A DNA stretch of 59,819 nt from a virus. Position numbers and translations under genes: made by a program. Where the stretch lies: positions 1 to 59,819 of the IMG/VR virus record IMGVR_UViG_3300044710_000061. One strand, given 5' to 3'. Below are positions 1-59,819 of this stretch, piece after piece. Below the pieces are notes generated by a model. It worked only from the letters and a program-made list of their open reading frames with translations, was not told the DNA's origin and did not search any database. Within the stretch, counting starts at the first letter, position 1; every line of letters starts with the position of its first letter.

Positions 1-510
1 CCGTCAAGACCGTGGACTGTGCGACAGTTTGAGCACGCTTGGGAGATACGCGCAGCCGATGGCGGCTTAATCTGCTTTGTGCAGAGCGAGACCCTTGCCC
101 GCGCCATTGCCGCGATACCGGAAATGCGGGCGCAGATCGGTAGCCTGAAAGCTGAAATAGATTGGCATTGCGAAGAAATCAACCGCCTCCGCGCGGAGAT
201 GGACTACAACGTAAGCATCCGTGAGAGGCTTAAGTTGTTGGAAGATAACAACCGTGACCTCCGCGCCGAAAAGGCGGAGCTACAGAAGCAGAACGACGCT
301 CTAAGAGGAACCTACCCGAGAAACATAGGAGCGGAAATCACAGAGGCATTTGCAGATAACCAGTGCCTACGCGCCGAGAAGGCCACCATCGAAGCGGCCA
401 CGATAGAACGGTGCGCTAAATTGGCGGATGCTCATGACCCATTCGAAGGGGGCATAGAGATGCCTGTTGGCGACGCCATCCGCGCTCTTGCCAAGGAGAA
501 CGAGACGTGA
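1..510 (+). CDS. Coiled-coil early protein, 3' part of gene crossing the window ends
   Basis: This is the larger part of a gene that starts at 59709 and runs through base 59819 into base 1 in the same frame; joined length is about 206 aa. The frame is open from base 1, and the only start here (GTG at 19) has no ribosome binding site. The protein has RLRAE/LRAEKAEL heptad-like repeats (three, near 183, 257 and 364), indicating a coiled coil. It ends in KENET, a short form of the ANETEGK tail shared by the neighbouring genes. Function unknown. Its TGA overlaps the GTG of the next gene. Confidence 0.75.
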   Translation, partial: PSRPWTVRQFEHAWEIRAADGGLICFVQSETLARAIAAIPEMRAQIGSLKAEIDWHCEEINRLRAEMDYNVSIRERLKLLEDNNRDLRAEKAELQKQNDALRGTYPRNIGAEITEAFADNQCLRAEKATIEAATIERCAKLADAHDPFEGGIEMPVGDAIRALAKENET

Positions 511-929
511 ACCAACCCCGAATGGCCCAAACACCCCGTTACCGGAGCAACCCACATGACCCAACCCAGCCCAACGATTGCGCTCACGATTTCTGGCATC
601 ACCTGGATTTTTGCCCTTTATGCACGCGTGACGAAAGAGACCGTCTTCGGACAGAATTAGCCGAATGTAATAGGCTGAAGGCCTATGCTGCGTCTTTAGG
701 CCAGCGAACATACCTTGATCTACACGCCGAGAACGATCGCCTACGCGCGGAGATAGAAAACAAGGAGAACGAGATTTGTGGGCTCATTTTAGATAAAGAC
801 ACTCTGCGTTCGCAGAAGGCGGAGCTAATCGAGATGCTGGCCACCCGCACGACGCATCCGGAATATCTGGAATTGCTGATACGGTACAGTCCTTATAGGA
901 ACGCGAACGAGACGGAGGGAACGTCATGA
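507..929 (+). CDS. Coiled-coil early protein with ANETEGTS tail
   Basis: 140 aa, starting at GTG 507, which overlaps the previous stop (GTGA); AAGGAG lies 8 bases upstream inside the previous gene's tail. The N-terminal part has Cys and His residues (CAHDFWHHLDFCPLC), a possible small metal site. The middle carries DRLRAEIENKENE coiled-coil sequence and a QKAEL segment also found in the neighbours. The C-terminus ANETEGTS belongs to the repeated tail family and contains the ribosome binding site (GGAGG) of the next gene. Function unknown; probably an early host-takeover or accessory protein. Confidence 0.7.
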   Translation: MNQPRMAQTPRYRSNPHDPTQPNDCAHDFWHHLDFCPLCTRDERDRLRTELAECNRLKAYAASLGQRTYLDLHAENDRLRAEIENKENEICGLILDKDTLRSQKAELIEMLATRTTHPEYLELLIRYSPYRNANETEGTS

Positions 930-1186
930 ATGAATTTACGATCGTCTATATAATTCTACGCATGACATTCTCTAATGTCATGTCAACCGGCGTATCTGAA
1001 GTGCGCATTCCTCCGAACGTTGATTGCCAATTGGTAGCAGAAGACTTCGCTAGAAGGCACAAGGGCGAGTATGACGTAAGTTGGGAATGTATTCCAATCT
1101 ACCGGGGCGCAGAGCTTAAAAAGCTTGAGGATGCTTTCGATTCAGCCATCAAGAGACTCGATGGAATCATGGAGAGACCGAGGTAG
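926..1186 (+). CDS. Small early protein, apparently truncated by a nonsense codon
   Basis: 86 aa with GGAGGGAACGTC before ATG 926 and ATGA overlap with the preceding stop. No family recognised. It ends at TAG 1184-1186. Reading on in the same frame from that TAG gives a short stretch ending exactly in ANETERK and a TGA at 1223, the tail found on its neighbours. This suggests the gene once ended at 1225 and lost its last dozen codons to one stop mutation. Confidence 0.65.
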   Translation: MNEFTIVYIILRMTFSNVMSTGVSEVRIPPNVDCQLVAEDFARRHKGEYDVSWECIPIYRGAELKKLEDAFDSAIKRLDGIMERPR

Positions 1187-1221
1187 CGGATATGCAGGCC
1201 AGCGAACGAGACGGAGAGGAA

Positions 1222-1434
1222 ATGAACGGAACTCATCTTGCCGTGCTAATCATAGGGATCATATTTGGCTGGCTTATTAGGGATTCCATGCGGGAAAGAC
1301 CTAGCAGAGCGAACGAGACGGAGGCGAAGAAGGATATAATGTCAGAGGTAGATATTCTTTATAAATTCGACGCAAAGACAGAGGAAGACGCTTTCAAAAA
1401 CTTGGCGCGATCGAACGAGATGGAGGGAAAATGA
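1222..1434 (+). CDS. Single-TM early protein, likely a fusion of two cassette genes
   Basis: 70 aa from ATG 1222, chosen because GGAGAGGAA precedes it directly. Residues 5-18 (HLAVLIIGIIFGWL) form one membrane segment. An ANETEA tail sequence sits in the middle (about residues 30-35), followed by IMSEVDIL and a second tail, SNEMEGK, at the C-terminus. An internal tail next to an internal ATG suggests two neighbouring genes fused in frame. An upstream in-frame ATG at 1192 is less likely. Function unknown. Confidence 0.6.
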   Translation: MNGTHLAVLIIGIIFGWLIRDSMRERPSRANETEAKKDIMSEVDILYKFDAKTEEDAFKNLARSNEMEGK

Positions 1435-1655
1435 CCATTAAGGAATTGGCAGAGCGTGCTTTTGTGGCCTCAGAACGAGTGCGCGCGCTCAGAATGATGA
1501 ACACTCCCTATGAATACGATAAACGGAAAGACGCATTCATCAAATTGGCCGAAGCACAGGAAGACGAAGCGAAGGCTGCTGGGATTCTAGAAGGTGCCAT
1601 CAAGGCCGCGCAATTGATTGCGATGAGAACACCAACAGACGAGACGGAGGCGTGA
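1431..1655 (+). CDS. Small helical early protein
   Basis: 74 aa, ATGA overlap with the preceding stop and GGAGGG just upstream in the previous tail. The sequence is charged and helical (KELAERAF, KLAEAQEDEAKAAG), ending in TPTDETEA, a diverged copy of the shared tail whose GGAGGCG serves the next gene. No family recognised. Confidence 0.65.
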   Translation: MTIKELAERAFVASERVRALRMMNTPYEYDKRKDAFIKLAEAQEDEAKAAGILEGAIKAAQLIAMRTPTDETEA

Positions 1656-1837
1656 TGTTCACCCAAAAACAGATTGACGCGGCGGCGGAATCCCTAAAAA
1701 AGAATCAGCATCTACTCTCATGGTCAGAACTAGCCAAAGGCGCCCTAGAAGCCGCGGAGGCAGCGGCATGGGAGCCGATTGACGCGGCACCGAAGGATGA
1801 CGATAAAGCCCTAATTGAAATACAACGCGAAGATTGA
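1655..1837 (+). CDS. Last small gene of the right early operon
   Basis: About 60 aa, with GGAGGCG directly before GTG 1652/ATG 1655. The sequence (KQIDAAAESL, ALEAAEAAAWEPIDAAPKDD) resembles the small 'W-x-PIDSAPKD' proteins common in alphaproteobacterial phages, but no function is known for them. Its 3' end overlaps the 3' end of the opposing membrane-protein gene by 27 bases. No intrinsic terminator is visible at this convergence. Confidence 0.6.
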   Translation: MFTQKQIDAAAESLKKNQHLLSWSELAKGALEAAEAAAWEPIDAAPKDDDKALIEIQRED

Positions 1838-2209
1838 CAACACGCTCAGCACAAGGGTCACGCCGGCCGTCACTCCGACTTCAAGCGCTGTATCGGTGAA
1901 AATCCTTACCTTGTAAAGAACGCCAAATAGCGCGATCGCAGATCCAATTACTAGGATCCAAGTGTCCAGACTATTCATTATGAGACTGATTTCGCCGCTG
2001 TGGACCTTGTTCCAGAACCATGCCAGCAGAATCAGATTTCCGGTGTGGTGAATGATCAACCCGTTAAAGAAACTAATCTTGGCGTAGGCGTCTCCCAGGC
2101 CACCAACTTGCCAGCACCTCAAACTGTACCGAGCAAACACAAACAGAAGCATGATGCTCGCAACAATCCACCCCACGACCAGAAAATCAATAACGTGAAC
2201 CGTGTTCAT
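1811..2209 (-). CDS. Four-helix membrane protein, last late gene
   Basis: 132 aa with about four hydrophobic segments (near residues 8-26, 45-65, 80-98 and 112-130), so an inner-membrane protein. Its ATG (2209) lies four bases inside the stop of the preceding small gene, so translation is coupled. It lies at the end of the late region, near holin and endolysin genes; an accessory lysis or superinfection-exclusion role is possible but unproven. Confidence 0.65.
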   Translation of the reverse strand: MNTVHVIDFLVVGWIVASIMLLFVFARYSLRCWQVGGLGDAYAKISFFNGLIIHHTGNLILLAWFWNKVHSGEISLIMNSLDTWILVIGSAIALFGVLYKVRIFTDTALEVGVTAGVTLVLSVLSIFALYFN

Positions 2210-2412
2210 TGACCTCGGCGTACTTTCGTGATGTTGCTGATTATAGTGCCGACAGGATCAACTCGATCTCCTATCTTGCCGACGTCGCGCTGCATGTCGA
2301 TAGCTTCCTGATCAAGCTTCGATTGCGCTTGGACCAGTCTATCACGAAAATCGTAATTGGCGACGGAGCCGTGCAATAAGCGGCTTATCTTATTCCGTAG
2401 TCTAATCAACAT
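2206..2412 (-). CDS. Small charged helical protein
   Basis: 68 aa from ATG 2412, whose reading frame begins inside the last codons of the upstream gene (overlap 2402-2412). The sequence is basic and amphipathic (LIRLRNKISRLLHG, DRLVQAQSKLDQEAIDMQRDVGKIGDRVDPVG), compatible with a coiled coil. It sits between a one-TM protein and a four-TM protein. No family recognised. Confidence 0.55.
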   Translation of the reverse strand: MLIRLRNKISRLLHGSVANYDFRDRLVQAQSKLDQEAIDMQRDVGKIGDRVDPVGTIISNITKVRRGQ

Positions 2413-2653
2413 CCTCGGCCTCGTATTCTGAAGGCTCGGGAGCACGACCATGGAGGAAGATGCTACGTAAGGAACGGATAGAGTTGGTTTGCCTAACGGT
2501 GGACTTAAGATAATCTTTGCTAAGGTCACGCTCTCTCTCCTGTGTTTCGAGCCTCTCGGCGCGCTCTAGCCGCCAGAGGTACGCAAAAACAAGAGCAAGT
2601 GCGTACGGCCCTGCCTGGGTGAGAGTGTCTAAAAGAGGCTTTATCTCTTCCAT
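2402..2653 (-). CDS. Small one-TM protein, spanin- or holin-like in shape
   Basis: 83 aa. One membrane segment (about residues 13-27, GPYALALVFAYLW) is followed by a long charged helix (RLERAERLETQERERDLSKDYL). A short N-terminus, single TM and charged coiled coil is the shape of inner-membrane spanins and some holin partners. This is inference from shape and from the lysis-gene neighbourhood, not from a recognised family. Confidence 0.55.
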   Translation of the reverse strand: MEEIKPLLDTLTQAGPYALALVFAYLWRLERAERLETQERERDLSKDYLKSTVRQTNSIRSLRSIFLHGRAPEPSEYEAEDVD

Positions 2654-2659
2654 TGGCGG

Positions 2660-2836
2660 TCACTCGTGATCGCCATTGATTTTAAGATCATGCTTGAGAA
2701 CGATAAATCGAGCCCAAACATGACACAGCCAAACAGGTTTGAGCGTCTCCGTATGTAGAAAAGTGACCATGTCCCGAATTGTGGCCATTCGCATGGCACG
2801 CCGCTCAAGGTCAGCCGCCTCAGCGGGCGTAATCAT
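2660..2836 (-). CDS. Small hypothetical protein between the protease-like gene and the one-TM gene
   Basis: 58 aa, ATG 2836 to TGA 2660. It begins four bases after the stop of the upstream gene (2840), which fits an operon member. Starts MITPAEAADLERRAMR and is amphipathic with a His/Trp-rich middle (LCHVWARF). No ribosome binding site stands out, and no family is recognised. Confidence 0.5.
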   Translation of the reverse strand: MITPAEAADLERRAMRMATIRDMVTFLHTETLKPVWLCHVWARFIVLKHDLKINGDHE

Positions 2837-2839
2837 AGC

Positions 2840-3586
2840 TCAACTGTTGGCCATCACCTTCATATCGTTAAGCAAGTCCGCAAGATGCAGCCCGCGCGGC
2901 GTCACAGTCTGTTGAACGTTCAACCAATCCTGCGCCACTTGGCATACGACTTCGTCGCAGGCTGCTTCGATGAACCGCGGCGTTATGGCTTGCAGTCGGC
3001 CCCAGGTTACGCAAAGAAAGTTGCCGAGCGAGTTGCGGCCAATGATTGGCACATAATGCCCGCCCTCCACCGTAGAGCCCTTTACGACGTCCCACGGCTC
3101 GCTGTGGTCGAATTGATCCTGTTGAGAAGCCGTCATCTGTAGGCCGATGCCGATGCTTCCAAAAAGGAAGGCAGCTTCAGCTATGTTTTGCGGCCGAACC
3201 TCAACGAAGCCAAGTATCTGGTGACCGATGAAGCCGTTATCCTTCCAGTATTGACAGGCTTCAACCATGTCCGTGCCCTGGTCGGTTGATGGGTCAGTCG
3301 GATCATATCCCGTTATTTCGCTGTAAATTCCAAGTACTTGGCTATCCGTGAAATTGACCGAGCTGCCACCTGTAGCAGCCCACATCTTCACTTGGTGCGC
3401 AAATCCAGCGATAACGCAATCGCCTACGGTGTCATTAGCGAGCATTCCCCATTGCATCGCGCTCCACGCCTTGAGGTCACCGAACTTCTTCGGGACTGGC
3501 GGAAGCTCCGCCTTATTGAGATAGTCCCTCAAAAGCAGCTTCATCGCCCCGGGTCTGGGAGGCTTCTTGCCATATTTGAATTTCAT
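2840..3586 (-). CDS. Papain-like (C39-type) cysteine peptidase-fold protein
   Basis: 248 aa from ATG 3586, preferred over GTG 3595 because AGGTGATCGCC precedes it. The conserved block LANDTVGDCVIAGFAHQ carries a Cys in the GDC context of papain/C39-like folds, and the later EGGHYVPIIG supplies a His. A C-terminal ITPRFIEAACDEV segment completes a pattern I recall from uncharacterised phage and bacterial proteins. It may process or bind a peptide; the activity is inferred. It lies just downstream of a phage-encoded outer-membrane barrel. Confidence 0.6.
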   Translation of the reverse strand: MKFKYGKKPPRPGAMKLLLRDYLNKAELPPVPKKFGDLKAWSAMQWGMLANDTVGDCVIAGFAHQVKMWAATGGSSVNFTDSQVLGIYSEITGYDPTDPSTDQGTDMVEACQYWKDNGFIGHQILGFVEVRPQNIAEAAFLFGSIGIGLQMTASQQDQFDHSEPWDVVKGSTVEGGHYVPIIGRNSLGNFLCVTWGRLQAITPRFIEAACDEVVCQVAQDWLNVQQTVTPRGLHLADLLNDMKVMANS

Positions 3587-3595
3587 GGCGATCAC

Positions 3596-4318
3596 CTAGA
3601 AGTTAAATTTCACCACACCACGGTACATGTTGCCTAGGCCAGGGCACACGCCACTTAAGCCACCGCCAAAGCACGCCCCTGTGGTCCTGACCTGATACTC
3701 GCCATACACGTCAGCCACAACGCCGTTGCTCAGGCGACTCCATGCCCCGATTTGAAACGCTGGAGACACTTCCCAAACTCTATTGGTTGTGAATGGATTA
3801 CCAGTATTTGGATCGATGAACTGCGAACTGACATCCTGGAAATGCCCAGCAAGGGCTGCGTAAGGAACTGGCGTGCCGGTAGTCACACCAACAGGTAGGA
3901 TGGGAAGGCTCGGCACGGCGATATTGTTGAATCCAAACTGACCTAAGAACGATGCGATCGCAGCGTTGCCATATCCAGCGCGGATCATCCCATCGAGAGG
4001 ACCGCTAAGAGAGAAACCGTTGGCTGCGCCATTGAGATTAGCGAACCAGATCGTTCCTTCCACGAACCACAGTGAGGTGGGACCAGTGGCACAAGTGTAG
4101 CCAAACCCCGCACCAATCTCGCCCTGCACCACAGATGCGCCAGGAACAGGTGAATTACTGACAGGTCCAGCCCCACCAGCGGCCCCAACCGTCATATAGG
4201 TTCCACAGCCAGTTGCGGGAATGTCACGAGGCAAGAATGGCGCCTTCGTAGGGAGATCAGCCGCGACCGCTGACCAGGAAGCCAGAGCGAACGACGTAGC
4301 GAGAAGAAGCTTTTTCAT
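3596..4318 (-). CDS. Outer-membrane beta-barrel protein with signal peptide
   Basis: 240 aa. Residues 1-20 are a Sec signal peptide (MKKLLLATSFALASW...AVAA), then the mature start DLPTKAP, the hallmark of Omp25/RopB-type porins of Rhizobiales. The body alternates polar and aromatic residues as in beta strands and ends in YRGVVKFNF, a C-terminal aromatic signal for outer-membrane insertion. A phage gene of this type could change the infected cell's surface, for example to block other phages, as Lom-like proteins are thought to. Probably acquired from a host. Confidence 0.7.
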   Translation of the reverse strand: MKKLLLATSFALASWSAVAADLPTKAPFLPRDIPATGCGTYMTVGAAGGAGPVSNSPVPGASVVQGEIGAGFGYTCATGPTSLWFVEGTIWFANLNGAANGFSLSGPLDGMIRAGYGNAAIASFLGQFGFNNIAVPSLPILPVGVTTGTPVPYAALAGHFQDVSSQFIDPNTGNPFTTNRVWEVSPAFQIGAWSRLSNGVVADVYGEYQVRTTGACFGGGLSGVCPGLGNMYRGVVKFNF

Positions 4319-4503
4319 ATCCGTTTTCCTTTCAGCCGATCGAGCCAGTGCCCACGTTTCTGGCGTAGCTTTCTTACATCTTCACGAATACGCCAGACAC
4401 ACACGGGGCAACCCCACGAATGCCCAGTTCGGCTTTCAAACCGGACATAGCGCTTTTGATGCTTCTCGCAGAATAAAGGGGTTCGTAGTGATATAAATGG
4501 CAC
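4315..4503 (-). CDS. Small Cys-containing basic protein
   Basis: 62 aa, TGA overlapping the ATG of the barrel gene (ATGA at 4315-4318). It has Cys12 and a CPVC pair at 32-35 with His residues between, a possible small zinc-binding site, and a strongly basic C-terminal half. Function unknown; possibly a nucleic-acid binding protein. The ribosome binding site is weak, so the start is not certain. Confidence 0.5.
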   Translation of the reverse strand: MPFISLRTPLFCEKHQKRYVRFESRTGHSWGCPVCVWRIREDVRKLRQKRGHWLDRLKGKRI

Positions 4504-4509
4504 AGCGGC

Positions 4510-4785
4510 TTATTTCTTCGCCGCCTCTACCGCATCCTTCTTGACCTGGTCGGCCTCAGCAATCGTGGGGGCTCGAGCGAGTGGTCCAGATCCAACGCCC
4601 ACACCACCCGTTGCCAATGTCAGAAACGCCATGATGACGAACACGCTAAAGCTTACCCAGCCTGAGACGTAAGAAACGTATTCAGGCGGCACCAAGCCGC
4701 TTAGATGTACGGCCCCGCTGGTAAGGCCCTGACCGACGGTCGCAGCGAACTGCAGCCAGAACAGCAGCTTTGGTTCGAATTTCAT
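4510..4785 (-). CDS. Holin candidate, two membrane segments
   Basis: 91 aa from ATG 4785, preceded by AAAGG. There are two hydrophobic segments (about residues 6-26 and 38-62) joined by a short turn (VPPEYV), then a charged, Ala/Lys-rich tail. Small size, two TM helices, charged tail and closeness to the endolysin gene fit a class II holin. An upstream ORF extension is rejected because it lacks a ribosome binding site. Confidence 0.55.
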   Translation of the reverse strand: MKFEPKLLFWLQFAATVGQGLTSGAVHLSGLVPPEYVSYVSGWVSFSVFVIMAFLTLATGGVGVGSGPLARAPTIAEADQVKKDAVEAAKK

Positions 4786-4880
4786 TGAGTATGCCTTTCG
4801 CTGGAGGTGTTCAAAATTAGACAGACCTAAGCATCCCCACCATGGCAAACAGGACAATGCCGAGGTTGGGAGGCCGAGCC

Positions 4881-5066
4881 ATGTTTGATCAGTCAGGTAG
4901 GCTGATTTGCCAGGAATGCGCTACTGCCATGCTGATTGTCAGCATTCTGCCAGGCGAAGTTCTGTTCCAATGCACAAACGGCGCATGCCTAAAGACGAAG
5001 GTTTACGAGAAATCAACTCGGAAGCAGACACCCCAAAAATCTAAGGAGCAGCCATCGCCATCTTGA
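4881..5066 (+). CDS. Plus-strand zinc-ribbon-like small protein
   Basis: 61 aa from ATG 4881, chosen because GGGAGG lies about 9 bases upstream. It has CQEC (near residue 10) and CTNGAC (near residue 35), a four-Cys zinc-ribbon arrangement, followed by a Lys-rich tail. It runs against the late genes and overlaps the 3' end of the endolysin gene by 26 bases; no minus-strand gene competes with its body. Function unknown. Confidence 0.5.
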   Translation: MFDQSGRLICQECATAMLIVSILPGEVLFQCTNGACLKTKVYEKSTRKQTPQKSKEQPSPS

Positions 5067-5598
5067 GAGCCGCAGCTCCGATCTCTGAAGTTCGCCTCGT
5101 CCAGTCAGTCCCAAAATATTTAAAGCCATTCATCATTTTGTATACCGTAAAACGGCGAGCGGTGAAAGCTGGATTCAGGTTTACGTGGCTGCAGGCAAAC
5201 ACAGCCGACGCTGTCTCCGTTCCCCAACTGCCATCAACCTGAACCTTGAGGCAATGCTGAAGGATTTTGGTTGCCTCAGTACAGCCCATGTTTACGGCGG
5301 AATCGAAGTATTGAAGGTCAAGGCCAGCAGGCAGGTCGCCGCAATGCGGCAGCCAGTAGTGGCCCTTATAGATATCCAGCCCCTCCAACTGAGTGCACAG
5401 CCTAACGTCTTGGCAGTGTAGTCCCTGGCCTTTACGGAACTGATCGTACTCCCGCTGGATTATCCCGCACATGGTTTCCCCACCGGGGTCATGCTTATCA
5501 TTGCTGAAGTTGCGCGGATCGCTCCAGTTGGAGCTGTCAGGGCACTCCTGGGCAAGCGTAAATGGCAGGCAGATAGAGAAGCGATCGGTCATCTTCAT
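5041..5598 (-). CDS. Endolysin, glycoside hydrolase 108-type N-acetylmuramidase
   Basis: 185 aa. The N-terminus has the GH108 pattern: a catalytic Glu (E18 in LAQECP), then a segment ending DKHDPGGETMCGI, matching the family's DPGGxTxxGI motif. The C-terminal half (KVQVDGSWGTETASAVF) looks like the family's peptidoglycan-binding part. No signal peptide, so it would need the holin to reach the wall. ATGA overlap with the upstream basic protein. Confidence 0.8.
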   Translation of the reverse strand: MKMTDRFSICLPFTLAQECPDSSNWSDPRNFSNDKHDPGGETMCGIIQREYDQFRKGQGLHCQDVRLCTQLEGLDIYKGHYWLPHCGDLPAGLDLQYFDSAVNMGCTEATKILQHCLKVQVDGSWGTETASAVFACSHVNLNPAFTARRFTVYKMMNGFKYFGTDWTRRTSEIGAAALKMAMAAP

Positions 5599-5795
5599 GC
5601 GCTCTTAAGTGCTAACAATCGAGCATGCACAACGTCTTTGTCATGGCCATCCCAACCCTTCGTGTATGTACGACCTCTGCGCTTAGGAGGCCGATTCTTC
5701 CGATCATATCTCTTCCGATAGAGATCGCATTTCTCCGGATTTCTCTTCTGCCATTCCCTTGTGTATCTGAGGCGATTGACCTTCCAAGTTTTCAT
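5595..5795 (-). CDS. Small highly basic protein in the lysis cassette
   Basis: 66 aa, ATG 5795 overlapping the stop of the 44-aa membrane gene (ATGA) and its own stop overlapping the endolysin start (ATGA). Very rich in Arg, Lys and Tyr (REWQKRNPEKCDLYRKRYDRK), like the DNA-binding flanks of some HNH proteins, but without an HNH core. Function unknown. Confidence 0.6.
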   Translation of the reverse strand: MKTWKVNRLRYTREWQKRNPEKCDLYRKRYDRKNRPPKRRGRTYTKGWDGHDKDVVHARLLALKSA

Positions 5796-5926
5796 GCTCC
5801 TGGCTTCCAAATTCCAAGGAGAAACCCAAAAGACGCGCCAACAAACAGGCCAAGCAGCATTCCGCTGATTTCAAAATCAATCCATCCTGCACATGCAATG
5901 GCGGAGTCACTAAGCAATTCCCTCAT
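5792..5926 (-). CDS. 44-aa single-TM protein, holin/antiholin candidate
   Basis: A short gene fixed by ATGA overlaps at both ends: ATG 5926 overlaps the upstream TGA, and its TGA overlaps ATG 5795. After a short polar start (MRELLSDSA) it has one long hydrophobic segment (SGMLLGLFVGASFGFLLGIW). Position directly upstream of the endolysin suggests a small holin, antiholin or lysis modulator. Confidence 0.6.
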   Translation of the reverse strand: MRELLSDSAIACAGWIDFEISGMLLGLFVGASFGFLLGIWKPGA

Positions 5927-6288
5927 GCGCCCGGCCCCGGAATAAAACAGCGAATCAACTTCTTTCCGGTGTCATCAGTAACGCTGGACGAGAACCACAC
6001 AACGGCACGCTGCACAGGATTTGGCACATCAACCACAGCGTCTTCCGGTATCTGCCGCCATTCCCCTTCGACGACAGCCCAGTAGTGTCCGTCTTTAATA
6101 TCCCAGTCGGTTGGATGGCCGTCGGCCTCCGAGCAGCAGAGCATTCCCTTTCCGTTGTGCTGCTGTATGAACCAATCCTTCTGGCCTTGCGTAATATCAG
6201 GCCACTCGTCCGCAACGTTTTCCCATTTGCCATGCGAGAATGTAGAAACACACACGAGCGCCAACGCGCCCGCGAGAGCACGGAGCAT
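5923..6288 (-). CDS. Secreted small protein of rhizobial phage type
   Basis: 121 aa from ATG 6288 (AAAGG upstream). Signal peptide at residues 1-20 (LRALAGALALVCVSTFSHG). The mature part has CCSEADGHPTDWDI, GHYWAVVEGEW, NPVQRAVVWF and a terminal RCFIPGPGA, a pattern I recall from uncharacterised Bradyrhizobium and phage proteins. Three Cys could form disulphides in the periplasm. First gene of the lysis cassette; role unknown. Confidence 0.7.
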   Translation of the reverse strand: MLRALAGALALVCVSTFSHGKWENVADEWPDITQGQKDWFIQQHNGKGMLCCSEADGHPTDWDIKDGHYWAVVEGEWRQIPEDAVVDVPNPVQRAVVWFSSSVTDDTGKKLIRCFIPGPGA

Positions 6289-6320
6289 CAAGTTTTACCT
6301 TTCATGTTGGAGATTGACGG

Positions 6321-6350
6321 TTGACGCCCTACCACCTGCGGGCGTATAAC
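6321..6350 (+). promoter_or_regulatory. Sigma70-type promoter of the plus-strand moron
   Basis: TTGACG at 6321-6326 and TATAAC at 6345-6350, 18 bases apart, ahead of four coupled plus-strand genes that start at 6415. It lies in the gap between divergent genes, where such a promoter is expected. Confidence 0.6.
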
Positions 6351-6355
6351 ATAGC

Positions 6356-6389
6356 GGCCTCCAGAAGCGTTCCCGCGCTCCTGAAGGCC
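6356..6389 (+). promoter_or_regulatory. Hairpin in the moron leader
   Basis: Arms at 6356-6369 and 6376-6389 pair over 14 positions with two mismatches, loop of 6 bases. It sits between the promoter and the first gene. No T-run follows, so an mRNA-stability or attenuation structure is more likely than a terminator. Confidence 0.45.
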
Positions 6390-6414
6390 TAACCCTCGCC
6401 AGTGGAGTGAACAC

Positions 6415-6627
6415 ATGGCTCAGGCTACCCAATCCCATATCACATCCGACCTGCGTCAGTCACGGTACTATACAACCGTGCTGCGCACACTTGCGTCAAG
6501 GTTCGATTGGCATACGGCCGACGGACGTCGCAGGATCATTTACCTATCGCTGCGCGCCGGGACCACTTGGCCGGCCGCGCATGCATGGAAGGTGTCCCGC
6601 CGCTGGGTGGAGGACACCGCGCGATGA
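6415..6627 (+). CDS. First gene of the plus-strand moron
   Basis: 70 aa with GTGGAGTGAACAC before ATG 6415. Arg-rich and helical (SDLRQSRYYTTVLRTLASRFDWH, AAHAWKVSRRWVEDTAR), perhaps a small DNA-binding or regulatory protein. No family recognised. Expressed from the promoter at 6321 and coupled to the next gene by ATGA at 6624. Confidence 0.6.
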   Translation: MAQATQSHITSDLRQSRYYTTVLRTLASRFDWHTADGRRRIIYLSLRAGTTWPAAHAWKVSRRWVEDTAR

Positions 6628-6731
6628 TACGCTTCATCCTCATCAGCGCTGGACTGCTCGTCCTGAGCGTTCCGCCCACCATCGGCGGCCTTGCATATTG
6701 GCTGCTTTTGTATCAACCGTTCATGCCGTGA
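6624..6731 (+). CDS. 35-aa membrane peptide
   Basis: ATG 6624 overlaps the previous TGA (ATGA). Almost entirely hydrophobic (IRFILISAGLLVLSV, then GGLAYWLLLYQPF), so one or two short membrane segments. Possible membrane effector of the moron; function unknown. Confidence 0.55.
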   Translation: MIRFILISAGLLVLSVPPTIGGLAYWLLLYQPFMP

Positions 6732-6739
6732 GGTGAGCA

Positions 6740-6904
6740 ATGACACCGCAAGAAGCTGCCCGTGAATTAAACCTAATAGCCCGTAGACTTATGGAAGTTC
6801 AGAATGAACTTGCAAACGAGATTGCCAACATTCGCAAAGTGACGGACAATTTTCGATCTTCACCGGAGATGCCGGAACCTAGCCGGTCAAGCCATTACTC
6901 ATGA
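6740..6904 (+). CDS. 54-aa helical moron protein
   Basis: ATG 6740 with AGGTGAG four bases upstream; its TGA overlaps ATG 6901 of the next gene. Amphipathic helical sequence (QEAARELNLIARRLMEVQNELANEI) suggests a coiled coil, with a short Pro/Ser tail. Function unknown. Confidence 0.6.
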   Translation: MTPQEAARELNLIARRLMEVQNELANEIANIRKVTDNFRSSPEMPEPSRSSHYS

Positions 6905-7206
6905 CGACGAAACGCTGGATAGATGAATATCTCGCATGGAATGCGAGTACTGAAGTGCGCCACCTGCAATCTCGATGGGAAAGGCAAAAAAAGTTAGCCC
7001 TGATGGTTCTTGACGAGAAGAAATCTCTAGAGGAAATAGCAAAGGCTACTGGAAAAAAACGAGCTTCGTTAGCCAGCGATATTTGTTTTGGTGCTCTTGT
7101 TATGAGAGAAGAGCGGGAAGATGCAATGAAACTTTACGAGCTTACTCGTGAACCTGGCATTGGACACATAACAGCTATTAAACGATTCCTGGAATCTACC
7201 TCATGA
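6901..7206 (+). CDS. HTH-like moron protein
   Basis: 101 aa, ATGA overlap with the preceding gene. The middle (KKSLEEIAKATGKKRASLASDI) reads as a helix-turn-helix, and the bases are more AT-rich than the neighbouring late genes, a sign of separate origin. It may regulate the moron or a host gene. Its last codons overlap the 3' end of the facing virion gene by 6 bases. Confidence 0.6.
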   Translation: MTTKRWIDEYLAWNASTEVRHLQSRWERQKKLALMVLDEKKSLEEIAKATGKKRASLASDICFGALVMREEREDAMKLYELTREPGIGHITAIKRFLESTS

Positions 7207-8634
7207 TCCATAGCAAACCCAGTCAAAGACTGCGTTCGCGGTAGACGTGAAGTTGATGACTAAGGTACCGGTGCTCGGGACTACTGTCGTCGGAGCCACC
7301 TGGTGACCGGAAACAACGCAACGGGGCGCCGCGGAAAACGCGGTGCCGAACGTCACGGTGCAGGATGTCGCCGAAGCTGTCTGATTGCCCACCGTTCCAG
7401 ATATATCTGTGCCACTTATCGCACCGCCAGTCCCATTGCATCCCGCTGTCACGGTCGGAGCGACGCCAGACCCAGCATAGGTGGCATGGCCGCCGGTAGC
7501 TGATGCAGAGAGTGTCATGGTTCCGCTCGTCAAACCGTTCAGTACAAGCGTTCCATTGGTGGAATTGCTAGTGCCACCTCCCACAATTTGCCCGGATGGA
7601 CTAATGGCAAATCCTGGGGACTTGAAGGCAAAGCCGCTATAGGTACCGCGGCTGAGATCGACACCATTGACGAGCGACGCATCGTTACGGAATGCCGTAT
7701 CGGATACGGTAGCGGCAGATACATAAAATCCATTGACGTCGGTGCTCGATGAACTCACCGGATTGGTCATGAACCCGGCAAAGCAGGTGTTGCTACCGCC
7801 ACACGTCGCCATAAATCCGGCGTTAAAACTGGAGCTGCTAAATGTTGTGGTCTGATTGGTCCCGCTGCTGTTGATGGCGTTCCCCTCGGTTCCAATCAAC
7901 GTTGAATATGCAACCGTTGCTGTGGCAATACCCACAAGCCCTTCGCAGTTTCCGAGTGAAGCGGTTGTGCAAGCTCCAGTTCCATACGCTCCAGCAACGC
8001 CGCCATTACCCGCAGTCTCGACAGCTTCGAACTGAGCCGCTTGATTTATGATATTACTTCCGCTGCCAATCTTTACCGTCGAAGCGTATAGAGTCGGCAC
8101 CACGCCATTGGTGCTTGTGTTGTTCCTTACAGTCTGGAAAATAGCGGTCGCCTGATCGTCGTTGACTGGCGTGCTAAAGTTTCCCCTCACCCCAAGGAAA
8201 AGAGAATCCGCAGCGCCGGCCATATAGGAATCGGCCACCGCGAAAGGGTTGCCAAGCGTTACGGCAAATTGATGCGCTGTCTGATTGAGGGTGCCCCATA
8301 GAACACAATCCGTGCCATCAAAGATGTTGAATGTCGTTCCGGTAGGCGCTCCAGTCGTATTCACGAATGTCTGATACGTCGAGAGCGATGGCGGGCTGCA
8401 CGTTGGGCCGCTTGGTGGCAGAGCACTGCTAGTCGAGGCAACCATATCAAGCAGCGTTTGCCGCGCATTAAACGGAGTAATGAAGTTCTGCGTATTGTCT
8501 GGCCACAGGTTGTTAATTTCCGTCTCCAGAGCCATCGGTGTTTTCGGCGTACCGGTCTGGGCCATTGCACCGAACAACGATGCAAGCCATATTGATCCTG
8601 ACAGGAGAAGGCGAGCAAACATGAATGCTTTCAT
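7201..8634 (-). CDS. Virion/tail protein with signal peptide
   Basis: About 477 aa from ATG 8634; ATG 8622 and ATG 8667 are alternatives, none with an ideal ribosome binding site. Begins with a signal-peptide-like stretch (LLLSGSIWLASLFGAMAQ), then ETEINNLWPDNTQNFITP, a motif I associate with rhizobial phage tail proteins. The rest is Gly/Ser/Thr/Asn-rich beta sequence ending in FTSTANAVFDWVCYGS. Probably a tail fibre or spike component; last gene of the tailspike group. Confidence 0.6.
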   Translation of the reverse strand: MKAFMFARLLLSGSIWLASLFGAMAQTGTPKTPMALETEINNLWPDNTQNFITPFNARQTLLDMVASTSSALPPSGPTCSPPSLSTYQTFVNTTGAPTGTTFNIFDGTDCVLWGTLNQTAHQFAVTLGNPFAVADSYMAGAADSLFLGVRGNFSTPVNDDQATAIFQTVRNNTSTNGVVPTLYASTVKIGSGSNIINQAAQFEAVETAGNGGVAGAYGTGACTTASLGNCEGLVGIATATVAYSTLIGTEGNAINSSGTNQTTTFSSSSFNAGFMATCGGSNTCFAGFMTNPVSSSSTDVNGFYVSAATVSDTAFRNDASLVNGVDLSRGTYSGFAFKSPGFAISPSGQIVGGGTSNSTNGTLVLNGLTSGTMTLSASATGGHATYAGSGVAPTVTAGCNGTGGAISGTDISGTVGNQTASATSCTVTFGTAFSAAPRCVVSGHQVAPTTVVPSTGTLVINFTSTANAVFDWVCYGS

Positions 8635-8800
8635 ACCTCTAGTTCTCATTGCTCTATCTGTCTTCATTGCTTTCCATGTCGGATACGAAGCCGGCTTACG
8701 TGAAGCCAATTCCGAATGGGTCAGCATTGTCCATGCTCCAGGCGTGTGTGTGACCGCAGTCGATAATCCTACTTGCTTTGCGCAGCCTTTGCGTCGCTGA
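8621..8800 (+). CDS. 59-aa one-TM protein antisense to virion gene starts
   Basis: ATG 8621 with AGGAGAAGG upstream. One N-terminal membrane segment (FIPLVLIALSVFIAFHVGY), then a polar part with two Cys. It overlaps the 5' end of the facing virion gene and, at its 3' end, the coiled-coil gene at 8769. Single TM plus short periplasmic part would fit a lysis or exclusion peptide; unproven. Part of its hydrophobicity could arise from being antisense to a signal peptide, so it could be spurious. Confidence 0.45.
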   Translation: MNAFIPLVLIALSVFIAFHVGYEAGLREANSEWVSIVHAPGVCVTAVDNPTCFAQPLRR

Positions 8801-8993
8801 GTTGCTTTTCGAGATCTGCAATCTTGTTCTGCAAGTCGGTTACTGCAGCCGCGCAGGAGGCCAAGTTATCAAGCGCACTGTTCCGCTGCTGCTGATAGTA
8901 GGGAACCAACTTCGCTGCAGTTGATGCGGATGGCTGTTGCGCGAGAGCCACGGATGTCATCGTCATAAGACTGGCAACCACTAAACTTTTCAT
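8769..8993 (-). CDS. Small secreted coiled-coil protein
   Basis: 74 aa from ATG 8993 with GAGGTGAC upstream. Signal peptide SLVVASLMTMTSVALA followed by a helical region with LDNLASCAAAVTDLQNKIADLEKQLSDAKA. No lipobox before the single Cys, so not an obvious outer spanin. It lies right after the tailspike gene; role unknown. Confidence 0.65.
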   Translation of the reverse strand: MKSLVVASLMTMTSVALAQQPSASTAAKLVPYYQQQRNSALDNLASCAAAVTDLQNKIADLEKQLSDAKAAQSK

Positions 8994-9000
8994 GTCACCT

Positions 9001-11289
9001 CTACGGAGAGCCGCCGCCGATTGTGTTGCCAGTTCCACTATTGCCAACGTTAGATGTATTGGCGGCATAGTTATTTGACTGCACGTTGTTATTGTCTGCC
9101 CCAGCCTGCAAAGCTATACCGGTCGTAAATCCTTGTAATAGATTTCCGGTGATTATGTTTGAATCTGAACCCGACGTAAGTTCAATTCCGAACGTCGATG
9201 AATTAACTGTAGATAAGAAAGTATTTCCTACAAAAGCACAAGCCTGGCAGATGCCTAAAAATCCGACACCATTAGCGTTATTGACGAAAAAATCATTACC
9301 GGTAAACGTGACTCCGCCAACCAGCGTCTGAAACAGAACGTCAGAAACAATGTTATCAAAATTAGTCCCTTGGAGTAAGGCAGACGTTAATCCCCCAGTC
9401 TCCCCTGACAATGTAGCGATCCCATACTGATTTCCAATCAAATTCGATGAATTTACCTGCAGGCCCTGCACGAAAGAACCGAATAGTATTCCATATTGTT
9501 CAAATCCAATATTCGCAGATGTAACATTAAAGCCTACAGCAAAAGTAGAACTGGCCGGAAGCCCAACGAGAGATATACCGGTACCAAGACGACCGCTTGA
9601 CCCAAAAATGGATACGCCCGGTAAGTTGACATTGGATACATTGGCAATATTGACGCCGATAGTCCAGTAATCTGTGAGCGCGTATCCGTCGTCTCCTCGT
9701 ATCGTTACGTTACTAATATCCGACAACGCAGTAGTGGCAGGGTTGGAATTTGCAGAGCTTTGATTCAAAGTAATTGCGTTGCCGCCGGATGAGGCTCCAG
9801 TCGTAAAGGTCAAGTCTCGTATATGTACCGATGACGATGGACTGCCATAATTTATGACCATTCCTCCTGACGAATTCGGCCATGTTAATATTGTATTGTC
9901 AGAACCGCTTCCTCTCAGCGTGAGAGAAAAAATTCCAGTTGGAATGGAGATTGTAGGAGATGACTGGAAAAGGTATTTTCCTGGCTGAAAATAGATGCAT
10001 CCTCCGTTGCCAGTCATTGATGCAAATGCGTTCAATAGCGGCATTGTGTTGTCTGTGGAATCATTTCCAGCGCCGCCGAAGGCCGTAATAAGGATGCACT
10101 GATTAGTGTTGTTGACAATGATCGGGTTTAGAATGTGGAACGAATTCTCAGTCGCCGAATAGATCACGGATATAGGATTGTTAGCAACGAGTTCACCTCC
10201 GCTGAGTGCTTCCGGACCCTGCGATGTATCTTTGACCACAGGAATGGCGCCAAAGCTTGAAGGATTTATCGTTGTCGCCGCCGTGTTGTCCGATAGGGCA
10301 ATGAAGTTGATGATCGAACCATCCGTGGCATTGAATCCAGGATCTACCAGAGTGATAACATTTGGAGTACCACCCGCAATGCCGGCCCAAAAAACGTTCT
10401 GCTGGGCAGATGTGTCGGTCGTCAGCTTATCCCAGACAGTGTTGCCGATCGAATCTTGCAGAACCTGACGATAGATTCCCGTGCCGTAGATCGTGGCACA
10501 GCCATTGGCATCCAGCGTCACCGGATTAGTATTGAGCACGGTCTGTGTGCTGTTCTGCCAAGTCTGCTTGAAGGTGGTGGTGTTGGGAATGTAGAAAAAT
10601 ACGTTTCCGCCGGCCAAGGCGTTGTTGATTGTGATGCTCTCGACCTGAATGGAAAAACCGCTGGTGCTGCCAATCGACTCGGAGGCGGCAGAGATGGTGT
10701 CCCCTACTTGATATTGAATGCCAGGATTGAGAATAGTCACTTGCGTGACTGCGCCACCTGACACGGTAATGTTGGCCGTGGCGTTCATACCGGATCCACC
10801 GGTCACCAGTACGCCGGCATAAGTCCCAGAGGTTCCGCCTGTACCACCTATTAGGTTTCCCAATAGGCCGAGCATGCCTGTCCCTGTAGTGGACACACCA
10901 GACACGGGAACAGAGAATCCAGTTCCGGAGCCACCCAAATTGGCGGGAGATGCCGACAGCGTATCGTTCACCGCAAAGTGGGAACCGACATTGGTCATCG
11001 AAATTGTGGCTACAACGCCGCCAGCTACGACGATCGTAGCTCGAGCTCCAAAGCCATTACCGCCCGTCAAGGGAACGTTCGTGTACGTGGCATTGGCATA
11101 GCCGGACCCACCCGTAATCGTCCCCAGGGTCGTTATTGGACCGTATAGACCACCTGACGTTGGGGTTGTGGCGTTAAAACATTGCTCGCCGTTAGGTAAC
11201 AGGGTAGCGGCGGCGTGCGCTTGCTCAAGGTGGGCGCAAAAGGCTAGAATGGCCGGTATGAGCCGTGAGGCAACTTTTCTCGTCATCAT
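9001..11289 (-). CDS. Tailspike with right-handed beta-helix domain
   Basis: 762 aa. N-terminal signal-peptide-like segment (residues 6-26), then Gly-rich repeats (GGSGYANATYTNVPLTGGNGFGA), a middle adaptor, and from about residue 400 a beta-helix: NDSTDNTMPLLNAFASM...GGCIYFQPGKYLF, the pectate-lyase-3 start, then Asn-rich coils to the end (NNNVQSNNY). This is the usual build of podovirus tailspikes that bind or cut surface polysaccharide. Position after the gp16-like gene equals P22 gene 9. A signal peptide on a tailspike is unexpected. Confidence 0.75.
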   Translation of the reverse strand: MMTRKVASRLIPAILAFCAHLEQAHAAATLLPNGEQCFNATTPTSGGLYGPITTLGTITGGSGYANATYTNVPLTGGNGFGARATIVVAGGVVATISMTNVGSHFAVNDTLSASPANLGGSGTGFSVPVSGVSTTGTGMLGLLGNLIGGTGGTSGTYAGVLVTGGSGMNATANITVSGGAVTQVTILNPGIQYQVGDTISAASESIGSTSGFSIQVESITINNALAGGNVFFYIPNTTTFKQTWQNSTQTVLNTNPVTLDANGCATIYGTGIYRQVLQDSIGNTVWDKLTTDTSAQQNVFWAGIAGGTPNVITLVDPGFNATDGSIINFIALSDNTAATTINPSSFGAIPVVKDTSQGPEALSGGELVANNPISVIYSATENSFHILNPIIVNNTNQCILITAFGGAGNDSTDNTMPLLNAFASMTGNGGCIYFQPGKYLFQSSPTISIPTGIFSLTLRGSGSDNTILTWPNSSGGMVINYGSPSSSVHIRDLTFTTGASSGGNAITLNQSSANSNPATTALSDISNVTIRGDDGYALTDYWTIGVNIANVSNVNLPGVSIFGSSGRLGTGISLVGLPASSTFAVGFNVTSANIGFEQYGILFGSFVQGLQVNSSNLIGNQYGIATLSGETGGLTSALLQGTNFDNIVSDVLFQTLVGGVTFTGNDFFVNNANGVGFLGICQACAFVGNTFLSTVNSSTFGIELTSGSDSNIITGNLLQGFTTGIALQAGADNNNVQSNNYAANTSNVGNSGTGNTIGGGSP

Positions 11290-11545
11290 ATGGGGCCTGT
11301 TTTGGCTGGGCGCATGTTTGCGCTCAATGACCTATTGGATAGTCGTTGTTTTCTTAGCCGTGATGCTCCAGTGGATCGATAAAGTGCCGATCGCGTACGA
11401 ACATCTCGACAACATCGAGCATTGGTGGCTATTCGGCTGCAATGTTCTGGTGCTGATAATTATTGCCCAAGCCGGCTATCTCCGCGATGCATTGGCGAAG
11501 CGAAAACAATCACGGATTCTCAGCGGGATGGACCGTAACTCGTAG
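11258..11545 (+). CDS. Plus-strand three-TM protein inside the late region
   Basis: 95 aa from ATG 11258. Two adjoining hydrophobic segments (ATFLVIIWGLFWLGACL, YWIVVVFLAVMLQW) and a third (WWLFGCNVLVLIIIAQAGYL), then a basic tail. It overlaps the 5' end of the tailspike gene and the 3' end of the ejection-protein gene on the other strand, and fills the gap between them. Might be a holin-like or superinfection-exclusion membrane protein. Confidence 0.5.
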   Translation: MSREATFLVIIWGLFWLGACLRSMTYWIVVVFLAVMLQWIDKVPIAYEHLDNIEHWWLFGCNVLVLIIIAQAGYLRDALAKRKQSRILSGMDRNS

Positions 11546-13840
11546 CGGTTCGCGTTGAGTTGTTGCTAATCCAGGAAGTAAATTCAGACCCCCCGGTTGA
11601 TTCCCGCGGAGACCTGACCTGATCATGGCGTTCGCTATCGTATTGCTGCGCGCAACTGATCCAAGGCCAGCGCCAGCGGCAAGCGTTCCCGCACCTATGA
11701 GGGCATTCCTCTGCCAACTATCGGGATCGATATAAGTTGATCCACCGAGACCCACAGCCCCGAGCCCAAGAGCCCCGGCAGCTGCTTGCGGTAAATGCTG
11801 AAGAAGAAGAGAGCGCTCTGCAGTCCCACTACTCGACGGCTCAACCAAGAAGCGCCTGGCAATGCGCCCTAATTCACCGGCATCGGTGCTACTGTAATCA
11901 AGAGCCTTGAGAATTTTAGCTGGTGAGATGTTCCCCGTCGTCGCCTCATTGGCCAATGGTTCTAATGATTTAGCTACAAAATATTTGTAGTCAGCAGCAT
12001 CCTTAAGGGCTTTCATCTGAGGATTGTTGCGCCCGACAAGATTTTCCAGCGCATCCTTAATGTCAGATGCGTAGGTACCGATTTTTGAATCCTTAGAATT
12101 GATGGCCTTATCAAGGGGGCCGTTCTCACGCGTGAGGGATTGGAATAGGTCAGGGTCAAGCGTGTGCGTCCCCTGATTGACCTTATCCAATACGTTCCCG
12201 ATATGGCCCTCGACCAACCTAGCTTGTGGCTTTTCTAGATTGTAACGCGCATTGGTTAGCGTGTCGGTCAGATCCTGATAGAATTTCTGATCGAGGTTGA
12301 GGTGGCCCATATTGGCCTTGGCGGCGTCATATAGTCCGTAAGCAGTTCTCTTCGCCGTATTGATCACGTCTGGCGTGATCTTATCCGAGGCAACTCCCAT
12401 CTCATTAGCTAGACCGCGCTGCAACGCAGCTTGCTGCTGTGCGGAATGTGGGCCTACACCAGTGAACGGTAATCGCTGAAGGACCGAGTCCATAAATCGA
12501 ACAGTCGGATTTTCAGAAATCTGAGACCACCGAACCGGTATCCCGAACTTTTGCCTTGCTGTCTGGGCGAGTTGCGCGGTGTCGCGATCAATGCCAAACA
12601 AGCGACCGAATTCACTGCCCACCACCCCTAGAGGCGCCCCGAACTCGGCTCCAGCCCTGGCCTGCTCCAAAACAGGCGTGTCAGATTTTGCTGATGTAAG
12701 GACGTTGGTGCCGGCGCCCGTCGCCGCCCCTGTAAGAGCCGGTCCAAGGATGCGTCCGGCATAAGGAATGCGAGAGATGGCCCCCAATGCTGGGGTAACT
12801 CCTGGCACCGCGCTCAAGGCACCGCCGCCGGCTGCAAGCATCGGAGCTGTTCCGGAAATCTCACCACCGACTTCTCCAAGTCTGCCAGCAAAACCGGGAT
12901 CTGATGCCTCGTAACCAGCCCTATTGGCCTCAATTCCAGACTGAACACCACGGCGCCAATCTGACACAGCCTGCGCATTCTCTGGAGAGAGGTAGCCATG
13001 CGCAGCCAAAGAACTTGCGCCCCTTTCACCGAGCGCCGCAATACCTTGAGCCAATGTATCGCCGACCGTGCCAATGCCTCTTCCAATACCTGCCGCTGCT
13101 CTTATGGCAACGTCAGACATGCTATCCGGAGACTTGCCGGTTACGAGGTCGGTGATATTCTTCGGACCGTGCCCGTGGGCTTCACCGGTAATGCGATTGA
13201 TAAACTCAGGAATCGTCTCTCTGTCTGATGCCTTCGCAGTTGTGGGAGACGAAGATGGCGAGGGCGCAGCTGGTGCCGCTGGGGACTCAGTATCCTTCGA
13301 AAGCCAATCCCCTACGTAATCCCTGGCCTCTGCCGGAACAGCAGCGGGTGGTGCAGACTTCTTCGGCGCTTCTGGCTCCGCATTCAGCCAATCGTTGATG
13401 TAATCGCGATCCGGCATGCCAGACACTCTTCCTTCAGGGGCATAGAAAACGTGGCTGCCAATTCTCAAACCTTGACCATGTGCCCAATCTGGCAAGCGAC
13501 CGTAGCGCTGTTGGACAATATTCGGTTCCAGAAAATGAGTCATTCCCTTGGTTGGGTCAGCAATCTTTCCAGCGAGAACACCATCGACAATTTGCGCTGT
13601 GCGTTGATAGCGATCTGAATTTACAGGAATGTTGATCAGTTCATTCGATCTGGTGTCCCATGGCTCCCATTGCCCTTTGGCAAATAGGACATCCGGCATT
13701 GTCTTTCCGTATTTTCCTGAAGCAAGTCGGTTAAGGGCGACATGTGCTACCGCAGCCTGACCGAGAGCAGGCTGATCATCAGCCTCCCCGATGACGGTTC
13801 TGATAAGAAGATCACGCGAGACGCGATCAAGATCAGGCAT
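11510..13840 (-). CDS. Large ejection protein with SleB-type wall hydrolase domain (gp16 position)
   Basis: 776 aa. The N-terminal 140 residues carry the Hydrolase_2/SleB pattern: RTVIGEADDQPALGQAAVAHV with the catalytic Glu at 19, then ALNRL and KGQWEPW. The rest is long, Ala/Gly-rich and helical, typical of proteins ejected with the DNA. Order after the gp7/gp20-like genes equals P22 gene 16. It would open the peptidoglycan and form part of the DNA channel at infection. Confidence 0.75.
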   Translation of the reverse strand: MPDLDRVSRDLLIRTVIGEADDQPALGQAAVAHVALNRLASGKYGKTMPDVLFAKGQWEPWDTRSNELINIPVNSDRYQRTAQIVDGVLAGKIADPTKGMTHFLEPNIVQQRYGRLPDWAHGQGLRIGSHVFYAPEGRVSGMPDRDYINDWLNAEPEAPKKSAPPAAVPAEARDYVGDWLSKDTESPAAPAAPSPSSSPTTAKASDRETIPEFINRITGEAHGHGPKNITDLVTGKSPDSMSDVAIRAAAGIGRGIGTVGDTLAQGIAALGERGASSLAAHGYLSPENAQAVSDWRRGVQSGIEANRAGYEASDPGFAGRLGEVGGEISGTAPMLAAGGGALSAVPGVTPALGAISRIPYAGRILGPALTGAATGAGTNVLTSAKSDTPVLEQARAGAEFGAPLGVVGSEFGRLFGIDRDTAQLAQTARQKFGIPVRWSQISENPTVRFMDSVLQRLPFTGVGPHSAQQQAALQRGLANEMGVASDKITPDVINTAKRTAYGLYDAAKANMGHLNLDQKFYQDLTDTLTNARYNLEKPQARLVEGHIGNVLDKVNQGTHTLDPDLFQSLTRENGPLDKAINSKDSKIGTYASDIKDALENLVGRNNPQMKALKDAADYKYFVAKSLEPLANEATTGNISPAKILKALDYSSTDAGELGRIARRFLVEPSSSGTAERSLLLQHLPQAAAGALGLGAVGLGGSTYIDPDSWQRNALIGAGTLAAGAGLGSVARSNTIANAMIRSGLRGNQPGGLNLLPGLATTQREPLRVTVHPAENP

Positions 13841-13853
13841 CTAATTAACCCGA

Positions 13854-15101
13854 TTACCTTTTCGCCGCAGCAGGCATATCAATGATCCCTGCCTCGTCGG
13901 CTGACCGTAGAGAATTGTTAACCCGCGCCCGCTCTGCTGGAGTCAATGATTTAAGGAACTTAGCTCGCTCCGCAGGCTCCATCAGATCGATTTTGAACGC
14001 TCTGATATCGTTTTTCTTAGTCCAATCCGCCTTTGCAGCCGCGTAATTCTCCGGTCCAGCTTTGGACGCTTCTTGAATTTGCGCTTGTTCAGCCCGGTTA
14101 ACGGCAATGCCAGTCTTGATAAGATCCGGCAACGCAAAGTCTGTCACATGGACATTAGGAGAACCGCTCACCGTTGTGGATAGGCCTTGATCAGAGTGCA
14201 CCCCAAGGGAACCGGCTCGATTCTGCAGTGTCTGCGTCAAATACTTCTTGGCGCCGGCAAAATCCGCCAATTTCTTCGGGTCAATACCTAGCGCAGCGCC
14301 AAGCGTCGGGCTAAGCGACTGTATCAATCCGGCAACATCTTGCCGGGCTTCTGCGCCAGGTCCAAAGTTTCCGCCCTTGGCCTGGAAGTCATTTACGGCC
14401 CTTAGTGCTTCGGTCCACGGCGTCATCCTTTCATTAAATTTCGAAGCAACACCTTGATCCTCGACCAATCTGTTGGCGGATGCTTGAGCCGTCAAACCAA
14501 GCCCTGTCGGCAATACGCCAGCAATATTTGCAGAAGTTGTGGGAATGGTTCCTCTTGCTCCACCAGGACCGACAAGCTCCTGCCTATTGGATTGCTCAGC
14601 AGGAGAAAGACCGAGATTGCGAATCATTCCCTGCGTTTGAGGTCGGTTACGAGAATTAATCAGGGAATCCTGAATGGGAAGAACGAGATTTGTCGGAACG
14701 CCTAGACGTCTTGCCGTTGCGGCCGCCGCGTTCACACTCTCGTTGCTTGGATTGTCACCCAGAGCACCGAATACCGTGGATAGAATCTGCTTGAATTGGT
14801 TTGAATTCTGCGTCTGAGTGCCAATGACATTCTGAAGTTGCTGCGGAGCCTGGCCGCCGAACAAGGCTTCAGGATATTTCTGAAGCGCATCTCTAGCCTT
14901 TTCTGGATTAAGTGTCAGATCAGGATTGAGCGATTCCTGATAGACTTGGCCGATTGCATTTTTTGCCTTCAACTCCTGCATCAGAAGTTGATTGCGCGTT
15001 AAAGATTCGAAAAGTCCTAGCGCCTGCGTCGGATTAGCCCCTCCACCTTGCGAAGGCTGCGGATAGAGACCGATCGGAGGCGGTACAGCTAGATCAGGCA
15101 C
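13854..15101 (-). CDS. Internal virion (ejection) protein, gp20 position
   Basis: 415 aa from GTG 15101, which overlaps the stop of the upstream gene. Gln/Asn/Ala-rich and helical (LFESLTRNQLLMQELKAKNAIGQ), with a C-terminal part rich in charged helices. No catalytic motif. Its place between a gp7-like gene and the SleB-domain gene matches P22 gene 20, so ejection into the host is likely. Assignment is by order and composition. Confidence 0.6.
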   Translation of the reverse strand: MPDLAVPPPIGLYPQPSQGGGANPTQALGLFESLTRNQLLMQELKAKNAIGQVYQESLNPDLTLNPEKARDALQKYPEALFGGQAPQQLQNVIGTQTQNSNQFKQILSTVFGALGDNPSNESVNAAAATARRLGVPTNLVLPIQDSLINSRNRPQTQGMIRNLGLSPAEQSNRQELVGPGGARGTIPTTSANIAGVLPTGLGLTAQASANRLVEDQGVASKFNERMTPWTEALRAVNDFQAKGGNFGPGAEARQDVAGLIQSLSPTLGAALGIDPKKLADFAGAKKYLTQTLQNRAGSLGVHSDQGLSTTVSGSPNVHVTDFALPDLIKTGIAVNRAEQAQIQEASKAGPENYAAAKADWTKKNDIRAFKIDLMEPAERAKFLKSLTPAERARVNNSLRSADEAGIIDMPAAAKR

Positions 15102-15633
15102 GTCCGTAATGTCCCATTGCGCCTTGAATGTCGGCTAGGTGGTTATCGGGATCGGCTGTCTTATCGATTAATTGATCATGGACTCCGCCAAAGGCTTTGC
15201 CATGATCCTCAAGAACCTGAGCCTTAGCAAGGACAGCCTGTACAAGATGTTTCTGTAGCCACTGTTTCTGCTGAAACGGCTGATCTGGAACGCTAGCAAG
15301 CTGCGACACGGCGTCTCCCGGTGTTATGATGCGGCTAGCCACCAAATTGGCAACACCATCCGTGATCTTGGATTTAATATTGGATTTGCCGACTGCGGGA
15401 TCCTTTAGGATTGCCTTTAGCTCTTTTTCGATGGCGTCCATATGTCGGAGGACGGCAACTGTCTGCCCATGCGTAGGCGCTGGAGCCTGCGGGGCACCCT
15501 GCTGGGCACCTGAAGCCATTGCCTGTCCTGGCATAGGAGCGCCTTGCAATACCCCTCCTTGAGGCTGCCCCGGTGCCTGGATGGTGTTCGGAGCGGGAGG
15601 TGGTCCGCCCGCATCAAGTACGCCTTGAGCCAT
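15094..15633 (-). CDS. Virion-associated Pro/Gln-rich protein
   Basis: 179 aa from ATG 15633 with GGTGGAGAACTG upstream; the longer ORF start at 15783 lies in an overlapping gene and is rejected. The N-terminal third is Pro/Gly/Gln-rich, and the rest is helical (LRHMDAIEKELKAILKDPAVG). Between ejection-protein genes, so probably internal to the particle. Confidence 0.65.
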   Translation of the reverse strand: MAQGVLDAGGPPPAPNTIQAPGQPQGGVLQGAPMPGQAMASGAQQGAPQAPAPTHGQTVAVLRHMDAIEKELKAILKDPAVGKSNIKSKITDGVANLVASRIITPGDAVSQLASVPDQPFQQKQWLQKHLVQAVLAKAQVLEDHGKAFGGVHDQLIDKTADPDNHLADIQGAMGHYGRA

Positions 15634-15635
15634 GA

Positions 15636-15857
15636 TCAGTTCTCCACCGGAGTGATGGCATCGGGTGTCATCCCTGGGCCAATGCGATGCCGCAAAGTAT
15701 TGCGGCCGTGGCAGCCAGGGCACTCCAAGGTAGGTGCACTCGGCCAGACATATGCCGTGAATTCTTTGCCGCAGTCCTGGCAATCAACCCTGAAGCGTAC
15801 CGACCCCTGTAGCGCAGCTCTGATTTTCGCTAGTTCTTCATCGCGCGCCATGTTCAT
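15636..15857 (-). CDS. Zinc-ribbon protein
   Basis: 73 aa from ATG 15857, which overlaps the preceding TGA (ATGA). Two pairs of Cys (CQDC and CPGC, about 18 residues apart) form a clear zinc ribbon, preceded by a charged helix (ARDEELAKIRAALQGS). Small zinc proteins of this type occur among rhizobial phage virion genes; role unknown. Confidence 0.65.
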   Translation of the reverse strand: MNMARDEELAKIRAALQGSVRFRVDCQDCGKEFTAYVWPSAPTLECPGCHGRNTLRHRIGPGMTPDAITPVEN

Positions 15858-16261
15858 CCATAAATTCCAGAGCCACCGAACCCGCCATTCATTGATGGAC
15901 CCGCACCGCCGATACCAAGCTTTTGTAGGAGCATTGAGACTAGCTGTTGCCATTGCTGGCCTGATCCCGATGAGGCGCTTGGCGCAGCTGTGACACTGGG
16001 ATTCGATGCCCCTAGCGAGGATCCAAAAGGCTGGCTCTGCATTAGGTTGGACTGGCCCCCGAGAATAGGTGATGATACTGGCCCACTTAAAGACATTCCA
16101 GGCGAAGCTATATCCGGTTGCCCCGGCTGATTCTGCTGTCCTTGTCCAAGGGATCCTAATCCGGCCAACTGGGTCATGGCAGAAGTCCTGATGCCAGCGT
16201 TTGCATTCAGCATCCCGGCCGGGGTCTGCAGACTTTGGCCGCCGAGCAATAAGGGGAACAT
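15854..16261 (-). CDS. Gly/Gln/Ser-rich virion protein
   Basis: 135 aa, low-complexity (GLGSLGQGQQNQPGQP...GGFGGSGIYG), no catalytic motif. Seven bases after the gp7-like gene and coupled to the zinc-ribbon gene. Probably an internal or connector-associated structural protein. Confidence 0.6.
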   Translation of the reverse strand: MFPLLLGGQSLQTPAGMLNANAGIRTSAMTQLAGLGSLGQGQQNQPGQPDIASPGMSLSGPVSSPILGGQSNLMQSQPFGSSLGASNPSVTAAPSASSGSGQQWQQLVSMLLQKLGIGGAGPSMNGGFGGSGIYG

Positions 16262-16267
16262 TTATCC

Positions 16268-16948
16268 TCAGGCCGGCGTTGGAATTGCAGTGTTGGTAAG
16301 ATTGGCCACTTGGCCGCCATAGATATCGCCACCTCCGCCGCCAAACTTGTTGCTTATCCCATAGAGCAGTGCGGCATTGCCCAAGCTGCTAGTCGTACCA
16401 GTCAATCCAGACGATATGGCATTGGCTGATCCTAGCGTTCCCGCGGCCTGCGCATTGCCAATGCTGGAAAGCGCCGACTGCGATCCACCTGACAAAGCAG
16501 TAGCCGCCGACCCCTCAAGATTAAGACCCGATTGTGCCAAGCTCTGCAGCGAACCTGTGTAATTCCCAAAAGCCTGTTGCGCCAATCCGGTCGCATAATT
16601 CGAGGCTGCAGTAAGGGTATTTCCACCAAGACCCATGGCGGTTCCCGCGTTCTGCGCGGCCGTCTGGCCCCATTGTTGGGCAAATTGAAATCCCGGTAGT
16701 TGAGAAAGCGTGGCCGTCTGGCTTGGTCCTGGAGTGAGAAGCTTTTCCAGAGTCGGAAGGGCAGAACCGGCAATCCCCTGACCTTGTGTAATCAACGGGC
16801 CGATCGTCTGTTGCAGCATCTTCAACACTTGCTGTTGAGCGGCAACTTGTTGGCTCGAAGCCTGCTGCGCAGCATTGGATCCTATGATAGAAGAACCGAT
16901 CGATCCGACGGCGCCAAGGCCGCCCATTATCAATGCGCTGGTCGGCAT
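16268..16948 (-). CDS. Internal/ejection protein, gp7 position
   Basis: 226 aa, Ala/Gln/Gly/Ser-rich. The start (LIMGGLGAVGSIGSSIIGSNAAQQASSQQ) has the hydrophobic-Gly helix seen at the beginning of small podovirus ejection proteins, followed by helices rich in Gln. Overlaps the upstream gene by 19 bases. By P22 order this is the gp7 place. Confidence 0.6.
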   Translation of the reverse strand: MPTSALIMGGLGAVGSIGSSIIGSNAAQQASSQQVAAQQQVLKMLQQTIGPLITQGQGIAGSALPTLEKLLTPGPSQTATLSQLPGFQFAQQWGQTAAQNAGTAMGLGGNTLTAASNYATGLAQQAFGNYTGSLQSLAQSGLNLEGSAATALSGGSQSALSSIGNAQAAGTLGSANAISSGLTGTTSSLGNAALLYGISNKFGGGGGDIYGGQVANLTNTAIPTPA

Positions 16949-17733
16949 TTCACCACCTTAAAGGTGTCACCGGTGACGTGAATCATGGATTCGCCCATAT
17001 CCAGGAAAACCGGATTTTTTGATATGAGGTTGATCTGCTGATAACCGGCAACGCGCGCCCAGCGATTGTAGAGGACTATGCCCTTTTCAGGCTCACCGCC
17101 CCTTATCATCTCGACGGCAGCGCCCACCGCAAGATCATGTGCCTCATCATCCGGATGAGACTGGTGCACGAAATCGTGGCGCTCGTATTCTTCCTCGAGC
17201 TTGACGTGGAATAGGCGCCCGGTCTCCATGACTGGCTTTGGCTTCTTGGCCAGCCAATCGTATATTGTCATTATATACACGCGCACATCTACAAGCCCGC
17301 TTTCTGTCGGCCATACCTTTTTTCTTTCAAACCATAAGTTACCGCCCACATAGCGGGCCAGAGCTTCTGCAGCGCGGTTGAATGATGGGACTTGAGTTTG
17401 GACGATGGCGCAGCTCGTCTTCGTGAAGATCCACCGCAATGCCTCCTGTACGACCCACGCGGCGTGCTTGCCACGATGATCTTCAGTGAAATTGATGTGT
17501 ACCTCATAGATACCACTTCCAGGCTCTGCGTCCGGCGTGAAGACAATCACACCGCCCTTGGCGACCAAGAAGACATATCGAGGGTCTGTAACGAGAGGCG
17601 TGACGTCAAGCGGCGGACAATCGGGCTGACTAATCAAAGGAAACACGCTTGGGTCGTTCAGGATCCTGTTGATTTCCGTTGGACTCTCCATTTCCCTATG
17701 AAGGAGAGCATGTCCGTTCATTTCTTGATTCAT
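16930..17733 (-). CDS. GNAT-fold-like protein, gp14 position
   Basis: 267 aa. The middle (YEVHINFTEDHRGKHAAWVVQEALRWIF, then TQVPSFNRAAEALARYVG) has the strand-loop-helix and the neighbour-helix pattern of GNAT N-acetyltransferases. P22 gene 14 lies at the same place and, as far as I recall, belongs to a domain family of similar type used in head/tail assembly. Catalysis is not assured. ATGA overlap with the upstream gene. Confidence 0.55.
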   Translation of the reverse strand: MNQEMNGHALLHREMESPTEINRILNDPSVFPLISQPDCPPLDVTPLVTDPRYVFLVAKGGVIVFTPDAEPGSGIYEVHINFTEDHRGKHAAWVVQEALRWIFTKTSCAIVQTQVPSFNRAAEALARYVGGNLWFERKKVWPTESGLVDVRVYIMTIYDWLAKKPKPVMETGRLFHVKLEEEYERHDFVHQSHPDDEAHDLAVGAAVEMIRGGEPEKGIVLYNRWARVAGYQQINLISKNPVFLDMGESMIHVTGDTFKVVKCRPAH

Positions 17734-18176
17734 AGACCCGTCGTAAGCCGAACGAGATAAATCTGAGTGGTAGTCCAGACCTCGAACAAAGCTAGATCAC
17801 CAGGTGCAAGCGAATAGGGAGCGTTAGCTCCCCCGCCGTTAATCATTGCACCGGCAAACGGATACACATTGATAGCTGACCCCGTATTGTTCAATACGGA
17901 AATATCGTTTCCTGGTTGCATGCTGGGCATCGCCACACCGCCAGTACCGCTATCTATTCTGTTCCAATCCGCGGTAAGCCCAAGCGCATCTTTCTGCGAA
18001 CTGCCAGACGCCACCAACCCAATCTTGGCAAGAGGAACGATACCGGTTCCTGAACCGGTTCTATTGAACACGGCCAGCATCCACTTATAAAAGGTGGAAG
18101 TTGGCTGACCATTTTGCTGATTGATGATCGGCGTTCCGCCAGACATAAAGTTGAACGGAAACGACTGAAAGCTCAT
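17730..18176 (-). CDS. Candidate tail needle/plug protein, gp26 position
   Basis: 148 aa from ATG 18176, overlapping the stop of the gp10-like gene (ATGA). Beta-rich, with a tail of alternating hydrophobic residues (APGDLALFEVWTTTQIYLVRL). Its position immediately after gp10 is that of the P22 needle gene 26, but it lacks that protein's long coiled coil, so it may be a knob-like or decoration protein instead. Confidence 0.5.
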   Translation of the reverse strand: MSFQSFPFNFMSGGTPIINQQNGQPTSTFYKWMLAVFNRTGSGTGIVPLAKIGLVASGSSQKDALGLTADWNRIDSGTGGVAMPSMQPGNDISVLNNTGSAINVYPFAGAMINGGGANAPYSLAPGDLALFEVWTTTQIYLVRLTTGL

Positions 18177-19696
18177 GCGCCAGCCGGAATCGGATCGATG
18201 TATCCACCATTGAGAGCTGTGCACATCTGAGCAGTTGAACTTAGCTCGAATACAGCGTCTCTAGCTATACCAAGCCCACGCCAGCGCATAGGCGGTCGAT
18301 AGTGACCAGATGACACATTCTGTTGGGGACGATATTTTCCGAACGTGTTGCCTCCATCACGCGACATGCGGAGGTTTACGATCGGCGCTGGAACACCGGT
18401 TATCGGACCAAAGCCAGAACTAAAACCGCTGCTCCATGGGCTGAGATATTGGGCCGTCTCACCGGTCCCAGGTTGGTCTCCAGTCTGGACATCGGCCATA
18501 AACATGGTGTGCTGAACCCACTTAAGTTCGTTCACGATGTGAGGAAAAGACCTAATCCACGGAATCGGCTGACCGGCATCCAATTTGGCATCATACGTCA
18601 TCTCGTACAGAGCGCCGTTGTTCCAATCGAGGCCAAGATTGCGATTATAGGCAAACGCCGTGAATGTGTTGCGCGCTCGTCGCAGTACACCGTTGCTGTC
18701 AATCCAGTTATCTTCCCACCATTGCTCTGTCGCCGCGTCATAAGCCCAAGTCTTGTCAGCAGTGGGGAAAGTAATTCTGTAAAATGAATGACCACCTATC
18801 TGGTAAGTAGAGCCGATCGCATCGTCCACCCGTGCATATTTCTTCCATTCCGCCTCCACGGCATGGTTTGAAATTCGTTGCGCGATGTTCTGTGATCCAG
18901 CCCTCATGGCCATGAAGCCCCCTTCAGGGGAGCTAGACAACCAATAGACAAAGGTGTCCATCTTGGCTGGCGAATAGACCGCTTGCAGTCCCTGTTCGAT
19001 AATGTTGCCTGGGATAATCTGGAATGGGAACACCGGCGCTCCAGCATTAAACCAGACCTCGGATTTCTGAGGACCAAATACGTAAACCTCGCGCTCTACG
19101 GTCACAACGCAAAGAACAATGTCAGGCCACGCAGTTTTTACACCAACGAAGAGCCCGTTAAACGGCGTAACAGCATCCGAGGTTGTGCTGTACCACTGAT
19201 TGGTGCCAGGATGATTCAGAACGATAAAGCTATCCAGAAAATCCGCGCGCGTTGATCCCAGAAAATTCGGATCACTCACGATGCTGAACGCTCTAGTGTC
19301 TATAGTTATCTCGTATCCATGCTGTGTCCCATCAACGACGAGAATCGTTTGTCCATTGTCAGCCATGTATGCGGGATTTGTCCCAGCAACTTCCATCTGT
19401 CCTATAAATGTAAACCTAAAATCAGGATCTATGAAGTAGATGTTCTGGCCAATGATAGCGTAGAGATCACCGTTTGGATCCGCCACGCCTCTAGTGGTCC
19501 GGTAGAGGCACCGACCTTGTGCTATCAATGGTGATACGGCGAGTTGGTTGAGACCTGGCCTGGCATAATGCGTAGTCGGCATATTGGGCGCCGTCTTCTC
19601 CGGGTTCTCCTCTGGAAACATGTTGATGCAGCGTTGCGCATCGGCAATCAAAGAAGCAGTAGAATATGCGCCAGACTTCAGCGGGATGGCGACCAT
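18173..19696 (-). CDS. Packaged-DNA stabilisation protein, P22 gp10-like
   Basis: 507 aa. The opening SLIADAQRCINMFPEENPEK and the following beta-propeller-like repeats match the phage stabilisation (gp10) family that forms the tail hub below gp4. Length is close to P22 gp10 (about 470 aa). It would close the portal channel after packaging. Confidence 0.8.
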   Translation of the reverse strand: MVAIPLKSGAYSTASLIADAQRCINMFPEENPEKTAPNMPTTHYARPGLNQLAVSPLIAQGRCLYRTTRGVADPNGDLYAIIGQNIYFIDPDFRFTFIGQMEVAGTNPAYMADNGQTILVVDGTQHGYEITIDTRAFSIVSDPNFLGSTRADFLDSFIVLNHPGTNQWYSTTSDAVTPFNGLFVGVKTAWPDIVLCVVTVEREVYVFGPQKSEVWFNAGAPVFPFQIIPGNIIEQGLQAVYSPAKMDTFVYWLSSSPEGGFMAMRAGSQNIAQRISNHAVEAEWKKYARVDDAIGSTYQIGGHSFYRITFPTADKTWAYDAATEQWWEDNWIDSNGVLRRARNTFTAFAYNRNLGLDWNNGALYEMTYDAKLDAGQPIPWIRSFPHIVNELKWVQHTMFMADVQTGDQPGTGETAQYLSPWSSGFSSGFGPITGVPAPIVNLRMSRDGGNTFGKYRPQQNVSSGHYRPPMRWRGLGIARDAVFELSSTAQMCTALNGGYIDPIPAGA

Positions 19697-19905
19697 GCTA
19701 CCTGCTCGCGAGTTTTAAGCGCATCGCCGCACCAAATGATGTCATATCGAGGCGAGACCGCATGCTCTGCCTCCTCCATTGAGGAGAAGACGCCAAACGG
19801 CCCGATCGGAATATCAGGAGGATATCGGCCTACGCACCATTCGCCTGGCTTACGCAGCCAGCAATAGAGCTTGCGGCGGCGTGACACTGATTTTATGCCT
19901 GCCAC
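19678..19905 (-). CDS. Small protein between decoration-like and gp10-like genes
   Basis: 75 aa from GTG 19905; GTG 19887 is also possible. Overlaps the genes on both sides by 13-19 bases. Contains Cys/Trp pairs (YCWLRKPGEWCVG) and a helix EEAEHAV. The pattern of short strands and aromatic residues suggests a small folded domain. No family recognised. Confidence 0.5.
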   Translation of the reverse strand: MAGIKSVSRRRKLYCWLRKPGEWCVGRYPPDIPIGPFGVFSSMEEAEHAVSPRYDIIWCGDALKTREQVAWSPSR

Positions 19906-20315
19906 ACACCGGCTTTGGCGCAGTAAAATCTTACTGCAGCGGGAGTTGTGGTATTGCCGGCAGCAACGGCCACCGCCGCGCTAGTACTACCATTGAGCTT
20001 GTCAGCGGCCCCGGTCACTGGGTTCGTGCCTGGATTGGCGTAGACATCCATGCTCGTGGCAGTCGAATTGATCACCACAATAATGGTGCCTGGCGTTGTC
20101 GCAAAGGGAAGAACGGCACTATCAGCCGCATTCGCAACGGTATCAAATTCTACCAATTCGAACCCAGATGGAATCACCAAGCCGGCAGCTTGCGTTCCAC
20201 CCGCATGGGCCGTCAAACCGCTTTCATATGCGCGGTTCTGGCCGCCAGCGATGCCGAGAAGATATCGGCCCTCGATGAGCTCAAAGCCTTCCTGCGGAGG
20301 AAACCCGATAGTCAT
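19893..20315 (-). CDS. Candidate head decoration protein
   Basis: 140 aa from ATG 20315 with AGGAG 8 bases upstream. Beta-rich, with Val/Thr/Ala repeats (GTIIVVINSTATSMDVYANPG) and a C-terminal FYCAKAGVWQA. Lies between gp4-like and gp10-like genes. Sequence character and small size suggest a surface or stabilising head protein; this is inference. Confidence 0.5.
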   Translation of the reverse strand: MTIGFPPQEGFELIEGRYLLGIAGGQNRAYESGLTAHAGGTQAAGLVIPSGFELVEFDTVANAADSAVLPFATTPGTIIVVINSTATSMDVYANPGTNPVTGAADKLNGSTSAAVAVAAGNTTTPAAVRFYCAKAGVWQA

Positions 20316-20336
20316 GTCATGTGCTCCTAGTTGTAG

Positions 20337-21125
20337 TTAGTAACTGTCGCTATCTCCGCGATAATCGTACCCACGATTGCGGCTCCGCAGAAAGCTTGGC
20401 ATTACGAGCGTCGATACTGCCTGGTTAGCCAAACGAAGAACACTCAGCCCCTCACGCGTTAGTTTAGTGATTGTCGGGTCTGGCGGTAACTGGAAGGCAA
20501 CACGAAGACGCTCAGCCAAGGCCCAGTTCAAGGCAGTCTCATATTCTGGAGGAAAGTTGATCTTCTGGGTAAGGCTGGCAAACCGTGGCAACACGGTCTT
20601 AAAGCCAAAGTGCAGCTCGTATTGAGACTGTTGAGGAACCGGCCACGGATAGAGTTGGCCCACCGGCCACTGCGGATCGTAGAAGACACGCCATGGCAGC
20701 GTGCCGATCGTCTTGACCCTGATCCTGGAGTAGTCCTCTTTCGAGGGGATAATGTCGAGCGGGATATCAACCGGAAACTGTACAGGCTGCGATGAGTTCA
20801 GGAACCGCATGTACGCATATTCCAGACGATCTGGCCGAGGATTTATATTGACGATCTGGCCAAGCCCCACGTTGTAGAAGTTCGCTCCTGTCGCGATAAA
20901 TGCATACTCGCTCTCGGAGTAGACAAGCCACCGCTTGCGAGCCCATTGCGCCAGCAACCAGTTCGCATGGCGCAGCGCCTTGGTCATGTAGGCCTGCTCG
21001 ATAGCCTCATCCAAGCCGATGATGCCGCCATCCTCGAGCGCATTCTGAAGAAGCTGGCCGACGTTATCGACGGCCAGTACCGGTTCAGACGGTCCACCTA
21101 GGACAGGCTCGGCGGTCATGGACAC
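20337..21125 (-). CDS. Tail accessory factor, P22 gp4-like
   Basis: 262 aa from GTG 21125 (GGAGTAACGCTC upstream; ATG 21119 is the alternative). Helical, with the family's ALRHANWLLAQWARKRW region and YPWPVPQQSQYELHFGF segment. The gp4 family binds below the portal to start tail assembly and stabilise packaged DNA. It precedes the gp10-like gene as in P22. Confidence 0.7.
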   Translation of the reverse strand: MSMTAEPVLGGPSEPVLAVDNVGQLLQNALEDGGIIGLDEAIEQAYMTKALRHANWLLAQWARKRWLVYSESEYAFIATGANFYNVGLGQIVNINPRPDRLEYAYMRFLNSSQPVQFPVDIPLDIIPSKEDYSRIRVKTIGTLPWRVFYDPQWPVGQLYPWPVPQQSQYELHFGFKTVLPRFASLTQKINFPPEYETALNWALAERLRVAFQLPPDPTITKLTREGLSVLRLANQAVSTLVMPSFLRSRNRGYDYRGDSDSY

Positions 21126-21130
21126 GAGCG

Positions 21131-21946
21131 TTACTCCACATCTTCCGTGGTCTCTTCCGGCATCAACGCCACGTTGCGGGTTTTCTCCGCGATCTCGGTC
21201 TTAATGCGATCAATTCCCCACCGCTTATCGATCTCCACGCCCGCCTCTTCAGCGACCGCCTGCCAATGCTCTTTGGCTGACTTTTGAGAACCCAACTCTA
21301 CGGCAGACGCTTCCGGTTCTTTTGCCTCTTCAGGCGCGGGCACGGCCGCATTGCTGGTCGTGTTCTGCATCGCAGATAGCAGCTTCAGCAGGAAGTCATT
21401 CTGGCCGCCTTGCATGGCAGCAACAACACGCTCAATCAGTTCATGATTGGCAATTTTAGGATCGGGTGCGCGAGGCACATAGATCTTGCCGGTATCTGGA
21501 TTTTCCGGATCGAACTTCTTTGGCACTACGCGCACAGGACGCCATTCAGTCGTGTCCGAAAACTCCCAACGATAGTCGCCGCCGCCGAACTTGGCCTTCT
21601 CTTCAGCTGAGCGCTTTACGAGAAAGATGCCATACTTATCCCCGCATTCCTGGGCATCTTTGGCGGTCTCCTCCCTACCATCCGGATGATAGACCCACGT
21701 TGGGAAGAAGTGAAAATCGGTACGATTGAAGTACTTCTGAAGAATTTTAACTTGTGAATAGTCAAAAATCGCCGCCTTTACCGGAGGCGGGTTGAAATGA
21801 ACTACGGAGCCATCCGAGTGGATGACCTTGGTTCCTTCGCCGGAAATCTCCGGGTCAAGATATTGACGCCGTCCTGGCTGAACTCCAGTAACAGCTCCAC
21901 TTCTAAGATCAAAAGTGAAATCTCCTTGTACGACATCGACTGCCAT
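21131..21946 (-). CDS. Uncharacterised head-region protein
   Basis: 271 aa from ATG 21946 (GAGG seven bases upstream). The N-terminal half is strand-rich with many aromatic and charged residues (FHFFPTWVYHPDGREE); the C-terminal half is an acidic, Ala/Glu-rich linker and a helical segment (SAKEHWQAVAEEAGVEID). Lies between coat and gp4-like genes. No family recognised. Confidence 0.6.
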   Translation of the reverse strand: MAVDVVQGDFTFDLRSGAVTGVQPGRRQYLDPEISGEGTKVIHSDGSVVHFNPPPVKAAIFDYSQVKILQKYFNRTDFHFFPTWVYHPDGREETAKDAQECGDKYGIFLVKRSAEEKAKFGGGDYRWEFSDTTEWRPVRVVPKKFDPENPDTGKIYVPRAPDPKIANHELIERVVAAMQGGQNDFLLKLLSAMQNTTSNAAVPAPEEAKEPEASAVELGSQKSAKEHWQAVAEEAGVEIDKRWGIDRIKTEIAEKTRNVALMPEETTEDVE

Positions 21947-21957
21947 ATTGTGCCTCG

Positions 21958-22368
21958 TTAGAATTTATTTTTACGATCTCGTTTCCGGTCTTCAAAGAGT
22001 TCCCCAGCGGGCGCCTCGACAAGCGATTCAATGGGCTGCTCAACTGAAGCCGGTTCCTCGTGGTGCTGATGCCCAATGGGAACCGGAGGCTCAGCAAGAG
22101 CCAAGGCCTCTTCTTCCGGAGTATGCACAAGCACACTCACGACGCCGTCGTGCCGGTTCTTGTGATGCTGGGTGAAATGCGGGGTAGAGACACTGGTACC
22201 CTGCGATACGACGTGGTTCGCATGGGGAACGACCCATTTCGGCCATTCATCACCAACCGGACTCGAAGCAGACGGCGCTTGCTCGATCCCGATTAGATGC
22301 TTGGTGTCTTTGTGCCGCTGGAACCCGGTGACCGGATCCAACTCGTGCTCATCGTGGTTGAAGGCCAT
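21958..22368 (-). CDS. His-rich head-region protein
   Basis: 136 aa from ATG 22368 (GGAG eight bases upstream). Unusually rich in His (HDEHE, HFTQHHKNRHD, GHQHHEE) and Pro, with a basic tail (DRKRDRKNKF). Probably disordered. Second gene after the coat gene, separated from it by a strong hairpin; role unknown. Confidence 0.6.
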   Translation of the reverse strand: MAFNHDEHELDPVTGFQRHKDTKHLIGIEQAPSASSPVGDEWPKWVVPHANHVVSQGTSVSTPHFTQHHKNRHDGVVSVLVHTPEEEALALAEPPVPIGHQHHEEPASVEQPIESLVEAPAGELFEDRKRDRKNKF

Positions 22369-22390
22369 TGTTGTACTCCATGAATGCATA

Positions 22391-22412
22391 AGAGGCGCCC
22401 GAAGGCGCCTCT
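22391..22412 (-). terminator. UUCG tetraloop hairpin after the coat gene
   Basis: Perfect 9-bp stem (22391-22399 with 22404-22412); on the minus-strand transcript the loop is UUCG closed by C-G, the most stable tetraloop. It begins 8 bases after the coat stop. No long T-run follows, so it may act as a partial terminator or as a block to 3' exonucleases protecting coat mRNA. Confidence 0.65.
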
Positions 22413-22419
22413 AGAACCG

Positions 22420-23679
22420 CTACGGAGTTGCGTCGCAGACCTGAACGATCCATTCAGGACGCGGCACGCCCGCGCCAAAGAGGATGTCCAGGCGATCGAT
22501 AGGCTGGTCCGTGCTGGGCTCGTAGCAAACCAGCGACCGCATTGAGCAATCGTCGAAACTGTGCCGTGCTGCCGCGATGACGCCCTTCTCATTTGGCGGA
22601 ATCCACAGCGGTGCGATCACCAACGTGATGGCATCCGGCGAATAGGCCATGTTCTCGCGGTAGGTCACGCCCGCATTGGCAAATGGCGTAATCGTCGCAG
22701 TGCCGCCCGGAGAGGCAGTCACCGTCTGATACTGCTGGGGAGTGTATGGCAGGCCCGCATAGGGGGTCTGACTGGCTGGCGGGATAATCGCTGGATAGAT
22801 GGAAAGCGATGTTGCACCGCTTGAGGCGGCCGCCGTAATCACGAACTGCGCCAATGTCCCGAGACTGGCCTTGGTGACGCGGTTGACCGCATTCACACCA
22901 GCAATCGTGATGACGTCACCAGCATTCAGCGTCCCGGACAGCGAGCTAATCGTCAGCGAATTGCCGGTCTGATTGGCACCGCTGACGGTCGCTGTGGTTG
23001 CCGTACCGGTGGTGTGCGAAGGCACCGACTGGTCTTCAAACCAGCGGAATTGCAAGGCTTCGTACATCATGCCGGTATTATATTGACGGCTGATGCTATC
23101 CACTGGATTGAGCAGGCCTCGGAGAGCCAACTGCACGCGAGCATCGGAACGAGGCTGCAGCACAACCTTTCGCATGCCCATTTCACCGAACTGCGGCGCC
23201 GAGTTCTCCTCCAAGATAGCCCTGGCAAGGGCAAACGGAGAATCCGTCACCGGCAGGATGTTGTTACTGGCATCCACATTGGCGACTGCGTTTCGCACCG
23301 TCGTTGCAACGATGGTGAAGACCTGCAGAGAAACGTTGCCGGCCAGGTTATTCACCCGAGGCAGGACGATCCGCTCCATATAGTCGTCCACATCCAGCGT
23401 GGTCTCGGCCGAAGTGAAGGCCACGTCCACATGGCGCTGAGTGGCGACCGTGAGCAGGAACTGCTGCTCGAGGGTATCCTGAATGGCAATGCCAGGACCG
23501 TCCGTCACGGTGTAATCATTGGGCAGGCGTATACGGAGCTGAGCTCCAATGCGGGCGCCTTCGATGCCAAACTGCGATTCGAACTGTCGGCTGATGTTCT
23601 GGATGAAGTAGTTTGTGTTCAGGAAAAGCTTGATCGAGTACCGAGTCACCATGCTCGGCGTGATGATTGAGTTTGCCAT
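22420..23679 (-). CDS. Major capsid protein, P22 coat-like
   Basis: 419 aa, close to the P22 coat length (430). It starts MANSIITPSMVTRYSIKLF and has the family's early VTDGPGIAIQDTLEQQFLLTV region and HVDVAFTSAE block. A Ser/Thr/Gly-rich inserted stretch (about residues 225-300) fits the extra I-domain region. It forms the icosahedral shell. The long structured leader upstream and hairpin downstream fit a very highly expressed gene. Confidence 0.8.
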   Translation of the reverse strand: MANSIITPSMVTRYSIKLFLNTNYFIQNISRQFESQFGIEGARIGAQLRIRLPNDYTVTDGPGIAIQDTLEQQFLLTVATQRHVDVAFTSAETTLDVDDYMERIVLPRVNNLAGNVSLQVFTIVATTVRNAVANVDASNNILPVTDSPFALARAILEENSAPQFGEMGMRKVVLQPRSDARVQLALRGLLNPVDSISRQYNTGMMYEALQFRWFEDQSVPSHTTGTATTATVSGANQTGNSLTISSLSGTLNAGDVITIAGVNAVNRVTKASLGTLAQFVITAAASSGATSLSIYPAIIPPASQTPYAGLPYTPQQYQTVTASPGGTATITPFANAGVTYRENMAYSPDAITLVIAPLWIPPNEKGVIAAARHSFDDCSMRSLVCYEPSTDQPIDRLDILFGAGVPRPEWIVQVCDATP

Positions 23680-23700
23680 CGGGATGGCACCTTGCTTTTA

Positions 23701-23884
23701 GCGCCACCTCTAAAGGGCGCGACAACTCTTGGAAGCCCCTGCGGGCGATGTTGTCCGCTTCCCGAATTCGGACAATTGACGGGATAACCTTGATAACGCT
23801 CAAGTAGCGGCGGTGGGCGAAACGCTATAACGCCCTATCCCTGATAACGCTCAGGTCGCGGCGGAGCCGAATTCCGCTACGGCT
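23701..23884 (-). promoter_or_regulatory. Structured 210-base leader of the coat gene
   Basis: The gap 23680-23889 has no ORF but at least five inverted repeats: 23701-23720 (GCGCC/GGCGC), 23789-23804, 23815-23835 (GGGCG/CGCCC), 23840-23855 and 23865-23884 (AGCCG/CGGCT). The coat ribosome binding site (AAGG) lies just after the first of these in transcript order from the start codon. Confidence 0.6.
23789..23863 (-). repeat. Twin hairpins with conserved loop and compensatory change
   Basis: CTTGA-TAACGC-TCAAG (23789-23804) and CCTGA-TAACGC-TCAGG (23840-23855): identical loop and one stem pair changed on both sides (T-A to C-G). Both are followed by a near-identical GT-x-GCGGCGG. TAACGC also occurs in the hairpin between them. 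Paired changes point to selection on the fold. Confidence 0.65.
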
Positions 23885-23889
23885 TAACT

Positions 23890-24720
23890 CTAGCGTCGCG
23901 GCGATCTTGCCTGCATCCGCTCATTAAAGGCTTTGCTCCACTCAACGTCACTCATTTTGTCCTGGTCCTTGCTGTTCCAGTCAAACGTTTTGCCAGTATT
24001 GGCTTCGACGTGAGGAGCCGGGCGAGGCGCCTGGGAGACGGTCTTGGCTGGTGCCGCGGCCCGCTCTGCAGGCAGTGCAAGGTTTGAAAGTTTGGTGGCG
24101 TTTGCAACCATAGCCTTGGAGTCCATGCGTTCGGATATCCTCGTAATTTCGGCAATGCGGCGCGCCGGAGACATGGTGGCCATGGCTGCAGCCTTGGACG
24201 GATCCTCGGTAATGGCGCGCACCACCTCGTGAGTCTTCTCACGCCCGGCAACATCCATGATAGAACTAATGAAGTCCGGCGTATTCAGGTCGAACGATTG
24301 CAGGATGTTCAGGGAGTCGTTCCACTGAACGCCATAGGCTTGCACGCCGGCAGAACTGACCTGGGACGCGTCCCGCTGAAAGTTCAGCTCCATGGCCCGG
24401 CGGTCGATATCTGACTGTGTGACCTGCTGCTGCGGCTCGTGCCGCGGCTGTGGAGGCGGATCCGCTTGCCCATTACCGCTACGCTGTAGCCGCGCAATTA
24501 GCTCCTGGTGCTCGCGATCGCGGCGGCGGTGCTCCTCGAGGGCCGCCTCAAGCTCCCGGTTCTTGGCCCGCAGTGGCGTTACCTCACGCACCAGCACATC
24601 CGCCGGGATCATCCGCGGCTGCGGCGGCGTCTCCAGCGGCAGCTCCGGAGCAGTCTCCGGTGCCGGGTCGGCGTTCAGAACGGGCTCGGGTGTATCAGTG
24701 GCTAGGTTGGTGTCGCTCAT
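23890..24720 (-). CDS. Scaffolding protein
   Basis: 276 aa. Acidic, Pro/Glu-rich N-terminus, then a charged coiled coil (residues 45-80, REVTPLRAKNRELEAALEEH), a helical middle, and a short basic C-terminal helix (EWSKAFNERMQARSPRR), the layout of P22 scaffold, whose C-terminal basic helices bind coat. It lies between portal-side genes and coat, as in P22 gene 8. Confidence 0.75.
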   Translation of the reverse strand: MSDTNLATDTPEPVLNADPAPETAPELPLETPPQPRMIPADVLVREVTPLRAKNRELEAALEEHRRRDREHQELIARLQRSGNGQADPPPQPRHEPQQQVTQSDIDRRAMELNFQRDASQVSSAGVQAYGVQWNDSLNILQSFDLNTPDFISSIMDVAGREKTHEVVRAITEDPSKAAAMATMSPARRIAEITRISERMDSKAMVANATKLSNLALPAERAAAPAKTVSQAPRPAPHVEANTGKTFDWNSKDQDKMSDVEWSKAFNERMQARSPRR

Positions 24721-24932
24721 ACATCTCTCGCAAATTTGCTAACCGCATTTGCCGATATGCAATCAGTTAGGGATTTTGATATTCTCTCCAGCATCGGAGG
24801 CCATACCGCAACAGGATAACAATGAACTCCATCTCTATCAATTACTGTAATACTTCCATCATCATGCACATTCACGCCAATTGAATTTTTGTAAGTATAA
24901 TAGTAATCGTATAACTCTGATTTTAGTGTCAA
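24717..24932 (-). CDS. Small AT-rich gene of unknown function
   Basis: 71 aa, stop overlapping the scaffold ATG (ATGA). Tyr-rich start (ELYDYYYTYKNS) then a strand-rich part (GSITVIDRDGVHCYPV). Clearly more AT-rich than its neighbours, suggesting a recent insertion. No family recognised. Confidence 0.6.
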   Translation of the reverse strand: MTLKSELYDYYYTYKNSIGVNVHDDGSITVIDRDGVHCYPVAVWPPMLERISKSLTDCISANAVSKFARDV

Positions 24933-25390
24933 TTGAACCTCGATCGCGGCATCAGCAGTTCCTTGAAGGTGTTGGAATGCTTGCCATAGTCCTCTTTGAT
25001 TTTGCGATTTTCGTAAGGATCGCCCACGAATTGCTGCGTGTTTGGTGCCAAACGCAGACCCTCAAAATTGGGCGACTGCTTCGCCACCTGGTCCCATAGG
25101 GCAATCGCCAGGAACATCCGGCGCTTGTCGTGCTCGGGAACACGCTCCTCGCCTAGCAGCGCCGCATATCCCGCCCTGATGGCGTCCACAAAGCCGCGCC
25201 AGTTGCATTCCGCATAGGCGTATTCGCTAGGCCAGTTGGCCCGGAATTTCTCCGACCGGTTCTGCCCATGGAAGTCGCCGGCCAGCTGCTTTGCGTCATT
25301 ACAAAGCATGCGAATGAGCTCCATTGCCTGCTGCTTTGGAATGGGCTCGCCGTTGACTTCCATGTAATCGCCGAGCTTGGGTTTTTTCAT
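24929..25390 (-). CDS. Conserved-looking protein near scaffold
   Basis: 153 aa, coupled on both sides by ATGA overlaps. Helical and Trp/Tyr-rich in the middle (WPSEYAYAECNWRGFVDAIRAGYAALLG). Sits in the head module, possibly an assembly factor. No family recognised. Confidence 0.6.
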   Translation of the reverse strand: MKKPKLGDYMEVNGEPIPKQQAMELIRMLCNDAKQLAGDFHGQNRSEKFRANWPSEYAYAECNWRGFVDAIRAGYAALLGEERVPEHDKRRMFLAIALWDQVAKQSPNFEGLRLAPNTQQFVGDPYENRKIKEDYGKHSNTFKELLMPRSRFN

Positions 25391-25653
25391 CTAGTTGCCC
25401 TTGGCAAAGAAAGGCCGCCATGCCCAATCAGGCACGATATCAGATCAAAACAAATCATGATCACCGCGATTGCCACGGCGGCCCAAAAGACGATACGCAG
25501 CGCGGAAATGACGACGCCCACGCCGCCAGCGACGGGCGAGCCTAACCCGCTCAATACGAAAGGGATTAGCAGGTTGATGATCGCAAATACCGCGCCAAAA
25601 ACGACCAGCCAAATCAACAGCTGTTCAATGAACTGAAGCGAAAAACACGCCAT
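25387..25653 (-). CDS. Membrane protein in the head gene cluster
   Basis: 88 aa from ATG 25653 with AGGGATGAG upstream. Three hydrophobic segments (residues 8-32, 40-55, 56-75). A membrane protein among head genes is odd and may be a moron or lysis-timing protein. No family recognised. Confidence 0.6.
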   Translation of the reverse strand: MACFSLQFIEQLLIWLVVFGAVFAIINLLIPFVLSGLGSPVAGGVGVVISALRIVFWAAVAIAVIMICFDLISCLIGHGGLSLPRATR

Positions 25654-25659
25654 GTTGGC

Positions 25660-25863
25660 TCATCCCTTCCCCGCCGGCTTTCCAGGGTTGATGTTCTGCT
25701 GGCTAAACGCATCTTTGGGAGCCCGCATGGGCCGTTCTTCCATGTTCCGAGAGATGGTCTGGTGCCCCGGCCAATTGTTGGTTGGCATCGGCCGAGGTGT
25801 CGTATCGCTTGCGGATGGGCGATCGATGCCCTTAGAACCTGGTCGAGGCCAACCTTTAGCCAT
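25660..25863 (-). CDS. Small Pro/Gly-rich basic protein
   Basis: 67 aa with AGGGGA five bases before ATG 25863. Rich in Pro, Gly, Arg and Asn, probably disordered (MAKGWPRPGSKGIDRP). Role unknown; possibly a minor particle or DNA-binding component. Confidence 0.55.
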   Translation of the reverse strand: MAKGWPRPGSKGIDRPSASDTTPRPMPTNNWPGHQTISRNMEERPMRAPKDAFSQQNINPGKPAGKG

Positions 25864-25881
25864 GGCTATCCCCTTTCAGGC

Positions 25882-26202
25882 TTACGGAGATGACGGCGTC
25901 GGAGGAGTGACCTTCGCGACTTCCGTATTGAGAGCCGTAGTCAGGTTCTGAATATTCGTCACAGCCGTTGCGATCGCGGGGTTATTCCCGGTGTTGGCAG
26001 CGGCAATAGCCGCCAACTCTGTATCGATCGCGGCTACCGCACTCGTCACAGACGTCTGAAGCGCAGCAACGGCGGCGGTCAAATTGTCAAGGTCGGACAT
26101 GATTGTGTTTACCTTCGCGGTTAGAGCATTGATAGCGTTCATCACTGCCGTATGGCGGGCTGCGGCAGAGGCTTCCGTTTCGCAGACCGTTCGAAAAACC
26201 AT
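25882..26202 (-). CDS. Helical Ala/Thr/Asn-rich protein
   Basis: 106 aa, ATG 26202 overlapping the TAA of the upstream gene (TAATG). Long heptad-like helix (NALTAKVNTIMSDLDNLTAAVAALQTSV) and a Pro-rich tail. Likely a trimeric coiled-coil structural protein; inference from sequence character. Confidence 0.6.
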   Translation of the reverse strand: MVFRTVCETEASAAARHTAVMNAINALTAKVNTIMSDLDNLTAAVAALQTSVTSAVAAIDTELAAIAAANTGNNPAIATAVTNIQNLTTALNTEVAKVTPPTPSSP

Positions 26203-26360
26203 TACTTGCCTTTTTTGCCTCTGCGCGCCTCTGATAGGGCGATTGCCACTGCTTGCTTGCGGTTGGTCACCTCGGGGCCTTTCTTGCTTCCAGAATGCAG
26301 CTTGCCGGCCTTAAACTCTTTTAAGACTTTATGGATTTTGCCTTTGCCTTTTTCAGCCAT
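26202..26360 (-). CDS. DUF6496-like small basic protein
   Basis: 52 aa, ATG 26360 to TAA 26202. The segment KEFKAGKLHSGSKKGPEVTNRKQAVAIALSEARR is the core of a small Lys-rich family (I recall it as DUF6496) seen in phages and many bacteria. Its start lies inside the 3' end of the HNH gene. A second copy of the family's N-terminus is found on the other side of that gene (26915-26968). Confidence 0.7.
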   Translation of the reverse strand: MAEKGKGKIHKVLKEFKAGKLHSGSKKGPEVTNRKQAVAIALSEARRGKKGK

Positions 26361-26857
26361 TGTCTGTCCTTCTCAATATATAGAGCAAGAGATCGTAAAA
26401 TGGTCGGATCATCAGCACACATACCTAGAACTCTATTGCATCTATTACACAGCCAGCCCCTAAAGTGACCGTTATCGTGGCAATGATCGAACACAATTCC
26501 TCTTTCATCGCCTGGAGAATTGCAAACCTCGCATAGCATCGGCCTAGGTCTTGATGCTTTTTGCTCCGCAATTCTTCTCCACCTTGCCGCCTGATATTTC
26601 CTAGAATAACTTCTGCGAAATTCTGTTTTGTTGTAAGCCCGTGTTCTTTCTAGAATTTTTTCTTTTTCTCGTTCATAGTAAGCTTTGTTAGCTTTGCTAT
26701 TACATTCAATGCAGTCAGGCCTCGTACCGCGTTTTGATCCATTATGTTTATGAAAGGAATCGATTGTCTTGAATTTAAGACACTTAGTACAGACCAATCC
26801 ATCAATTCCATCTCTTGTCTCTATATAGCTCCATTTTCTTCCAACAATCGCAGGCAT
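26321..26857 (-). CDS. HNH/endonuclease VII-type homing endonuclease
   Basis: 178 aa. N-terminal zinc pair (CTKC, CIEC), a basic middle, then the endonuclease VII core: CEVCNSPGDERGIVFDHCHDNGHFRGWLCNRCN with DHCH catalytic motif and four Cys. AT-rich compared with its neighbours. Free-standing homing endonucleases of this type insert next to or within phage genes; here it lies between two pieces resembling one DUF6496-type gene. Confidence 0.8.
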   Translation of the reverse strand: MPAIVGRKWSYIETRDGIDGLVCTKCLKFKTIDSFHKHNGSKRGTRPDCIECNSKANKAYYEREKEKILERTRAYNKTEFRRSYSRKYQAARWRRIAEQKASRPRPMLCEVCNSPGDERGIVFDHCHDNGHFRGWLCNRCNRVLGMCADDPTILRSLALYIEKDRQWLKKAKAKSIKS

Positions 26858-26914
26858 TTGTCTCTTCTCTGAGTTGATGCGAGAAGAGGAAAATAGTAAT
26901 TTATGCCGTAATTT

Positions 26915-26968
26915 TCAATTGAATTCGTGCATGACCTTTTCAACTTTCTTTGCGCCCTTGCCCTTCAT
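26915..26968 (-). pseudogene. 17-codon fragment resembling the start of the DUF6496-like gene
   Basis: ATG 26968 begins one base after the stop of the upstream operon gene and encodes MKGKGAKKVEKVMHEFN before TGA. This aligns with the start of the intact gene at 26202-26360 (KGKGKIHKVLKEF). It looks like the 5' remnant of a copy broken by the HNH gene. Confidence 0.5.
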
Positions 26969-26969
26969 T

Positions 26970-27176
26970 TCAATAAACCCTTATGACCCTGCACATCGTT
27001 AGAACATGCTTTCCAAGAGGCCCCATGCCTGAGCTGAAATGCACTTCAAAGCCGGCTTGATGTGCTTCCGTGCACAGATCCAGCAGCGGCTGATAAATCT
27101 CCACTGCGCGCCGCTTGAAGTCCGCGGCAACCTCCGCCTCTGGCTTGGTCGGCACAATCCTTGCTACTTCACTCAT
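26970..27176 (-). CDS. Small protein downstream of portal
   Basis: 68 aa, ATG 27176 overlapping the portal stop. Helical first half (EAEVAADFKRRAVEIYQPLLDLCTEAHQAG) and a strand-like end. Conserved position between portal and scaffold suggests an assembly-linked role. No family recognised. Confidence 0.6.
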   Translation of the reverse strand: MSEVARIVPTKPEAEVAADFKRRAVEIYQPLLDLCTEAHQAGFEVHFSSGMGPLGKHVLTMCRVIRVY

Positions 27177-29416
27177 TCTGCTGAACTGCTTTCGTTGCTA
27201 ATCGTGGCCTCATTGGCCTGCTGAATCGTATTGTAGATGTGCTCCCGCGCGCCTTGATCGATCTCATGGAAGCGCTGGCGGGCGCTCTCAGCCACTTCAT
27301 GGTCCAATTGCTCGCGCTGCGCGGGCGTAAGGATGATTTTCGATAGCGCCTCGACCGTAGCATGCAGGCTATCGCTATCCGCCCGCATTCGCTCCGTCTG
27401 CGCCTTGAAAGCCTCGATATCGCGCCGCTCGTCTTTGCCGCGAACCTTCAATTTCTCGTCCGCAAGCTTGGTTATGAGCTCAGAATTCATGGCCGTTAGT
27501 GCCTGCAGCTGCTGCTTTAGCGCCGCCAGCTGCGGATTTGCGTCTTCATCGAACAAATACGGCTTTGTGGCCTTCAATTCCTTCTGGAAACGCTCTTTTA
27601 GCTCCTCAGCACCCGCAAAATCGCTAAATTTGAAGAAAATATCGGCAATTAAGGCTGTCAATTCCTTGTTGGCCTGCATGATCTGCGCCATAGCGTTGAA
27701 GGTCTCTTCACGCTTGGTCGCGAAATCAGGCCCAGGATCGGAAATGACCTCGAATTCGCCCACTCCTGGGTTAAACGAGATGCGGGCTGCCTCACCCTCC
27801 TCCTGAACCTTCGCAAGCTCCCTAACTGCCTCCTGCTGATCAGGGTCAACATGCACCCAAGCACGCTTGCCCATCTCATCTTCGATCTGGAGAACGCGCC
27901 TGGTATCGTAAATCTTCGGAATCAGGTCTAGCAGTTGAACCCCGACAAACCGCTTCATATCCTTCATGTGCTCTACGAAGTGGTATGTGGCGGTGTCGCC
28001 CTGCTCCTGGCGCTCGTTGATGGCCTTACCGGACGATGCCGACTGCTGATCGTCTTCGCCAAGCTGGGCCTGGAACTGACCGGACACCATCATCATGTGT
28101 CGCTCGGCATCCTCACCGACCTTTATCCACCCAGGTGACGGCGTCGGCGGGTCTATTCTCTGCGGAGGCGGCACTGGCTGGTCAGGATGCTCGTCATCAA
28201 TGTCTTGCCAGGTTAGAACCGCATAATTCTTGATGTTGGCGTCTTTCCACTGCTCTTGACCTTCTGTACCACGAGCCGGAACCAACCATTGACTCTTAAC
28301 CGCACTGGCTACGTGCTCTACGGTACACGAGGCGGCATAGTTCAGCATACGCTGTGCATCGATAAGCGGGCGAGTATGCCCTTTCCGATCTAGCGTTTTG
28401 TCGATAATGACTTCGAGACCGACGGCTTTGGCTATAGGAATATATTTCCCAGCCCAATCTCCCTTGTCTATGACGGTATCGCCGGCAATCAGGAACCATT
28501 CGACCTTGTCGTTTGTAACCTTGCGCGTCCCGCCGTCGATCTCACCATTTTTGATCTGCTCTTGCAGAGCCTTGTAGATGTCCGTCTTGCTCTCATCGCC
28601 GCGGATTTCTTCCAACAACTCAGACCGGAGCCAATGCTGGGCCTCTTTGCCTGGCTCCTGCCACCAGATGTACAGGTCGGGGGACTCACGCTTGCGATAA
28701 TATTTGACGATTGTGATACTTTTGTCGGTCAGCCATGCCGCCATCTCCGTATTGAGAGGAGCTGACCCTATCTTGTTCTTCCACTTAGGATATTTCCGGT
28801 TGAACTCTCGGCGGGACATCTCCTCAAAGATAAATCCGTAGTTTGCATCAGATCCGTCGGGCTCAGTACTCCATCGATCGAGATAGACACCTGTAGGATC
28901 ACGTGCGGCTCTAAAGTAAATGTCTTGGTCATTGGATTTATTGGAGACGTACCTCGTCTCGAGAACCACATAGCCAATACCACCATCGACCTGCTGTTCC
29001 GCTACCTTCCGAAATTGTGCCGTGGAATTGGACTGATAGTTGATCCGTCGTATCAGGTTCATCCTGACCTTAGCCGCCTCATAGCTAGCATCGCCACTGG
29101 TCGGCCGCACCATCACCCCAAGACCAGACTTACTCATCTGGTTGATAATGATGTCGTTGTGAACCCTGGTCTTGTTGATGGTTAGCGACGGAAGCTCGCT
29201 TTGCCCGCCAGTGCGCTCTTGATAAATCTTGTCCGGCCATTGCCAAGCGTTCCGAGAATCACCATTGGAGAACTTGATATCGGAGCGGGTGCGCTCGTCA
29301 GTATCGCCCTGCCAATTCTTGATCTCGTTCCACCGCTCGTTGGCCTCGGTAACGACGTCCCTTTCTGTCTCTTTACCGGTCGGTTCGTCATCCGCCGGCG
29401 TGGAGTCAAAGAGCAT
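27173..29416 (-). CDS. Portal protein, P22-like
   Basis: 747 aa, close to P22 gp1 (725 aa). Contains the family's ERWNEIKNWQGDTDERTRSD start, TINKTRVHNDIIINQ and a barrel-like helical C-terminus (ATVEALSKIILTPAQ). Forms the dodecameric vertex through which TerL packages DNA. Starts one base before the TerL stop end, tightly coupled. Confidence 0.85.
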   Translation of the reverse strand: MLFDSTPADDEPTGKETERDVVTEANERWNEIKNWQGDTDERTRSDIKFSNGDSRNAWQWPDKIYQERTGGQSELPSLTINKTRVHNDIIINQMSKSGLGVMVRPTSGDASYEAAKVRMNLIRRINYQSNSTAQFRKVAEQQVDGGIGYVVLETRYVSNKSNDQDIYFRAARDPTGVYLDRWSTEPDGSDANYGFIFEEMSRREFNRKYPKWKNKIGSAPLNTEMAAWLTDKSITIVKYYRKRESPDLYIWWQEPGKEAQHWLRSELLEEIRGDESKTDIYKALQEQIKNGEIDGGTRKVTNDKVEWFLIAGDTVIDKGDWAGKYIPIAKAVGLEVIIDKTLDRKGHTRPLIDAQRMLNYAASCTVEHVASAVKSQWLVPARGTEGQEQWKDANIKNYAVLTWQDIDDEHPDQPVPPPQRIDPPTPSPGWIKVGEDAERHMMMVSGQFQAQLGEDDQQSASSGKAINERQEQGDTATYHFVEHMKDMKRFVGVQLLDLIPKIYDTRRVLQIEDEMGKRAWVHVDPDQQEAVRELAKVQEEGEAARISFNPGVGEFEVISDPGPDFATKREETFNAMAQIMQANKELTALIADIFFKFSDFAGAEELKERFQKELKATKPYLFDEDANPQLAALKQQLQALTAMNSELITKLADEKLKVRGKDERRDIEAFKAQTERMRADSDSLHATVEALSKIILTPAQREQLDHEVAESARQRFHEIDQGAREHIYNTIQQANEATISNESSSAE

Positions 29417-30880
29417 TTACCGGCCTAGCCACCCTGTACCGCGATCAGCTCCGCCGCGGTTGACTTCAATCACGGGAATGCGAGGAGCCCGTGGAATGAC
29501 TTTATCCATTATCTCACGGTGCCCGCAGGCGAATGTCCGCAGCGCATCGGCGGCATGCGACGCAAAGTCATGCAACGGCGCATCACGGAATGCTTGTAGC
29601 TTATCGTTCCATTCCCGGCGATACGAGCGCAGGCAGTTCAATCCTTGCTCGCATCTGGATTCGTCAATCCAGGCTTGGTCAAGGACTTGCCGTACTGCGT
29701 TAATCCCGTCATTGACGTTGGAGACGGGTACCACGACGGGCGTAATTCGTAATCCCCTGAGAGTATCGACACGCGATTTCCCCTGATTGCCAAGCTCTCG
29801 GTGGGCGACATCATGGGGGAAGTAGTGTCGGCCATAGACCCATCCATGCTTGACTGATTTCTGGTCGAGAACACGCGCGTACTCATCAAGACCGACCCCT
29901 GATCCTTCGTGGTAATCCACGAGACGAAATTCTCGCCCAACCCTTTGGATGAACCAAATCGCCGTAGAATCCGATATGCCAAGATCCCATGCCGTATGCA
30001 CAGGGACAGTGCGGTCCACCGGGATATTGCCAATGCGTCCTTCCCTTTGTGCCCGCGTCAGATACGCGCCGTAGTAGCTGCCAACAAAGGCGCCTTCGAA
30101 CGAGCAATAATACTCCTGCTCAAAAAAGGCTTTGCCATCATCCACCCCATAAAGCTTCTGATTCTCCCGAAGCTCGGTGGCAAGCTCTTCATCCGTAAAT
30201 ACGCCGGTATCGGCAACCGTCAGAAGCTGGGCAAACCACGTTGGATCCTGTCGGGCCATGTCGTAAGTTTTACGGGCATGGTTAGACCCCCGAGGCGTGG
30301 TCTCGTAAATCACCCAGCCTTTCGATTCCGCGAGGATGGGTCGGAGGAACGCGTCAGCCTTCGGATCAGCCAAGGCCCATTCGCTAAACACAATGCCAGC
30401 AGGAGTAGAGCCGACAAGAGAGTTATAATTGTCAGACCCAACAAGTCTCCAAGTACTTCCATTCTTGAATCTTATCATCATGTCCGCATCACGCGTGCGG
30501 TCCCGTATCTCAAGCGGGAAAGCCTGGTCAATACGGCGCTCTCCGGTGTGGGGAGACACAGCGTCCCAGATTGCCTTGCGGGCTTGGGACTGCTCCGGAA
30601 GCATGTGCCAATAGTCACCCACGCGCTTCTGGGAAGCAATCGCAGCCCAATGCAGGCTGACGTCATCCTTACCGGACCGGCGGTGCCAGATGATGCATGC
30701 CCGCTTGCCGCCATTGTTTAGATAATTCCAAACTGGCAGCTGATACCGGCGCGGCTCCCAATTGTTGGGCAACCGCACCTCACCAGGTCGAGTAAGACCA
30801 AGGATACGGTCTAGCTCAGCCTTCTCGGCGTGCGTAAGAGACTTTATTAGCTCTACCGGGTCGGCGTCAGCTAGTTGCAC
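29417..30880 (-). CDS. Terminase large subunit
   Basis: 487 aa. Walker A at residues 66-73 (HRRSGKDD), Walker B-like GIVFSEWA at 162-169, and nuclease domain acidic motif DLGISDS beginning at 299, with a further HDVAH site. ATP-driven DNA packaging motor and headful nuclease. It precedes portal, as in P22-like phages. The small subunit is not immediately upstream; the nearest candidate is 13 kb away at 43569-43901. Confidence 0.85.
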   Translation of the reverse strand: MQLADADPVELIKSLTHAEKAELDRILGLTRPGEVRLPNNWEPRRYQLPVWNYLNNGGKRACIIWHRRSGKDDVSLHWAAIASQKRVGDYWHMLPEQSQARKAIWDAVSPHTGERRIDQAFPLEIRDRTRDADMMIRFKNGSTWRLVGSDNYNSLVGSTPAGIVFSEWALADPKADAFLRPILAESKGWVIYETTPRGSNHARKTYDMARQDPTWFAQLLTVADTGVFTDEELATELRENQKLYGVDDGKAFFEQEYYCSFEGAFVGSYYGAYLTRAQREGRIGNIPVDRTVPVHTAWDLGISDSTAIWFIQRVGREFRLVDYHEGSGVGLDEYARVLDQKSVKHGWVYGRHYFPHDVAHRELGNQGKSRVDTLRGLRITPVVVPVSNVNDGINAVRQVLDQAWIDESRCEQGLNCLRSYRREWNDKLQAFRDAPLHDFASHAADALRTFACGHREIMDKVIPRAPRIPVIEVNRGGADRGTGWLGR

Positions 30881-31140
30881 GTACGCCCCATAGTGAAATT
30901 AGCCGGCATAGATACTTCCGGGTTCTGGAACGTCCAGCACTGACCGCCTTGGTTCATAAACACCACCCAAAGCAGATGATGTTCCGGGCCATAGTCGATC
31001 ACCAGATACGCCAGGCCATCGCCCTTGGAGGTCTTCAAGGGCAACGGCGGGTTGAGCTGAAGCATCACTCGCTGTGCCAGCCGTTCTTGATAGCAAGAAC
31101 CAACAGGTGCTCTTTCTGCCGCTCGGCTAATGGCAGTCAC
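30871..31140 (-). CDS. Small conserved-type protein before TerL
   Basis: 89 aa from GTG 31140 (GTGA overlap with the upstream stop), its end overlapping the TerL start. Beta-strand pattern DGLAYLVIDYGPEHHLLWVVF and CWTFQNPEV. I recall similar proteins beside terminase genes of rhizobial phages; function unknown. Confidence 0.6.
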   Translation of the reverse strand: MTAISRAAERAPVGSCYQERLAQRVMLQLNPPLPLKTSKGDGLAYLVIDYGPEHHLLWVVFMNQGGQCWTFQNPEVSMPANFTMGRTCN

Positions 31141-31301
31141 CGAGGCATCGGTACAGGCCCTTCAGGAGCCTTCGCTGGCTTGGTGCCGCCAGGATCGGAC
31201 TTGCCGGAAGCGGAAGGCTTCTGCGTGCCCTGACCGGACTGGCAATTGAGAGCCATTGAGGTGCCCATAATGCCTTTCACTGAACCGATATCGTCTGCCA
31301 T
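31137..31301 (-). CDS. 54-aa small protein
   Basis: ATG 31301 with a strong GAAAGGAGAA ribosome binding site; stop overlaps the GTG of the next gene. N-terminal MADDIGSVKGIMGTSM then a Ser/Gly/Lys/Pro-rich disordered tail. Role unknown; probably the first gene of the packaging module. Confidence 0.6.
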   Translation of the reverse strand: MADDIGSVKGIMGTSMALNCQSGQGTQKPSASGKSDPGGTKPAKAPEGPVPMPR

Positions 31302-31329
31302 GGTAGTTCTCCTTTCTAGAGGTCACTTG

Positions 31330-34158
31330 TCAGCACAGAGCTGCCGGTATCGTTCCGATCGCCAATAGATAGGCGTCGATAAAATGACAGGTCTGGGCAA
31401 CCTGTGTTGCCGTTAGATTGTTCCCAATGGTTGCTGCAGCAATCTGCAGAGCCGTCCCAAATCCAGCGGTGCCTGCCATATTGGCCGCCAGTATGTAGAT
31501 GTTCTCATCAGTCATCGCTGGCATGTTCGTGTAAGTATATGCAAACGCACCGTTCATATAAGTCGATATTGTAGAGCCAGACAGCGTCGTCAGAAAATTT
31601 CCCACCGACGTCGCGGGATGCGTTGCAGACAGTGGAAACCCAAAATTCGTGTTGTTCACGTTCGAGAAATAATTGATGCCGCCTGTCCCAGACGGAAAGC
31701 TAGGAGTGATGTTGGTTATACCTGCAGGAAACGGCGGGCCTCCGCCCTGTGCCCCCATGGCAAAGCCACCGGTATTAGTCGATATCGTATTGGTCAGGCT
31801 CCGTAAGGAAATATGAGCGGCATTAAGAGAGAAATTACCCGCCGCGGCGTTGGGACTAAAGCCTGTATCAATGAAAACCGTAGTGCTGCTATCAACTCCA
31901 ATATAGCCATGATTGGCCGTGAACACTGGGCTTCCATTCGGAATGGCCGTAAAGCTAGTAGAACAGAGGTTGAAGTTTGCTAGCGTGGAGTTGACCGTCG
32001 CAAAAATATAGAAAACGTCAAATGTGGTGCCGCACCAAATGCCATCATTCACCATACCGCAAATAAGATTCGAGTAGGCGTCGTGATGCACTCGATCAAG
32101 GCTCGCAACACCGCCTGCCCTGGCAAGGAACGCCGTTGCCTGAGAACAGGTGAGCGGAGGAGGCGGCTCCAGGTAGTTGAGGAAACCAATCTGGCCGGCA
32201 AAGTCCTGTGGTGTACCAATGAAGTTCGTCAGCCTGATGCCCCCCGTCTGATAGGCTCCTGCGTCTGTCGTTTGCCTGGGAAGAAAGGCAAAAGAGTGCG
32301 GGAAGGCATAGTTGATCGCAGGCGATGCAGGGAATTGCAGATGCAAATTCCCCATAATCAAACTTGATTCGTCCATAAACAGAGGATCGACATCGCCCTT
32401 GTTATTGACGGGCTGCCAGAAGCCGATGTCACCATTGAATAAGGCGACGCACGTTCCGCCTACAGCCGGTCCGAAGACAACATTGTTGAACCATTTGGTT
32501 CCTACGTCAGTGCCCCTTCCGTCACCCGCCACAACGCAGAAATTGCACGGAACGCCGGAGAAATTGCAGTCCGTCACGAGGTTCTGAGTGGCGAAGGCCG
32601 CGTTGCTGTACCAACTATTGTTATTCCCACCCGCCTCGCTCAGTTCTCCTATAGCGCCAGCCAGAAACAGATCGAGGCCATCGTGATAAAATGAGTTGTT
32701 GGCTGTCGTAACGTAATTGACGCCAAAGTTATGCATCCCACGGCCGCCGTTGAACTGCACATCGTTGAAGCTGACTAACGTCTGATGGTCTGGATAGTTG
32801 TAGGGATCGGTTCCGGTACCTCCGCATGGCGTTCCGCACCATGTATCGTTGATGATGCCATTGCCGTCCGTATGTCCCGCACCGGGGGCGATGAAGTTCA
32901 AACTCGCCCCAGACTGTGTCGTGAGTGTCGGACGCGTCACCGTGGCTGTATTGCCGGTTATGGAGCTGATATACGTGAACGGTTGGACGCCGGGTCCGGT
33001 AATGAGAACGCCTTCCCCAAGTGTAGTCGATGTCAGCGCGCCGCTGAATCCGGTCGGATAGACAACGCTTATGAAATAAGTGCCATTTCCGCCCGTACCG
33101 GTGGTTCCACCCGTCCCGTACGGATAGATAAACGTAGTCTGGAATGTTCCAGCGCCGAAAATCTGGTCGCCTGGCGAGATGGTGCCCGTGATCCCGGTCA
33201 CTGTCAGAATCTGCATCCCAGAAGATATGGACCCCGTAAAGCTCGCCGAGGTACCAAGACTGGCAATGTTGTCTATCGTCGTCGAGCTGTGGGTGTTTGC
33301 TGTCGTTACGAACGTGTTGAGAATGCCAAGGCACACCGTGCAACCATTGTTAAATACACGGTTCCAGGACATCATATTGGTGAACGGAGCGAAGGCGAGA
33401 TCGGCTGTAGTCGGCGTATATGGCGGATATGGATTGAGGTTATCGCCGAGACGCTTGAGAGCAACCAGACCTATACCAGAGCCTTCAAACTGATCCGTAA
33501 ACGCGCAATCCGACGCGTTATTATGGATCATGAAGAAATATTCGCTGTCACTCAGACCGATGCAGCCAATGCCGCATCCGTGCACATTGTTGTTTAGAAT
33601 CCAGATGTGATGTCCGGTTCCGCCGAGATCATTTAGGCCTGCATCAAAGCAGGCCGTAGCGATCCCGCCATACATGAACTGCTCGCCGCCATCGACGTCG
33701 AAACCGTCAATGATGAAATATGGCTTGGTGAAGCCGATCACCGCCTGTCCGTTGGACCCCATAAAGATTCCATCGAACAGAATGAAGCATTGGTCGAGTA
33801 CTTCGCAGCGATAAGTTACGTACCCGGTAGGAGAAGCCTGATTCCCACCATTCTGCGGGATAAAAGCCTGCGTCCACGTATAGGTGCCCGGCGCAACGTT
33901 TATACAGTCTCCGGGAGACCGCGGATTGGCATCAGCGTGCTGGATTGTCTTCCACGCCGTGCCAGAGCTCAGGCCATTATTCGCGTCGTTGCCGGTCGTC
34001 CCGTTTACGAAATAGGACACCGAGCAGGTATATAGCAGCCCAATGCCGCCGCTATAAGTCTGATTGGCAAAAGCCTCCGGACTAGGCCCAGGAGCCTCAG
34101 CAAAAGCTGAGACAATCGACAGCAGCAATGTGACTGTGAAGGCGATTATAGGTTGCAC
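31330..34158 (-). CDS. Large secreted beta-helix protein with lectin-like C-terminus
   Basis: 942 aa. Signal peptide residues 1-20 (FTVTLLLSIVSAFAEA). Then YFVNGTTGNDANNGLSS...AWKTIQHA, the opening of DUF1565/right-handed beta-helix proteins, and Asn/Gly-rich coils to about residue 640. The last 240 residues look like a LamG/concanavalin fold (FIDTGFSP, GTALQIAAATIG). Likely a receptor-binding or polysaccharide-degrading fibre, but its export signal means it may be secreted by the infected cell. Confidence 0.65.
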   Translation of the reverse strand: MQPIIAFTVTLLLSIVSAFAEAPGPSPEAFANQTYSGGIGLLYTCSVSYFVNGTTGNDANNGLSSGTAWKTIQHADANPRSPGDCINVAPGTYTWTQAFIPQNGGNQASPTGYVTYRCEVLDQCFILFDGIFMGSNGQAVIGFTKPYFIIDGFDVDGGEQFMYGGIATACFDAGLNDLGGTGHHIWILNNNVHGCGIGCIGLSDSEYFFMIHNNASDCAFTDQFEGSGIGLVALKRLGDNLNPYPPYTPTTADLAFAPFTNMMSWNRVFNNGCTVCLGILNTFVTTANTHSSTTIDNIASLGTSASFTGSISSGMQILTVTGITGTISPGDQIFGAGTFQTTFIYPYGTGGTTGTGGNGTYFISVVYPTGFSGALTSTTLGEGVLITGPGVQPFTYISSITGNTATVTRPTLTTQSGASLNFIAPGAGHTDGNGIINDTWCGTPCGGTGTDPYNYPDHQTLVSFNDVQFNGGRGMHNFGVNYVTTANNSFYHDGLDLFLAGAIGELSEAGGNNNSWYSNAAFATQNLVTDCNFSGVPCNFCVVAGDGRGTDVGTKWFNNVVFGPAVGGTCVALFNGDIGFWQPVNNKGDVDPLFMDESSLIMGNLHLQFPASPAINYAFPHSFAFLPRQTTDAGAYQTGGIRLTNFIGTPQDFAGQIGFLNYLEPPPPLTCSQATAFLARAGGVASLDRVHHDAYSNLICGMVNDGIWCGTTFDVFYIFATVNSTLANFNLCSTSFTAIPNGSPVFTANHGYIGVDSSTTVFIDTGFSPNAAAGNFSLNAAHISLRSLTNTISTNTGGFAMGAQGGGPPFPAGITNITPSFPSGTGGINYFSNVNNTNFGFPLSATHPATSVGNFLTTLSGSTISTYMNGAFAYTYTNMPAMTDENIYILAANMAGTAGFGTALQIAAATIGNNLTATQVAQTCHFIDAYLLAIGTIPAALC

Positions 34159-35993
34159 GGCTTCGTCACCAAATCGACCCGCTCAAACAAATTTGTCCCG
34201 TCATACCAGAGTGGAACGATTCCCTTCAGGCGAGAAGGATACAGATTGAATATCGCACCGCTGCTAACGCACGTGACGGAGGGCAGCTGATAGCCCTTTC
34301 CAGCGCAGTGAGTGCAGCTAGGCGTGAGATCGGAAATGACCGAGGGCGTCGTTAACGTGCTCGTGTTGGCGTTCCAGCCCATACATCCGGTTACTACGAT
34401 GAAACCTGCGCAGTTCGGCGCCCCCGACTGATTTGCCAGCAGGTCCGTCGTATTCGTGAAACCCGGGCTTCCGGTGAAGTTCGTACCGGCAGAAGCTCCG
34501 TTGAACAGGCACTCGTCATTGCCTGACATTGGCGCATTCAAAATGTTCTCGTTCCCCGTGGTTCCGATCGTAATATTGGCCAGCGAGGACGGTCCGCTCA
34601 TTCCACCCAGCAAAAGACCGCAGGTGTTGCTCTGCGCCGCATCGGCAATGTTGTTAATAACGAGGAACGTAGGCGCGCCGGGGTTGTCCATCTGGATGTT
34701 GATGTCGCCCTGGCCGCCAACATTGCTTGTATTGGCGTTGAAGCTGGTGTTGTTCTCCACGAAGTCGTGCAGCGCGCCAACGTTATTGAAGTTCTGCATA
34801 AAAATCTGGATTCCGAACCGATAGGCGCTCCAGCTGATGTTGTTGAGCATCACAGACTGGTTGACGACTCCATGGGCATCCCATGTGTCGAACATGAAGT
34901 TCTCAATGTCCGAAGCGCACCCATTATTTGGCTGATTGTAAGAAAACCCGCCGTACATCATAAAGTGTGTGCCGACATTCGAGTCTATCGAAGCAGGACC
35001 GGCCATAACGGTCGCAGCAGTGCAAACTGTGTTCTGCTCGGAATTCTGAGTGATGTTGGCAATGTAGTAGGTATAGTCAAAGCCTGTGGCGCCTGGAACG
35101 TCGTGGCTCATTCCGTTGTCGAGGCCACCAAGCCCTATCCCGACATTGAAGATCACGTTGTTAATAAACGCTATGTCATGAACCGTTGCGGCTGACCCAT
35201 CGGCCACCATGGCCCCAGTGCCAGAATTCCCGTGTACTTGCCAGCCTTCAACCGCCCAATTGCTAGATGTCACGTCCATGGCCCAGCCGGCGCCGGTAAA
35301 CGTAATGTTGCAGGAGGTGAGATCGCTTCCGCCGCACAAAAGCACCGCGAAATACACGCCTCCGGTTCCATCAATGCCGCCAGACGTCGATGGGCAATTG
35401 GAGATGGTGCCGAAATTTCCAAACCCGTTCCCTGAATAATTGCCTGCGCTGGCTATAATCACGTCTCCGCAGCTCAAGGCGTGATTTGGACTAGCCCATG
35501 GTCCGTGACCGCCCCCGCTCGTCGGGGCAAGGCCATCGTTTGAATCGCTGCCGCTCGTGGATATGTAATGAAGCACATGGCTGGTCGGCAGGCTAAACGC
35601 AACATTGCCGCTGCTCGATGTGAATGTCGTGCTTGGCGATGTCGCTGACGCGGTATTCGATCCGGTTCCGGTTACTGCCAGCGTTCCCGTGCATGCGCTT
35701 GCTGGTGTCGTAAACGTAGCGCTCCAAGTTCCACCACTTGCTGAGAACCCACTTACCGTGGACGAGCCCGAGCAACCACCGCCATATGTGGCGGCCGTCA
35801 ACCCGGATGGAGCGGCCACCGTGTATGTGCCGCTACCGCTGGTCGTGGATGACGTGCTCGCATTGGTAAGAGACGTGAAAGCCAATGTGGGACTAGACGA
35901 CGCCGTCTGGTTCAGACTTCCCTGGAAAAATGCCTGCGGATATGCCGAACCAGTCAACAAGCAAAATGCTAGCGTTACCAAAAACCTTAGCAT
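34146..35993 (-). CDS. Secreted beta-helix protein with Ig-like N-terminus
   Basis: 615 aa. Signal peptide (FLVTLAFCLLTGSAYPQA), then a Ser/Thr-rich Ig-like domain (residues 35-125), then HYISTSGSDSNDGLAPTSG...PWASPNHAL, the same kind of beta-helix opening as its downstream neighbour, with which it overlaps by 13 bases. Probably a paralogue with a different tip; surface-binding role inferred. Confidence 0.65.
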   Translation of the reverse strand: MLRFLVTLAFCLLTGSAYPQAFFQGSLNQTASSSPTLAFTSLTNASTSSTTSGSGTYTVAAPSGLTAATYGGGCSGSSTVSGFSASGGTWSATFTTPASACTGTLAVTGTGSNTASATSPSTTFTSSSGNVAFSLPTSHVLHYISTSGSDSNDGLAPTSGGGHGPWASPNHALSCGDVIIASAGNYSGNGFGNFGTISNCPSTSGGIDGTGGVYFAVLLCGGSDLTSCNITFTGAGWAMDVTSSNWAVEGWQVHGNSGTGAMVADGSAATVHDIAFINNVIFNVGIGLGGLDNGMSHDVPGATGFDYTYYIANITQNSEQNTVCTAATVMAGPASIDSNVGTHFMMYGGFSYNQPNNGCASDIENFMFDTWDAHGVVNQSVMLNNISWSAYRFGIQIFMQNFNNVGALHDFVENNTSFNANTSNVGGQGDINIQMDNPGAPTFLVINNIADAAQSNTCGLLLGGMSGPSSLANITIGTTGNENILNAPMSGNDECLFNGASAGTNFTGSPGFTNTTDLLANQSGAPNCAGFIVVTGCMGWNANTSTLTTPSVISDLTPSCTHCAGKGYQLPSVTCVSSGAIFNLYPSRLKGIVPLWYDGTNLFERVDLVTKPCNL

Positions 35994-36736
35994 CCAACCC
36001 CCAGCAAAGACCTATTCGCAAGACACGTAACGGCGCCTGGTACCTTCAGCGTAATGGCCCAAGCGTCAAAAGCGCCGCTTCCCTGCGTCGCGGTCGCCGT
36101 GATCGACGCAGTGGTAGACGTCACTATGTGCTCGGAGAAATTTCCGTTCGTCGTCAGGCCATTCCCCGATGCGCCGTCGGGAGTCCAGCCAGCTCCTTGG
36201 CTGTTGGCCGCAGCACCGACGTTGGATATCAAATATCCAAGCCCTATCTCGGTAGAAGAGGCCAGCGTACCCGTCGCGCCGCTACTCATTGCAGTTCCGG
36301 TCGTACCACCAGCTTCAACAGCCTTGTCGAAGGACGGCGTAGTCATGCCGGTGATTTCCCAGCATACTATCTCGGTAAAGCTGCCTGGCGTGGCTGAAAA
36401 ATGAGCTGTGAATGTCGTGACGCCCGTGGTCACCGTGAAAAAGGCGGCCATAGCGCTGCTGCCGACATTGCCGATAATCGTGCCCTTAGATGAATTAGTC
36501 GGAGTATCGCTGCTGCCATCGGTAAACGTAATCGATGTGACGGTGCCGCCGTTCGAATCGGAATTGGCTCCACAAGCGACAACACTGCCGGCAAGCGTGG
36601 CGGTTAGCGTGACCGCACGCGTTGCCGCGCCAGCGCCACCAGCCGTCTTGAATTGACGGACCGCAATGACTGCCTCGGCATTGGTGGCGCCGAGCAGAAC
36701 AGAGATAAGGCAGGCTAGTCTAAGTAGGCGCGTCAT
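35987..36736 (-). CDS. Secreted beta-sandwich protein
   Basis: 249 aa from ATG 36736 (ATGA overlap with the upstream stop). Signal peptide LLRLACLISVLLGATNAEA, then alternating beta strands rich in Thr/Gly/Ala (TAGGAGAATRAVTLTATL). I recall similar domains in phage tail and adhesin-like proteins. Function unknown. Confidence 0.6.
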   Translation of the reverse strand: MTRLLRLACLISVLLGATNAEAVIAVRQFKTAGGAGAATRAVTLTATLAGSVVACGANSDSNGGTVTSITFTDGSSDTPTNSSKGTIIGNVGSSAMAAFFTVTTGVTTFTAHFSATPGSFTEIVCWEITGMTTPSFDKAVEAGGTTGTAMSSGATGTLASSTEIGLGYLISNVGAAANSQGAGWTPDGASGNGLTTNGNFSEHIVTSTTASITATATQGSGAFDAWAITLKVPGAVTCLANRSLLGVGC

Positions 36737-39072
36737 TGCTGCGCCAACACAAGCGTACCAGCTACGCGGCCAGATCCGCTTTGAAGAAGGCACACGTTGT
36801 TCAAGCTGGTTAGCGAGCCGGCCGCTACAGGCGCCGCGCCATTGCCTAGTGTAAGACCGCCGTTAGCCGCGAAGTTTGGTCCATTGGCTGCGGTCGTGCT
36901 GCCAATGATTGCCGCTGGCGTGGTGGCACAAACGGTGCCCGTTCCCTCAACGAGGGAAACGTTCTCAGCATCCGCGCCCACAACCGCGATCGAACAAACG
37001 TAGTTCTTCTTGGAAGAGCCGCCGAGAGACGCAAGTTGCGTACTCGCGGTTTGGCTGATCGGAATATAAGAGATCGTGCCGGTGATACACGGATTGGCGA
37101 CTACTGCAGTGCCGTTAAACGATGAAAAATCGGTGAGCAGACCACGGGCGGCCGTGATGCCGACCGTACAGGAATGACCGGTGACGCATGCCGTGGCCCC
37201 GCCCGAAGTGAACTGCCCGGCAATCTGCGAGGATACCGTGGTGCCAGCGGTGAATGTGCCTGCATCCGCGGTTATGCCCCAACTCGCAGCCGTACCCGGA
37301 TTGGCAAGGATCGGCGTCATGGACGCCACTCCCTGGACAGTGAGGACATTGGCAGACGCAGAGCCGGCCGTACCTGGCGCAGAGCCTGCAATGGTCGTCG
37401 TGTCCTGTCCTACGGCTACACGTTCGGAACCTGTTCCAACCGCTCCAGCGCCCGTCAGAATGGTTACGGCGTTGACCTGCGCGAGATTCGTTGAAATTGC
37501 GCTTTGGTTGCTTGCGATCGCAACCGGAGAGCTGTTGGCCATCGTGGCTTGGCCATTCGCGTTAGCATTGGTTACGAACGCATTAACGCCGATCACTTCT
37601 ACCGCGCCGGGACTTGTCCCATAATTGGATGGCGATCCGAGGGCTGACCCTGCCAGCTTGTTAAGATTGACGAAAATATTGCGATCGTTGGTCAGCTGGA
37701 CTGCGCCGGCCTGACCTGACGTAAGATTGCTGATCGCACTATTGAAAATGCCGCCAATCGCCGTAAACGATGTCGTTCCCTGCGTGAACGTGCCCTCATC
37801 GGCAAGGCTTGATCCACCAGAGCTCGAGCATCCTGTGACGCAATTGATCCTTAGATTACCGGCCGTATCCAAGGATAGCGGATCAGTCTGCGCTGTGGTG
37901 TAAGTTGGCGCACCTGTCGTCACAGCGCCCATAATCAGGTGACCAGTCTGCCCTGACGTCGTGGACGCTATCGCCGCATTGGTTGGCTGAAGAGCCGACG
38001 TAGATGCCCCCGTGGGCAGCGGAAGAGAAGCTGCGCTGATCGCCAGCGCAGTCATCGACGCTATGCCCTGAACGGTCACGACATTTGTCGAAGCAGTGCC
38101 GGCCGTGCCCGGAGCGGATCCGGCAATCGTCGCCGTATCAGTTCCAACCGCTACGCGCTGGGAACCAGTGCCAACCGCACCTGTTCCCGTCAGGACAGTA
38201 ACGCCATTTACCGTGCTGGTGTCGGTAAGAAAGCCGCGCCCAGAAGTAATGCCGACCAAGCACTGATGGCCCGTGACGCAAGCCGTGGCGCCGCCGCTTG
38301 TGAATTGGCCGCCGGCCGGCGCAAATGTGGATGTGCCCGCGGTAAAAGTGGCGGCATCTGCAGCGCTGGCACCGGAGCCCGAGCAATTCGCGCACTGGAC
38401 ATTTAGATTGTTCGATGTCGAGGCGATGACGTTGCCAGAACCATCGACTATTTGGGTCTTCTGATTGGCGTTCGTCTGATTGGCCGAGGTGGCCAGCGCG
38501 GACGTGTTTAGATTCGTTCCAGCATTGGCTGTGACGCTGCCACCGGTGTTCTGCATCGGTGTTCCAAGCGTCGTATTAATCGTGGTGAGTGTGCTATTGC
38601 CGGTCGTCTGAAGCGCAGACGTCGCCGCTCCGGTGGGCAATGGCAGGGCGGACGCGCTCACGGCAAGCGCCGTCATCGAGGCAATGCCTTGCACCGTAAG
38701 GACGTCTGTCGATGCCGTACCAGCCGTGCCAAGCGCCGGCTGTTTGGCGGAAGTCGATGCCCCGGTAGGGAGGGGAAGAGAGGCTGCCGTTATCGCGACG
38801 CTATTGTTCGGGCTGACTGCCACCACCATCGCGGGATCTGTCGCGCCAGCGGCAGTGCTCGCCGCCTTGACCGCGGCACATTGAGCCGCTGCGGTGCCAT
38901 CGCAAATACCGTTCATCCAAACGAAATTGCCTGACCCGTCCGTAATGACATCCCACGTATGGGTGGCACCGGACGCGTCCTTACCAGTGACCGTGCCGGC
39001 GCCGGCAAACGCGTCCGTGGAGAACAGCCCGCATAGAGCGGCGAGAAGCACCAGCCTACTGAGCGTCAACAT
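36733..39072 (-). CDS. Secreted 779-aa repeat protein (fibre-like)
   Basis: Signal peptide LVLLAALCGLFSTDAFA, then the module GTVTGKDASGATHTWDVITD...CDGTAAAQCAAVKAASTAA, shared with the next upstream gene. Internal repeats: VQGIASMTAL-x-ISAASLPLPTGASTSALQ (three copies), VLTGTGAVGTGSQRVAVGTDTATIAGSAPGT (twice), and GGQFTSGGATACVTGHQC (twice). Such Thr/Gly/Ser repeats occur in phage collar and fibre proteins. The repeats could change copy number by recombination. Confidence 0.65.
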   Translation of the reverse strand: MLTLSRLVLLAALCGLFSTDAFAGAGTVTGKDASGATHTWDVITDGSGNFVWMNGICDGTAAAQCAAVKAASTAAGATDPAMVVAVSPNNSVAITAASLPLPTGASTSAKQPALGTAGTASTDVLTVQGIASMTALAVSASALPLPTGAATSALQTTGNSTLTTINTTLGTPMQNTGGSVTANAGTNLNTSALATSANQTNANQKTQIVDGSGNVIASTSNNLNVQCANCSGSGASAADAATFTAGTSTFAPAGGQFTSGGATACVTGHQCLVGITSGRGFLTDTSTVNGVTVLTGTGAVGTGSQRVAVGTDTATIAGSAPGTAGTASTNVVTVQGIASMTALAISAASLPLPTGASTSALQPTNAAIASTTSGQTGHLIMGAVTTGAPTYTTAQTDPLSLDTAGNLRINCVTGCSSSGGSSLADEGTFTQGTTSFTAIGGIFNSAISNLTSGQAGAVQLTNDRNIFVNLNKLAGSALGSPSNYGTSPGAVEVIGVNAFVTNANANGQATMANSSPVAIASNQSAISTNLAQVNAVTILTGAGAVGTGSERVAVGQDTTTIAGSAPGTAGSASANVLTVQGVASMTPILANPGTAASWGITADAGTFTAGTTVSSQIAGQFTSGGATACVTGHSCTVGITAARGLLTDFSSFNGTAVVANPCITGTISYIPISQTASTQLASLGGSSKKNYVCSIAVVGADAENVSLVEGTGTVCATTPAAIIGSTTAANGPNFAANGGLTLGNGAAPVAAGSLTSLNNVCLLQSGSGRVAGTLVLAQQ

Positions 39073-39757
39073 AGATGCTGTCTCCAGTCGTGGAGCATGT
39101 GGCGTAAATCGCGTCTGACGGAACCAGCGGATAATAGCGCGTGAACGGCTGGCCAGGGTTGAGGATCAATGCCGCCATTCCCGCCTGGACCGTGTTTCCG
39201 CCAATCGTGAAATTTGTTGATGTCGTTGTCGTTCCAGGAACAATCTGGCTATCTATGTTTGTCCCGAAAACCAGATAGCAGACGTCAGTGCCGCTGATCT
39301 GATTGTTCTGGATTGTAAGAGACTTGCGGGTACCTGTAGCTAGGATCGTCTGGAACGTGAGCCCGGTAGTTACCGTTACTGCGTGATTGACGGTCGTTGC
39401 GGCGCCAGCGCCTGGGGTTGTAACACCCGCATAGACGCCCTTTAGGGCCGCAATGACTGTGGCATTCCCAGATCCCGTAAAGGCCGTGTCGCTTGTTGTT
39501 CCGAGGTCGGGATTACGCGTGACCAGCGCCGGATCAGTCTGCGCAGCAGCCGTCGAAGCCGCCTTAACTGCCGAACACTGAGCAGCCGCGGTTCCGTCAC
39601 AGACGCCATGTTCCCAGACATAATTGCCGCTACCATCGGTAATGACATCAAACGTGCGGGTAACGCCACCGGCATCCTTGCCCGTGACCGTCGTACTACC
39701 AGCGAAGGCAGGTGAGGCAAGGAAAACTAGAAGCGCGGCGGCGCCAAGCCATCTCAT
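39056..39757 (-). CDS. Secreted protein sharing the N-terminal module of the 779-aa protein
   Basis: 233 aa. Signal peptide LGAAALLVFLASPAFA, then TVTGKDAGGVTRTFDVITD...CDGTAAAQCSAVKAASTAA, about 80% identical by eye to the same region of its neighbour. The C-terminal half is a different beta domain (TGTRKSLTIQNNQISG, YYPLVPSDAIYATC). Probably two tips on a common anchor. Confidence 0.65.
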   Translation of the reverse strand: MRWLGAAALLVFLASPAFAGSTTVTGKDAGGVTRTFDVITDGSGNYVWEHGVCDGTAAAQCSAVKAASTAAAQTDPALVTRNPDLGTTSDTAFTGSGNATVIAALKGVYAGVTTPGAGAATTVNHAVTVTTGLTFQTILATGTRKSLTIQNNQISGTDVCYLVFGTNIDSQIVPGTTTTSTNFTIGGNTVQAGMAALILNPGQPFTRYYPLVPSDAIYATCSTTGDSIYVDAQ

Positions 39758-39996
39758 TTTTGAGGCTCTTGGCCCTTCGGCTGGTCAGAATTGTCCTTGT
39801 GCTCGACCACTTCCATCGCCGAGTTCAGCTTGTTCAGCAGATATACCGTGATCGGGGCAACCTGGATGCCCTCGGACTTCGTCGCGCTGTCTAAAACGCG
39901 ACGGAGCGCCGTTTGCTCCTGGTCATTCAGGATGATCATCACGTCTTTGGCGCGCACCGATGTCGAAAGAGCTATCAGAATAAGCAAAATCCTCAT
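39754..39996 (-). CDS. Small exported helical protein
   Basis: 80 aa from ATG 39996, which overlaps the upstream TAA (TAATG). Signal peptide RILLILIALSTSVRA, then a helical region (LNDQEQTALRRVLDSATKSEG) and a polar tail. Stop overlaps the next gene's ATG. No family recognised. Confidence 0.6.
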   Translation of the reverse strand: MRILLILIALSTSVRAKDVMIILNDQEQTALRRVLDSATKSEGIQVAPITVYLLNKLNSAMEVVEHKDNSDQPKGQEPQK

Positions 39997-40226
39997 TAAC
40001 CACCCATCCAAGCAATGTTGCAGCCACTTTGTGAAAGGTCAGTCCCGCCGAAAGCACACGTAGATGACGAGGGGCACGGCGCACCAGAGTCGCCAATCGT
40101 CAGCGCATCAATCCAAACCACGCAATTGCCCGGCGTAATCGGGCCTTGAATGCTGAAAACCGGCGTTTGGGCTTCAGTAATGGTGGCAGGAATCAGAGCC
40201 AAGGCAGCGGCCAGTAACGCTTTCAT
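39996..40226 (-). CDS. Small exported protein ending in GCNIAWMGG
   Basis: 76 aa from ATG 40226 (ATGA with the upstream stop). Signal peptide ALLAAALALIPATITEA; two Cys pairs; C-terminus DLSQSGCNIAWMGG, nearly the same as that of the preceding gene (DFSVAGCNIIWMGG). Probably a tandem duplicate with diverged body. Role unknown. Confidence 0.6.
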   Translation of the reverse strand: MKALLAAALALIPATITEAQTPVFSIQGPITPGNCVVWIDALTIGDSGAPCPSSSTCAFGGTDLSQSGCNIAWMGG

Positions 40227-40423
40227 CCACCCATCCATATGATGTTGCACCCAGCAACCGAGAAATCGAGCTGTCCATCCCCGCACGGTGTCGGCGGCGT
40301 GCCGCCACCAGCCCCTTGCCCCACAAAGGTCGTCAGCAATTGGCTGTTGGCCACTTGACTCGGAATTGCCGCAACGAGCATGCCGAGGACCACCGCAGCG
40401 GCCCTAAAGAGGGCTGTTGTCAT
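40223..40423 (-). CDS. Small exported protein ending in GCNIIWMGG
   Basis: 66 aa from ATG 40423, which lies inside the upstream gene's last codons. Signal peptide LFRAAAVVLGMLVAAIPSQVA, a Gly/Pro-rich middle and the WMGG terminus shared with the next gene. Role unknown. Confidence 0.6.
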   Translation of the reverse strand: MTTALFRAAAVVLGMLVAAIPSQVANSQLLTTFVGQGAGGGTPPTPCGDGQLDFSVAGCNIIWMGG

Positions 40424-40847
40424 AGTAGACAATGGCCTGAACGGCGGACCCAGCAGTCGTGTTTATGCACAAATCATTGCCGGGAGGCGCCTCTAGCCCA
40501 CGGAATACCGAAGAGTTGTCCGCAATGCCGCTAATCCCGGTCACAGTGCCCCACTGATAGGCCGGCGTAATCTTCGTGGTGCCGGTCCCGCAGTTCGTGC
40601 CCGTGCCATAGATCAGACTGACGTTTACGGAACCCGACGATGAGGCAAAGTTAAACCCGCACACAAAAATTGCCGTACCAGTACTGACCACAAGGCGTGT
40701 GGCGCCGTTCGTACTCGCATCATAGATGACCGACTTGCCGCACGTGCGTTGCGTCGTGGTGCCCTGCGCTGCCACCTGGCCGGGTGCGAGTAAGCCAAGC
40801 AGCAGCGCGAGAGCCAAGAGCCGTAGCAGGCTAGAGGGGGCAAGCAT
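40404..40847 (-). CDS. Exported beta-rich protein
   Basis: 147 aa from ATG 40847 with AGGAG 8 bases upstream. Signal peptide LLRLLALALLLGLLAPGQVAA. Mature part has four Cys and strands (ATRLVVSTGTAIFVCGFNF), a compact beta sandwich. Secreted or fibre tip; role unknown. Confidence 0.6.
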   Translation of the reverse strand: MLAPSSLLRLLALALLLGLLAPGQVAAQGTTTQRTCGKSVIYDASTNGATRLVVSTGTAIFVCGFNFASSSGSVNVSLIYGTGTNCGTGTTKITPAYQWGTVTGISGIADNSSVFRGLEAPPGNDLCINTTAGSAVQAIVYYDNSPL

Positions 40848-40870
40848 GTTGCGGCTCCTGTCGGGAGATA

Positions 40871-41563
40871 TCAGATGTACCGATACCAAGTTGTGTTAGC
40901 CACTTGGTAAATCCAACATGCTGACGTCAGGACATACGTTGCCGAACCAGTGGTAACCTGAACACCCAATGTGGTCGGCGTGGTGCCCCCAGCAAATACT
41001 TGGCCAGACGTGCCGGCATTGACCGCGGTCAGCGTAAGAATGCCAGTGCCTGCGTTATCAATGCAAAACGTCTGATTCTGCATCGGATTGGGAGGCAACG
41101 TGATTGTCGCAAACGTTGCTGAGCCAGCGCCCGTGTAAATGTACTTCTGAATACCGTTGGCAACGACAGGGTTCTGCCCTGTTCCGGTCGTGGAATTGAT
41201 GACAAACCCGCCGTAACCGGTGCCGAGCGCCGTGACGGGCAATACTGCAGTCTGCGCGCCACCATTAGGCTGAGCCGTGCCGGGCGTATTGATATCAACC
41301 GGAACTACCTCGGTACCAACCAATGCAGGCGGCCCAGCAGGCTCCGTCACGGTGCAAATAACGTTCCCGGTAGTGGCATTGGCTGCCGCAGGCGTGCCGC
41401 TTTGGCCGGTAATGGTCTGCTGAGCTGGGCCTACAATATTGCTGCCAGAACAATAAGCAGCACCGCCAATAATCGGCATCGTCTGCCAGAGGCCACCGCC
41501 CCAGGCTAGCCCACCTGCAATGCAAACAGCCGCGGCTGCGGCAAGATATTTTGTCAACTTCAT
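40871..41563 (-). CDS. Exported Thr/Gly-rich protein
   Basis: 230 aa from ATG 41563 (AGGAGCGAACC upstream). N-terminal hydrophobic signal (LTKYLAAAAAVCIAGGLAWG), perhaps uncleaved. The C-terminal ACWIYQVANTTWYRYI pattern resembles the ends of phage fibre-like proteins. First of the run of exported proteins in transcript order apart from two Tyr-rich ones. Confidence 0.6.
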   Translation of the reverse strand: MKLTKYLAAAAAVCIAGGLAWGGGLWQTMPIIGGAAYCSGSNIVGPAQQTITGQSGTPAAANATTGNVICTVTEPAGPPALVGTEVVPVDINTPGTAQPNGGAQTAVLPVTALGTGYGGFVINSTTGTGQNPVVANGIQKYIYTGAGSATFATITLPPNPMQNQTFCIDNAGTGILTLTAVNAGTSGQVFAGGTTPTTLGVQVTTGSATYVLTSACWIYQVANTTWYRYI

Positions 41564-41598
41564 GGTTCGCTCCTTGCTACAGCCGGCGTATGCCGGAA

Positions 41599-41784
41599 TT
41601 ACCATCCTGTCGGATCGATGCTTTTGGGGACGGGAGGGCATAGCATGTTGGCTATCGCCTTCACGCCTTTGAGCTCTCGTAGCCGCTCAATCTCATTGGC
41701 AGCCTCTTCGAGAAGATCAGCGCTATCGAGTAAGTCGTGCTCATCTTCGATGCTGCGCAACCGCTCAACGATATCAGTCACCAT
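41599..41784 (-). CDS. Small coiled-coil phage protein
   Basis: 61 aa from ATG 41784, overlapping the end of the upstream gene. VTDIVERLRSIEDE and ADLLEEAANEIERLRELKG match a very common small phage protein (MSDIVERLR...EAADEIERLR) of unknown function. Confidence 0.65.
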   Translation of the reverse strand: MVTDIVERLRSIEDEHDLLDSADLLEEAANEIERLRELKGVKAIANMLCPPVPKSIDPTGW

Positions 41785-42050
41785 TCCCCTCCCCAGCCAC
41801 CGCCGCGACCGCCCGTATAGGCACGATTGCCACCGCCCCAACTCCAGTCATAGCCGCCGCGAGGCGCATAAGACGGCGCCGGCCTCGGGGCGTAATAGCG
41901 CGGCGGATAATGCTGCGCGTAGCGCTCGGCATAGTGCCCGCCGCCGGCATAATAGCCTCGCCCAGGATAGGCATGGCCCCCGTAGTATTGGGCGCTGGCG
42001 GAAACGGCACTCATGGCAATCATAAAGGCAGCAACTGCAAGTCGCATCAT
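41778..42050 (-). CDS. Exported Tyr/Gly-rich protein
   Basis: 90 aa from ATG 42050 (ATGA with the upstream stop). Signal peptide RLAVAAFMIAMSAVSASA then QYYGGHAYPGRGYYAGG and many Tyr/Gly/Arg, a low-complexity mature protein. A second exported Tyr-rich protein with the same SAQYY junction is encoded at 44055-44369. Possibly structural or adhesive. Confidence 0.65.
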   Translation of the reverse strand: MMRLAVAAFMIAMSAVSASAQYYGGHAYPGRGYYAGGGHYAERYAQHYPPRYYAPRPAPSYAPRGGYDWSWGGGNRAYTGGRGGGWGGEW

Positions 42051-42223
42051 GCTGCAGGGTCCTGCTGGCGCCTCACGCACTCTGGACAGGCAAGTTTTCG
42101 GTCGTGGCCAATTTCAACCAATTCACTCGCGCGCCCACGCCACCCACACCCACAAAAGATAAATCCCTCATGATCTTTCGTATGAGAAATTGGATCAATT
42201 GTTGCGGATGTAATGTGGGTCAT
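42047..42223 (-). CDS. Small zinc-site protein
   Basis: 58 aa from ATG 42223, one base from the upstream stop; its stop overlaps ATG 42050. CGCGW and CPEC pairs about 20 residues apart suggest a zinc ribbon. Function unknown. Confidence 0.6.
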   Translation of the reverse strand: MTHITSATIDPISHTKDHEGFIFCGCGWRGRASELVEIGHDRKLACPECVRRQQDPAA

Positions 42224-43039
42224 TCAACCATTCTCCCAAAGACGGCACCATCCCGAGCGCCTAATATCCTGCACAAGAGAACACGTCGGGCTTGTCATGT
42301 GGTCGCTGTACTCGCACGTGTGGCAGAATTCAGGCTCGTGGCCCTTCCGGTAATTCGCCTCGGTATGCGTCAGCTTGTTGTCGAGCTCGCCCCGCAATAG
42401 CTGCGTATGCGTCCGGAAAAGCCTTATGCCGCCCGGTGGCTCACCTTCCTTCGTGAAAGTCTCAACATCCACGTTGTGGCTAATCGGCTGCCCTAGCGCC
42501 TGCCAAGCCCTCAGAAGGCTATCCACGCGCAAATGAGATACGATGAGCACCGATTTGCCAGGATGTTTCGCAATCGCCTCATAGAGGCCCTGGAAGGCTC
42601 TGCGCTTGAACTGATTGAAGCTCTCTCCTTCCGGTACCGGCCTATCAGGCTTCTTGGTGTAAGCCGCTATCTGCGGCCCGGCCATGCTCATCGGCCGATT
42701 GGTAAGAATCCCCAGACCCCAAGGACGCAACTTGGCAGAAGCTCGTGGCTCCACATCCAGAATGCGCCCAATAATCTCTGCGCTCTCCTCAGAACGCGCC
42801 AGGTCAGAACAGCATATCGCCCCTATGCCCTTATCCTTGAGCTTCAGAGCGGCCTGCCTAGCATCCTCGGCGCCTTCCGCCGTGAGGGGGCATTGGCTCC
42901 AGCCACGCTCGCGATCGACAGATGCGGCCGACTCCGAATTGAGGATGGTCGCCCCATGCCGGGCAAGATAGAACGAGACCTCCGCCCCTTGCTTTGCCCC
43001 TTCTAGTATTTCCTTGCGGGAGAGTTCAGCCCGCATCAT
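42224..43039 (-). CDS. Histidine phosphatase-superfamily protein with C-terminal Cys cluster
   Basis: 271 aa. RHG at 27-29 in FYLARHGAT, PLTAEGAEDA, a DLARSEESAEII segment and second catalytic His 169 (VLIVSHLRVD) make this a phosphoglycerate-mutase-like phosphatase. The last 35 residues carry Cys 239, 242, 253 and 265 (C-x2-C...C...GWC), like HiPIP-type or zinc tails seen on small phage proteins. Substrate unknown; could be a nucleotide, sugar phosphate or phosphoprotein. Rare in phages. Confidence 0.7.
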   Translation of the reverse strand: MMRAELSRKEILEGAKQGAEVSFYLARHGATILNSESAASVDRERGWSQCPLTAEGAEDARQAALKLKDKGIGAICCSDLARSEESAEIIGRILDVEPRASAKLRPWGLGILTNRPMSMAGPQIAAYTKKPDRPVPEGESFNQFKRRAFQGLYEAIAKHPGKSVLIVSHLRVDSLLRAWQALGQPISHNVDVETFTKEGEPPGGIRLFRTHTQLLRGELDNKLTHTEANYRKGHEPEFCHTCEYSDHMTSPTCSLVQDIRRSGWCRLWENG

Positions 43040-43149
43040 CAGTCCAAATACCCGCTATTGCAAAAGCCGATAGGACCAGAAACATCGTAACCACACACCA
43101 CACGTTCAAAATGTTGTTGTCGATCAAGATCATTTTCTAAACTTCGCAT
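43039..43149 (-). CDS. Possible 36-aa protein
   Basis: ATG 43149 with GGAGAG upstream, beginning inside the 3' end of the previous gene; its stop overlaps the phosphatase ATG (TGATG). Charged helical start (RSLENDLDRQQHFERV) and two Cys. Supported by coupling only. Confidence 0.4.
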   Translation of the reverse strand: MRSLENDLDRQQHFERVVCGYDVSGPIGFCNSGYLD

Positions 43150-43426
43150 ATTGCTCTCCATATTGAGAGGCTTGATCAACGATCGCTGGCGCCCCTGCGC
43201 CGGGATCCACCTGCAGCCGGCAAACCCAGTGCCCCTCCGGCGTCGTGCCAATATGCTGGTAAACCACAATCCGGCCATCCAACTCGATGTGCACGGCGCC
43301 GTGATGCACCCGCATCCAGCGCCCCATGAGATTGTGCACGTCAATCACGGTCTTGAGAGGCAATCCTGCCTCGAGGTGATAACCGCCGGTATCGTCCTGG
43401 GTGAAAACGATTGGCTCGCAGATCAT
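43130..43426 (-). CDS. Small virion- or regulation-linked protein
   Basis: 98 aa from ATG 43426, overlapping the upstream TGA (ATGA); the longer GTG start is rejected because it lies within the upstream gene. Strand-rich with VHHGAVHIELDGRIVVYQHIG. No family recognised. Confidence 0.6.
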   Translation of the reverse strand: MICEPIVFTQDDTGGYHLEAGLPLKTVIDVHNLMGRWMRVHHGAVHIELDGRIVVYQHIGTTPEGHWVCRLQVDPGAGAPAIVDQASQYGEQYAKFRK

Positions 43427-43572
43427 TCTTTCGGCAATACAACGTATGAATGCCAGATCGGCAACCCGCCCCACACAACTAGAGGCATATCTCGCAGCTT
43501 CACAAATGAAGCAGGCACGAAAAACACCGTGCTGTCACTCCTGACCATCCGATGGCAAAACTGCTCGCTCAT
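43423..43572 (-). CDS. 49-aa small protein
   Basis: Fixed by ATGA overlaps at both ends (43569-43572 and 43423-43426). Strand-like sequence (STVFFVPASFVKL, PLVVWGGLPIWHSYVVL). Function unknown. Confidence 0.55.
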   Translation of the reverse strand: MSEQFCHRMVRSDSTVFFVPASFVKLRDMPLVVWGGLPIWHSYVVLPKE

Positions 43573-43901
43573 TTCCTGTCCTTGCCCAGCAATTGCCTTA
43601 CCGCCTCAATCCGGTCCGCATCAGTAATGCCGCCGATAATAACCGTGGTGTTGTTCGCCGGCCGGTCCTCGCCATGATCGACCTTGCGCGCGTGGATGTA
43701 GGGGGCTGAAGACTTCGCCATATCAGCCCGAAATGCCAAAGGCTGATCTTCGTCTTCCATCAGCGACAACATAAATTCAAGCGGCGTCATGCGAGCGCTA
43801 GCTACCGCGGCATCAAGCCTAGCCCTAACCGCCATCGTTTTTCTGTTTGGCGTTCCTTTTTTTCGGCCGCCTCTACGCTCGCCCGGCTTTGATCCAGGCA
43901 T
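43569..43901 (-). CDS. Candidate terminase small subunit / DNA-binding protein
   Basis: 110 aa. Basic start KPGERRGGRKKGTPNRKT, then helices with MTPLEFMLSLMED and RADMAKSSAPYIHARK. This family recurs in rhizobial phages and its basic N-terminus plus helical core fits a DNA recogniser such as TerS. It lies near the start of the late region and 13 kb from TerL, so the role is inferred only. Confidence 0.5.
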   Translation of the reverse strand: MPGSKPGERRGGRKKGTPNRKTMAVRARLDAAVASARMTPLEFMLSLMEDEDQPLAFRADMAKSSAPYIHARKVDHGEDRPANNTTVIIGGITDADRIEAVRQLLGKDRK

Positions 43902-43938
43902 TTACTACTCTCTGCTATTTGTTGCTATTTTGCCACAC

Positions 43939-44058
43939 CTACCAATTAGGCCCATTTGGCAGCAGCTTATGGAGCCGCCAAACTGTATCGAGGCACGATC
44001 CGATTATAGCTGCTGCGAAGATTGCCAGCACCACGAAGACCCACGCTGGGCGTGTCAT
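43939..44058 (-). CDS. 39-aa membrane or lipoprotein-like peptide
   Basis: ATG 44058 overlaps the upstream TGA. Hydrophobic AWVFVVLAIFAAAIIGSC followed by a short polar tail; IGSC could act as a weak lipobox. Could be a small spanin-type lipoprotein; unproven. Confidence 0.5.
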   Translation of the reverse strand: MTRPAWVFVVLAIFAAAIIGSCLDTVWRLHKLLPNGPNW

Positions 44059-44369
44059 CGGTAGTTAATCCCAGGCAGGAACGGGAGTCCTGGGTTGTAG
44101 TAATCGTTGTATTGGTACTGTCGCCTAATGTTTGGGTAGTACGGGTACGGCGTGTAGTTGCGCGCCGGCGGTGCTGACCACCAGATATCGCCGCGGGAGT
44201 TATATCCGCCGCCTTGGGATGGGTTACGGCCTTGGTAGCGGCCGTCGATGTTGTAATCGGGGTATCGGTAATACTGGGCCGATGCGGCCCGAGCGAACAG
44301 CACCACCGCAATCACGACTAAGACGAATATTACAACCCCAAGAAGTATATCTATTGCTTTGCTGGCCAT
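44055..44369 (-). CDS. Exported Tyr/Pro/Asn-rich protein
   Basis: 104 aa. Long hydrophobic signal (ILLGVVIFVLVVIAVVLFARAASA) then QYYRYPDYNIDGRYQGRNP and further Tyr/Pro/Asn. Similar in build to the protein at 41778-42050. May be anchored or exported to the periplasm or surface. Confidence 0.6.
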   Translation of the reverse strand: MASKAIDILLGVVIFVLVVIAVVLFARAASAQYYRYPDYNIDGRYQGRNPSQGGGYNSRGDIWWSAPPARNYTPYPYYPNIRRQYQYNDYYNPGLPFLPGINYR

Positions 44370-44386
44370 TTGCCGTTCTGTTGTGT

Positions 44387-44617
44387 TTATTCAATTCGGC
44401 TGGAGGCGGCCGCCCAATGTTTACTCAATTCGACTGGAGGCTTAGGCCCAAATTCATTCTGGGTGCCTTCTGCGCCAAACCACATGTATCTTTCGAAGAA
44501 AACCGTTAAGCTCCAAATCCTTGGAGCAAGGCTATCTTCATCGTGATGATTTTGAATCGCCGTAGCTGCCATTTTGCAGGCTTCTCGACGTATCCAAAAA
44601 GCGAATACTTTCTTCAT
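44387..44617 (-). CDS. First small gene of the late operon
   Basis: 76 aa from ATG 44617; ribosome binding site weak, and a longer GTG start at 44764 is possible. MKKVFAFWIRREACKMAATAIQNHHDEDS is helical. The 3' end holds a short direct repeat (TCAATTCGRCTGGAGGC at about 44391 and 44425). No clear late promoter is visible in 44618-44804, which holds no other ORF I can support. Confidence 0.45.
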   Translation of the reverse strand: MKKVFAFWIRREACKMAATAIQNHHDEDSLAPRIWSLTVFFERYMWFGAEGTQNEFGPKPPVELSKHWAAASSRIE

Positions 44618-44804
44618 GTTATGTCGCGTCTTGCCGCCCCGTAAAAGCCGCAAGCTGGCATGATGCCCAAGGGGCACCCACCGGGGTTCCAAAGACTTTC
44701 GTCTCGCGATCTCGAGAATGGGAAAGGGACCGGGCGCTTGATTTGGCGCCGCGGTCCTAGTCACGGGAGGGTCATCGGGGAGCGATGCGCCCTACCCTAT
44801 GTCA

Positions 44805-44837
44805 TGAAAAAACCCGGCAGCCTGAACCACCGGGTTT
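44805..44837 (-). terminator. Intrinsic terminator of the left early operon
   Basis: On the minus strand AACCCGG (44836-44830) pairs with CCGGGTT (44817-44811) across a 12-base loop and is followed directly by a run of six T. It ends the early leftward transcript just before the late genes; a NusG-like antiterminator encoded upstream could let polymerase pass it. Confidence 0.8.
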
Positions 44838-44950
44838 CGCAGATGACGTGTACGATTTGAACGTACGGCGGGCACCCTATAACAGCTAGCTCGCGGCACC
44901 CGTTTTGCTGAGCTTCACCCTTAGACCTCTCAGGCAACGTCACCCTGCGG
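44838..44950 (-). ncRNA. tRNA-like RNA element
   Basis: Minus-strand reading gives a perfect T-arm (GTACG-TTCAAAT-CGTAC, about 44865-44849), an acceptor-like pairing of the two ends (GGTGACGT with ACGTCATC) and a D-arm-like CCTGAGAGGTCTAAGG. Between them is a 7-bp stem GGGTGCC/GGTGCCC with two wobbles. No valid anticodon arm could be drawn, and the length (103) is too great for a normal tRNA. Degenerate tRNA, tRNA-like regulator, or captured tRNA end are the options. Confidence 0.4.
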
Positions 44951-44958
44951 GATAAACT

Positions 44959-45294
44959 TTACGCAACTTTTGCGAGTCTAGCTTTTGCTAATGTTGCTGC
45001 CAGCTGAGCTTTTCGTTCCTCCGAAAGCTGCACCCTCTCCCTCCAAGGATTAAACCCCGTACGGAACGGCCAGCTTGGACAGTTTACAGAAACGCAGCGA
45101 CGAACCTCTGCGGAGCTACCTGCACAGCAGTCGAGACACCGCGCTCGCAAAGCCTGTAAAATTGACAATGGCTGGAAGCCAAGTTCACGCAACTCGTCCT
45201 GAGACATTTTCCGGGGATCGCGACCAACCTTGACCGAGACCCCATCGATAACCTCGTCTTCCCAACCAATCTCGCGTTGCTTCTGTGATTTCAT
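44959..45294 (-). CDS. Cys-rich rhizobial phage protein
   Basis: 111 aa with GAGGGCTAGTAC before ATG 45294. Core LRARCLDCCAGSSAEVRRC...NCPSWPFRTGFNPWR is a widely seen phage pattern in Rhizobiales with five Cys, probably zinc-binding. Last protein gene before the tRNA-like element and terminator. Function unknown. Confidence 0.65.
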   Translation of the reverse strand: MKSQKQREIGWEDEVIDGVSVKVGRDPRKMSQDELRELGFQPLSILQALRARCLDCCAGSSAEVRRCVSVNCPSWPFRTGFNPWRERVQLSEERKAQLAATLAKARLAKVA

Positions 45295-45379
45295 GTACTA
45301 GCCCTCATAAATTTACAGAGGACATCTAAAATCTTTAAGGGAAATTACAAGGCTGCCGGACGACACTCGCCCACCTAAC

Positions 45380-45961
45380 CTAAGCTGTTGCAGCTTGGAC
45401 TAAGTGTTCTGAGGAGACATAAACACGTCTCTGGCCGCCAAGTAGTTTCACTAAAACGCATATTCTCGAATCGTCGTCAAGTGTTTCAATTTCTCCGCAG
45501 AACTCAACCCACAAGCCTTTGCGTATGAGAACCTTATCGCCGACCTTGAATTTCGGCTCGGTATGTTCGCTTTTCATGTTTACAGTCCAAAGGCTTAACT
45601 CGAGTTGGCGGATTTGCATGATGCCGACGTGCGACGGGTCGTTGTGGCTGATCGTGGCCAGTTCACCGTTGGTTTTCAACAGCGCGCGCTCGCCGTAGGT
45701 CATGCCGGGCGCGGTGCGCAGCGATTCCCATCCGGTGCGGTGCGGCAGCACGAAGAGGTATCCAGGAAACATTGATTTGCTGCCGTCCTGAATGCGGCGG
45801 CGGCGATCCGTGAATTGTCTAGGCATGGTCGGCCTGTAGACCGTGTAGCCGCGAACCCTCAGGGCTTGTTTGGCCATATAGTCGAGGCCTGGCTGGGCAA
45901 TTGCGACATGCCAGCGAAGGACTCCCTCTTGCGGAATGTTGTCCCAATGGATGGCGGTCAT
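45380..45961 (-). CDS. NusG-like transcription antitermination protein
   Basis: 193 aa from ATG 45961 (ATGA with the upstream stop; the longer ORF start is in another gene). NGN-type domain: WHVAIAQPGLDYMAKQALRVRGYTVYRP, KSMFPGYLFV, then a KOW domain from about residue 140 (FKVGDKVLIRKGLWVEFCGEIETL). Paralogues such as RfaH bind RNA polymerase and suppress termination. Here it could carry polymerase through the terminator at 44.8 kb into the late genes. Confidence 0.8.
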   Translation of the reverse strand: MTAIHWDNIPQEGVLRWHVAIAQPGLDYMAKQALRVRGYTVYRPTMPRQFTDRRRRIQDGSKSMFPGYLFVLPHRTGWESLRTAPGMTYGERALLKTNGELATISHNDPSHVGIMQIRQLELSLWTVNMKSEHTEPKFKVGDKVLIRKGLWVEFCGEIETLDDDSRICVLVKLLGGQRRVYVSSEHLVQAATA

Positions 45962-46464
45962 GAGTTCCCCTTGGATGGTTTCAGATTGCGCGTGGCGTCT
46001 TCGACGGTCAGCCGCTCGAACCAGGTTTCCCGAACGCCAAGCCGTTTTTTGATATCCGCAATCACGCGATCGCACTGGGCTTTGCGTTCGGCCATCTCGG
46101 CTTTCGGAATGACCGGCGCTGGCAATGCGGGTCGCTCGAGCTTTGCGCGTTCCCAAATTGGCTCGGTGTGGATTTCGCACCACTCGTGGACCTCACCGGC
46201 GTTGGGCCGGAATTTCTTGCACTCGCGCGCAATGCCGTGAACCGGCGAGCAGCATTGAACGGCAACCTCCCGCGGGAACTGCGAGAGCACCGTGGCGACA
46301 TTCGCGATGTAGCCGTCAGGAAGATCGCTGCCAGTTGAGTAGGCTGATAGCATCCGCCCCACTTCCCGAAGAACTTCCGGCGGCGTCAGCCTGGCGTTCA
46401 AGCGCTGCGTCCAGCTCATCTGCGAGTTGGAACGCCCTCTCGGCAGGGTGCTGTCGATGGCCAT
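45958..46464 (-). CDS. Replication-linked protein overlapping the replication initiator gene
   Basis: 168 aa from ATG 46464 with strong GGAGG 9 bases upstream. LTPPEVLREVGRMLSAY, VATVLSQFPREVAVQ and FRPNAGEVHEWCE resemble phage proteins found after DnaD/O-like genes, possibly helicase-loader partners. It overlaps the end of the upstream gene by 149 bases in another frame. Confidence 0.6.
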   Translation of the reverse strand: MAIDSTLPRGRSNSQMSWTQRLNARLTPPEVLREVGRMLSAYSTGSDLPDGYIANVATVLSQFPREVAVQCCSPVHGIARECKKFRPNAGEVHEWCEIHTEPIWERAKLERPALPAPVIPKAEMAERKAQCDRVIADIKKRLGVRETWFERLTVEDATRNLKPSKGNS

Positions 46465-47146
46465 TGATGCGACCTCCGTTTGAGGTTTCCTGGAAATTGC
46501 TGGTTGTCCAATTGCGCCATGCGGCGTCCCAATTCGCATACGCGCGATTGTGGGCTAGGGCGCTGTCCGTGAAGCGGGCGAACTCCGACGTAGTGCGGGC
46601 GTCATTCCAGCCACGGTCTCGGCCGCACTGCTTTCGCTCTTCGGTCAATCCGAAATCTTCGGGAATGGAGCGCTTCGCACTCACTGCGCGCTTGGCGCGC
46701 TTCCCCCCACTAGGGGGGGTAGGGGGGTTATCTTCCTTAGGTCCTAGATCCAAGGTCCTAGGTCCTAGGTCAGCATCGAGGGCTCGCGAATGTTCTCGAG
46801 GGCTCGCGAGGAGGAGAGTTGGCGGGGGCAGGCGGGACTTGCTAGGCCTATCTATTTTCTGATGTTTTTGCCAATTTATGATCTCAAGATATTGGGCATT
46901 TTCGGCGATGTACCGACGGATGCAGCCTTCTCGCTCCAACTCCCTCAGCCACCCCTCCATGAGGTCGCGCGCATCATCGTCGTACGGGTAGAGAAGACTC
47001 GCGAGCATTCGCGAGGATGCGCGAGCCCTTCCTTCGTCGTCCGCCTCTGTCCATAATTGTATGAATAAAAGCCTAGCGTCTCGAGATAGACGACCGATTG
47101 TTTCTGACTTCGGAAACTCAGGCTTTATGGTGCGGATGCGGGCCAT
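46316..47146 (-). CDS. Phage replication protein, DnaD/lambda O type
   Basis: 276 aa. Opening RIRTIKPEFPKSETIGRLSRDARLLFIQLWTEADDEGRA is the standard start of phage replisome-organiser winged-helix proteins, followed by a low-complexity linker and a C-terminal part. It would bind the origin and recruit host helicase. Tandem direct repeats in its coding sequence (46738-46810) look like iterons, as in lambda O. Confidence 0.75.
   Translation of the reverse strand: MARIRTIKPEFPKSETIGRLSRDARLLFIQLWTEADDEGRARASSRMLASLLYPYDDDARDLMEGWLRELEREGCIRRYIAENAQYLEIINWQKHQKIDRPSKSRLPPPTLLLASPREHSRALDADLGPRTLDLGPKEDNPPTPPSGGKRAKRAVSAKRSIPEDFGLTEERKQCGRDRGWNDARTTSEFARFTDSALAHNRAYANWDAAWRNWTTSNFQETSNGGRINGHRQHPAERAFQLADELDAALERQADAAGSSSGSGADAISLLNWQRSS
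46738..46810. repeat. Iteron-like repeats inside the replication gene (putative origin)
   Basis: GGTCCTAG occurs at 46740, 46754 and 46761 (7-base spacing for the last two), and TCGAGGGCTCGCGA at 46776-46789 and 46796-46809 (20-base period). Further TCGCGAG copies lie at 46998-47020. Direct repeats within an initiator gene are a usual phage origin layout. Confidence 0.5.
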
Positions 47147-47159
47147 CGATATTAGCGAC

Positions 47160-47795
47160 CTAATCTTCTTGCCAGCGGGTTATGCGCTGGCGGACATGTG
47201 TTACTGCCAGTTTCGCCTGTTCCTCTATTTTGTCGCACTCGAAATTGAACTCCCCTACGAGTTTATGAAGAGAGGTTGGGATGTCGTTTTCTGTGCCGGT
47301 TATGGCAATCATTGCGTCTTTCCGGCAGTTATGGATTGCAGTAAAAAAATGCCTTTCCATAGCGTCAGGAAGGGTCATAATCCCGTTTCCAGCGGCCCTC
47401 TCAAACCGCATAATTCGCCAGGTATTTCCGTCTAGTGCTGTGATTTTGAATCTTCGATTCTGAGGCAATCCGGGATCTGCCCCTCCGCTATTCAAGCAAT
47501 AGCGGAATCTGTTTCTGTCATCCTGATGCCGTCGATATTGAGGATCGGAAGGGGAGGAGCCAACGAGTGGCAATCTATCGCTTCCAGCCCAGGCATCTAC
47601 ATCGGCGACATCTATGATGATGCCGTCCTCCGCGATTGAACCGTCGCCAATGAAATTGGCATAAAAATTCAGAGCCAAATCTCGGTGCTTACGAACCTTC
47701 AGAATAGGCTTGTATGCCTTCCTCTTCCTGACGGTCCCTGGAAGCGGTGATGCGGAGGTGGTTTTGCGTTTCTTTACCACGTATAACCTCTTCAA
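47160..47795 (-). CDS. Uncharacterised early protein
   Basis: 211 aa if started at TTG 47795; the start is uncertain because the first 107 bases overlap the ParB-like gene. The N-terminus is very basic, the middle has aromatic/strand pattern (NFYANFIGDGSIAEDG, WAGSDRLPLVG) and the end is helical. Relatively AT-rich. No family recognised. Confidence 0.55.
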   Translation of the reverse strand: MKRLYVVKKRKTTSASPLPGTVRKRKAYKPILKVRKHRDLALNFYANFIGDGSIAEDGIIIDVADVDAWAGSDRLPLVGSSPSDPQYRRHQDDRNRFRYCLNSGGADPGLPQNRRFKITALDGNTWRIMRFERAAGNGIMTLPDAMERHFFTAIHNCRKDAMIAITGTENDIPTSLHKLVGEFNFECDKIEEQAKLAVTHVRQRITRWQED

Positions 47796-48963
47796 TTGCT
47801 GTTAGCATTGCGCGTGACGCTTCAATCTGTGGAATGAAAGAAGCTAAGCGAGCATCCTCAGACAAATGCTGATGCTGCTTGATGAAATGGAAAAGTTCCC
47901 CGCCAGATTTAACTACCGAACGAAGCGCCCATCCCAATTTCTCTCTACGTTCTCGAAAGACCGTGAACTGTTCTTCAAGAAGAAGACTTTCACGCTCTCG
48001 TTTCTCAATATTTTTCTGTCCTCTTATTGCCTCTGTAATAACGCTTGAGACGTACAACTTTACGCCTTCAGCAGTGATCTTTCCGCGATCGCCATGAAAC
48101 CCGTTTACAGCAGATGAAGCACAGTCATCGACCATGCTTTTGGCGAGAGCAAAATGCTGATCAATCGGTATAAATCGTCGCCCTGAATCACTTGTCACAG
48201 CATTGCGAAAAGCCCGAAATTGATCATCGTTAGCGAACAATGAAACGCATGTTTCGTCGAAAATTCTAGGATAGGCCGCAGCGCTTGTTTCGGCAGCTTT
48301 AGAAGCCTTCTCAGCGGCTAACGATTTCTTTCCATGCTCTTTGAGAATATCGCTTTTCACATCAGAAATAATCTTGGCGTAAATTCCGGACGCCTTTAGC
48401 GAGGCAATTCCATCAACGATCTGTTGCTTATCTCGCGGCGATCTTTCCTCTTCGCCAGTCCCGAAGTAGCGCTGGATGATGCGCCAACCCAAACCATCAC
48501 CAGATTCCAAACTCGTGCAGGTTCTTTCAAATGATCCCGGCCCCTGAAATGATTGAGCAATGTCTGGCACGTTGGCCGAAAATTCGGCCAACGTATGGCT
48601 TTCCAGCATTGTTTTAGCCAACCGCTTGGTGACTGCTCCGACTTCATTCATGATCGCCGCAGCTCTAACGCCAGCTTGGATGGCGTTTTCGCTCACCATT
48701 AGCCGGATCATGTCGTCTTCCGACATGTCACGGACATCAATATCTACGACGGAAAGTCCAGCTTTGCGGGCAGCCGCTATTCGATGGTGTCCGCAGGCTA
48801 ACTCATACTCGCCACCTTTCACTTTCCGCGCCCGAACACCTCCGAAAAAACCATGACGGTTGATAGAATTTACAAGCTTATCTATCTGTCCCTCATCAAG
48901 CGGGTAGAGCTCCAAATCACGCCAAGGATTGGAGCGCAATTTGTTTAGCCGTATCTCTGTCAT
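47689..48963 (-). CDS. ParB/Srx-fold protein
   Basis: 424 aa. ParB N-terminal domain: RSNPWRDLELYPLDEGQIDKLVNSI and CGHHRIAAARKAG (residues 57-69, the CTP-binding box), then a helical middle and a long charged C-terminus. It lacks an evident ParA partner. Stand-alone ParB-like phage proteins can be DNA-binding regulators, nucleases or modification-linked. With GcrA and DnaA-like neighbours it could act on chromosome or replication control. Confidence 0.7.
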   Translation of the reverse strand: MTEIRLNKLRSNPWRDLELYPLDEGQIDKLVNSINRHGFFGGVRARKVKGGEYELACGHHRIAAARKAGLSVVDIDVRDMSEDDMIRLMVSENAIQAGVRAAAIMNEVGAVTKRLAKTMLESHTLAEFSANVPDIAQSFQGPGSFERTCTSLESGDGLGWRIIQRYFGTGEEERSPRDKQQIVDGIASLKASGIYAKIISDVKSDILKEHGKKSLAAEKASKAAETSAAAYPRIFDETCVSLFANDDQFRAFRNAVTSDSGRRFIPIDQHFALAKSMVDDCASSAVNGFHGDRGKITAEGVKLYVSSVITEAIRGQKNIEKRERESLLLEEQFTVFRERREKLGWALRSVVKSGGELFHFIKQHQHLSEDARLASFIPQIEASRAMLTAIEEVIRGKETQNHLRITASRDRQEEEGIQAYSEGS

Positions 48964-48989
48964 TGATTTTCAACCTCCCATATGTGCTG

Positions 48990-49310
48990 TCACAACAACC
49001 TCTCCTGCACTGTCATCCGCCACGACGGCACGTCCCTCGGCTCGCGCCGTATCCTCAGCCGGTACCGGTGCAGGCCGCGCTGGCCTGGCACGCGCTCCCT
49101 ATCGACCGCGTGAGCACCGAACTTCGGCTTTCGGAAATCCCGCGTACGGGCGTTTATGGACGCCCAGCGATAGCCCGTGATGCGTTCCAGCTCTTCTGGC
49201 GTATGCCACTGCTCGTCCGCCATTGCGGCCCACACACGGGCATATTGGCTCCGCAGGCGGTCACCATCGAGTGCCTCGTCATAGGTTTCGCCATCGAAGG
49301 TCTGGGTCAT
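48990..49310 (-). CDS. Winged-helix phage protein
   Basis: 106 aa. Helical HTPEELERITGYRWASINARTRDFRKPKFG followed by wing strands (GLHRYRLRI). This is a common small phage DNA-binding protein. Lies four bases after the GcrA gene stop; regulatory role likely. Confidence 0.65.
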   Translation of the reverse strand: MTQTFDGETYDEALDGDRLRSQYARVWAAMADEQWHTPEELERITGYRWASINARTRDFRKPKFGAHAVDRERVPGQRGLHRYRLRIRREPRDVPSWRMTVQERLL

Positions 49311-49313
49311 GGG

Positions 49314-49820
49314 TCACGCCGCTATCCGCAGTCGCCTGAATGCGTCTTCCGACATCGACCGTTTCAGGTGGCAGCGGCAGTACGCCAGGCCGCCACCGAC
49401 GTTAGGATCGCCGCAGAAGAAATACTGGCCCCCTCGTGACGGCGCATTGAGCGGCCATCGGCATTGCGTTGGCTCAAGGTCCAGCAATGCCACGCCTGTG
49501 CCATCGACGTAGGCTTCTTCCTTGATGGGATCGGCCTTGAATTCCGGCGGCTCTTCCTTGCGTTTTGGCATGATGGTGATCTCCCGGTTTTTCTGAACAG
49601 GCTTAGCTGCCTTATTTGAAGATCCTGGCCAGCCGGGCGCACGAGGAGTCAGCCCCAACCTATGAACGCGTCCAGCTACAGCATTTCGGGTGCGCCCTAC
49701 CTCAGCCGCTATGAAAGACAAGGTAACCCCCTCGGCCCACCTAACCTTGAGGAGATCATCTTCGGTCGTCACCCATAGCCGCGGTTGACTCCATGGTTCC
49801 GGCGCAAATTCGAAATTCAT
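49314..49820 (-). CDS. gcrA: GcrA-family cell-cycle regulator
   Basis: 168 aa, near host GcrA length. N-terminal HTH (TTEDDLLKVRWAEGVTLSFIAAEVGRTRNAVAGRVHRLGL, residues 18-57), a linker, and the C-terminal sigma-binding domain: LLDLEPTQCRWPLNAP, FFCGDP and YCRCH with its zinc Cys. In alphaproteobacteria GcrA binds RNA polymerase sigma70 and works with CcrM-methylated GANTC sites. A phage copy could redirect cell-cycle transcription or drive phage promoters. Confidence 0.85.
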   Translation of the reverse strand: MNFEFAPEPWSQPRLWVTTEDDLLKVRWAEGVTLSFIAAEVGRTRNAVAGRVHRLGLTPRAPGWPGSSNKAAKPVQKNREITIMPKRKEEPPEFKADPIKEEAYVDGTGVALLDLEPTQCRWPLNAPSRGGQYFFCGDPNVGGGLAYCRCHLKRSMSEDAFRRLRIAA

Positions 49821-50500
49821 TTCTGCGTCTCCGCCAGCATTCTGATTATCTTTGACCTGATGCCCTGCAATGACTTACCCAAAGCCAATGCGATCTCCCG
49901 AACCGGAGCGCCGGACGACCTCATCTGCTTGAGTTTTTCAACTTGTTCTGAGGTGTACTTCTCTCGCGGCCCTTGCGCGCTGCGAGGCTCATCCGCAATA
50001 GACCCGTCCAACATAATCTCAATTCTTGAGATGGCTTCTATGGTTGCTGGCTCTTTCTGAAGACGAATTATCGACTCAATGGCCCGCACACCACTAATGA
50101 TCGTAGTGTGGTCACACCTGTTAAACTTGCTAGCTATTTGATGGTAGGAACACCGCGTGAGTTTGCGGCACAGGTAGAATGCAACATGCCTTGGCCTAAC
50201 AAATCTATAACTCCTATTCTCTGATAGGATACCCCGCATATCTACGTTGAAGTATCTTGAGGTTTGCCGCAATATTTCATGCATTCTGCCGTGTTTTATG
50301 ATGACATTTGGCAGTTGCACCGGAGGTGCAGACTGAAATGCAGGCTTAGCCTTACGCTTCTTTTCAGGTGGCTTAGGTGGCAATATTGGCTTGCTATCGA
50401 TACTTTCCATCCCTGCCAATCGGCGTCTATGCCCTTCCATAACGCGACGCTTGACCTCTTCAGCCGTCTTGCAATCGTCTTTAACTGCCAGCCAAACCAT
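49817..50500 (-). CDS. DnaA domain IV protein with GcrA-type C-terminal HTH
   Basis: 227 aa. Residues 68-150 match DnaA domain IV: EILRQTSRYFNVDMRGILSENR, RHVAFYLCRKLTRCSYHQIASKF and signature DHTTIISGVRAIE (130-142). No AAA+ domain is present. Residues 180-225 (YTSEQVEKLKQMRSSGAPVREIALALGKSLQGIRSKI) look like a GcrA/Myb-like HTH. It would bind DnaA-box-like DNA without ATPase activity, as competitor or as phage origin binder. ATGA overlap with gcrA downstream. Confidence 0.75.
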   Translation of the reverse strand: MVWLAVKDDCKTAEEVKRRVMEGHRRRLAGMESIDSKPILPPKPPEKKRKAKPAFQSAPPVQLPNVIIKHGRMHEILRQTSRYFNVDMRGILSENRSYRFVRPRHVAFYLCRKLTRCSYHQIASKFNRCDHTTIISGVRAIESIIRLQKEPATIEAISRIEIMLDGSIADEPRSAQGPREKYTSEQVEKLKQMRSSGAPVREIALALGKSLQGIRSKIIRMLAETQK

Positions 50501-50509
50501 TTTCCCTCC

Positions 50510-51049
50510 TTATTCCTTCGGACATATCTCGACACGGCACATGCCACTCTGAATTCCAGGCCCAAACTCGATAATTTGCTTGCGGCAATCACGATCGTTG
50601 CCGATCGCCATTATCCGCTCCAAATAATCCTCAAGGACTTTCATCCTGTTTCCGCAGTCATATTTGCCAGCATCCTGCTCCGGCCAAATGATGTGGATGA
50701 CATACAGTCCCTTGAATACCGGCAGGGGCTTTGGCCATGACCCGCAAACCATCAGCACATAAGGATCAGCTTTCTGGATCCATTTCTGCACGGATGGAGA
50801 GCGATTCCCGAGCTTGCGCATCATGGTGTTCACGCTCGGTGGGAGCGGTAGGTCCAACACCAATCGCCGCGTTGGCATCTTCATCATGATGCCGTGCCGA
50901 TCGCTCGGGTGAAAATGCTCGTCGGTGAGGCGCGCCACCTCCCAACCATCGAGGAGGTGGTGCCCTATCTCAGAATAGGGCACCCTCTTGTAGGCGCCAT
51001 CCAGCAGACCGCGTTGGTCTGCTGGAAAGATTGCGAGAGGATCGCTCAT
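50510..51049 (-). CDS. RusA-like Holliday junction resolvase with N-terminal extension
   Basis: 179 aa. From residue 60: LVLDLPLPPSVNTMM, then D126, D131/N134 in AGKYDCGNRMKVLEDYLER and D152 in IGNDRDC, the acidic/Asn pattern of RusA endonucleases. The first 55 residues (YSEIGHHLLDGWEVARLTDEHFHPSDRHGIMM) resemble a separate small phage protein, so this may be a fusion. Resolves branched DNA during replication and packaging. Confidence 0.7.
   Translation of the reverse strand: MSDPLAIFPADQRGLLDGAYKRVPYSEIGHHLLDGWEVARLTDEHFHPSDRHGIMMKMPTRRLVLDLPLPPSVNTMMRKLGNRSPSVQKWIQKADPYVLMVCGSWPKPLPVFKGLYVIHIIWPEQDAGKYDCGNRMKVLEDYLERIMAIGNDRDCRKQIIEFGPGIQSGMCRVEICPKE
50935..51026. repeat. Three perfect inverted repeats in the resolvase gene start
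   Basis: Stem 1: 50935-50942 with 50953-50960 (8 bp). Stem 2: 50959-50968 with 50975-50984 (10 bp, loop 6). Stem 3: 51000-51010 with 51016-51026 (11 bp, loop 5). They stand side by side within about 90 bases of coding sequence. Confidence 0.75.
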
Positions 51050-51061
51050 CTCGCGCTATTC

Positions 51062-51445
51062 CTACGAATCAGGGAGAAACCCAGCAGGCAAAGGCGCAGG
51101 CACGTCCTTCTCGGCAAGAGCCTGATAACGAGCAATAATTCTCCGACAAGCCTCAATATCCGCCCGATACATCTCAGGGTCCACCGACTCCAGGTAACGG
51201 GCGTCTGCGTGGAGTCGCAAAATGAGCTCGCTATCATTTTCTGAATCCTTTCTCTGCGCGGCAGCCTCCAGCTTCAATCTGGTTTTCCTGCTAAGCCGCC
51301 ATTCCTCATAAAATGCTGCATATGCTTGGCGCACGCTTATCCCCGCGGTCTTTGCTACGCGCGCCAACCAAGCTTTTCGATTTTCATTGTGTTGGAGATA
51401 GCCGCCTATCCTGGCGACCAACTCTCTCCCGTAACGATTTTGCAT
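51062..51445 (-). CDS. First gene of the left early operon, HTH-like
   Basis: 127 aa with GGAGAG six bases before ATG 51445. Contains WLARVAKTAGISVRQAYAAFYEEW, readable as a helix-turn-helix, then charged helices with RADIEACRRIIARYQALAE. Likely a DNA-binding early protein; no family named. Confidence 0.6.
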   Translation of the reverse strand: MQNRYGRELVARIGGYLQHNENRKAWLARVAKTAGISVRQAYAAFYEEWRLSRKTRLKLEAAAQRKDSENDSELILRLHADARYLESVDPEMYRADIEACRRIIARYQALAEKDVPAPLPAGFLPDS

Positions 51446-51592
51446 AGTTTCTCTCCATGGAGCCTGAGTACCGTTGGTTCATGGGGAGACGGGATTGTGC
51501 TTACTGGAAACCCCCCCGCTCCTTTGTGTTGGACTCGGCCGCGCTGGAACGCGGAACGTCCTTTTTGTGGGTCGATTTCGGGATGAGTAACA

Positions 51593-51805
51593 ATGGAAAT
51601 ACCAACAGCAATTATTGTGGATTTGGAGCGCCTCCTTTCCATGTTGGACGCGCGAGCCGAAAGGCAGAACGTCGTGTACTTGGAACTGGAAAGGGCAAAG
51701 CGGGCGGCGGAACTTGCACGGAAATCCACTCCGTGCGGTGCTCAACACCGCCCGCTAACCGGCCCCGATCGGGAGAAACAAACCGGGCCGGATTGGGAAG
51801 AGTGA
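51593..51805 (+). CDS. Possible small helical protein in the immunity-region leader
   Basis: 70 aa, ATG 51593 with a weak GGGATGAG upstream. IIVDLERLLSMLDARAERQNVVYLELERAKRAAELARK is a convincing amphipathic helix, but the C-terminal part is coded by inverted-repeat DNA and looks unfolded. Runs against the early-left transcript. Could be spurious. Confidence 0.35.
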   Translation: MEIPTAIIVDLERLLSMLDARAERQNVVYLELERAKRAAELARKSTPCGAQHRPLTGPDREKQTGPDWEE

Positions 51806-51985
51806 CGGCGGCTGACATCCGGGACCAGTGAAGGCCGGGCCATGTGGGCCGCCGTCTATCGGCCGATGTGCACTCCGGCAGATCGCCTGTGCACCGGGAA
51901 TCGCGCGAGAGACCCTCGGCCGACCTGGAAAGAGTGACGGCGGTAGGGCGCTCCGAGTTTACGGGCTCTGCTTGCTGCCGCCGTC
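51735..51985. repeat. Cluster of inverted repeats between left operon and repressors
   Basis: Seen: GCGGTG/CACCGC (51735-51751); CCGGCCC/GGGCCGG (51759-51791) enclosing palindrome CCCGATCGGG; and two copies of a long element GAGTGACGGCGG-N34/35-CCGCCGTCTATC, at 51801-51860 and 51933-51989. The rest of 51806-52177 has no ORF I trust. Confidence 0.65.
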
Positions 51986-52026
51986 TATCAGCAGGGGAGC
52001 TTGTGGGTTCACCTGCTGAACTAGGG

Positions 52027-52050
52027 TTGTGGCATACAACCTTGCCACAA
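52027..52050. promoter_or_regulatory. Palindromic operator candidate
   Basis: TTGTGGCA-N8-TGCCACAA, a perfect 8+8 palindrome, different from the GTATGC operators. Directly after it is a perfect TTGACA (52069-52074), though no good -10 follows at the usual spacing. Confidence 0.5.
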
Positions 52051-52177
52051 TCTTTGCTAGATTTTTGATTGACAATCTGTGACGGGAGGATGAAAAGATG
52101 ACGGAGGGTGGGCGAGAATGAATTTTTTCTATGGCAGCGGGAGGGGCAATGTCTGCCACTATTCTGCGGTTCCCACG

Positions 52178-52366
52178 TCATGGCACTGCCTCGCCAAGCT
52201 CGGCGAGCACTCGCCTTACCAAGGTTTTAGACGATCCATTTGATGGAATTCCGAAGGCTTCCCAACGGGATACGACGGACTGGACAACGCCAAATCGTTT
52301 AGCGAATTCCGCCTGGCTCTCGCCAAGCTTCTCGCGTGCTTCTCGGATGACTTCGCCTGTGATCAT
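52178..52366 (-). CDS. Cro-like HTH repressor
   Basis: 62 aa from ATG 52366. VIREAREKLGESQAEFAKRFGVVQSVVSRWEAFG is a textbook XRE helix-turn-helix. Divergent from the CI-like gene, first gene of the leftward transcript. No ribosome binding site; the predicted transcription start coincides with the ATG, so the mRNA is probably leaderless. Confidence 0.75.
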   Translation of the reverse strand: MITGEVIREAREKLGESQAEFAKRFGVVQSVVSRWEAFGIPSNGSSKTLVRRVLAELGEAVP

Positions 52367-52372
52367 TCCGAT

Positions 52373-52402
52373 AGTATGCAAAAGGCATACGAGCGATGTC
52401 AA
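52373..52402 (-). promoter_or_regulatory. Leftward early promoter of the Cro-like gene
   Basis: Minus-strand TTGACA (52402-52397) and CATACT (52378-52373), 18 bases apart. Two GTATGC-N5-GCATAC operators overlap it, so repressor binding would close it. Transcription would begin at about 52366, the A of the start codon. Confidence 0.65.
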
Positions 52403-52416
52403 TGCCAAACGCATAC
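52374..52416. promoter_or_regulatory. Left operators
   Basis: GTATGC-AAAAG-GCATAC at 52374-52390 (perfect) and CAATGC-CAAAC-GCATAC at 52400-52416 (one imperfect half). Same half-site and spacer length as the right operators at 52793-52832, as expected for repressor dimers. Confidence 0.7.
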
Positions 52417-52430
52417 GGCTCGTCAAAATA

Positions 52431-52760
52431 ATGAGTCGTATGTCAGAACCTCACGAACGGCTAAAGGAAGCGCGCTCAAAATCCTTTGAGGAGGCGGCCG
52501 ACGCAGCGCGATCTATGGGCGTCAATCTGCAGACGTACTACGCCCACGAAAACGGCCGACGCGGCTTTAGAGCCCCGAGCGCACTCAAATACGCCACCAA
52601 ATTCCGGGTTAACGTAGACTGGCTACTGTATAACAGAGGTCCACGCGATCGCGCCGCATCACCATTGGACGGCATCGACGATCTTCCCCCGGAAGGCCAA
52701 GAACTCGTTGCAGAATATATCGAGATGCTGCGGCTGAAATATCAGCGCCGGCGAGCATAA
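52431..52760 (+). CDS. CI-like short repressor
   Basis: 109 aa from ATG 52431 (ATG 52440 also possible; neither has a ribosome binding site). HTH: RLKEARSKSFEEAADAARSMGVNLQTYYAHENGRR, then KFRVNVDWLLYNRG, and a short helical end that may dimerise. There is no LexA-type protease domain, so classic RecA-driven self-cleavage is not expected. Maintains lysogeny by binding the GTATGC operators. Confidence 0.75.
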   Translation: MSRMSEPHERLKEARSKSFEEAADAARSMGVNLQTYYAHENGRRGFRAPSALKYATKFRVNVDWLLYNRGPRDRAASPLDGIDDLPPEGQELVAEYIEMLRLKYQRRRA

Positions 52761-52792
52761 AATTCACACTGGATAAAAAATTTCCTCTCATC

Positions 52793-52835
52793 GTATGCTT
52801 TTTGCATTGACGGGTGTATGCGTTTAGCATAATGC
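52793..52835 (+). promoter_or_regulatory. Right operators and rightward early promoter
   Basis: GTATGC-TTTTT-GCAT (52793-52807) and GTATGC-GTTTA-GCATAA (52816-52832). Between and over them lies TTGACG (52807-52812) with CATAAT (52828-52833) or TAATGC (52830-52835) as -10. Operators cover the promoter of the right early operon beginning at 52862. Confidence 0.7.
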
Positions 52836-52861
52836 TATCTCCTGCAAGACGGGAGACGCAA

Positions 52862-53038
52862 ATGACCAACAAGAAATGCGACTGGTGCGAGCAGGCTGAT
52901 CGGCCGCTGGCCAAATACAGTGCAGAGCCGCATATCGCTCCCCATCGATTTTTTTGCTCGCTCGAATGCAGCAATTCATATCACGGCAGCATCGGCCGCA
53001 TTCAGTTCGCCAGCGCGGGCGCCAAACGGGAGCGCTGA
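52862..53038 (+). CDS. Zinc-finger-like first gene of the right early operon
   Basis: 58 aa from ATG 52862 (GGGAG seven bases upstream). CDWC...CSLEC gives a four-Cys site. Ends in IGRIQFASAGAKRER, the first of three similar C-termini in consecutive genes. Probably a regulatory or host-interaction protein. Confidence 0.65.
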   Translation: MTNKKCDWCEQADRPLAKYSAEPHIAPHRFFCSLECSNSYHGSIGRIQFASAGAKRER

Positions 53039-53039
53039 G

Positions 53040-53243
53040 ATGATCCCCTTCGAAGAACAGGAAGAAATCCGCCGGCTCGCATCGAATGCGTTCAATTACG
53101 GCGAAGGAGAAGCTAACGCCATAATTGAAGGGCGCGACTTCGACCGCCTGCCCTATTCGCACCGTGCCCGCTGGTTGCGCTCCGAGGCCATGCGCATCGG
53201 CAGCATTCAGTTCGCCAGCGCCGACGCACGGAGGGTGAAATGA
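53040..53243 (+). CDS. Small early protein with QFASA tail
   Basis: 67 aa from ATG 53040 following the previous TGA (TGAGATG). Helical (EEQEEIRRLASNAFNYGEGEANAII), ending IGSIQFASADARRVK, similar to the genes on both sides. GGAGGGTGAA in the tail is the ribosome binding site for the next gene. Confidence 0.65.
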   Translation: MIPFEEQEEIRRLASNAFNYGEGEANAIIEGRDFDRLPYSHRARWLRSEAMRIGSIQFASADARRVK

Positions 53244-53428
53244 CTAAAGAACAGGCCCTCTACTTCATCAACCAGGAATTGTCTCGCATCGAGATGATCA
53301 AGCTCCGTTCTGATCTCACCGACGAACAGAAGCTTGAAGCAGTCCGCATCGGCCAGCTGCAGTTTGTATCTGCCGGCGCAAGGCGAGAGCTCTACGAGCT
53401 GGACGGCGACGGTGCTGGCGACGAATGA
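53240..53428 (+). CDS. Small helical early protein with QFVSA motif
   Basis: 62 aa, ATGA overlap with the previous gene. KEQALYFINQELSRIEMIKLRSDLTDEQKLEAVRIG then QLQFVSAGARRELYELD. Third copy of the shared C-terminal motif. Function unknown. Confidence 0.65.
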   Translation: MTKEQALYFINQELSRIEMIKLRSDLTDEQKLEAVRIGQLQFVSAGARRELYELDGDGAGDE

Positions 53429-53532
53429 CCTACAGCCACGGCGAGCGCCCGCTGTTCATGGTCCGGCTTGGTTGGCGCGTAGCCAAGCTAAAGCACCTCC
53501 TCCGGAGGATATTCAGGAACGCCAATGCCTAG
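53425..53532 (+). CDS. 35-aa basic peptide
   Basis: ATG 53425 overlaps the previous TGA. Basic amphipathic helix (LGWRVAKLKHLLRRIFRN), like a small membrane- or nucleic-acid-binding peptide. Supported by coupling. Confidence 0.5.
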   Translation: MTYSHGERPLFMVRLGWRVAKLKHLLRRIFRNANA

Positions 53533-53603
53533 CCCCACGGGCTGAACCCCGAATGAGCGTGGGGATCGTAGCTCTGCAGGGACAGCAAAGGAGACACACA
53601 CCA

Positions 53604-54149
53604 ATGATAAATCTTGGTATTTCCTACAATAAATTGCTTACGGCAGGAGTCGCCGCGGTGCTCACCGCTGGCATCCTGGCTATCGCAGACGCGCGAACTA
53701 GCGCCACGCGATGCAATGACAAGGGGTTCTTCGCTGATCACCCGCGTAGGTGCACTCAGTGGTTTGAATTCGGCATCTGGCGGCACGTAACGCACTTGGC
53801 GCATGCAGTGCACCATCCGCGGCCGCACATCGAGTTTCCGCCGGTCCAGAGTTTCGAGATGACAGATCAGTCCGTCACTGTCAGGCGTGATCCGCAGGCT
53901 TCCAACGATTTCAGACCCGACCAATACATTGCCCTACAGACGGCCGAGGATATGGTTCGCTCTGCCGCTCCGTACGGCTTTGCTGGTACAGGCTGGTCCA
54001 TATCCATATTCGACATGGGACGCAAACACCCGCCGCTGTACGCTCCGACCGTTCGCAAGACTGCAGCGGTTGCCCCGCCTCAGCTTCATCCATCAGAGAG
54101 CGGCGGCGGTTACTACAACGCTCACCCACAGCCCCGTATTGACAAGTGA
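53604..54149 (+). CDS. Membrane-anchored or secreted early protein
   Basis: 181 aa from ATG 53604 with AAAGGAG upstream. N-terminal hydrophobic segment (LLTAGVAAVLTAGILAIADA) and a Pro/His-rich mature part with two Cys. An early exported protein could alter the cell envelope after infection or in the lysogen. No family recognised. Confidence 0.6.
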   Translation: MINLGISYNKLLTAGVAAVLTAGILAIADARTSATRCNDKGFFADHPRRCTQWFEFGIWRHVTHLAHAVHHPRPHIEFPPVQSFEMTDQSVTVRRDPQASNDFRPDQYIALQTAEDMVRSAAPYGFAGTGWSISIFDMGRKHPPLYAPTVRKTAAVAPPQLHPSESGGGYYNAHPQPRIDK

Positions 54150-54207
54150 TTTCAGTTTCTGGGTCGGGAGTGTCGCGACCCAGAGGCGGGAAACATGGGA
54201 ACACCAA

Positions 54208-54294
54208 ATGACCATGCTCATCATCGGCATAATCATCGGCCAACTAGTGTTAGGCTTTTACATCATCATGGCAAACGCAGGGGCTGACGAATGA
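54208..54294 (+). CDS. 28-aa membrane peptide
   Basis: ATG 54208, almost wholly one hydrophobic helix (MLIIGIIIGQLVLGFYIIM) followed by ANAGADE; stop overlaps the next ATG. Could be a membrane effector or a leader; supported by coupling and GGGAACACC upstream. Confidence 0.5.
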   Translation: MTMLIIGIIIGQLVLGFYIIMANAGADE

Positions 54295-54482
54295 CAGACC
54301 GCGAAATGCTTGAGCTGTGCATGGACGCCTTTAAGGCTCTTCCTACAGCTACAACAAGCAAAGTTTTCATAAAGAAATATGGATTCAAAGACGCCGAAGT
54401 CGTCTATGGCGGAACTGCATCCTACAAACTCGCCAAGTCTATGTACCGACGTCTTCGTGAGCATTTGGGAGTGCAAGAATGA
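54291..54482 (+). CDS. Small helical early protein
   Basis: 63 aa, ATGA overlap with the upstream peptide. REMLELCMDAFKALPTATTSKVFIKKYGF and basic helices at the end. No family recognised. Confidence 0.6.
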   Translation: MTDREMLELCMDAFKALPTATTSKVFIKKYGFKDAEVVYGGTASYKLAKSMYRRLREHLGVQE

Positions 54483-54529
54483 TCTCCTCCTACACATGCT
54501 GGCTTCTCCAACCACACCCGAGGATTCCA

Positions 54530-54715
54530 ATGATCGAACCAGAATTCATGGAACACATTGAGCTGTCGGGCGAATTACACGCCATAGCCTTGTCAGAGCC
54601 AGATCAGCACAAGGCTGACGTCATCGACGCGGCGTCCATCATGGTCCTGCGAGATCAGGAAACCATCGACATGCTGCGCGCCGAGCTGAAGGCTTTGCAG
54701 GAGTTGAGGCAATAA
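54530..54715 (+). CDS. Small coiled-coil early protein
   Basis: 61 aa from ATG 54530 (GAGG seven bases upstream); ATG 54479, coupled to the previous stop, would add 17 residues. Ends in DMLRAELKALQELRQ, similar to the RLRAEKAEL segments of the coiled-coil genes near the window ends. Function unknown. Confidence 0.55.
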   Translation: MIEPEFMEHIELSGELHAIALSEPDQHKADVIDAASIMVLRDQETIDMLRAELKALQELRQ

Positions 54716-54720
54716 CCGTC

Positions 54721-55434
54721 ATGGCGAGCAATTCATTCAAGCGATTTGGCATCGACCATCTTAGCCCATCGTCGCTCAATCTATGGCGAGCGCAACCTGG
54801 CTGGTGGGTGCAACGCTATATCAGGCGGATCAAAGACGAAGACAATGCCGCCATGGCAAGAGGAAAGGCGGTTGAGAACGGGCTGGAAGTTTATCTTAGG
54901 TCTGGCGTGCTAGGCGTTGCCGTCGGTGCAGCCCTAGAAACTTACAAAATGAATTATAATGGCGCTCCCGATCTGGAGCAGGAATCATTGATCCAGCCGA
55001 TGCTGCGCACTCTTCGGATGTGGATGCCGCCATCAGGATTGAATGCGACGCAAATCAAGATCGAGCATTGGCTTGACCCGATTCCGGTCCCTCTTATCGG
55101 CTTTGTGGATTTTGGCTTCGACGGAATCGACATCGATCTGAAGACCACAAAAGCGTGTCCGTCATCTCCGCGCGCCGACCATATACGTCAGGTCTCTCTA
55201 TACCGTGCCGCCAGAGGGCGGTGGGGTGGGCTGCTGTACGTCACAGACAAGCGGCATGCCTATTACGAGGTGACCGACGAAATGATGGAGATCGGTCTCA
55301 AAGATCTGAGATCGGCCGCGCTGTCGCTAAACAATTTCCTGGCCCGATGCGATACGGCGGATGACGCCGTCAAGTCGCTACCGCTGGACTGGGACAGTTT
55401 CTATGCACCAAAGAATAAGGAGCTCGTAGCATGA
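54721..55434 (+). CDS. PD-(D/E)XK exonuclease
   Basis: 237 aa. RGKAVENGLE (E52), GFVDFGFDG (D130), IDLKTTK (D139, K141) and QVSLYRA (Q157) form the RecB/lambda-exonuclease type nuclease core. Followed directly by an annealing-type protein, so together a Red-like recombination pair acting on phage DNA ends. Confidence 0.75.
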   Translation: MASNSFKRFGIDHLSPSSLNLWRAQPGWWVQRYIRRIKDEDNAAMARGKAVENGLEVYLRSGVLGVAVGAALETYKMNYNGAPDLEQESLIQPMLRTLRMWMPPSGLNATQIKIEHWLDPIPVPLIGFVDFGFDGIDIDLKTTKACPSSPRADHIRQVSLYRAARGRWGGLLYVTDKRHAYYEVTDEMMEIGLKDLRSAALSLNNFLARCDTADDAVKSLPLDWDSFYAPKNKELVA

Positions 55435-56300
55435 ACCAGCTTGTCAAGTCAGACGCCTTTGAGAATGCTCTCGTCAATGGAGATCTGGAAAAGCTAACGT
55501 CAGAACAACGTCTTGAGTACTACAAAACGGTCTGTGATTCAGTCGGGCTTAACCCATTCACTAGGCCTTTTGAGTACATCAAACTTAACGGCAAGCTCAC
55601 GCTCTACGCCAAGCGTGACGCTGCCGACCAGCTGCGCAAGCTCAACCACATTTCGCTTCAGGTCGTTTCCCAAAGCGTATCCGACGGAATGCTAACTGTT
55701 CTTGTGCGCGCCACAGATAGACATGGGAGAACCGATGAAGACCTCGGTGTAGTGCCATTCCCGACCGGATTGGCTGGCGAAGCGCGTGCTAACGCCGTAC
55801 TGAAAGCTGTCACCAAAGCGAAGCGTCGGGTAACGCTGTCCATCAGCGGACTGGGATTTCTCGATGAAACAGAAGTGGAGACTATACCAGAGATCAGGCG
55901 ACAGACACCGCGTGACCCAGCCACTGGAGAACGAAAGGCGTTAATGCCGCCTCATGATCCGGAGACTGGCGAAGTCCTTGAATCCGGCATTCCCGACTTT
56001 CTCGATCGTCGTTCACCTGCGACTAAGCCCGCGGGTGAGTCCGCGCCCTCTCAGGTTCCCCCAGCAACCCACCCTGAGAGCGGCGCTGACAATGACGAGA
56101 GCAGGGCAATGTTCGTTCATTCAACCGAAGATCATATTCAAAGTTTTGATGACGCCAAAGAATTGGCTGACTGGTGGAAATCTACCGAACAGAAAAGGGC
56201 TCGCCGAGATTTCGGGTTGAACACTGCTGAAGTCGATCACCTTGTAGAATTGGTCAAGGCTAGGCACGGAATCCTGACCAATGGGGGGAACGGGAAATGA
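55431..56300 (+). CDS. Single-strand annealing/recombination protein
   Basis: 289 aa, ATGA overlap with the exonuclease. VGLNPFTRPFEYIKLNGKLTLYAKRDAADQLRKLN and ANAVLKAVTKAKRRVTLSISGLGFLDETEVETIP match a common phage recombinase-type family placed beside exonucleases. The C-terminal third is Pro/acid-rich and likely disordered. Partner of the nuclease upstream. Confidence 0.7.
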   Translation: MNQLVKSDAFENALVNGDLEKLTSEQRLEYYKTVCDSVGLNPFTRPFEYIKLNGKLTLYAKRDAADQLRKLNHISLQVVSQSVSDGMLTVLVRATDRHGRTDEDLGVVPFPTGLAGEARANAVLKAVTKAKRRVTLSISGLGFLDETEVETIPEIRRQTPRDPATGERKALMPPHDPETGEVLESGIPDFLDRRSPATKPAGESAPSQVPPATHPESGADNDESRAMFVHSTEDHIQSFDDAKELADWWKSTEQKRARRDFGLNTAEVDHLVELVKARHGILTNGGNGK

Positions 56301-56620
56301 GTGCTCCCTACGCCCCTTATGACCTTGACGAAACGACAGAGGAAACTCGGTACGCACAGCCGCAGTACCGTAAGCCGGAGGAGCAGGCTTGCGTCGATAT
56401 GATCCGCCGCATGCGCTACGACACATACAAGCAGGAGCTGCCGAGCGGGTCGAAGATGTTTCCTGTGCCTGCGGTAAGACCAGCACCCGTAGTGCCGATG
56501 AGACCGCTAGAGATCATCGCGCACCACATTCGCACGATGCCTTTTGGGGATGTGGTGGCCATGGCTGAGGAGATTGGCACGGATCCAAGCAAGCTATGGG
56601 AGTGGGCAAACAAGCCATGA
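56297..56620 (+). CDS. Early protein with C-terminal helix bundle
   Basis: 107 aa, coupled to the recombinase gene. Polar N-terminal half rich in Tyr/Arg; C-terminal IIAHHIRTMPFGDVVAMAEEIGTDPSKLWEWA looks like an HTH. Common type in rhizobial phages; role unknown. Confidence 0.6.
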   Translation: MSAPYAPYDLDETTEETRYAQPQYRKPEEQACVDMIRRMRYDTYKQELPSGSKMFPVPAVRPAPVVPMRPLEIIAHHIRTMPFGDVVAMAEEIGTDPSKLWEWANKP

Positions 56621-56784
56621 CCGACAAGCCAGAAATGAAAGCCTTCACCCTTGTATTCGAGGGTGACATCAGAGCTTTCACGAATAACCCTCTGAACACT
56701 GAGACCATCTACGGCATTCTATATGCCGTAGCAGCCTTTGATGCCCTTGAAAGGCTAGATGAACTTATGGACCTTAAGAAATGA
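56617..56784 (+). CDS. Small early protein
   Basis: 55 aa, ATG 56617 overlapping the previous TGA. Strand MKAFTLVFEGDIRAF followed by a helix IYGILYAVAAFDALERLDELM. No family recognised. Confidence 0.6.
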   Translation: MTDKPEMKAFTLVFEGDIRAFTNNPLNTETIYGILYAVAAFDALERLDELMDLKK

Positions 56785-56981
56785 CCGACGCTCCCCGCTA
56801 CATGAAATATCCCGTTATCTGGCTGCAACCACCTTGTGAGAGCTGCGACGAGGACCGCTTGTGGTGCCAAGACAATGTCTGGCCAGAAGGCTGTGACGAA
56901 TGCGGGGCGATGCCAGTCAAATATGTCCTTGCGCAAGATCAGCCAGAAAGACCTGAACCAGAGCAGGAAGAAGATGAGTGA
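56781..56981 (+). CDS. Cys-rich early protein with APRYM start
   Basis: 66 aa, ATGA coupling. Begins TDAPRYMKYPV, a start shared with two following genes. CESC...C and CDEC pairs suggest zinc binding. Acidic tail. Function unknown. Confidence 0.6.
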   Translation: MTDAPRYMKYPVIWLQPPCESCDEDRLWCQDNVWPEGCDECGAMPVKYVLAQDQPERPEPEQEEDE

Positions 56982-57174
56982 CGCGCCCCGCTATATGAAC
57001 TTGCCGGTGTCGGACTGCGGTTGCTTCAGCGGAGGGTATTTTGACGATAGGATAGAGCCTCCTGAAATGCCGCCTGGCAAAGTCCCTCCGAAGCATGCAG
57101 TTCTCATCTGGTATGAGAATGAAGACATTGCTCGCGAAGCAATAAGCGCTGTTATTGAGGCCCATTGGAAATGA
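56974..57174 (+). CDS. Early protein with APRYM start, second copy
   Basis: 66 aa from ATG 56974, overlapping the end of the previous gene. Begins SDAPRYMNLPV; the remainder differs (CGCFSGGYFDD, HAVLIWYENEDIAREAISAV). Probably a neighbour sharing only the start cassette. Confidence 0.6.
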   Translation: MSDAPRYMNLPVSDCGCFSGGYFDDRIEPPEMPPGKVPPKHAVLIWYENEDIAREAISAVIEAHWK

Positions 57175-57332
57175 GCGCAAACGACGAAATGCACTGGTTA
57201 CTTAAAGCCGCGAAGGTAAGTGGGACTCTATCCATAGCGATTATGGCTCTGCAGATTATCGCTTATAATCCGGATAAATTTTTAATTTGGCTTTTTGTGG
57301 CTGCCACTGCAGCGTTGCAGGTTTGGACATGA
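57171..57332 (+). CDS. 53-aa two-TM protein
   Basis: ATG 57171 overlaps the previous stop and its TGA overlaps ATG 57329. Two hydrophobic stretches (GTLSIAIMALQIIAY, FLIWLFVAATAALQVW). Sits just upstream of the excisionase-like gene. Function unknown. Confidence 0.6.
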   Translation: MSANDEMHWLLKAAKVSGTLSIAIMALQIIAYNPDKFLIWLFVAATAALQVWT

Positions 57333-57688
57333 CCACCGCGCCCCGCTACATGAGCTTGGAGACGCTGGCGACCGCCTTGGACGTTGGTGAATCCACCATT
57401 GAAGCATGGGTTGGCCAGGGCAAATTCCCGGCACCGAAGCGGGTGGGTCCCAACGGCATGAGACGCTGGTCATGGGCTGAGGTGCAGCGCACAATAGAAG
57501 GACCGCAGGATAATGCGGCCGTAAATATAGGGGAGAGGATTCGCAATGCCACGCGGGAGGAAGTCTTACGGCGGGACCAGCGGAGAGGTGTTCGCCAGCG
57601 TGATCAACGCGTATCTGGACTCACCAAAATTTCAGGGGTTGGCGACGAATACCCAGAGAAGTTACCGCCGAGCCCTCTTGCTGGCTGA
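57329..57688 (+). CDS. Excisionase-like DNA-binding protein
   Basis: 119 aa. Starts TTAPRYM, then LETLATALDVGESTIEAWVGQGKFPAPKRVGPNGMRRWSWAEV, a MerR/AlpA-type winged HTH as in phage excisionases. Its last 143 bases overlap the integrase start in another frame, a lambda xis-int-like arrangement. It likely binds near attP and directs excision. Confidence 0.7.
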   Translation: MTTAPRYMSLETLATALDVGESTIEAWVGQGKFPAPKRVGPNGMRRWSWAEVQRTIEGPQDNAAVNIGERIRNATREEVLRRDQRRGVRQRDQRVSGLTKISGVGDEYPEKLPPSPLAG

Positions 57689-58457
57689 GCATATGGATGG
57701 TCTAGGCGGCGTTCCTGTCGATGAAATGCGGCCAGCATTGGTGCAGGCCTTTCTGGACGCCATGGCGGACCGCCCAGCTGCGCAGCAAAAAGCCAAACGC
57801 GTTCTGAAGGCGCTAGAGAGCTGGGCGATCGTACGGGATTTGCTGCCGCGGTCAATCACACAGGGGACTGAGGCGCCAGGATCAGACGGAGGACATGAGC
57901 CATGGTCAGACGAGCAAGTTGCTTTCGCACAGGACAACTGTGCCCCTTTCCTGTCGCGTGCGATATGTATGGCTGCCAATACCGGACAACGAGGCAGCGA
58001 TCTAGTCCGGATGCGCTGGACCGACATCGAGACGATCAACGGCCGTCCGGGGATCAATGTGACCCAGCTCAAGACGGGGTTGCGCCTGTGGGTGCCGTTC
58101 ACGCAGGCACTGATAAGCCGGATTGAGACATGGGAGCGCCGGCCAGGCTTTATCCTCGTGCGCCCAGATGGAACACCGTATGTGCGGGATATGCTCACCA
58201 AGGCATGGTACTGGGAGAGGGTCCGCAACCCGGTGCTCGAACCGCTTCGTCACCTGCACCTGCACGGACTGCGCGCCACAGCCGTAGTCAGGCTGCGCCG
58301 GGCCGGCGTCAGCATAGCCCAGATTTGTGACGTGGTGGGGATGTCGCAGCAGATGGTCGCGAGGTATTGCAGGCTAAGCGACCAGAGAGCGAACGCGCTG
58401 GCTGCTATGGAGCAATTGGAGGGGCGCGTTATCAAGCTGGAGAGGGATAGGAAATGA
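57546..58457 (+). CDS. int: Tyrosine integrase
   Basis: 303 aa with GAGG seven bases before ATG 57546. Core-binding helices first, then catalytic R149 (NTGQRGSDL), K176, H240-x2-R243 (HGLRATA) and Y274 (ARYCRLS). The usual His/Trp of the fourth position is not obvious (GMSQQMV). Inserts phage DNA in the host chromosome; shows the phage is temperate. No attP was identified next to it. Confidence 0.85.
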   Translation: MPRGRKSYGGTSGEVFASVINAYLDSPKFQGLATNTQRSYRRALLLAEHMDGLGGVPVDEMRPALVQAFLDAMADRPAAQQKAKRVLKALESWAIVRDLLPRSITQGTEAPGSDGGHEPWSDEQVAFAQDNCAPFLSRAICMAANTGQRGSDLVRMRWTDIETINGRPGINVTQLKTGLRLWVPFTQALISRIETWERRPGFILVRPDGTPYVRDMLTKAWYWERVRNPVLEPLRHLHLHGLRATAVVRLRRAGVSIAQICDVVGMSQQMVARYCRLSDQRANALAAMEQLEGRVIKLERDRK

Positions 58458-58669
58458 TGCAGGTCAGGCCAGAGGAAACACAGCACTGGAAAATGGGATA
58501 TAATCAAGCGTGGGAAGAGGCGTCACGAGATATAGACCGCCTCCGCGCGGAGAATGCGGAGCTGCGACACCGGCTTATTCATTGCCTAACATGCGAATTA
58601 GAAGAGCATGAAATAGCAGAATATCGCAATTATCTAGATAAAACCGCGAACGAGACGGAGGGGAAATGA
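58454..58669 (+). CDS. Coiled-coil cassette protein 1
   Basis: 71 aa, ATGA overlap with the integrase stop. DIDRLRAENAELRHRL coiled coil, two Cys, and ANETEGK tail with GGAGGGG ribosome binding site for the next gene. Unknown function. Confidence 0.65.
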   Translation: MMQVRPEETQHWKMGYNQAWEEASRDIDRLRAENAELRHRLIHCLTCELEEHEIAEYRNYLDKTANETEGK

Positions 58670-58977
58670 ACGATTTGATTGAGCGGCTGCTAAACCCGCG
58701 CAGCTTTGACCATGAGGCGTTGCGAAAGGAAGCCGCCGCCCACATCCGGGAGCTGGAGGAAGAACTAGACCGCCTCCGCGCGGAGAAGGCGGAGCTAATA
58801 TCTCGCATCTCTAGCTTAGAGAAAACTATGGCTATCTATGTTGATCCATTCGCTTGGAAAGAGCAGCATGATCCTGAAAATTCTCTATTCGTGCCAGACC
58901 ATTACGAAGTCAGCGGATTTGGAGATATGGCCAAATTTGTGCTGGCCAAGACCGCGAACGAGACAGAGGGGAAATGA
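58666..58977 (+). CDS. Coiled-coil cassette protein 2
   Basis: 103 aa, ATGA coupling. LRKEAAAHIRELEEELDRLRAEKAELISRISSLE is a long coiled coil; then a 40-residue unique part (WKEQHDPENSLFVPDHYEV) and ANETEGK. Unknown function. Confidence 0.65.
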   Translation: MNDLIERLLNPRSFDHEALRKEAAAHIRELEEELDRLRAEKAELISRISSLEKTMAIYVDPFAWKEQHDPENSLFVPDHYEVSGFGDMAKFVLAKTANETEGK

Positions 58978-59186
58978 GCGAATACAGCCTAGAACCAATG
59001 ACGCAAGGGGAAGAAATATCCCACCTCAAAGGTGAACTGGACCGCCTCCGCGCCTCTCTGCGTGATCATATCGTTAGGAACGGAGAGCTACGGGAGGCGC
59101 TGGAAGACTTGCTCAACCTTAAACAGGGTTGCCATGAGAGGGCCGAAGACCTTCTCGCCAAGGCGAACGAGACGGAGGGGAAATGA
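58974..59186 (+). CDS. Coiled-coil cassette protein 3
   Basis: 70 aa, ATGA coupling. ISHLKGELDRLRASLRDHIVRNGELREALEDLLNLK coiled coil, then ANETEGK tail. Shortest of the family; mostly made of the shared parts. Confidence 0.65.
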   Translation: MSEYSLEPMTQGEEISHLKGELDRLRASLRDHIVRNGELREALEDLLNLKQGCHERAEDLLAKANETEGK

Positions 59187-59359
59187 GCTGGTTCAAGCAT
59201 CGCCACTATTGGCGAGAGAAAACCGGATACCAGAACGGGATTACCGGTGGACTTATCGTCGAAGATTGCACTTGCGGCGCTGTGCGTACCATTGAGTTCC
59301 AGCCAGGTAGTGCACCGGTTGTGCGTGTGACAGAACCGAACAAGCCGGAGGGGAAATGA
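59183..59359 (+). CDS. Small strand-rich protein with variant tail
   Basis: 58 aa, ATGA coupling at both ends. Unlike its neighbours it has no coiled coil: SWFKHRHYWREK, DCTCGAVRTIEF and NKPEGK tail. The tail cassette is kept although the body is unrelated. Confidence 0.65.
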   Translation: MSWFKHRHYWREKTGYQNGITGGLIVEDCTCGAVRTIEFQPGSAPVVRVTEPNKPEGK

Positions 59360-59712
59360 TGTGCCAAAACGACATGGCAAGGGCGCTCAAGGCTGAAGCG
59401 GAATGCGACCGCCTGCGCACGGAGAATGCAGAGCTAAAAGCTGAAATCGAGCGATGGGACGAGACCGACCCTCTAGTCAACAAGAGGCTAAAGGAAGACC
59501 TGCGCGAGATTCTCACGCTCCGCGCCGAGAAGGCGCTTCTGGTAGAAGAATGTCTATCGCATGCCGAAATTGCTGAATCTGAGTACAATTTTGGATTCGC
59601 TCAAACCCTCCGGGAAATAGCAGCTCTCGCCAAGACCAGATCGAACGATCCGGAAACAGAGCCATACGAACCGCCGCCTTATGATTGGGGAAAAGATAAA
59701 ATTCCTGAATGA
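59356..59712 (+). CDS. Coiled-coil cassette protein 4
   Basis: 118 aa, ATGA coupling. ECDRLRTENAELKAEIERWDE and TLRAEKALLVEECLSHAEIAES coiled coils. Ends differently (SNDPETEPYEPPPYDWGKDKIPE), with a possible diverged tail at SNDPETE followed by extension. Unknown function. Confidence 0.65.
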   Translation: MMCQNDMARALKAEAECDRLRTENAELKAEIERWDETDPLVNKRLKEDLREILTLRAEKALLVEECLSHAEIAESEYNFGFAQTLREIAALAKTRSNDPETEPYEPPPYDWGKDKIPE

Positions 59713-59819
59713 TTTCAACTATGGCTGGTCCTCGGCTGGGATCAGGCAAGCAGAAAAACATCAAAGGAGTCAATGACTTGGAGAAAAAGGTAAAAAATGA
59801 ACCCACCCAGAATAGGCTA
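59709..59819 (+). CDS. 5' part of gene crossing the window ends
   Basis: ATG 59709 overlaps the TGA of the previous gene (ATGA); a second in-frame ATG is at 59721. Residues MISTMAGPRLGSGKQKNIKG and NDLEKKVKNEPTQNRL lead, with no stop, into base 1 and the 170 codons ending at 510. A Lys-rich start joined to a coiled-coil body is plausible as one protein. Confidence 0.65.
   Translation, partial: MISTMAGPRLGSGKQKNIKGVNDLEKKVKNEPTQNRL

Follow-up and report, generated by a model that had tools for sequence, protein, structure and literature searches.

A phage gene for a DnaA domain IV protein beside gcrA: a possible regulatory pair directed at the alphaproteobacterial cell cycle

Why should a phage encode, side by side, a protein with the DNA-reading domain of DnaA and a protein of the GcrA family? 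In the host, DnaA and GcrA are regulators linked with the onset of S phase, and genes for both kinds of protein adjoin in the 59.8 kb IMG/VR virus record IMGVR_UViG_3300044710_000061, the whole of which (59,819 nt) we analyzed and refer to as the window.

The gene pair and its early operon

The preliminary description of this DNA had reported two genes coupled by ATGA, and we confirmed on the sequence both open reading frames, which lie on the minus strand, and their overlap. The surrounding features are as follows.

51062-51445, minus strand: gene of 127 aa, with relatives found by phmmer
50510-51049, minus strand: RusA-like Holliday junction resolvase (phrog_34, E 2.3e-9), directly upstream of the fusion gene
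49817-50500, minus strand: DnaA domain IV-HTH fusion gene, 227 aa (PF08299 and HTH_38)
49817-49820, minus strand: ATGA overlap of stop and start (fusion TGA 49819-49817, gcrA ATG 49820-49818)
49314-49820, minus strand: gcrA, GcrA-family protein of 168 aa (PF07750)
48990-49310, leftward early operon: gene of 106 aa
47689-48963, minus strand, same early operon: ParB N-terminal domain protein (PF02195, E 5.7e-10)
46316-47146, minus strand, same early operon: replisome organizer or replication initiation protein (phrog_2149, E 1.2e-30; phrog_1408, E 1e-29)
45380-45958, leftward early operon: NusG/RfaH-type protein (PF02357, E 2.7e-5)
~44 to 2 kb, minus strand: late genes

The ATGA overlap likely couples translation of the fusion gene to that of gcrA, and a ribosome site (GGAGG) precedes the fusion gene. 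Genes of the kinds found upstream of the pair also occur at other loci: relatives of the 127-aa gene lie upstream of the gene for DnaA domain IV (DnaA_C) in L045 (phmmer E 5.9e-62) and in L046, L011, L072 and L080 (E 5.2e-7 to 4.5e-5), and a RusA-like gene immediately precedes DnaA_C in L021, as judged by eye, and GcrA in L054, where the order is RusA-like, GcrA, DnaA_C. At the other end of the operon, the NusG/RfaH-type protein is a candidate antiterminator of the late operon; it has a counterpart in L045, and an RfaH-like protein is annotated near the GcrA gene of MW202785. Three 34-nt repeats (52989-53022, 53194-53227 and 53346-53379) encode a near-identical C-terminal peptide, IGxIQFASAxARR, in three neighbouring small ORFs.

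The fusion protein consists of the following parts.

N-terminal tail, with one helix at residues 13-29
residues 74-141: DnaA domain IV (PF08299, E 2.3e-20; 72.8 bits against a cut-off of 31.5)
residues ~179-224: C-terminal HTH (HTH_38 and model)

From both sequence and model, the identity of residues 74-141 as DnaA domain IV is certain. They matched the DnaA DNA-binding domains of PDB entries 1j1v and 3pvp in sequence, and in an AlphaFold2 model of the whole protein (pLDDT 81) the domain matched the DnaA-box complex 1j1v with a TM-score of 0.93 and an rmsd of 1.1 Å. No match to the AAA+ ATPase domain (PF00308) was found anywhere in the 227 residues, and the earlier claim of a DnaA domain IV without an AAA+ domain thus holds far beyond chance. 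In the alignment with 1j1v, the fusion protein retained the residues corresponding to R399, D433, H434, T435 and T436 of E. coli DnaA, and had H120 in place of P423; we take these six residues of E. coli DnaA to be DnaA-box contacts in that structure. Because a histidine stands in place of P423, the site preference of the fusion domain may differ from that of E. coli DnaA.

The product of gcrA matched PF07750 (E 1.1e-21; 78.3 bits against a cut-off of 26.9; profile positions 3-145 of 155) and, over both domains, the GcrA of PDB entry 7ye1 (E 1.2e-11), which places its description as a complete GcrA-type protein far beyond chance. It also matched 5yiu and 5yix in sequence, and 7ye1, 5yiv and 5yix in fold: the modelled DNA-binding domain agreed with that of Caulobacter GcrA (5yiv) to 0.9 Å, with 48% identity, and 5yix matched the sigma-interacting domain with a TM-score to the target of 0.77. 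The recognition-helix motif R-N-A-V-x-G-x-x-H-R-L is present (TRNAVAGRVHRLGL), as is, in the C-terminal sigma-interacting domain, the pattern C-x-WP ... FCG ... YC ... H. The score against the cellular GcrA equivalog NF050816 was 59.2 bits, compared with a cut-off of 280, and the protein is a member of the GcrA family and not the cellular equivalog. A single-sequence scan of IMG/VR with this protein found no close relatives. Caulobacter GcrA recognizes methylated promoter DNA through residues 1-45 and binds region 2 of sigma through residues 108-173 (review PMC7403470). The window protein has both of these working parts, which, to judge from sequence and model, would be active.

The fusion protein had further been described as carrying a second GcrA-like HTH, and of this the HTH was borne out and the specific assignment to GcrA was not. 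The tail is an HTH according to its match to HTH_38 (E 1.7e-5; 24.9 bits, under the family cut-off of 27) and to the three helices of its AlphaFold2 model. Its kinship with GcrA is only suggestive: comparison with 21 phage GcrA-type proteins by hhalign gave a probability of 81% (E 1.2e-5 for a single comparison), the isolated tail scored E 0.12 against the Pfam GcrA profile, and the GcrA recognition-helix motif is absent from the tail, which reads KSLQGIRSKIIRM. Single-sequence scans of IMG/VR and of GTDB genomes, which address close relatives, found none that has the fusion. Three tblastn matches reaching residue 227 (L041, L043 and L044) proved to have unrelated tails, and in the relatives' loci that we checked, no separate HTH ORF that could be the source of the fusion was seen between DnaA_C and GcrA.

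These tails bear on the possibility that the C-terminal HTH is an accident, either a recent read-through or an assembly artefact, and that the working unit is plain DnaA_C with GcrA. Such an origin would fit the finding that none of the other long-tailed DnaA_C proteins examined has a related tail, that the window is the one place where we saw domain IV joined to a second HTH, and that the close relatives L021 and L045 terminate soon after domain IV. Nevertheless, we regard it as very improbable, given that the fusion gene is a single open frame of 227 aa with a good ribosome site and ATGA coupling to gcrA, that the tail has both a profile match and a helical model, and that tandem HTHs occur in several phage GcrA proteins.

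Recurrence of the pairing in other phages

An alignment made up of DnaA_C proteins alone, without GcrA, served to scan IMG/VR, and from the best 80 of the 268 matches, which were fetched, we analyzed 79 loci in 62 non-redundant clusters. GcrA-family ORFs were called at E < 1e-10 with an HMM built from phage GcrA proteins, and 1.5 kb was the limit for a neighbour. Among these best 80 of 268 matches, a GcrA gene lay within 1.5 kb of the DnaA_C gene in 15 of 62 clusters, on the same strand in all of them, and beyond 1.5 kb in 1 cluster (binomial P 1.3e-7 for the position of GcrA within the fetched DNA), in a set of loci that is biased toward relatives of the window and in which related phages are only partly independent. 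GcrA was downstream in 11 of the paired clusters and upstream in 4 (L047, L054, L067 and L081). Pfam confirmed DnaA_C in 23 of 23 proteins tested and GcrA in 18 of 21 candidates, and the DnaA ATPase was present in 2 of the 23 DnaA_C proteins. At two loci (L065:4951-7377 and L068:5062-6832), a full-length-sized phage DnaA gene is followed by a GcrA-family gene on the same strand. The paired loci were scattered on the DnaA_C tree (12 changes compared with 16 after shuffling; 71 columns, poorly resolved), and in the circular Bradyrhizobium elkanii phage pUSDA31-2 the DnaA_C and GcrA genes overlap by 8 bases.

A reverse scan with GcrA found a DnaA_C neighbour at 6 of 34 loci, 5 of which were on contigs already known, and none at the other 28. 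Phage GcrA accordingly does not need DnaA_C, and the unpaired gene is the commoner state.

The locus had been interpreted at the outset as a cell-cycle mimic module, an idea that the pairing supports in part, both through the 15 clusters found without the use of GcrA and through pUSDA31-2. Many distinct phages, with either gene order and with different virion types, have GcrA next to a DnaA domain IV that lacks the ATPase; this recurrence makes a definable module, and suggests, from sequence comparison, a way of steering the replication phase of the host. Whether alphaproteobacterial phages take over the two host regulators linked to S-phase onset thereby becomes a testable question, and the predicted small natural DnaA-site binders, together with the GcrA variants, are potential tools.

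Host signals and the target of the pair

GANTC is the site of CcrM. In the window it showed the strongest depletion among 16 gapped palindromes (observed/expected 0.54-0.56), and the corresponding ratios were 0.38 for paired loci, 0.30 for DnaA_C-only loci and 0.24 for GcrA-only loci, compared with 0.64-1.13 for six control palindromes; the exception among the paired loci was L085, with a ratio of 1.0. This depletion points to CcrM-type, i.e. alphaproteobacterial, hosts, which the phages of the window and of most related loci most likely infect. The closest relatives of the window terminase in the phage collection were those of Acetobacter, Rhizobium and Bradyrhizobium phages.

The combination of GcrA with CcrM was rejected for the window: the methyltransferases near several DnaA_C genes matched the CcrM model only over a short stretch and far below its cut-off (51-86 bits compared with 830), and a search of the window for a relative of the L013 methyltransferase found none. 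Several kinds of DNA methyltransferase gene occur near phage DnaA_C genes, and at four of the fetched loci the neighbours include a gene for the DNA polymerase III beta clamp.

We then consider where the two proteins might bind. Neither the window as a whole nor the DNA within ~6 kb of DnaA_C genes was enriched in consensus DnaA boxes, in a scan that may miss sites because alphaproteobacterial boxes are degenerate; the idea that the phage itself has an excess of consensus boxes for binding in cis is not supported. Nor was GANTC preferentially retained in non-coding DNA (25 observed compared with 51 expected). Both observations favor targets in the host, reached in trans, or else a small number of sites on the phage.

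Our preferred reading, to which we assign a probability of roughly 45%, is that the two genes form an early-operon regulatory pair in a phage of an alphaproteobacterium, directed at host transcription and at competition for DnaA sites. Because both functional regions of host GcrA are retained in the phage protein, as seen in sequence and model, the phage GcrA most likely rides the host sigma70 holoenzyme, and it would favor promoters with CcrM-methylated GANTC. The fusion protein would read DnaA-box-like sites through domain IV, with the second HTH providing a second DNA contact; having neither an ATPase nor a helicase-loading domain, it could not open an origin as DnaA does. The pair would then act in trans on replication-phase promoters and DnaA sites of the host, and perhaps additionally at a few phage sites, so that the supply of replication proteins might be raised while DnaA meets competition or is re-aimed, and the phage would replicate in an S-phase-like cell. 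This host-directed reading is favored by the fold and domains of GcrA, the retained equivalents of presumed box-contacting residues, the recurrent same-strand pairing and its scatter on the tree, the rarity of the ATPase among the DnaA_C proteins tested, the depletion of GANTC, the lack of box enrichment and the lack of preferential retention of GANTC in non-coding DNA.

Against the host-directed reading, DnaA_C genes often have phage replication genes around them, whether or not GcrA is present, which fits a role in replication too. We rank second, as a serious contender, the possibility that the fusion protein binds the phage origin as an accessory to the replisome organizer (46316-47146), somewhat like lambda O at iterons, and that GcrA is a separate transcription factor of the same operon. 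Replication-initiation, primosomal and helicase families were the commonest DnaA_C neighbours, counted in the fetched loci alone, and in MW202613 and RHph_N28_2 the genes that adjoin DnaA_C are of the replisome-organizer or DUF1376 kind. Within the replisome-organizer gene of the window, direct and inverted short repeats (TAGGTCCTAG and CTCGCGA) at 46738-46810 and 46998-47029 form a candidate lambda-O-like origin, which would suit an origin accessory. However, such a role is at odds with the lack of enrichment of consensus boxes and leaves the repeated pairing with GcrA unexplained.

A third possibility, which we consider rather improbable, is that both proteins have no role in the host cell cycle and serve as ordinary transcription factors for the timing of the phage's own genes, for example by activating the late operon. 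The position of the pair in the early operon, upstream of the NusG-like gene and of late genes on the same strand, is consistent with such timing, as are three GANTC sites within 30 bp (1139-1168), 28-53 bp upstream of a plus-strand gene at 1192, although this is a weak signal because ~0.35 such triples are expected by rough estimate. The strong depletion of GANTC, with no preference for non-coding DNA, argues against it, as does the fact that the proteins imitate specifically the DNA readers of the host cell cycle.

A bolder extension of the host-directed reading, which we regard as doubtful, is a widespread phage cell-cycle takeover module, in which an ATPase-less DnaA head would rival or redirect host DnaA and, co-expressed with a methylation-reading sigma70 cofactor, would push alphaproteobacterial hosts into the replication phase; the window head, with its second DNA-binding domain, would be a bridging regulator.

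Comparison with known systems

Phage GcrA is already known: phiCbK-like phages encode it, and a role in raising the expression of host replication genes has been suggested for it (PMC3556154), a proposal repeated in PMC9437464. The recurrence of the DnaA_C and GcrA pair is new here. A table of phiLM21-like prophages gives counts of 5 for GcrA and 1 for DnaA (PMC12429752), and in the literature on phage DnaA domain IV or Bac_DnaA_C we found no DnaA_C-GcrA pair, which is weak evidence because subscription papers were mostly outside its coverage.

The phiCbK protein gp222 and the 'GcrA-like' genes of Rhizobium and Brevundimonas phages likewise belong to the phage GcrA family, with both domains recognizable. 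In the Rhizobium and Brevundimonas stretches examined, no DnaA_C is annotated alongside, whereas the window gcrA is coupled to DnaA_C-HTH. Conversely, the 'DnaA-like domain-containing protein' of Rhizobium phage RHph_N28_2 and its counterparts in Bradyrhizobium phages ppBjS10J-1 and ppBeUSDA76-2 resemble the window protein in having domain IV without the ATPase and in lying in the early or replication region, but none of the three has an annotated GcrA neighbour, and the ppBjS10J-1 protein lacks a C-terminal HTH. Compared with the chromosomal proteins of the host, the fusion protein shares the DNA-reading domain IV of DnaA and is missing its AAA+ ATPase; the window GcrA shares the DNA-binding and sigma-interacting domains of host GcrA and scores far below the equivalog cut-off.

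In pUSDA31-2 (NZ_CP126028.1; L013 and L015), DnaA_C is followed directly by a GcrA-family gene, as in the window; unlike in the window, its DnaA_C has no tail HTH, and its GcrA carries two HTHs and differs at the C-terminus. These genes are followed by a third GcrA-like HTH gene and by one for a DNA methyltransferase, and the structural genes are of siphovirus type. Although named a plasmid of B. elkanii, pUSDA31-2 has portal, tail and tape-measure genes, and is thus a circular phage or phage-plasmid genome; a 126-base 'BlaB-9' resistance annotation on it looks spurious.

Two variants were seen among the phage GcrA proteins. Tandem two-HTH forms are encoded at L019:2288-2995, L054:4551-5207, L047:1790-2392 and L013:9302-9892. 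In a GcrA-HTH subfamily that includes the last of these (with L022:6796-7263, L028:6399-6812 and L034:6267-6650), a shared C-terminal motif, KTSxxYRN...LxxMLAEAVRNT, replaces the sigma-interacting domain.
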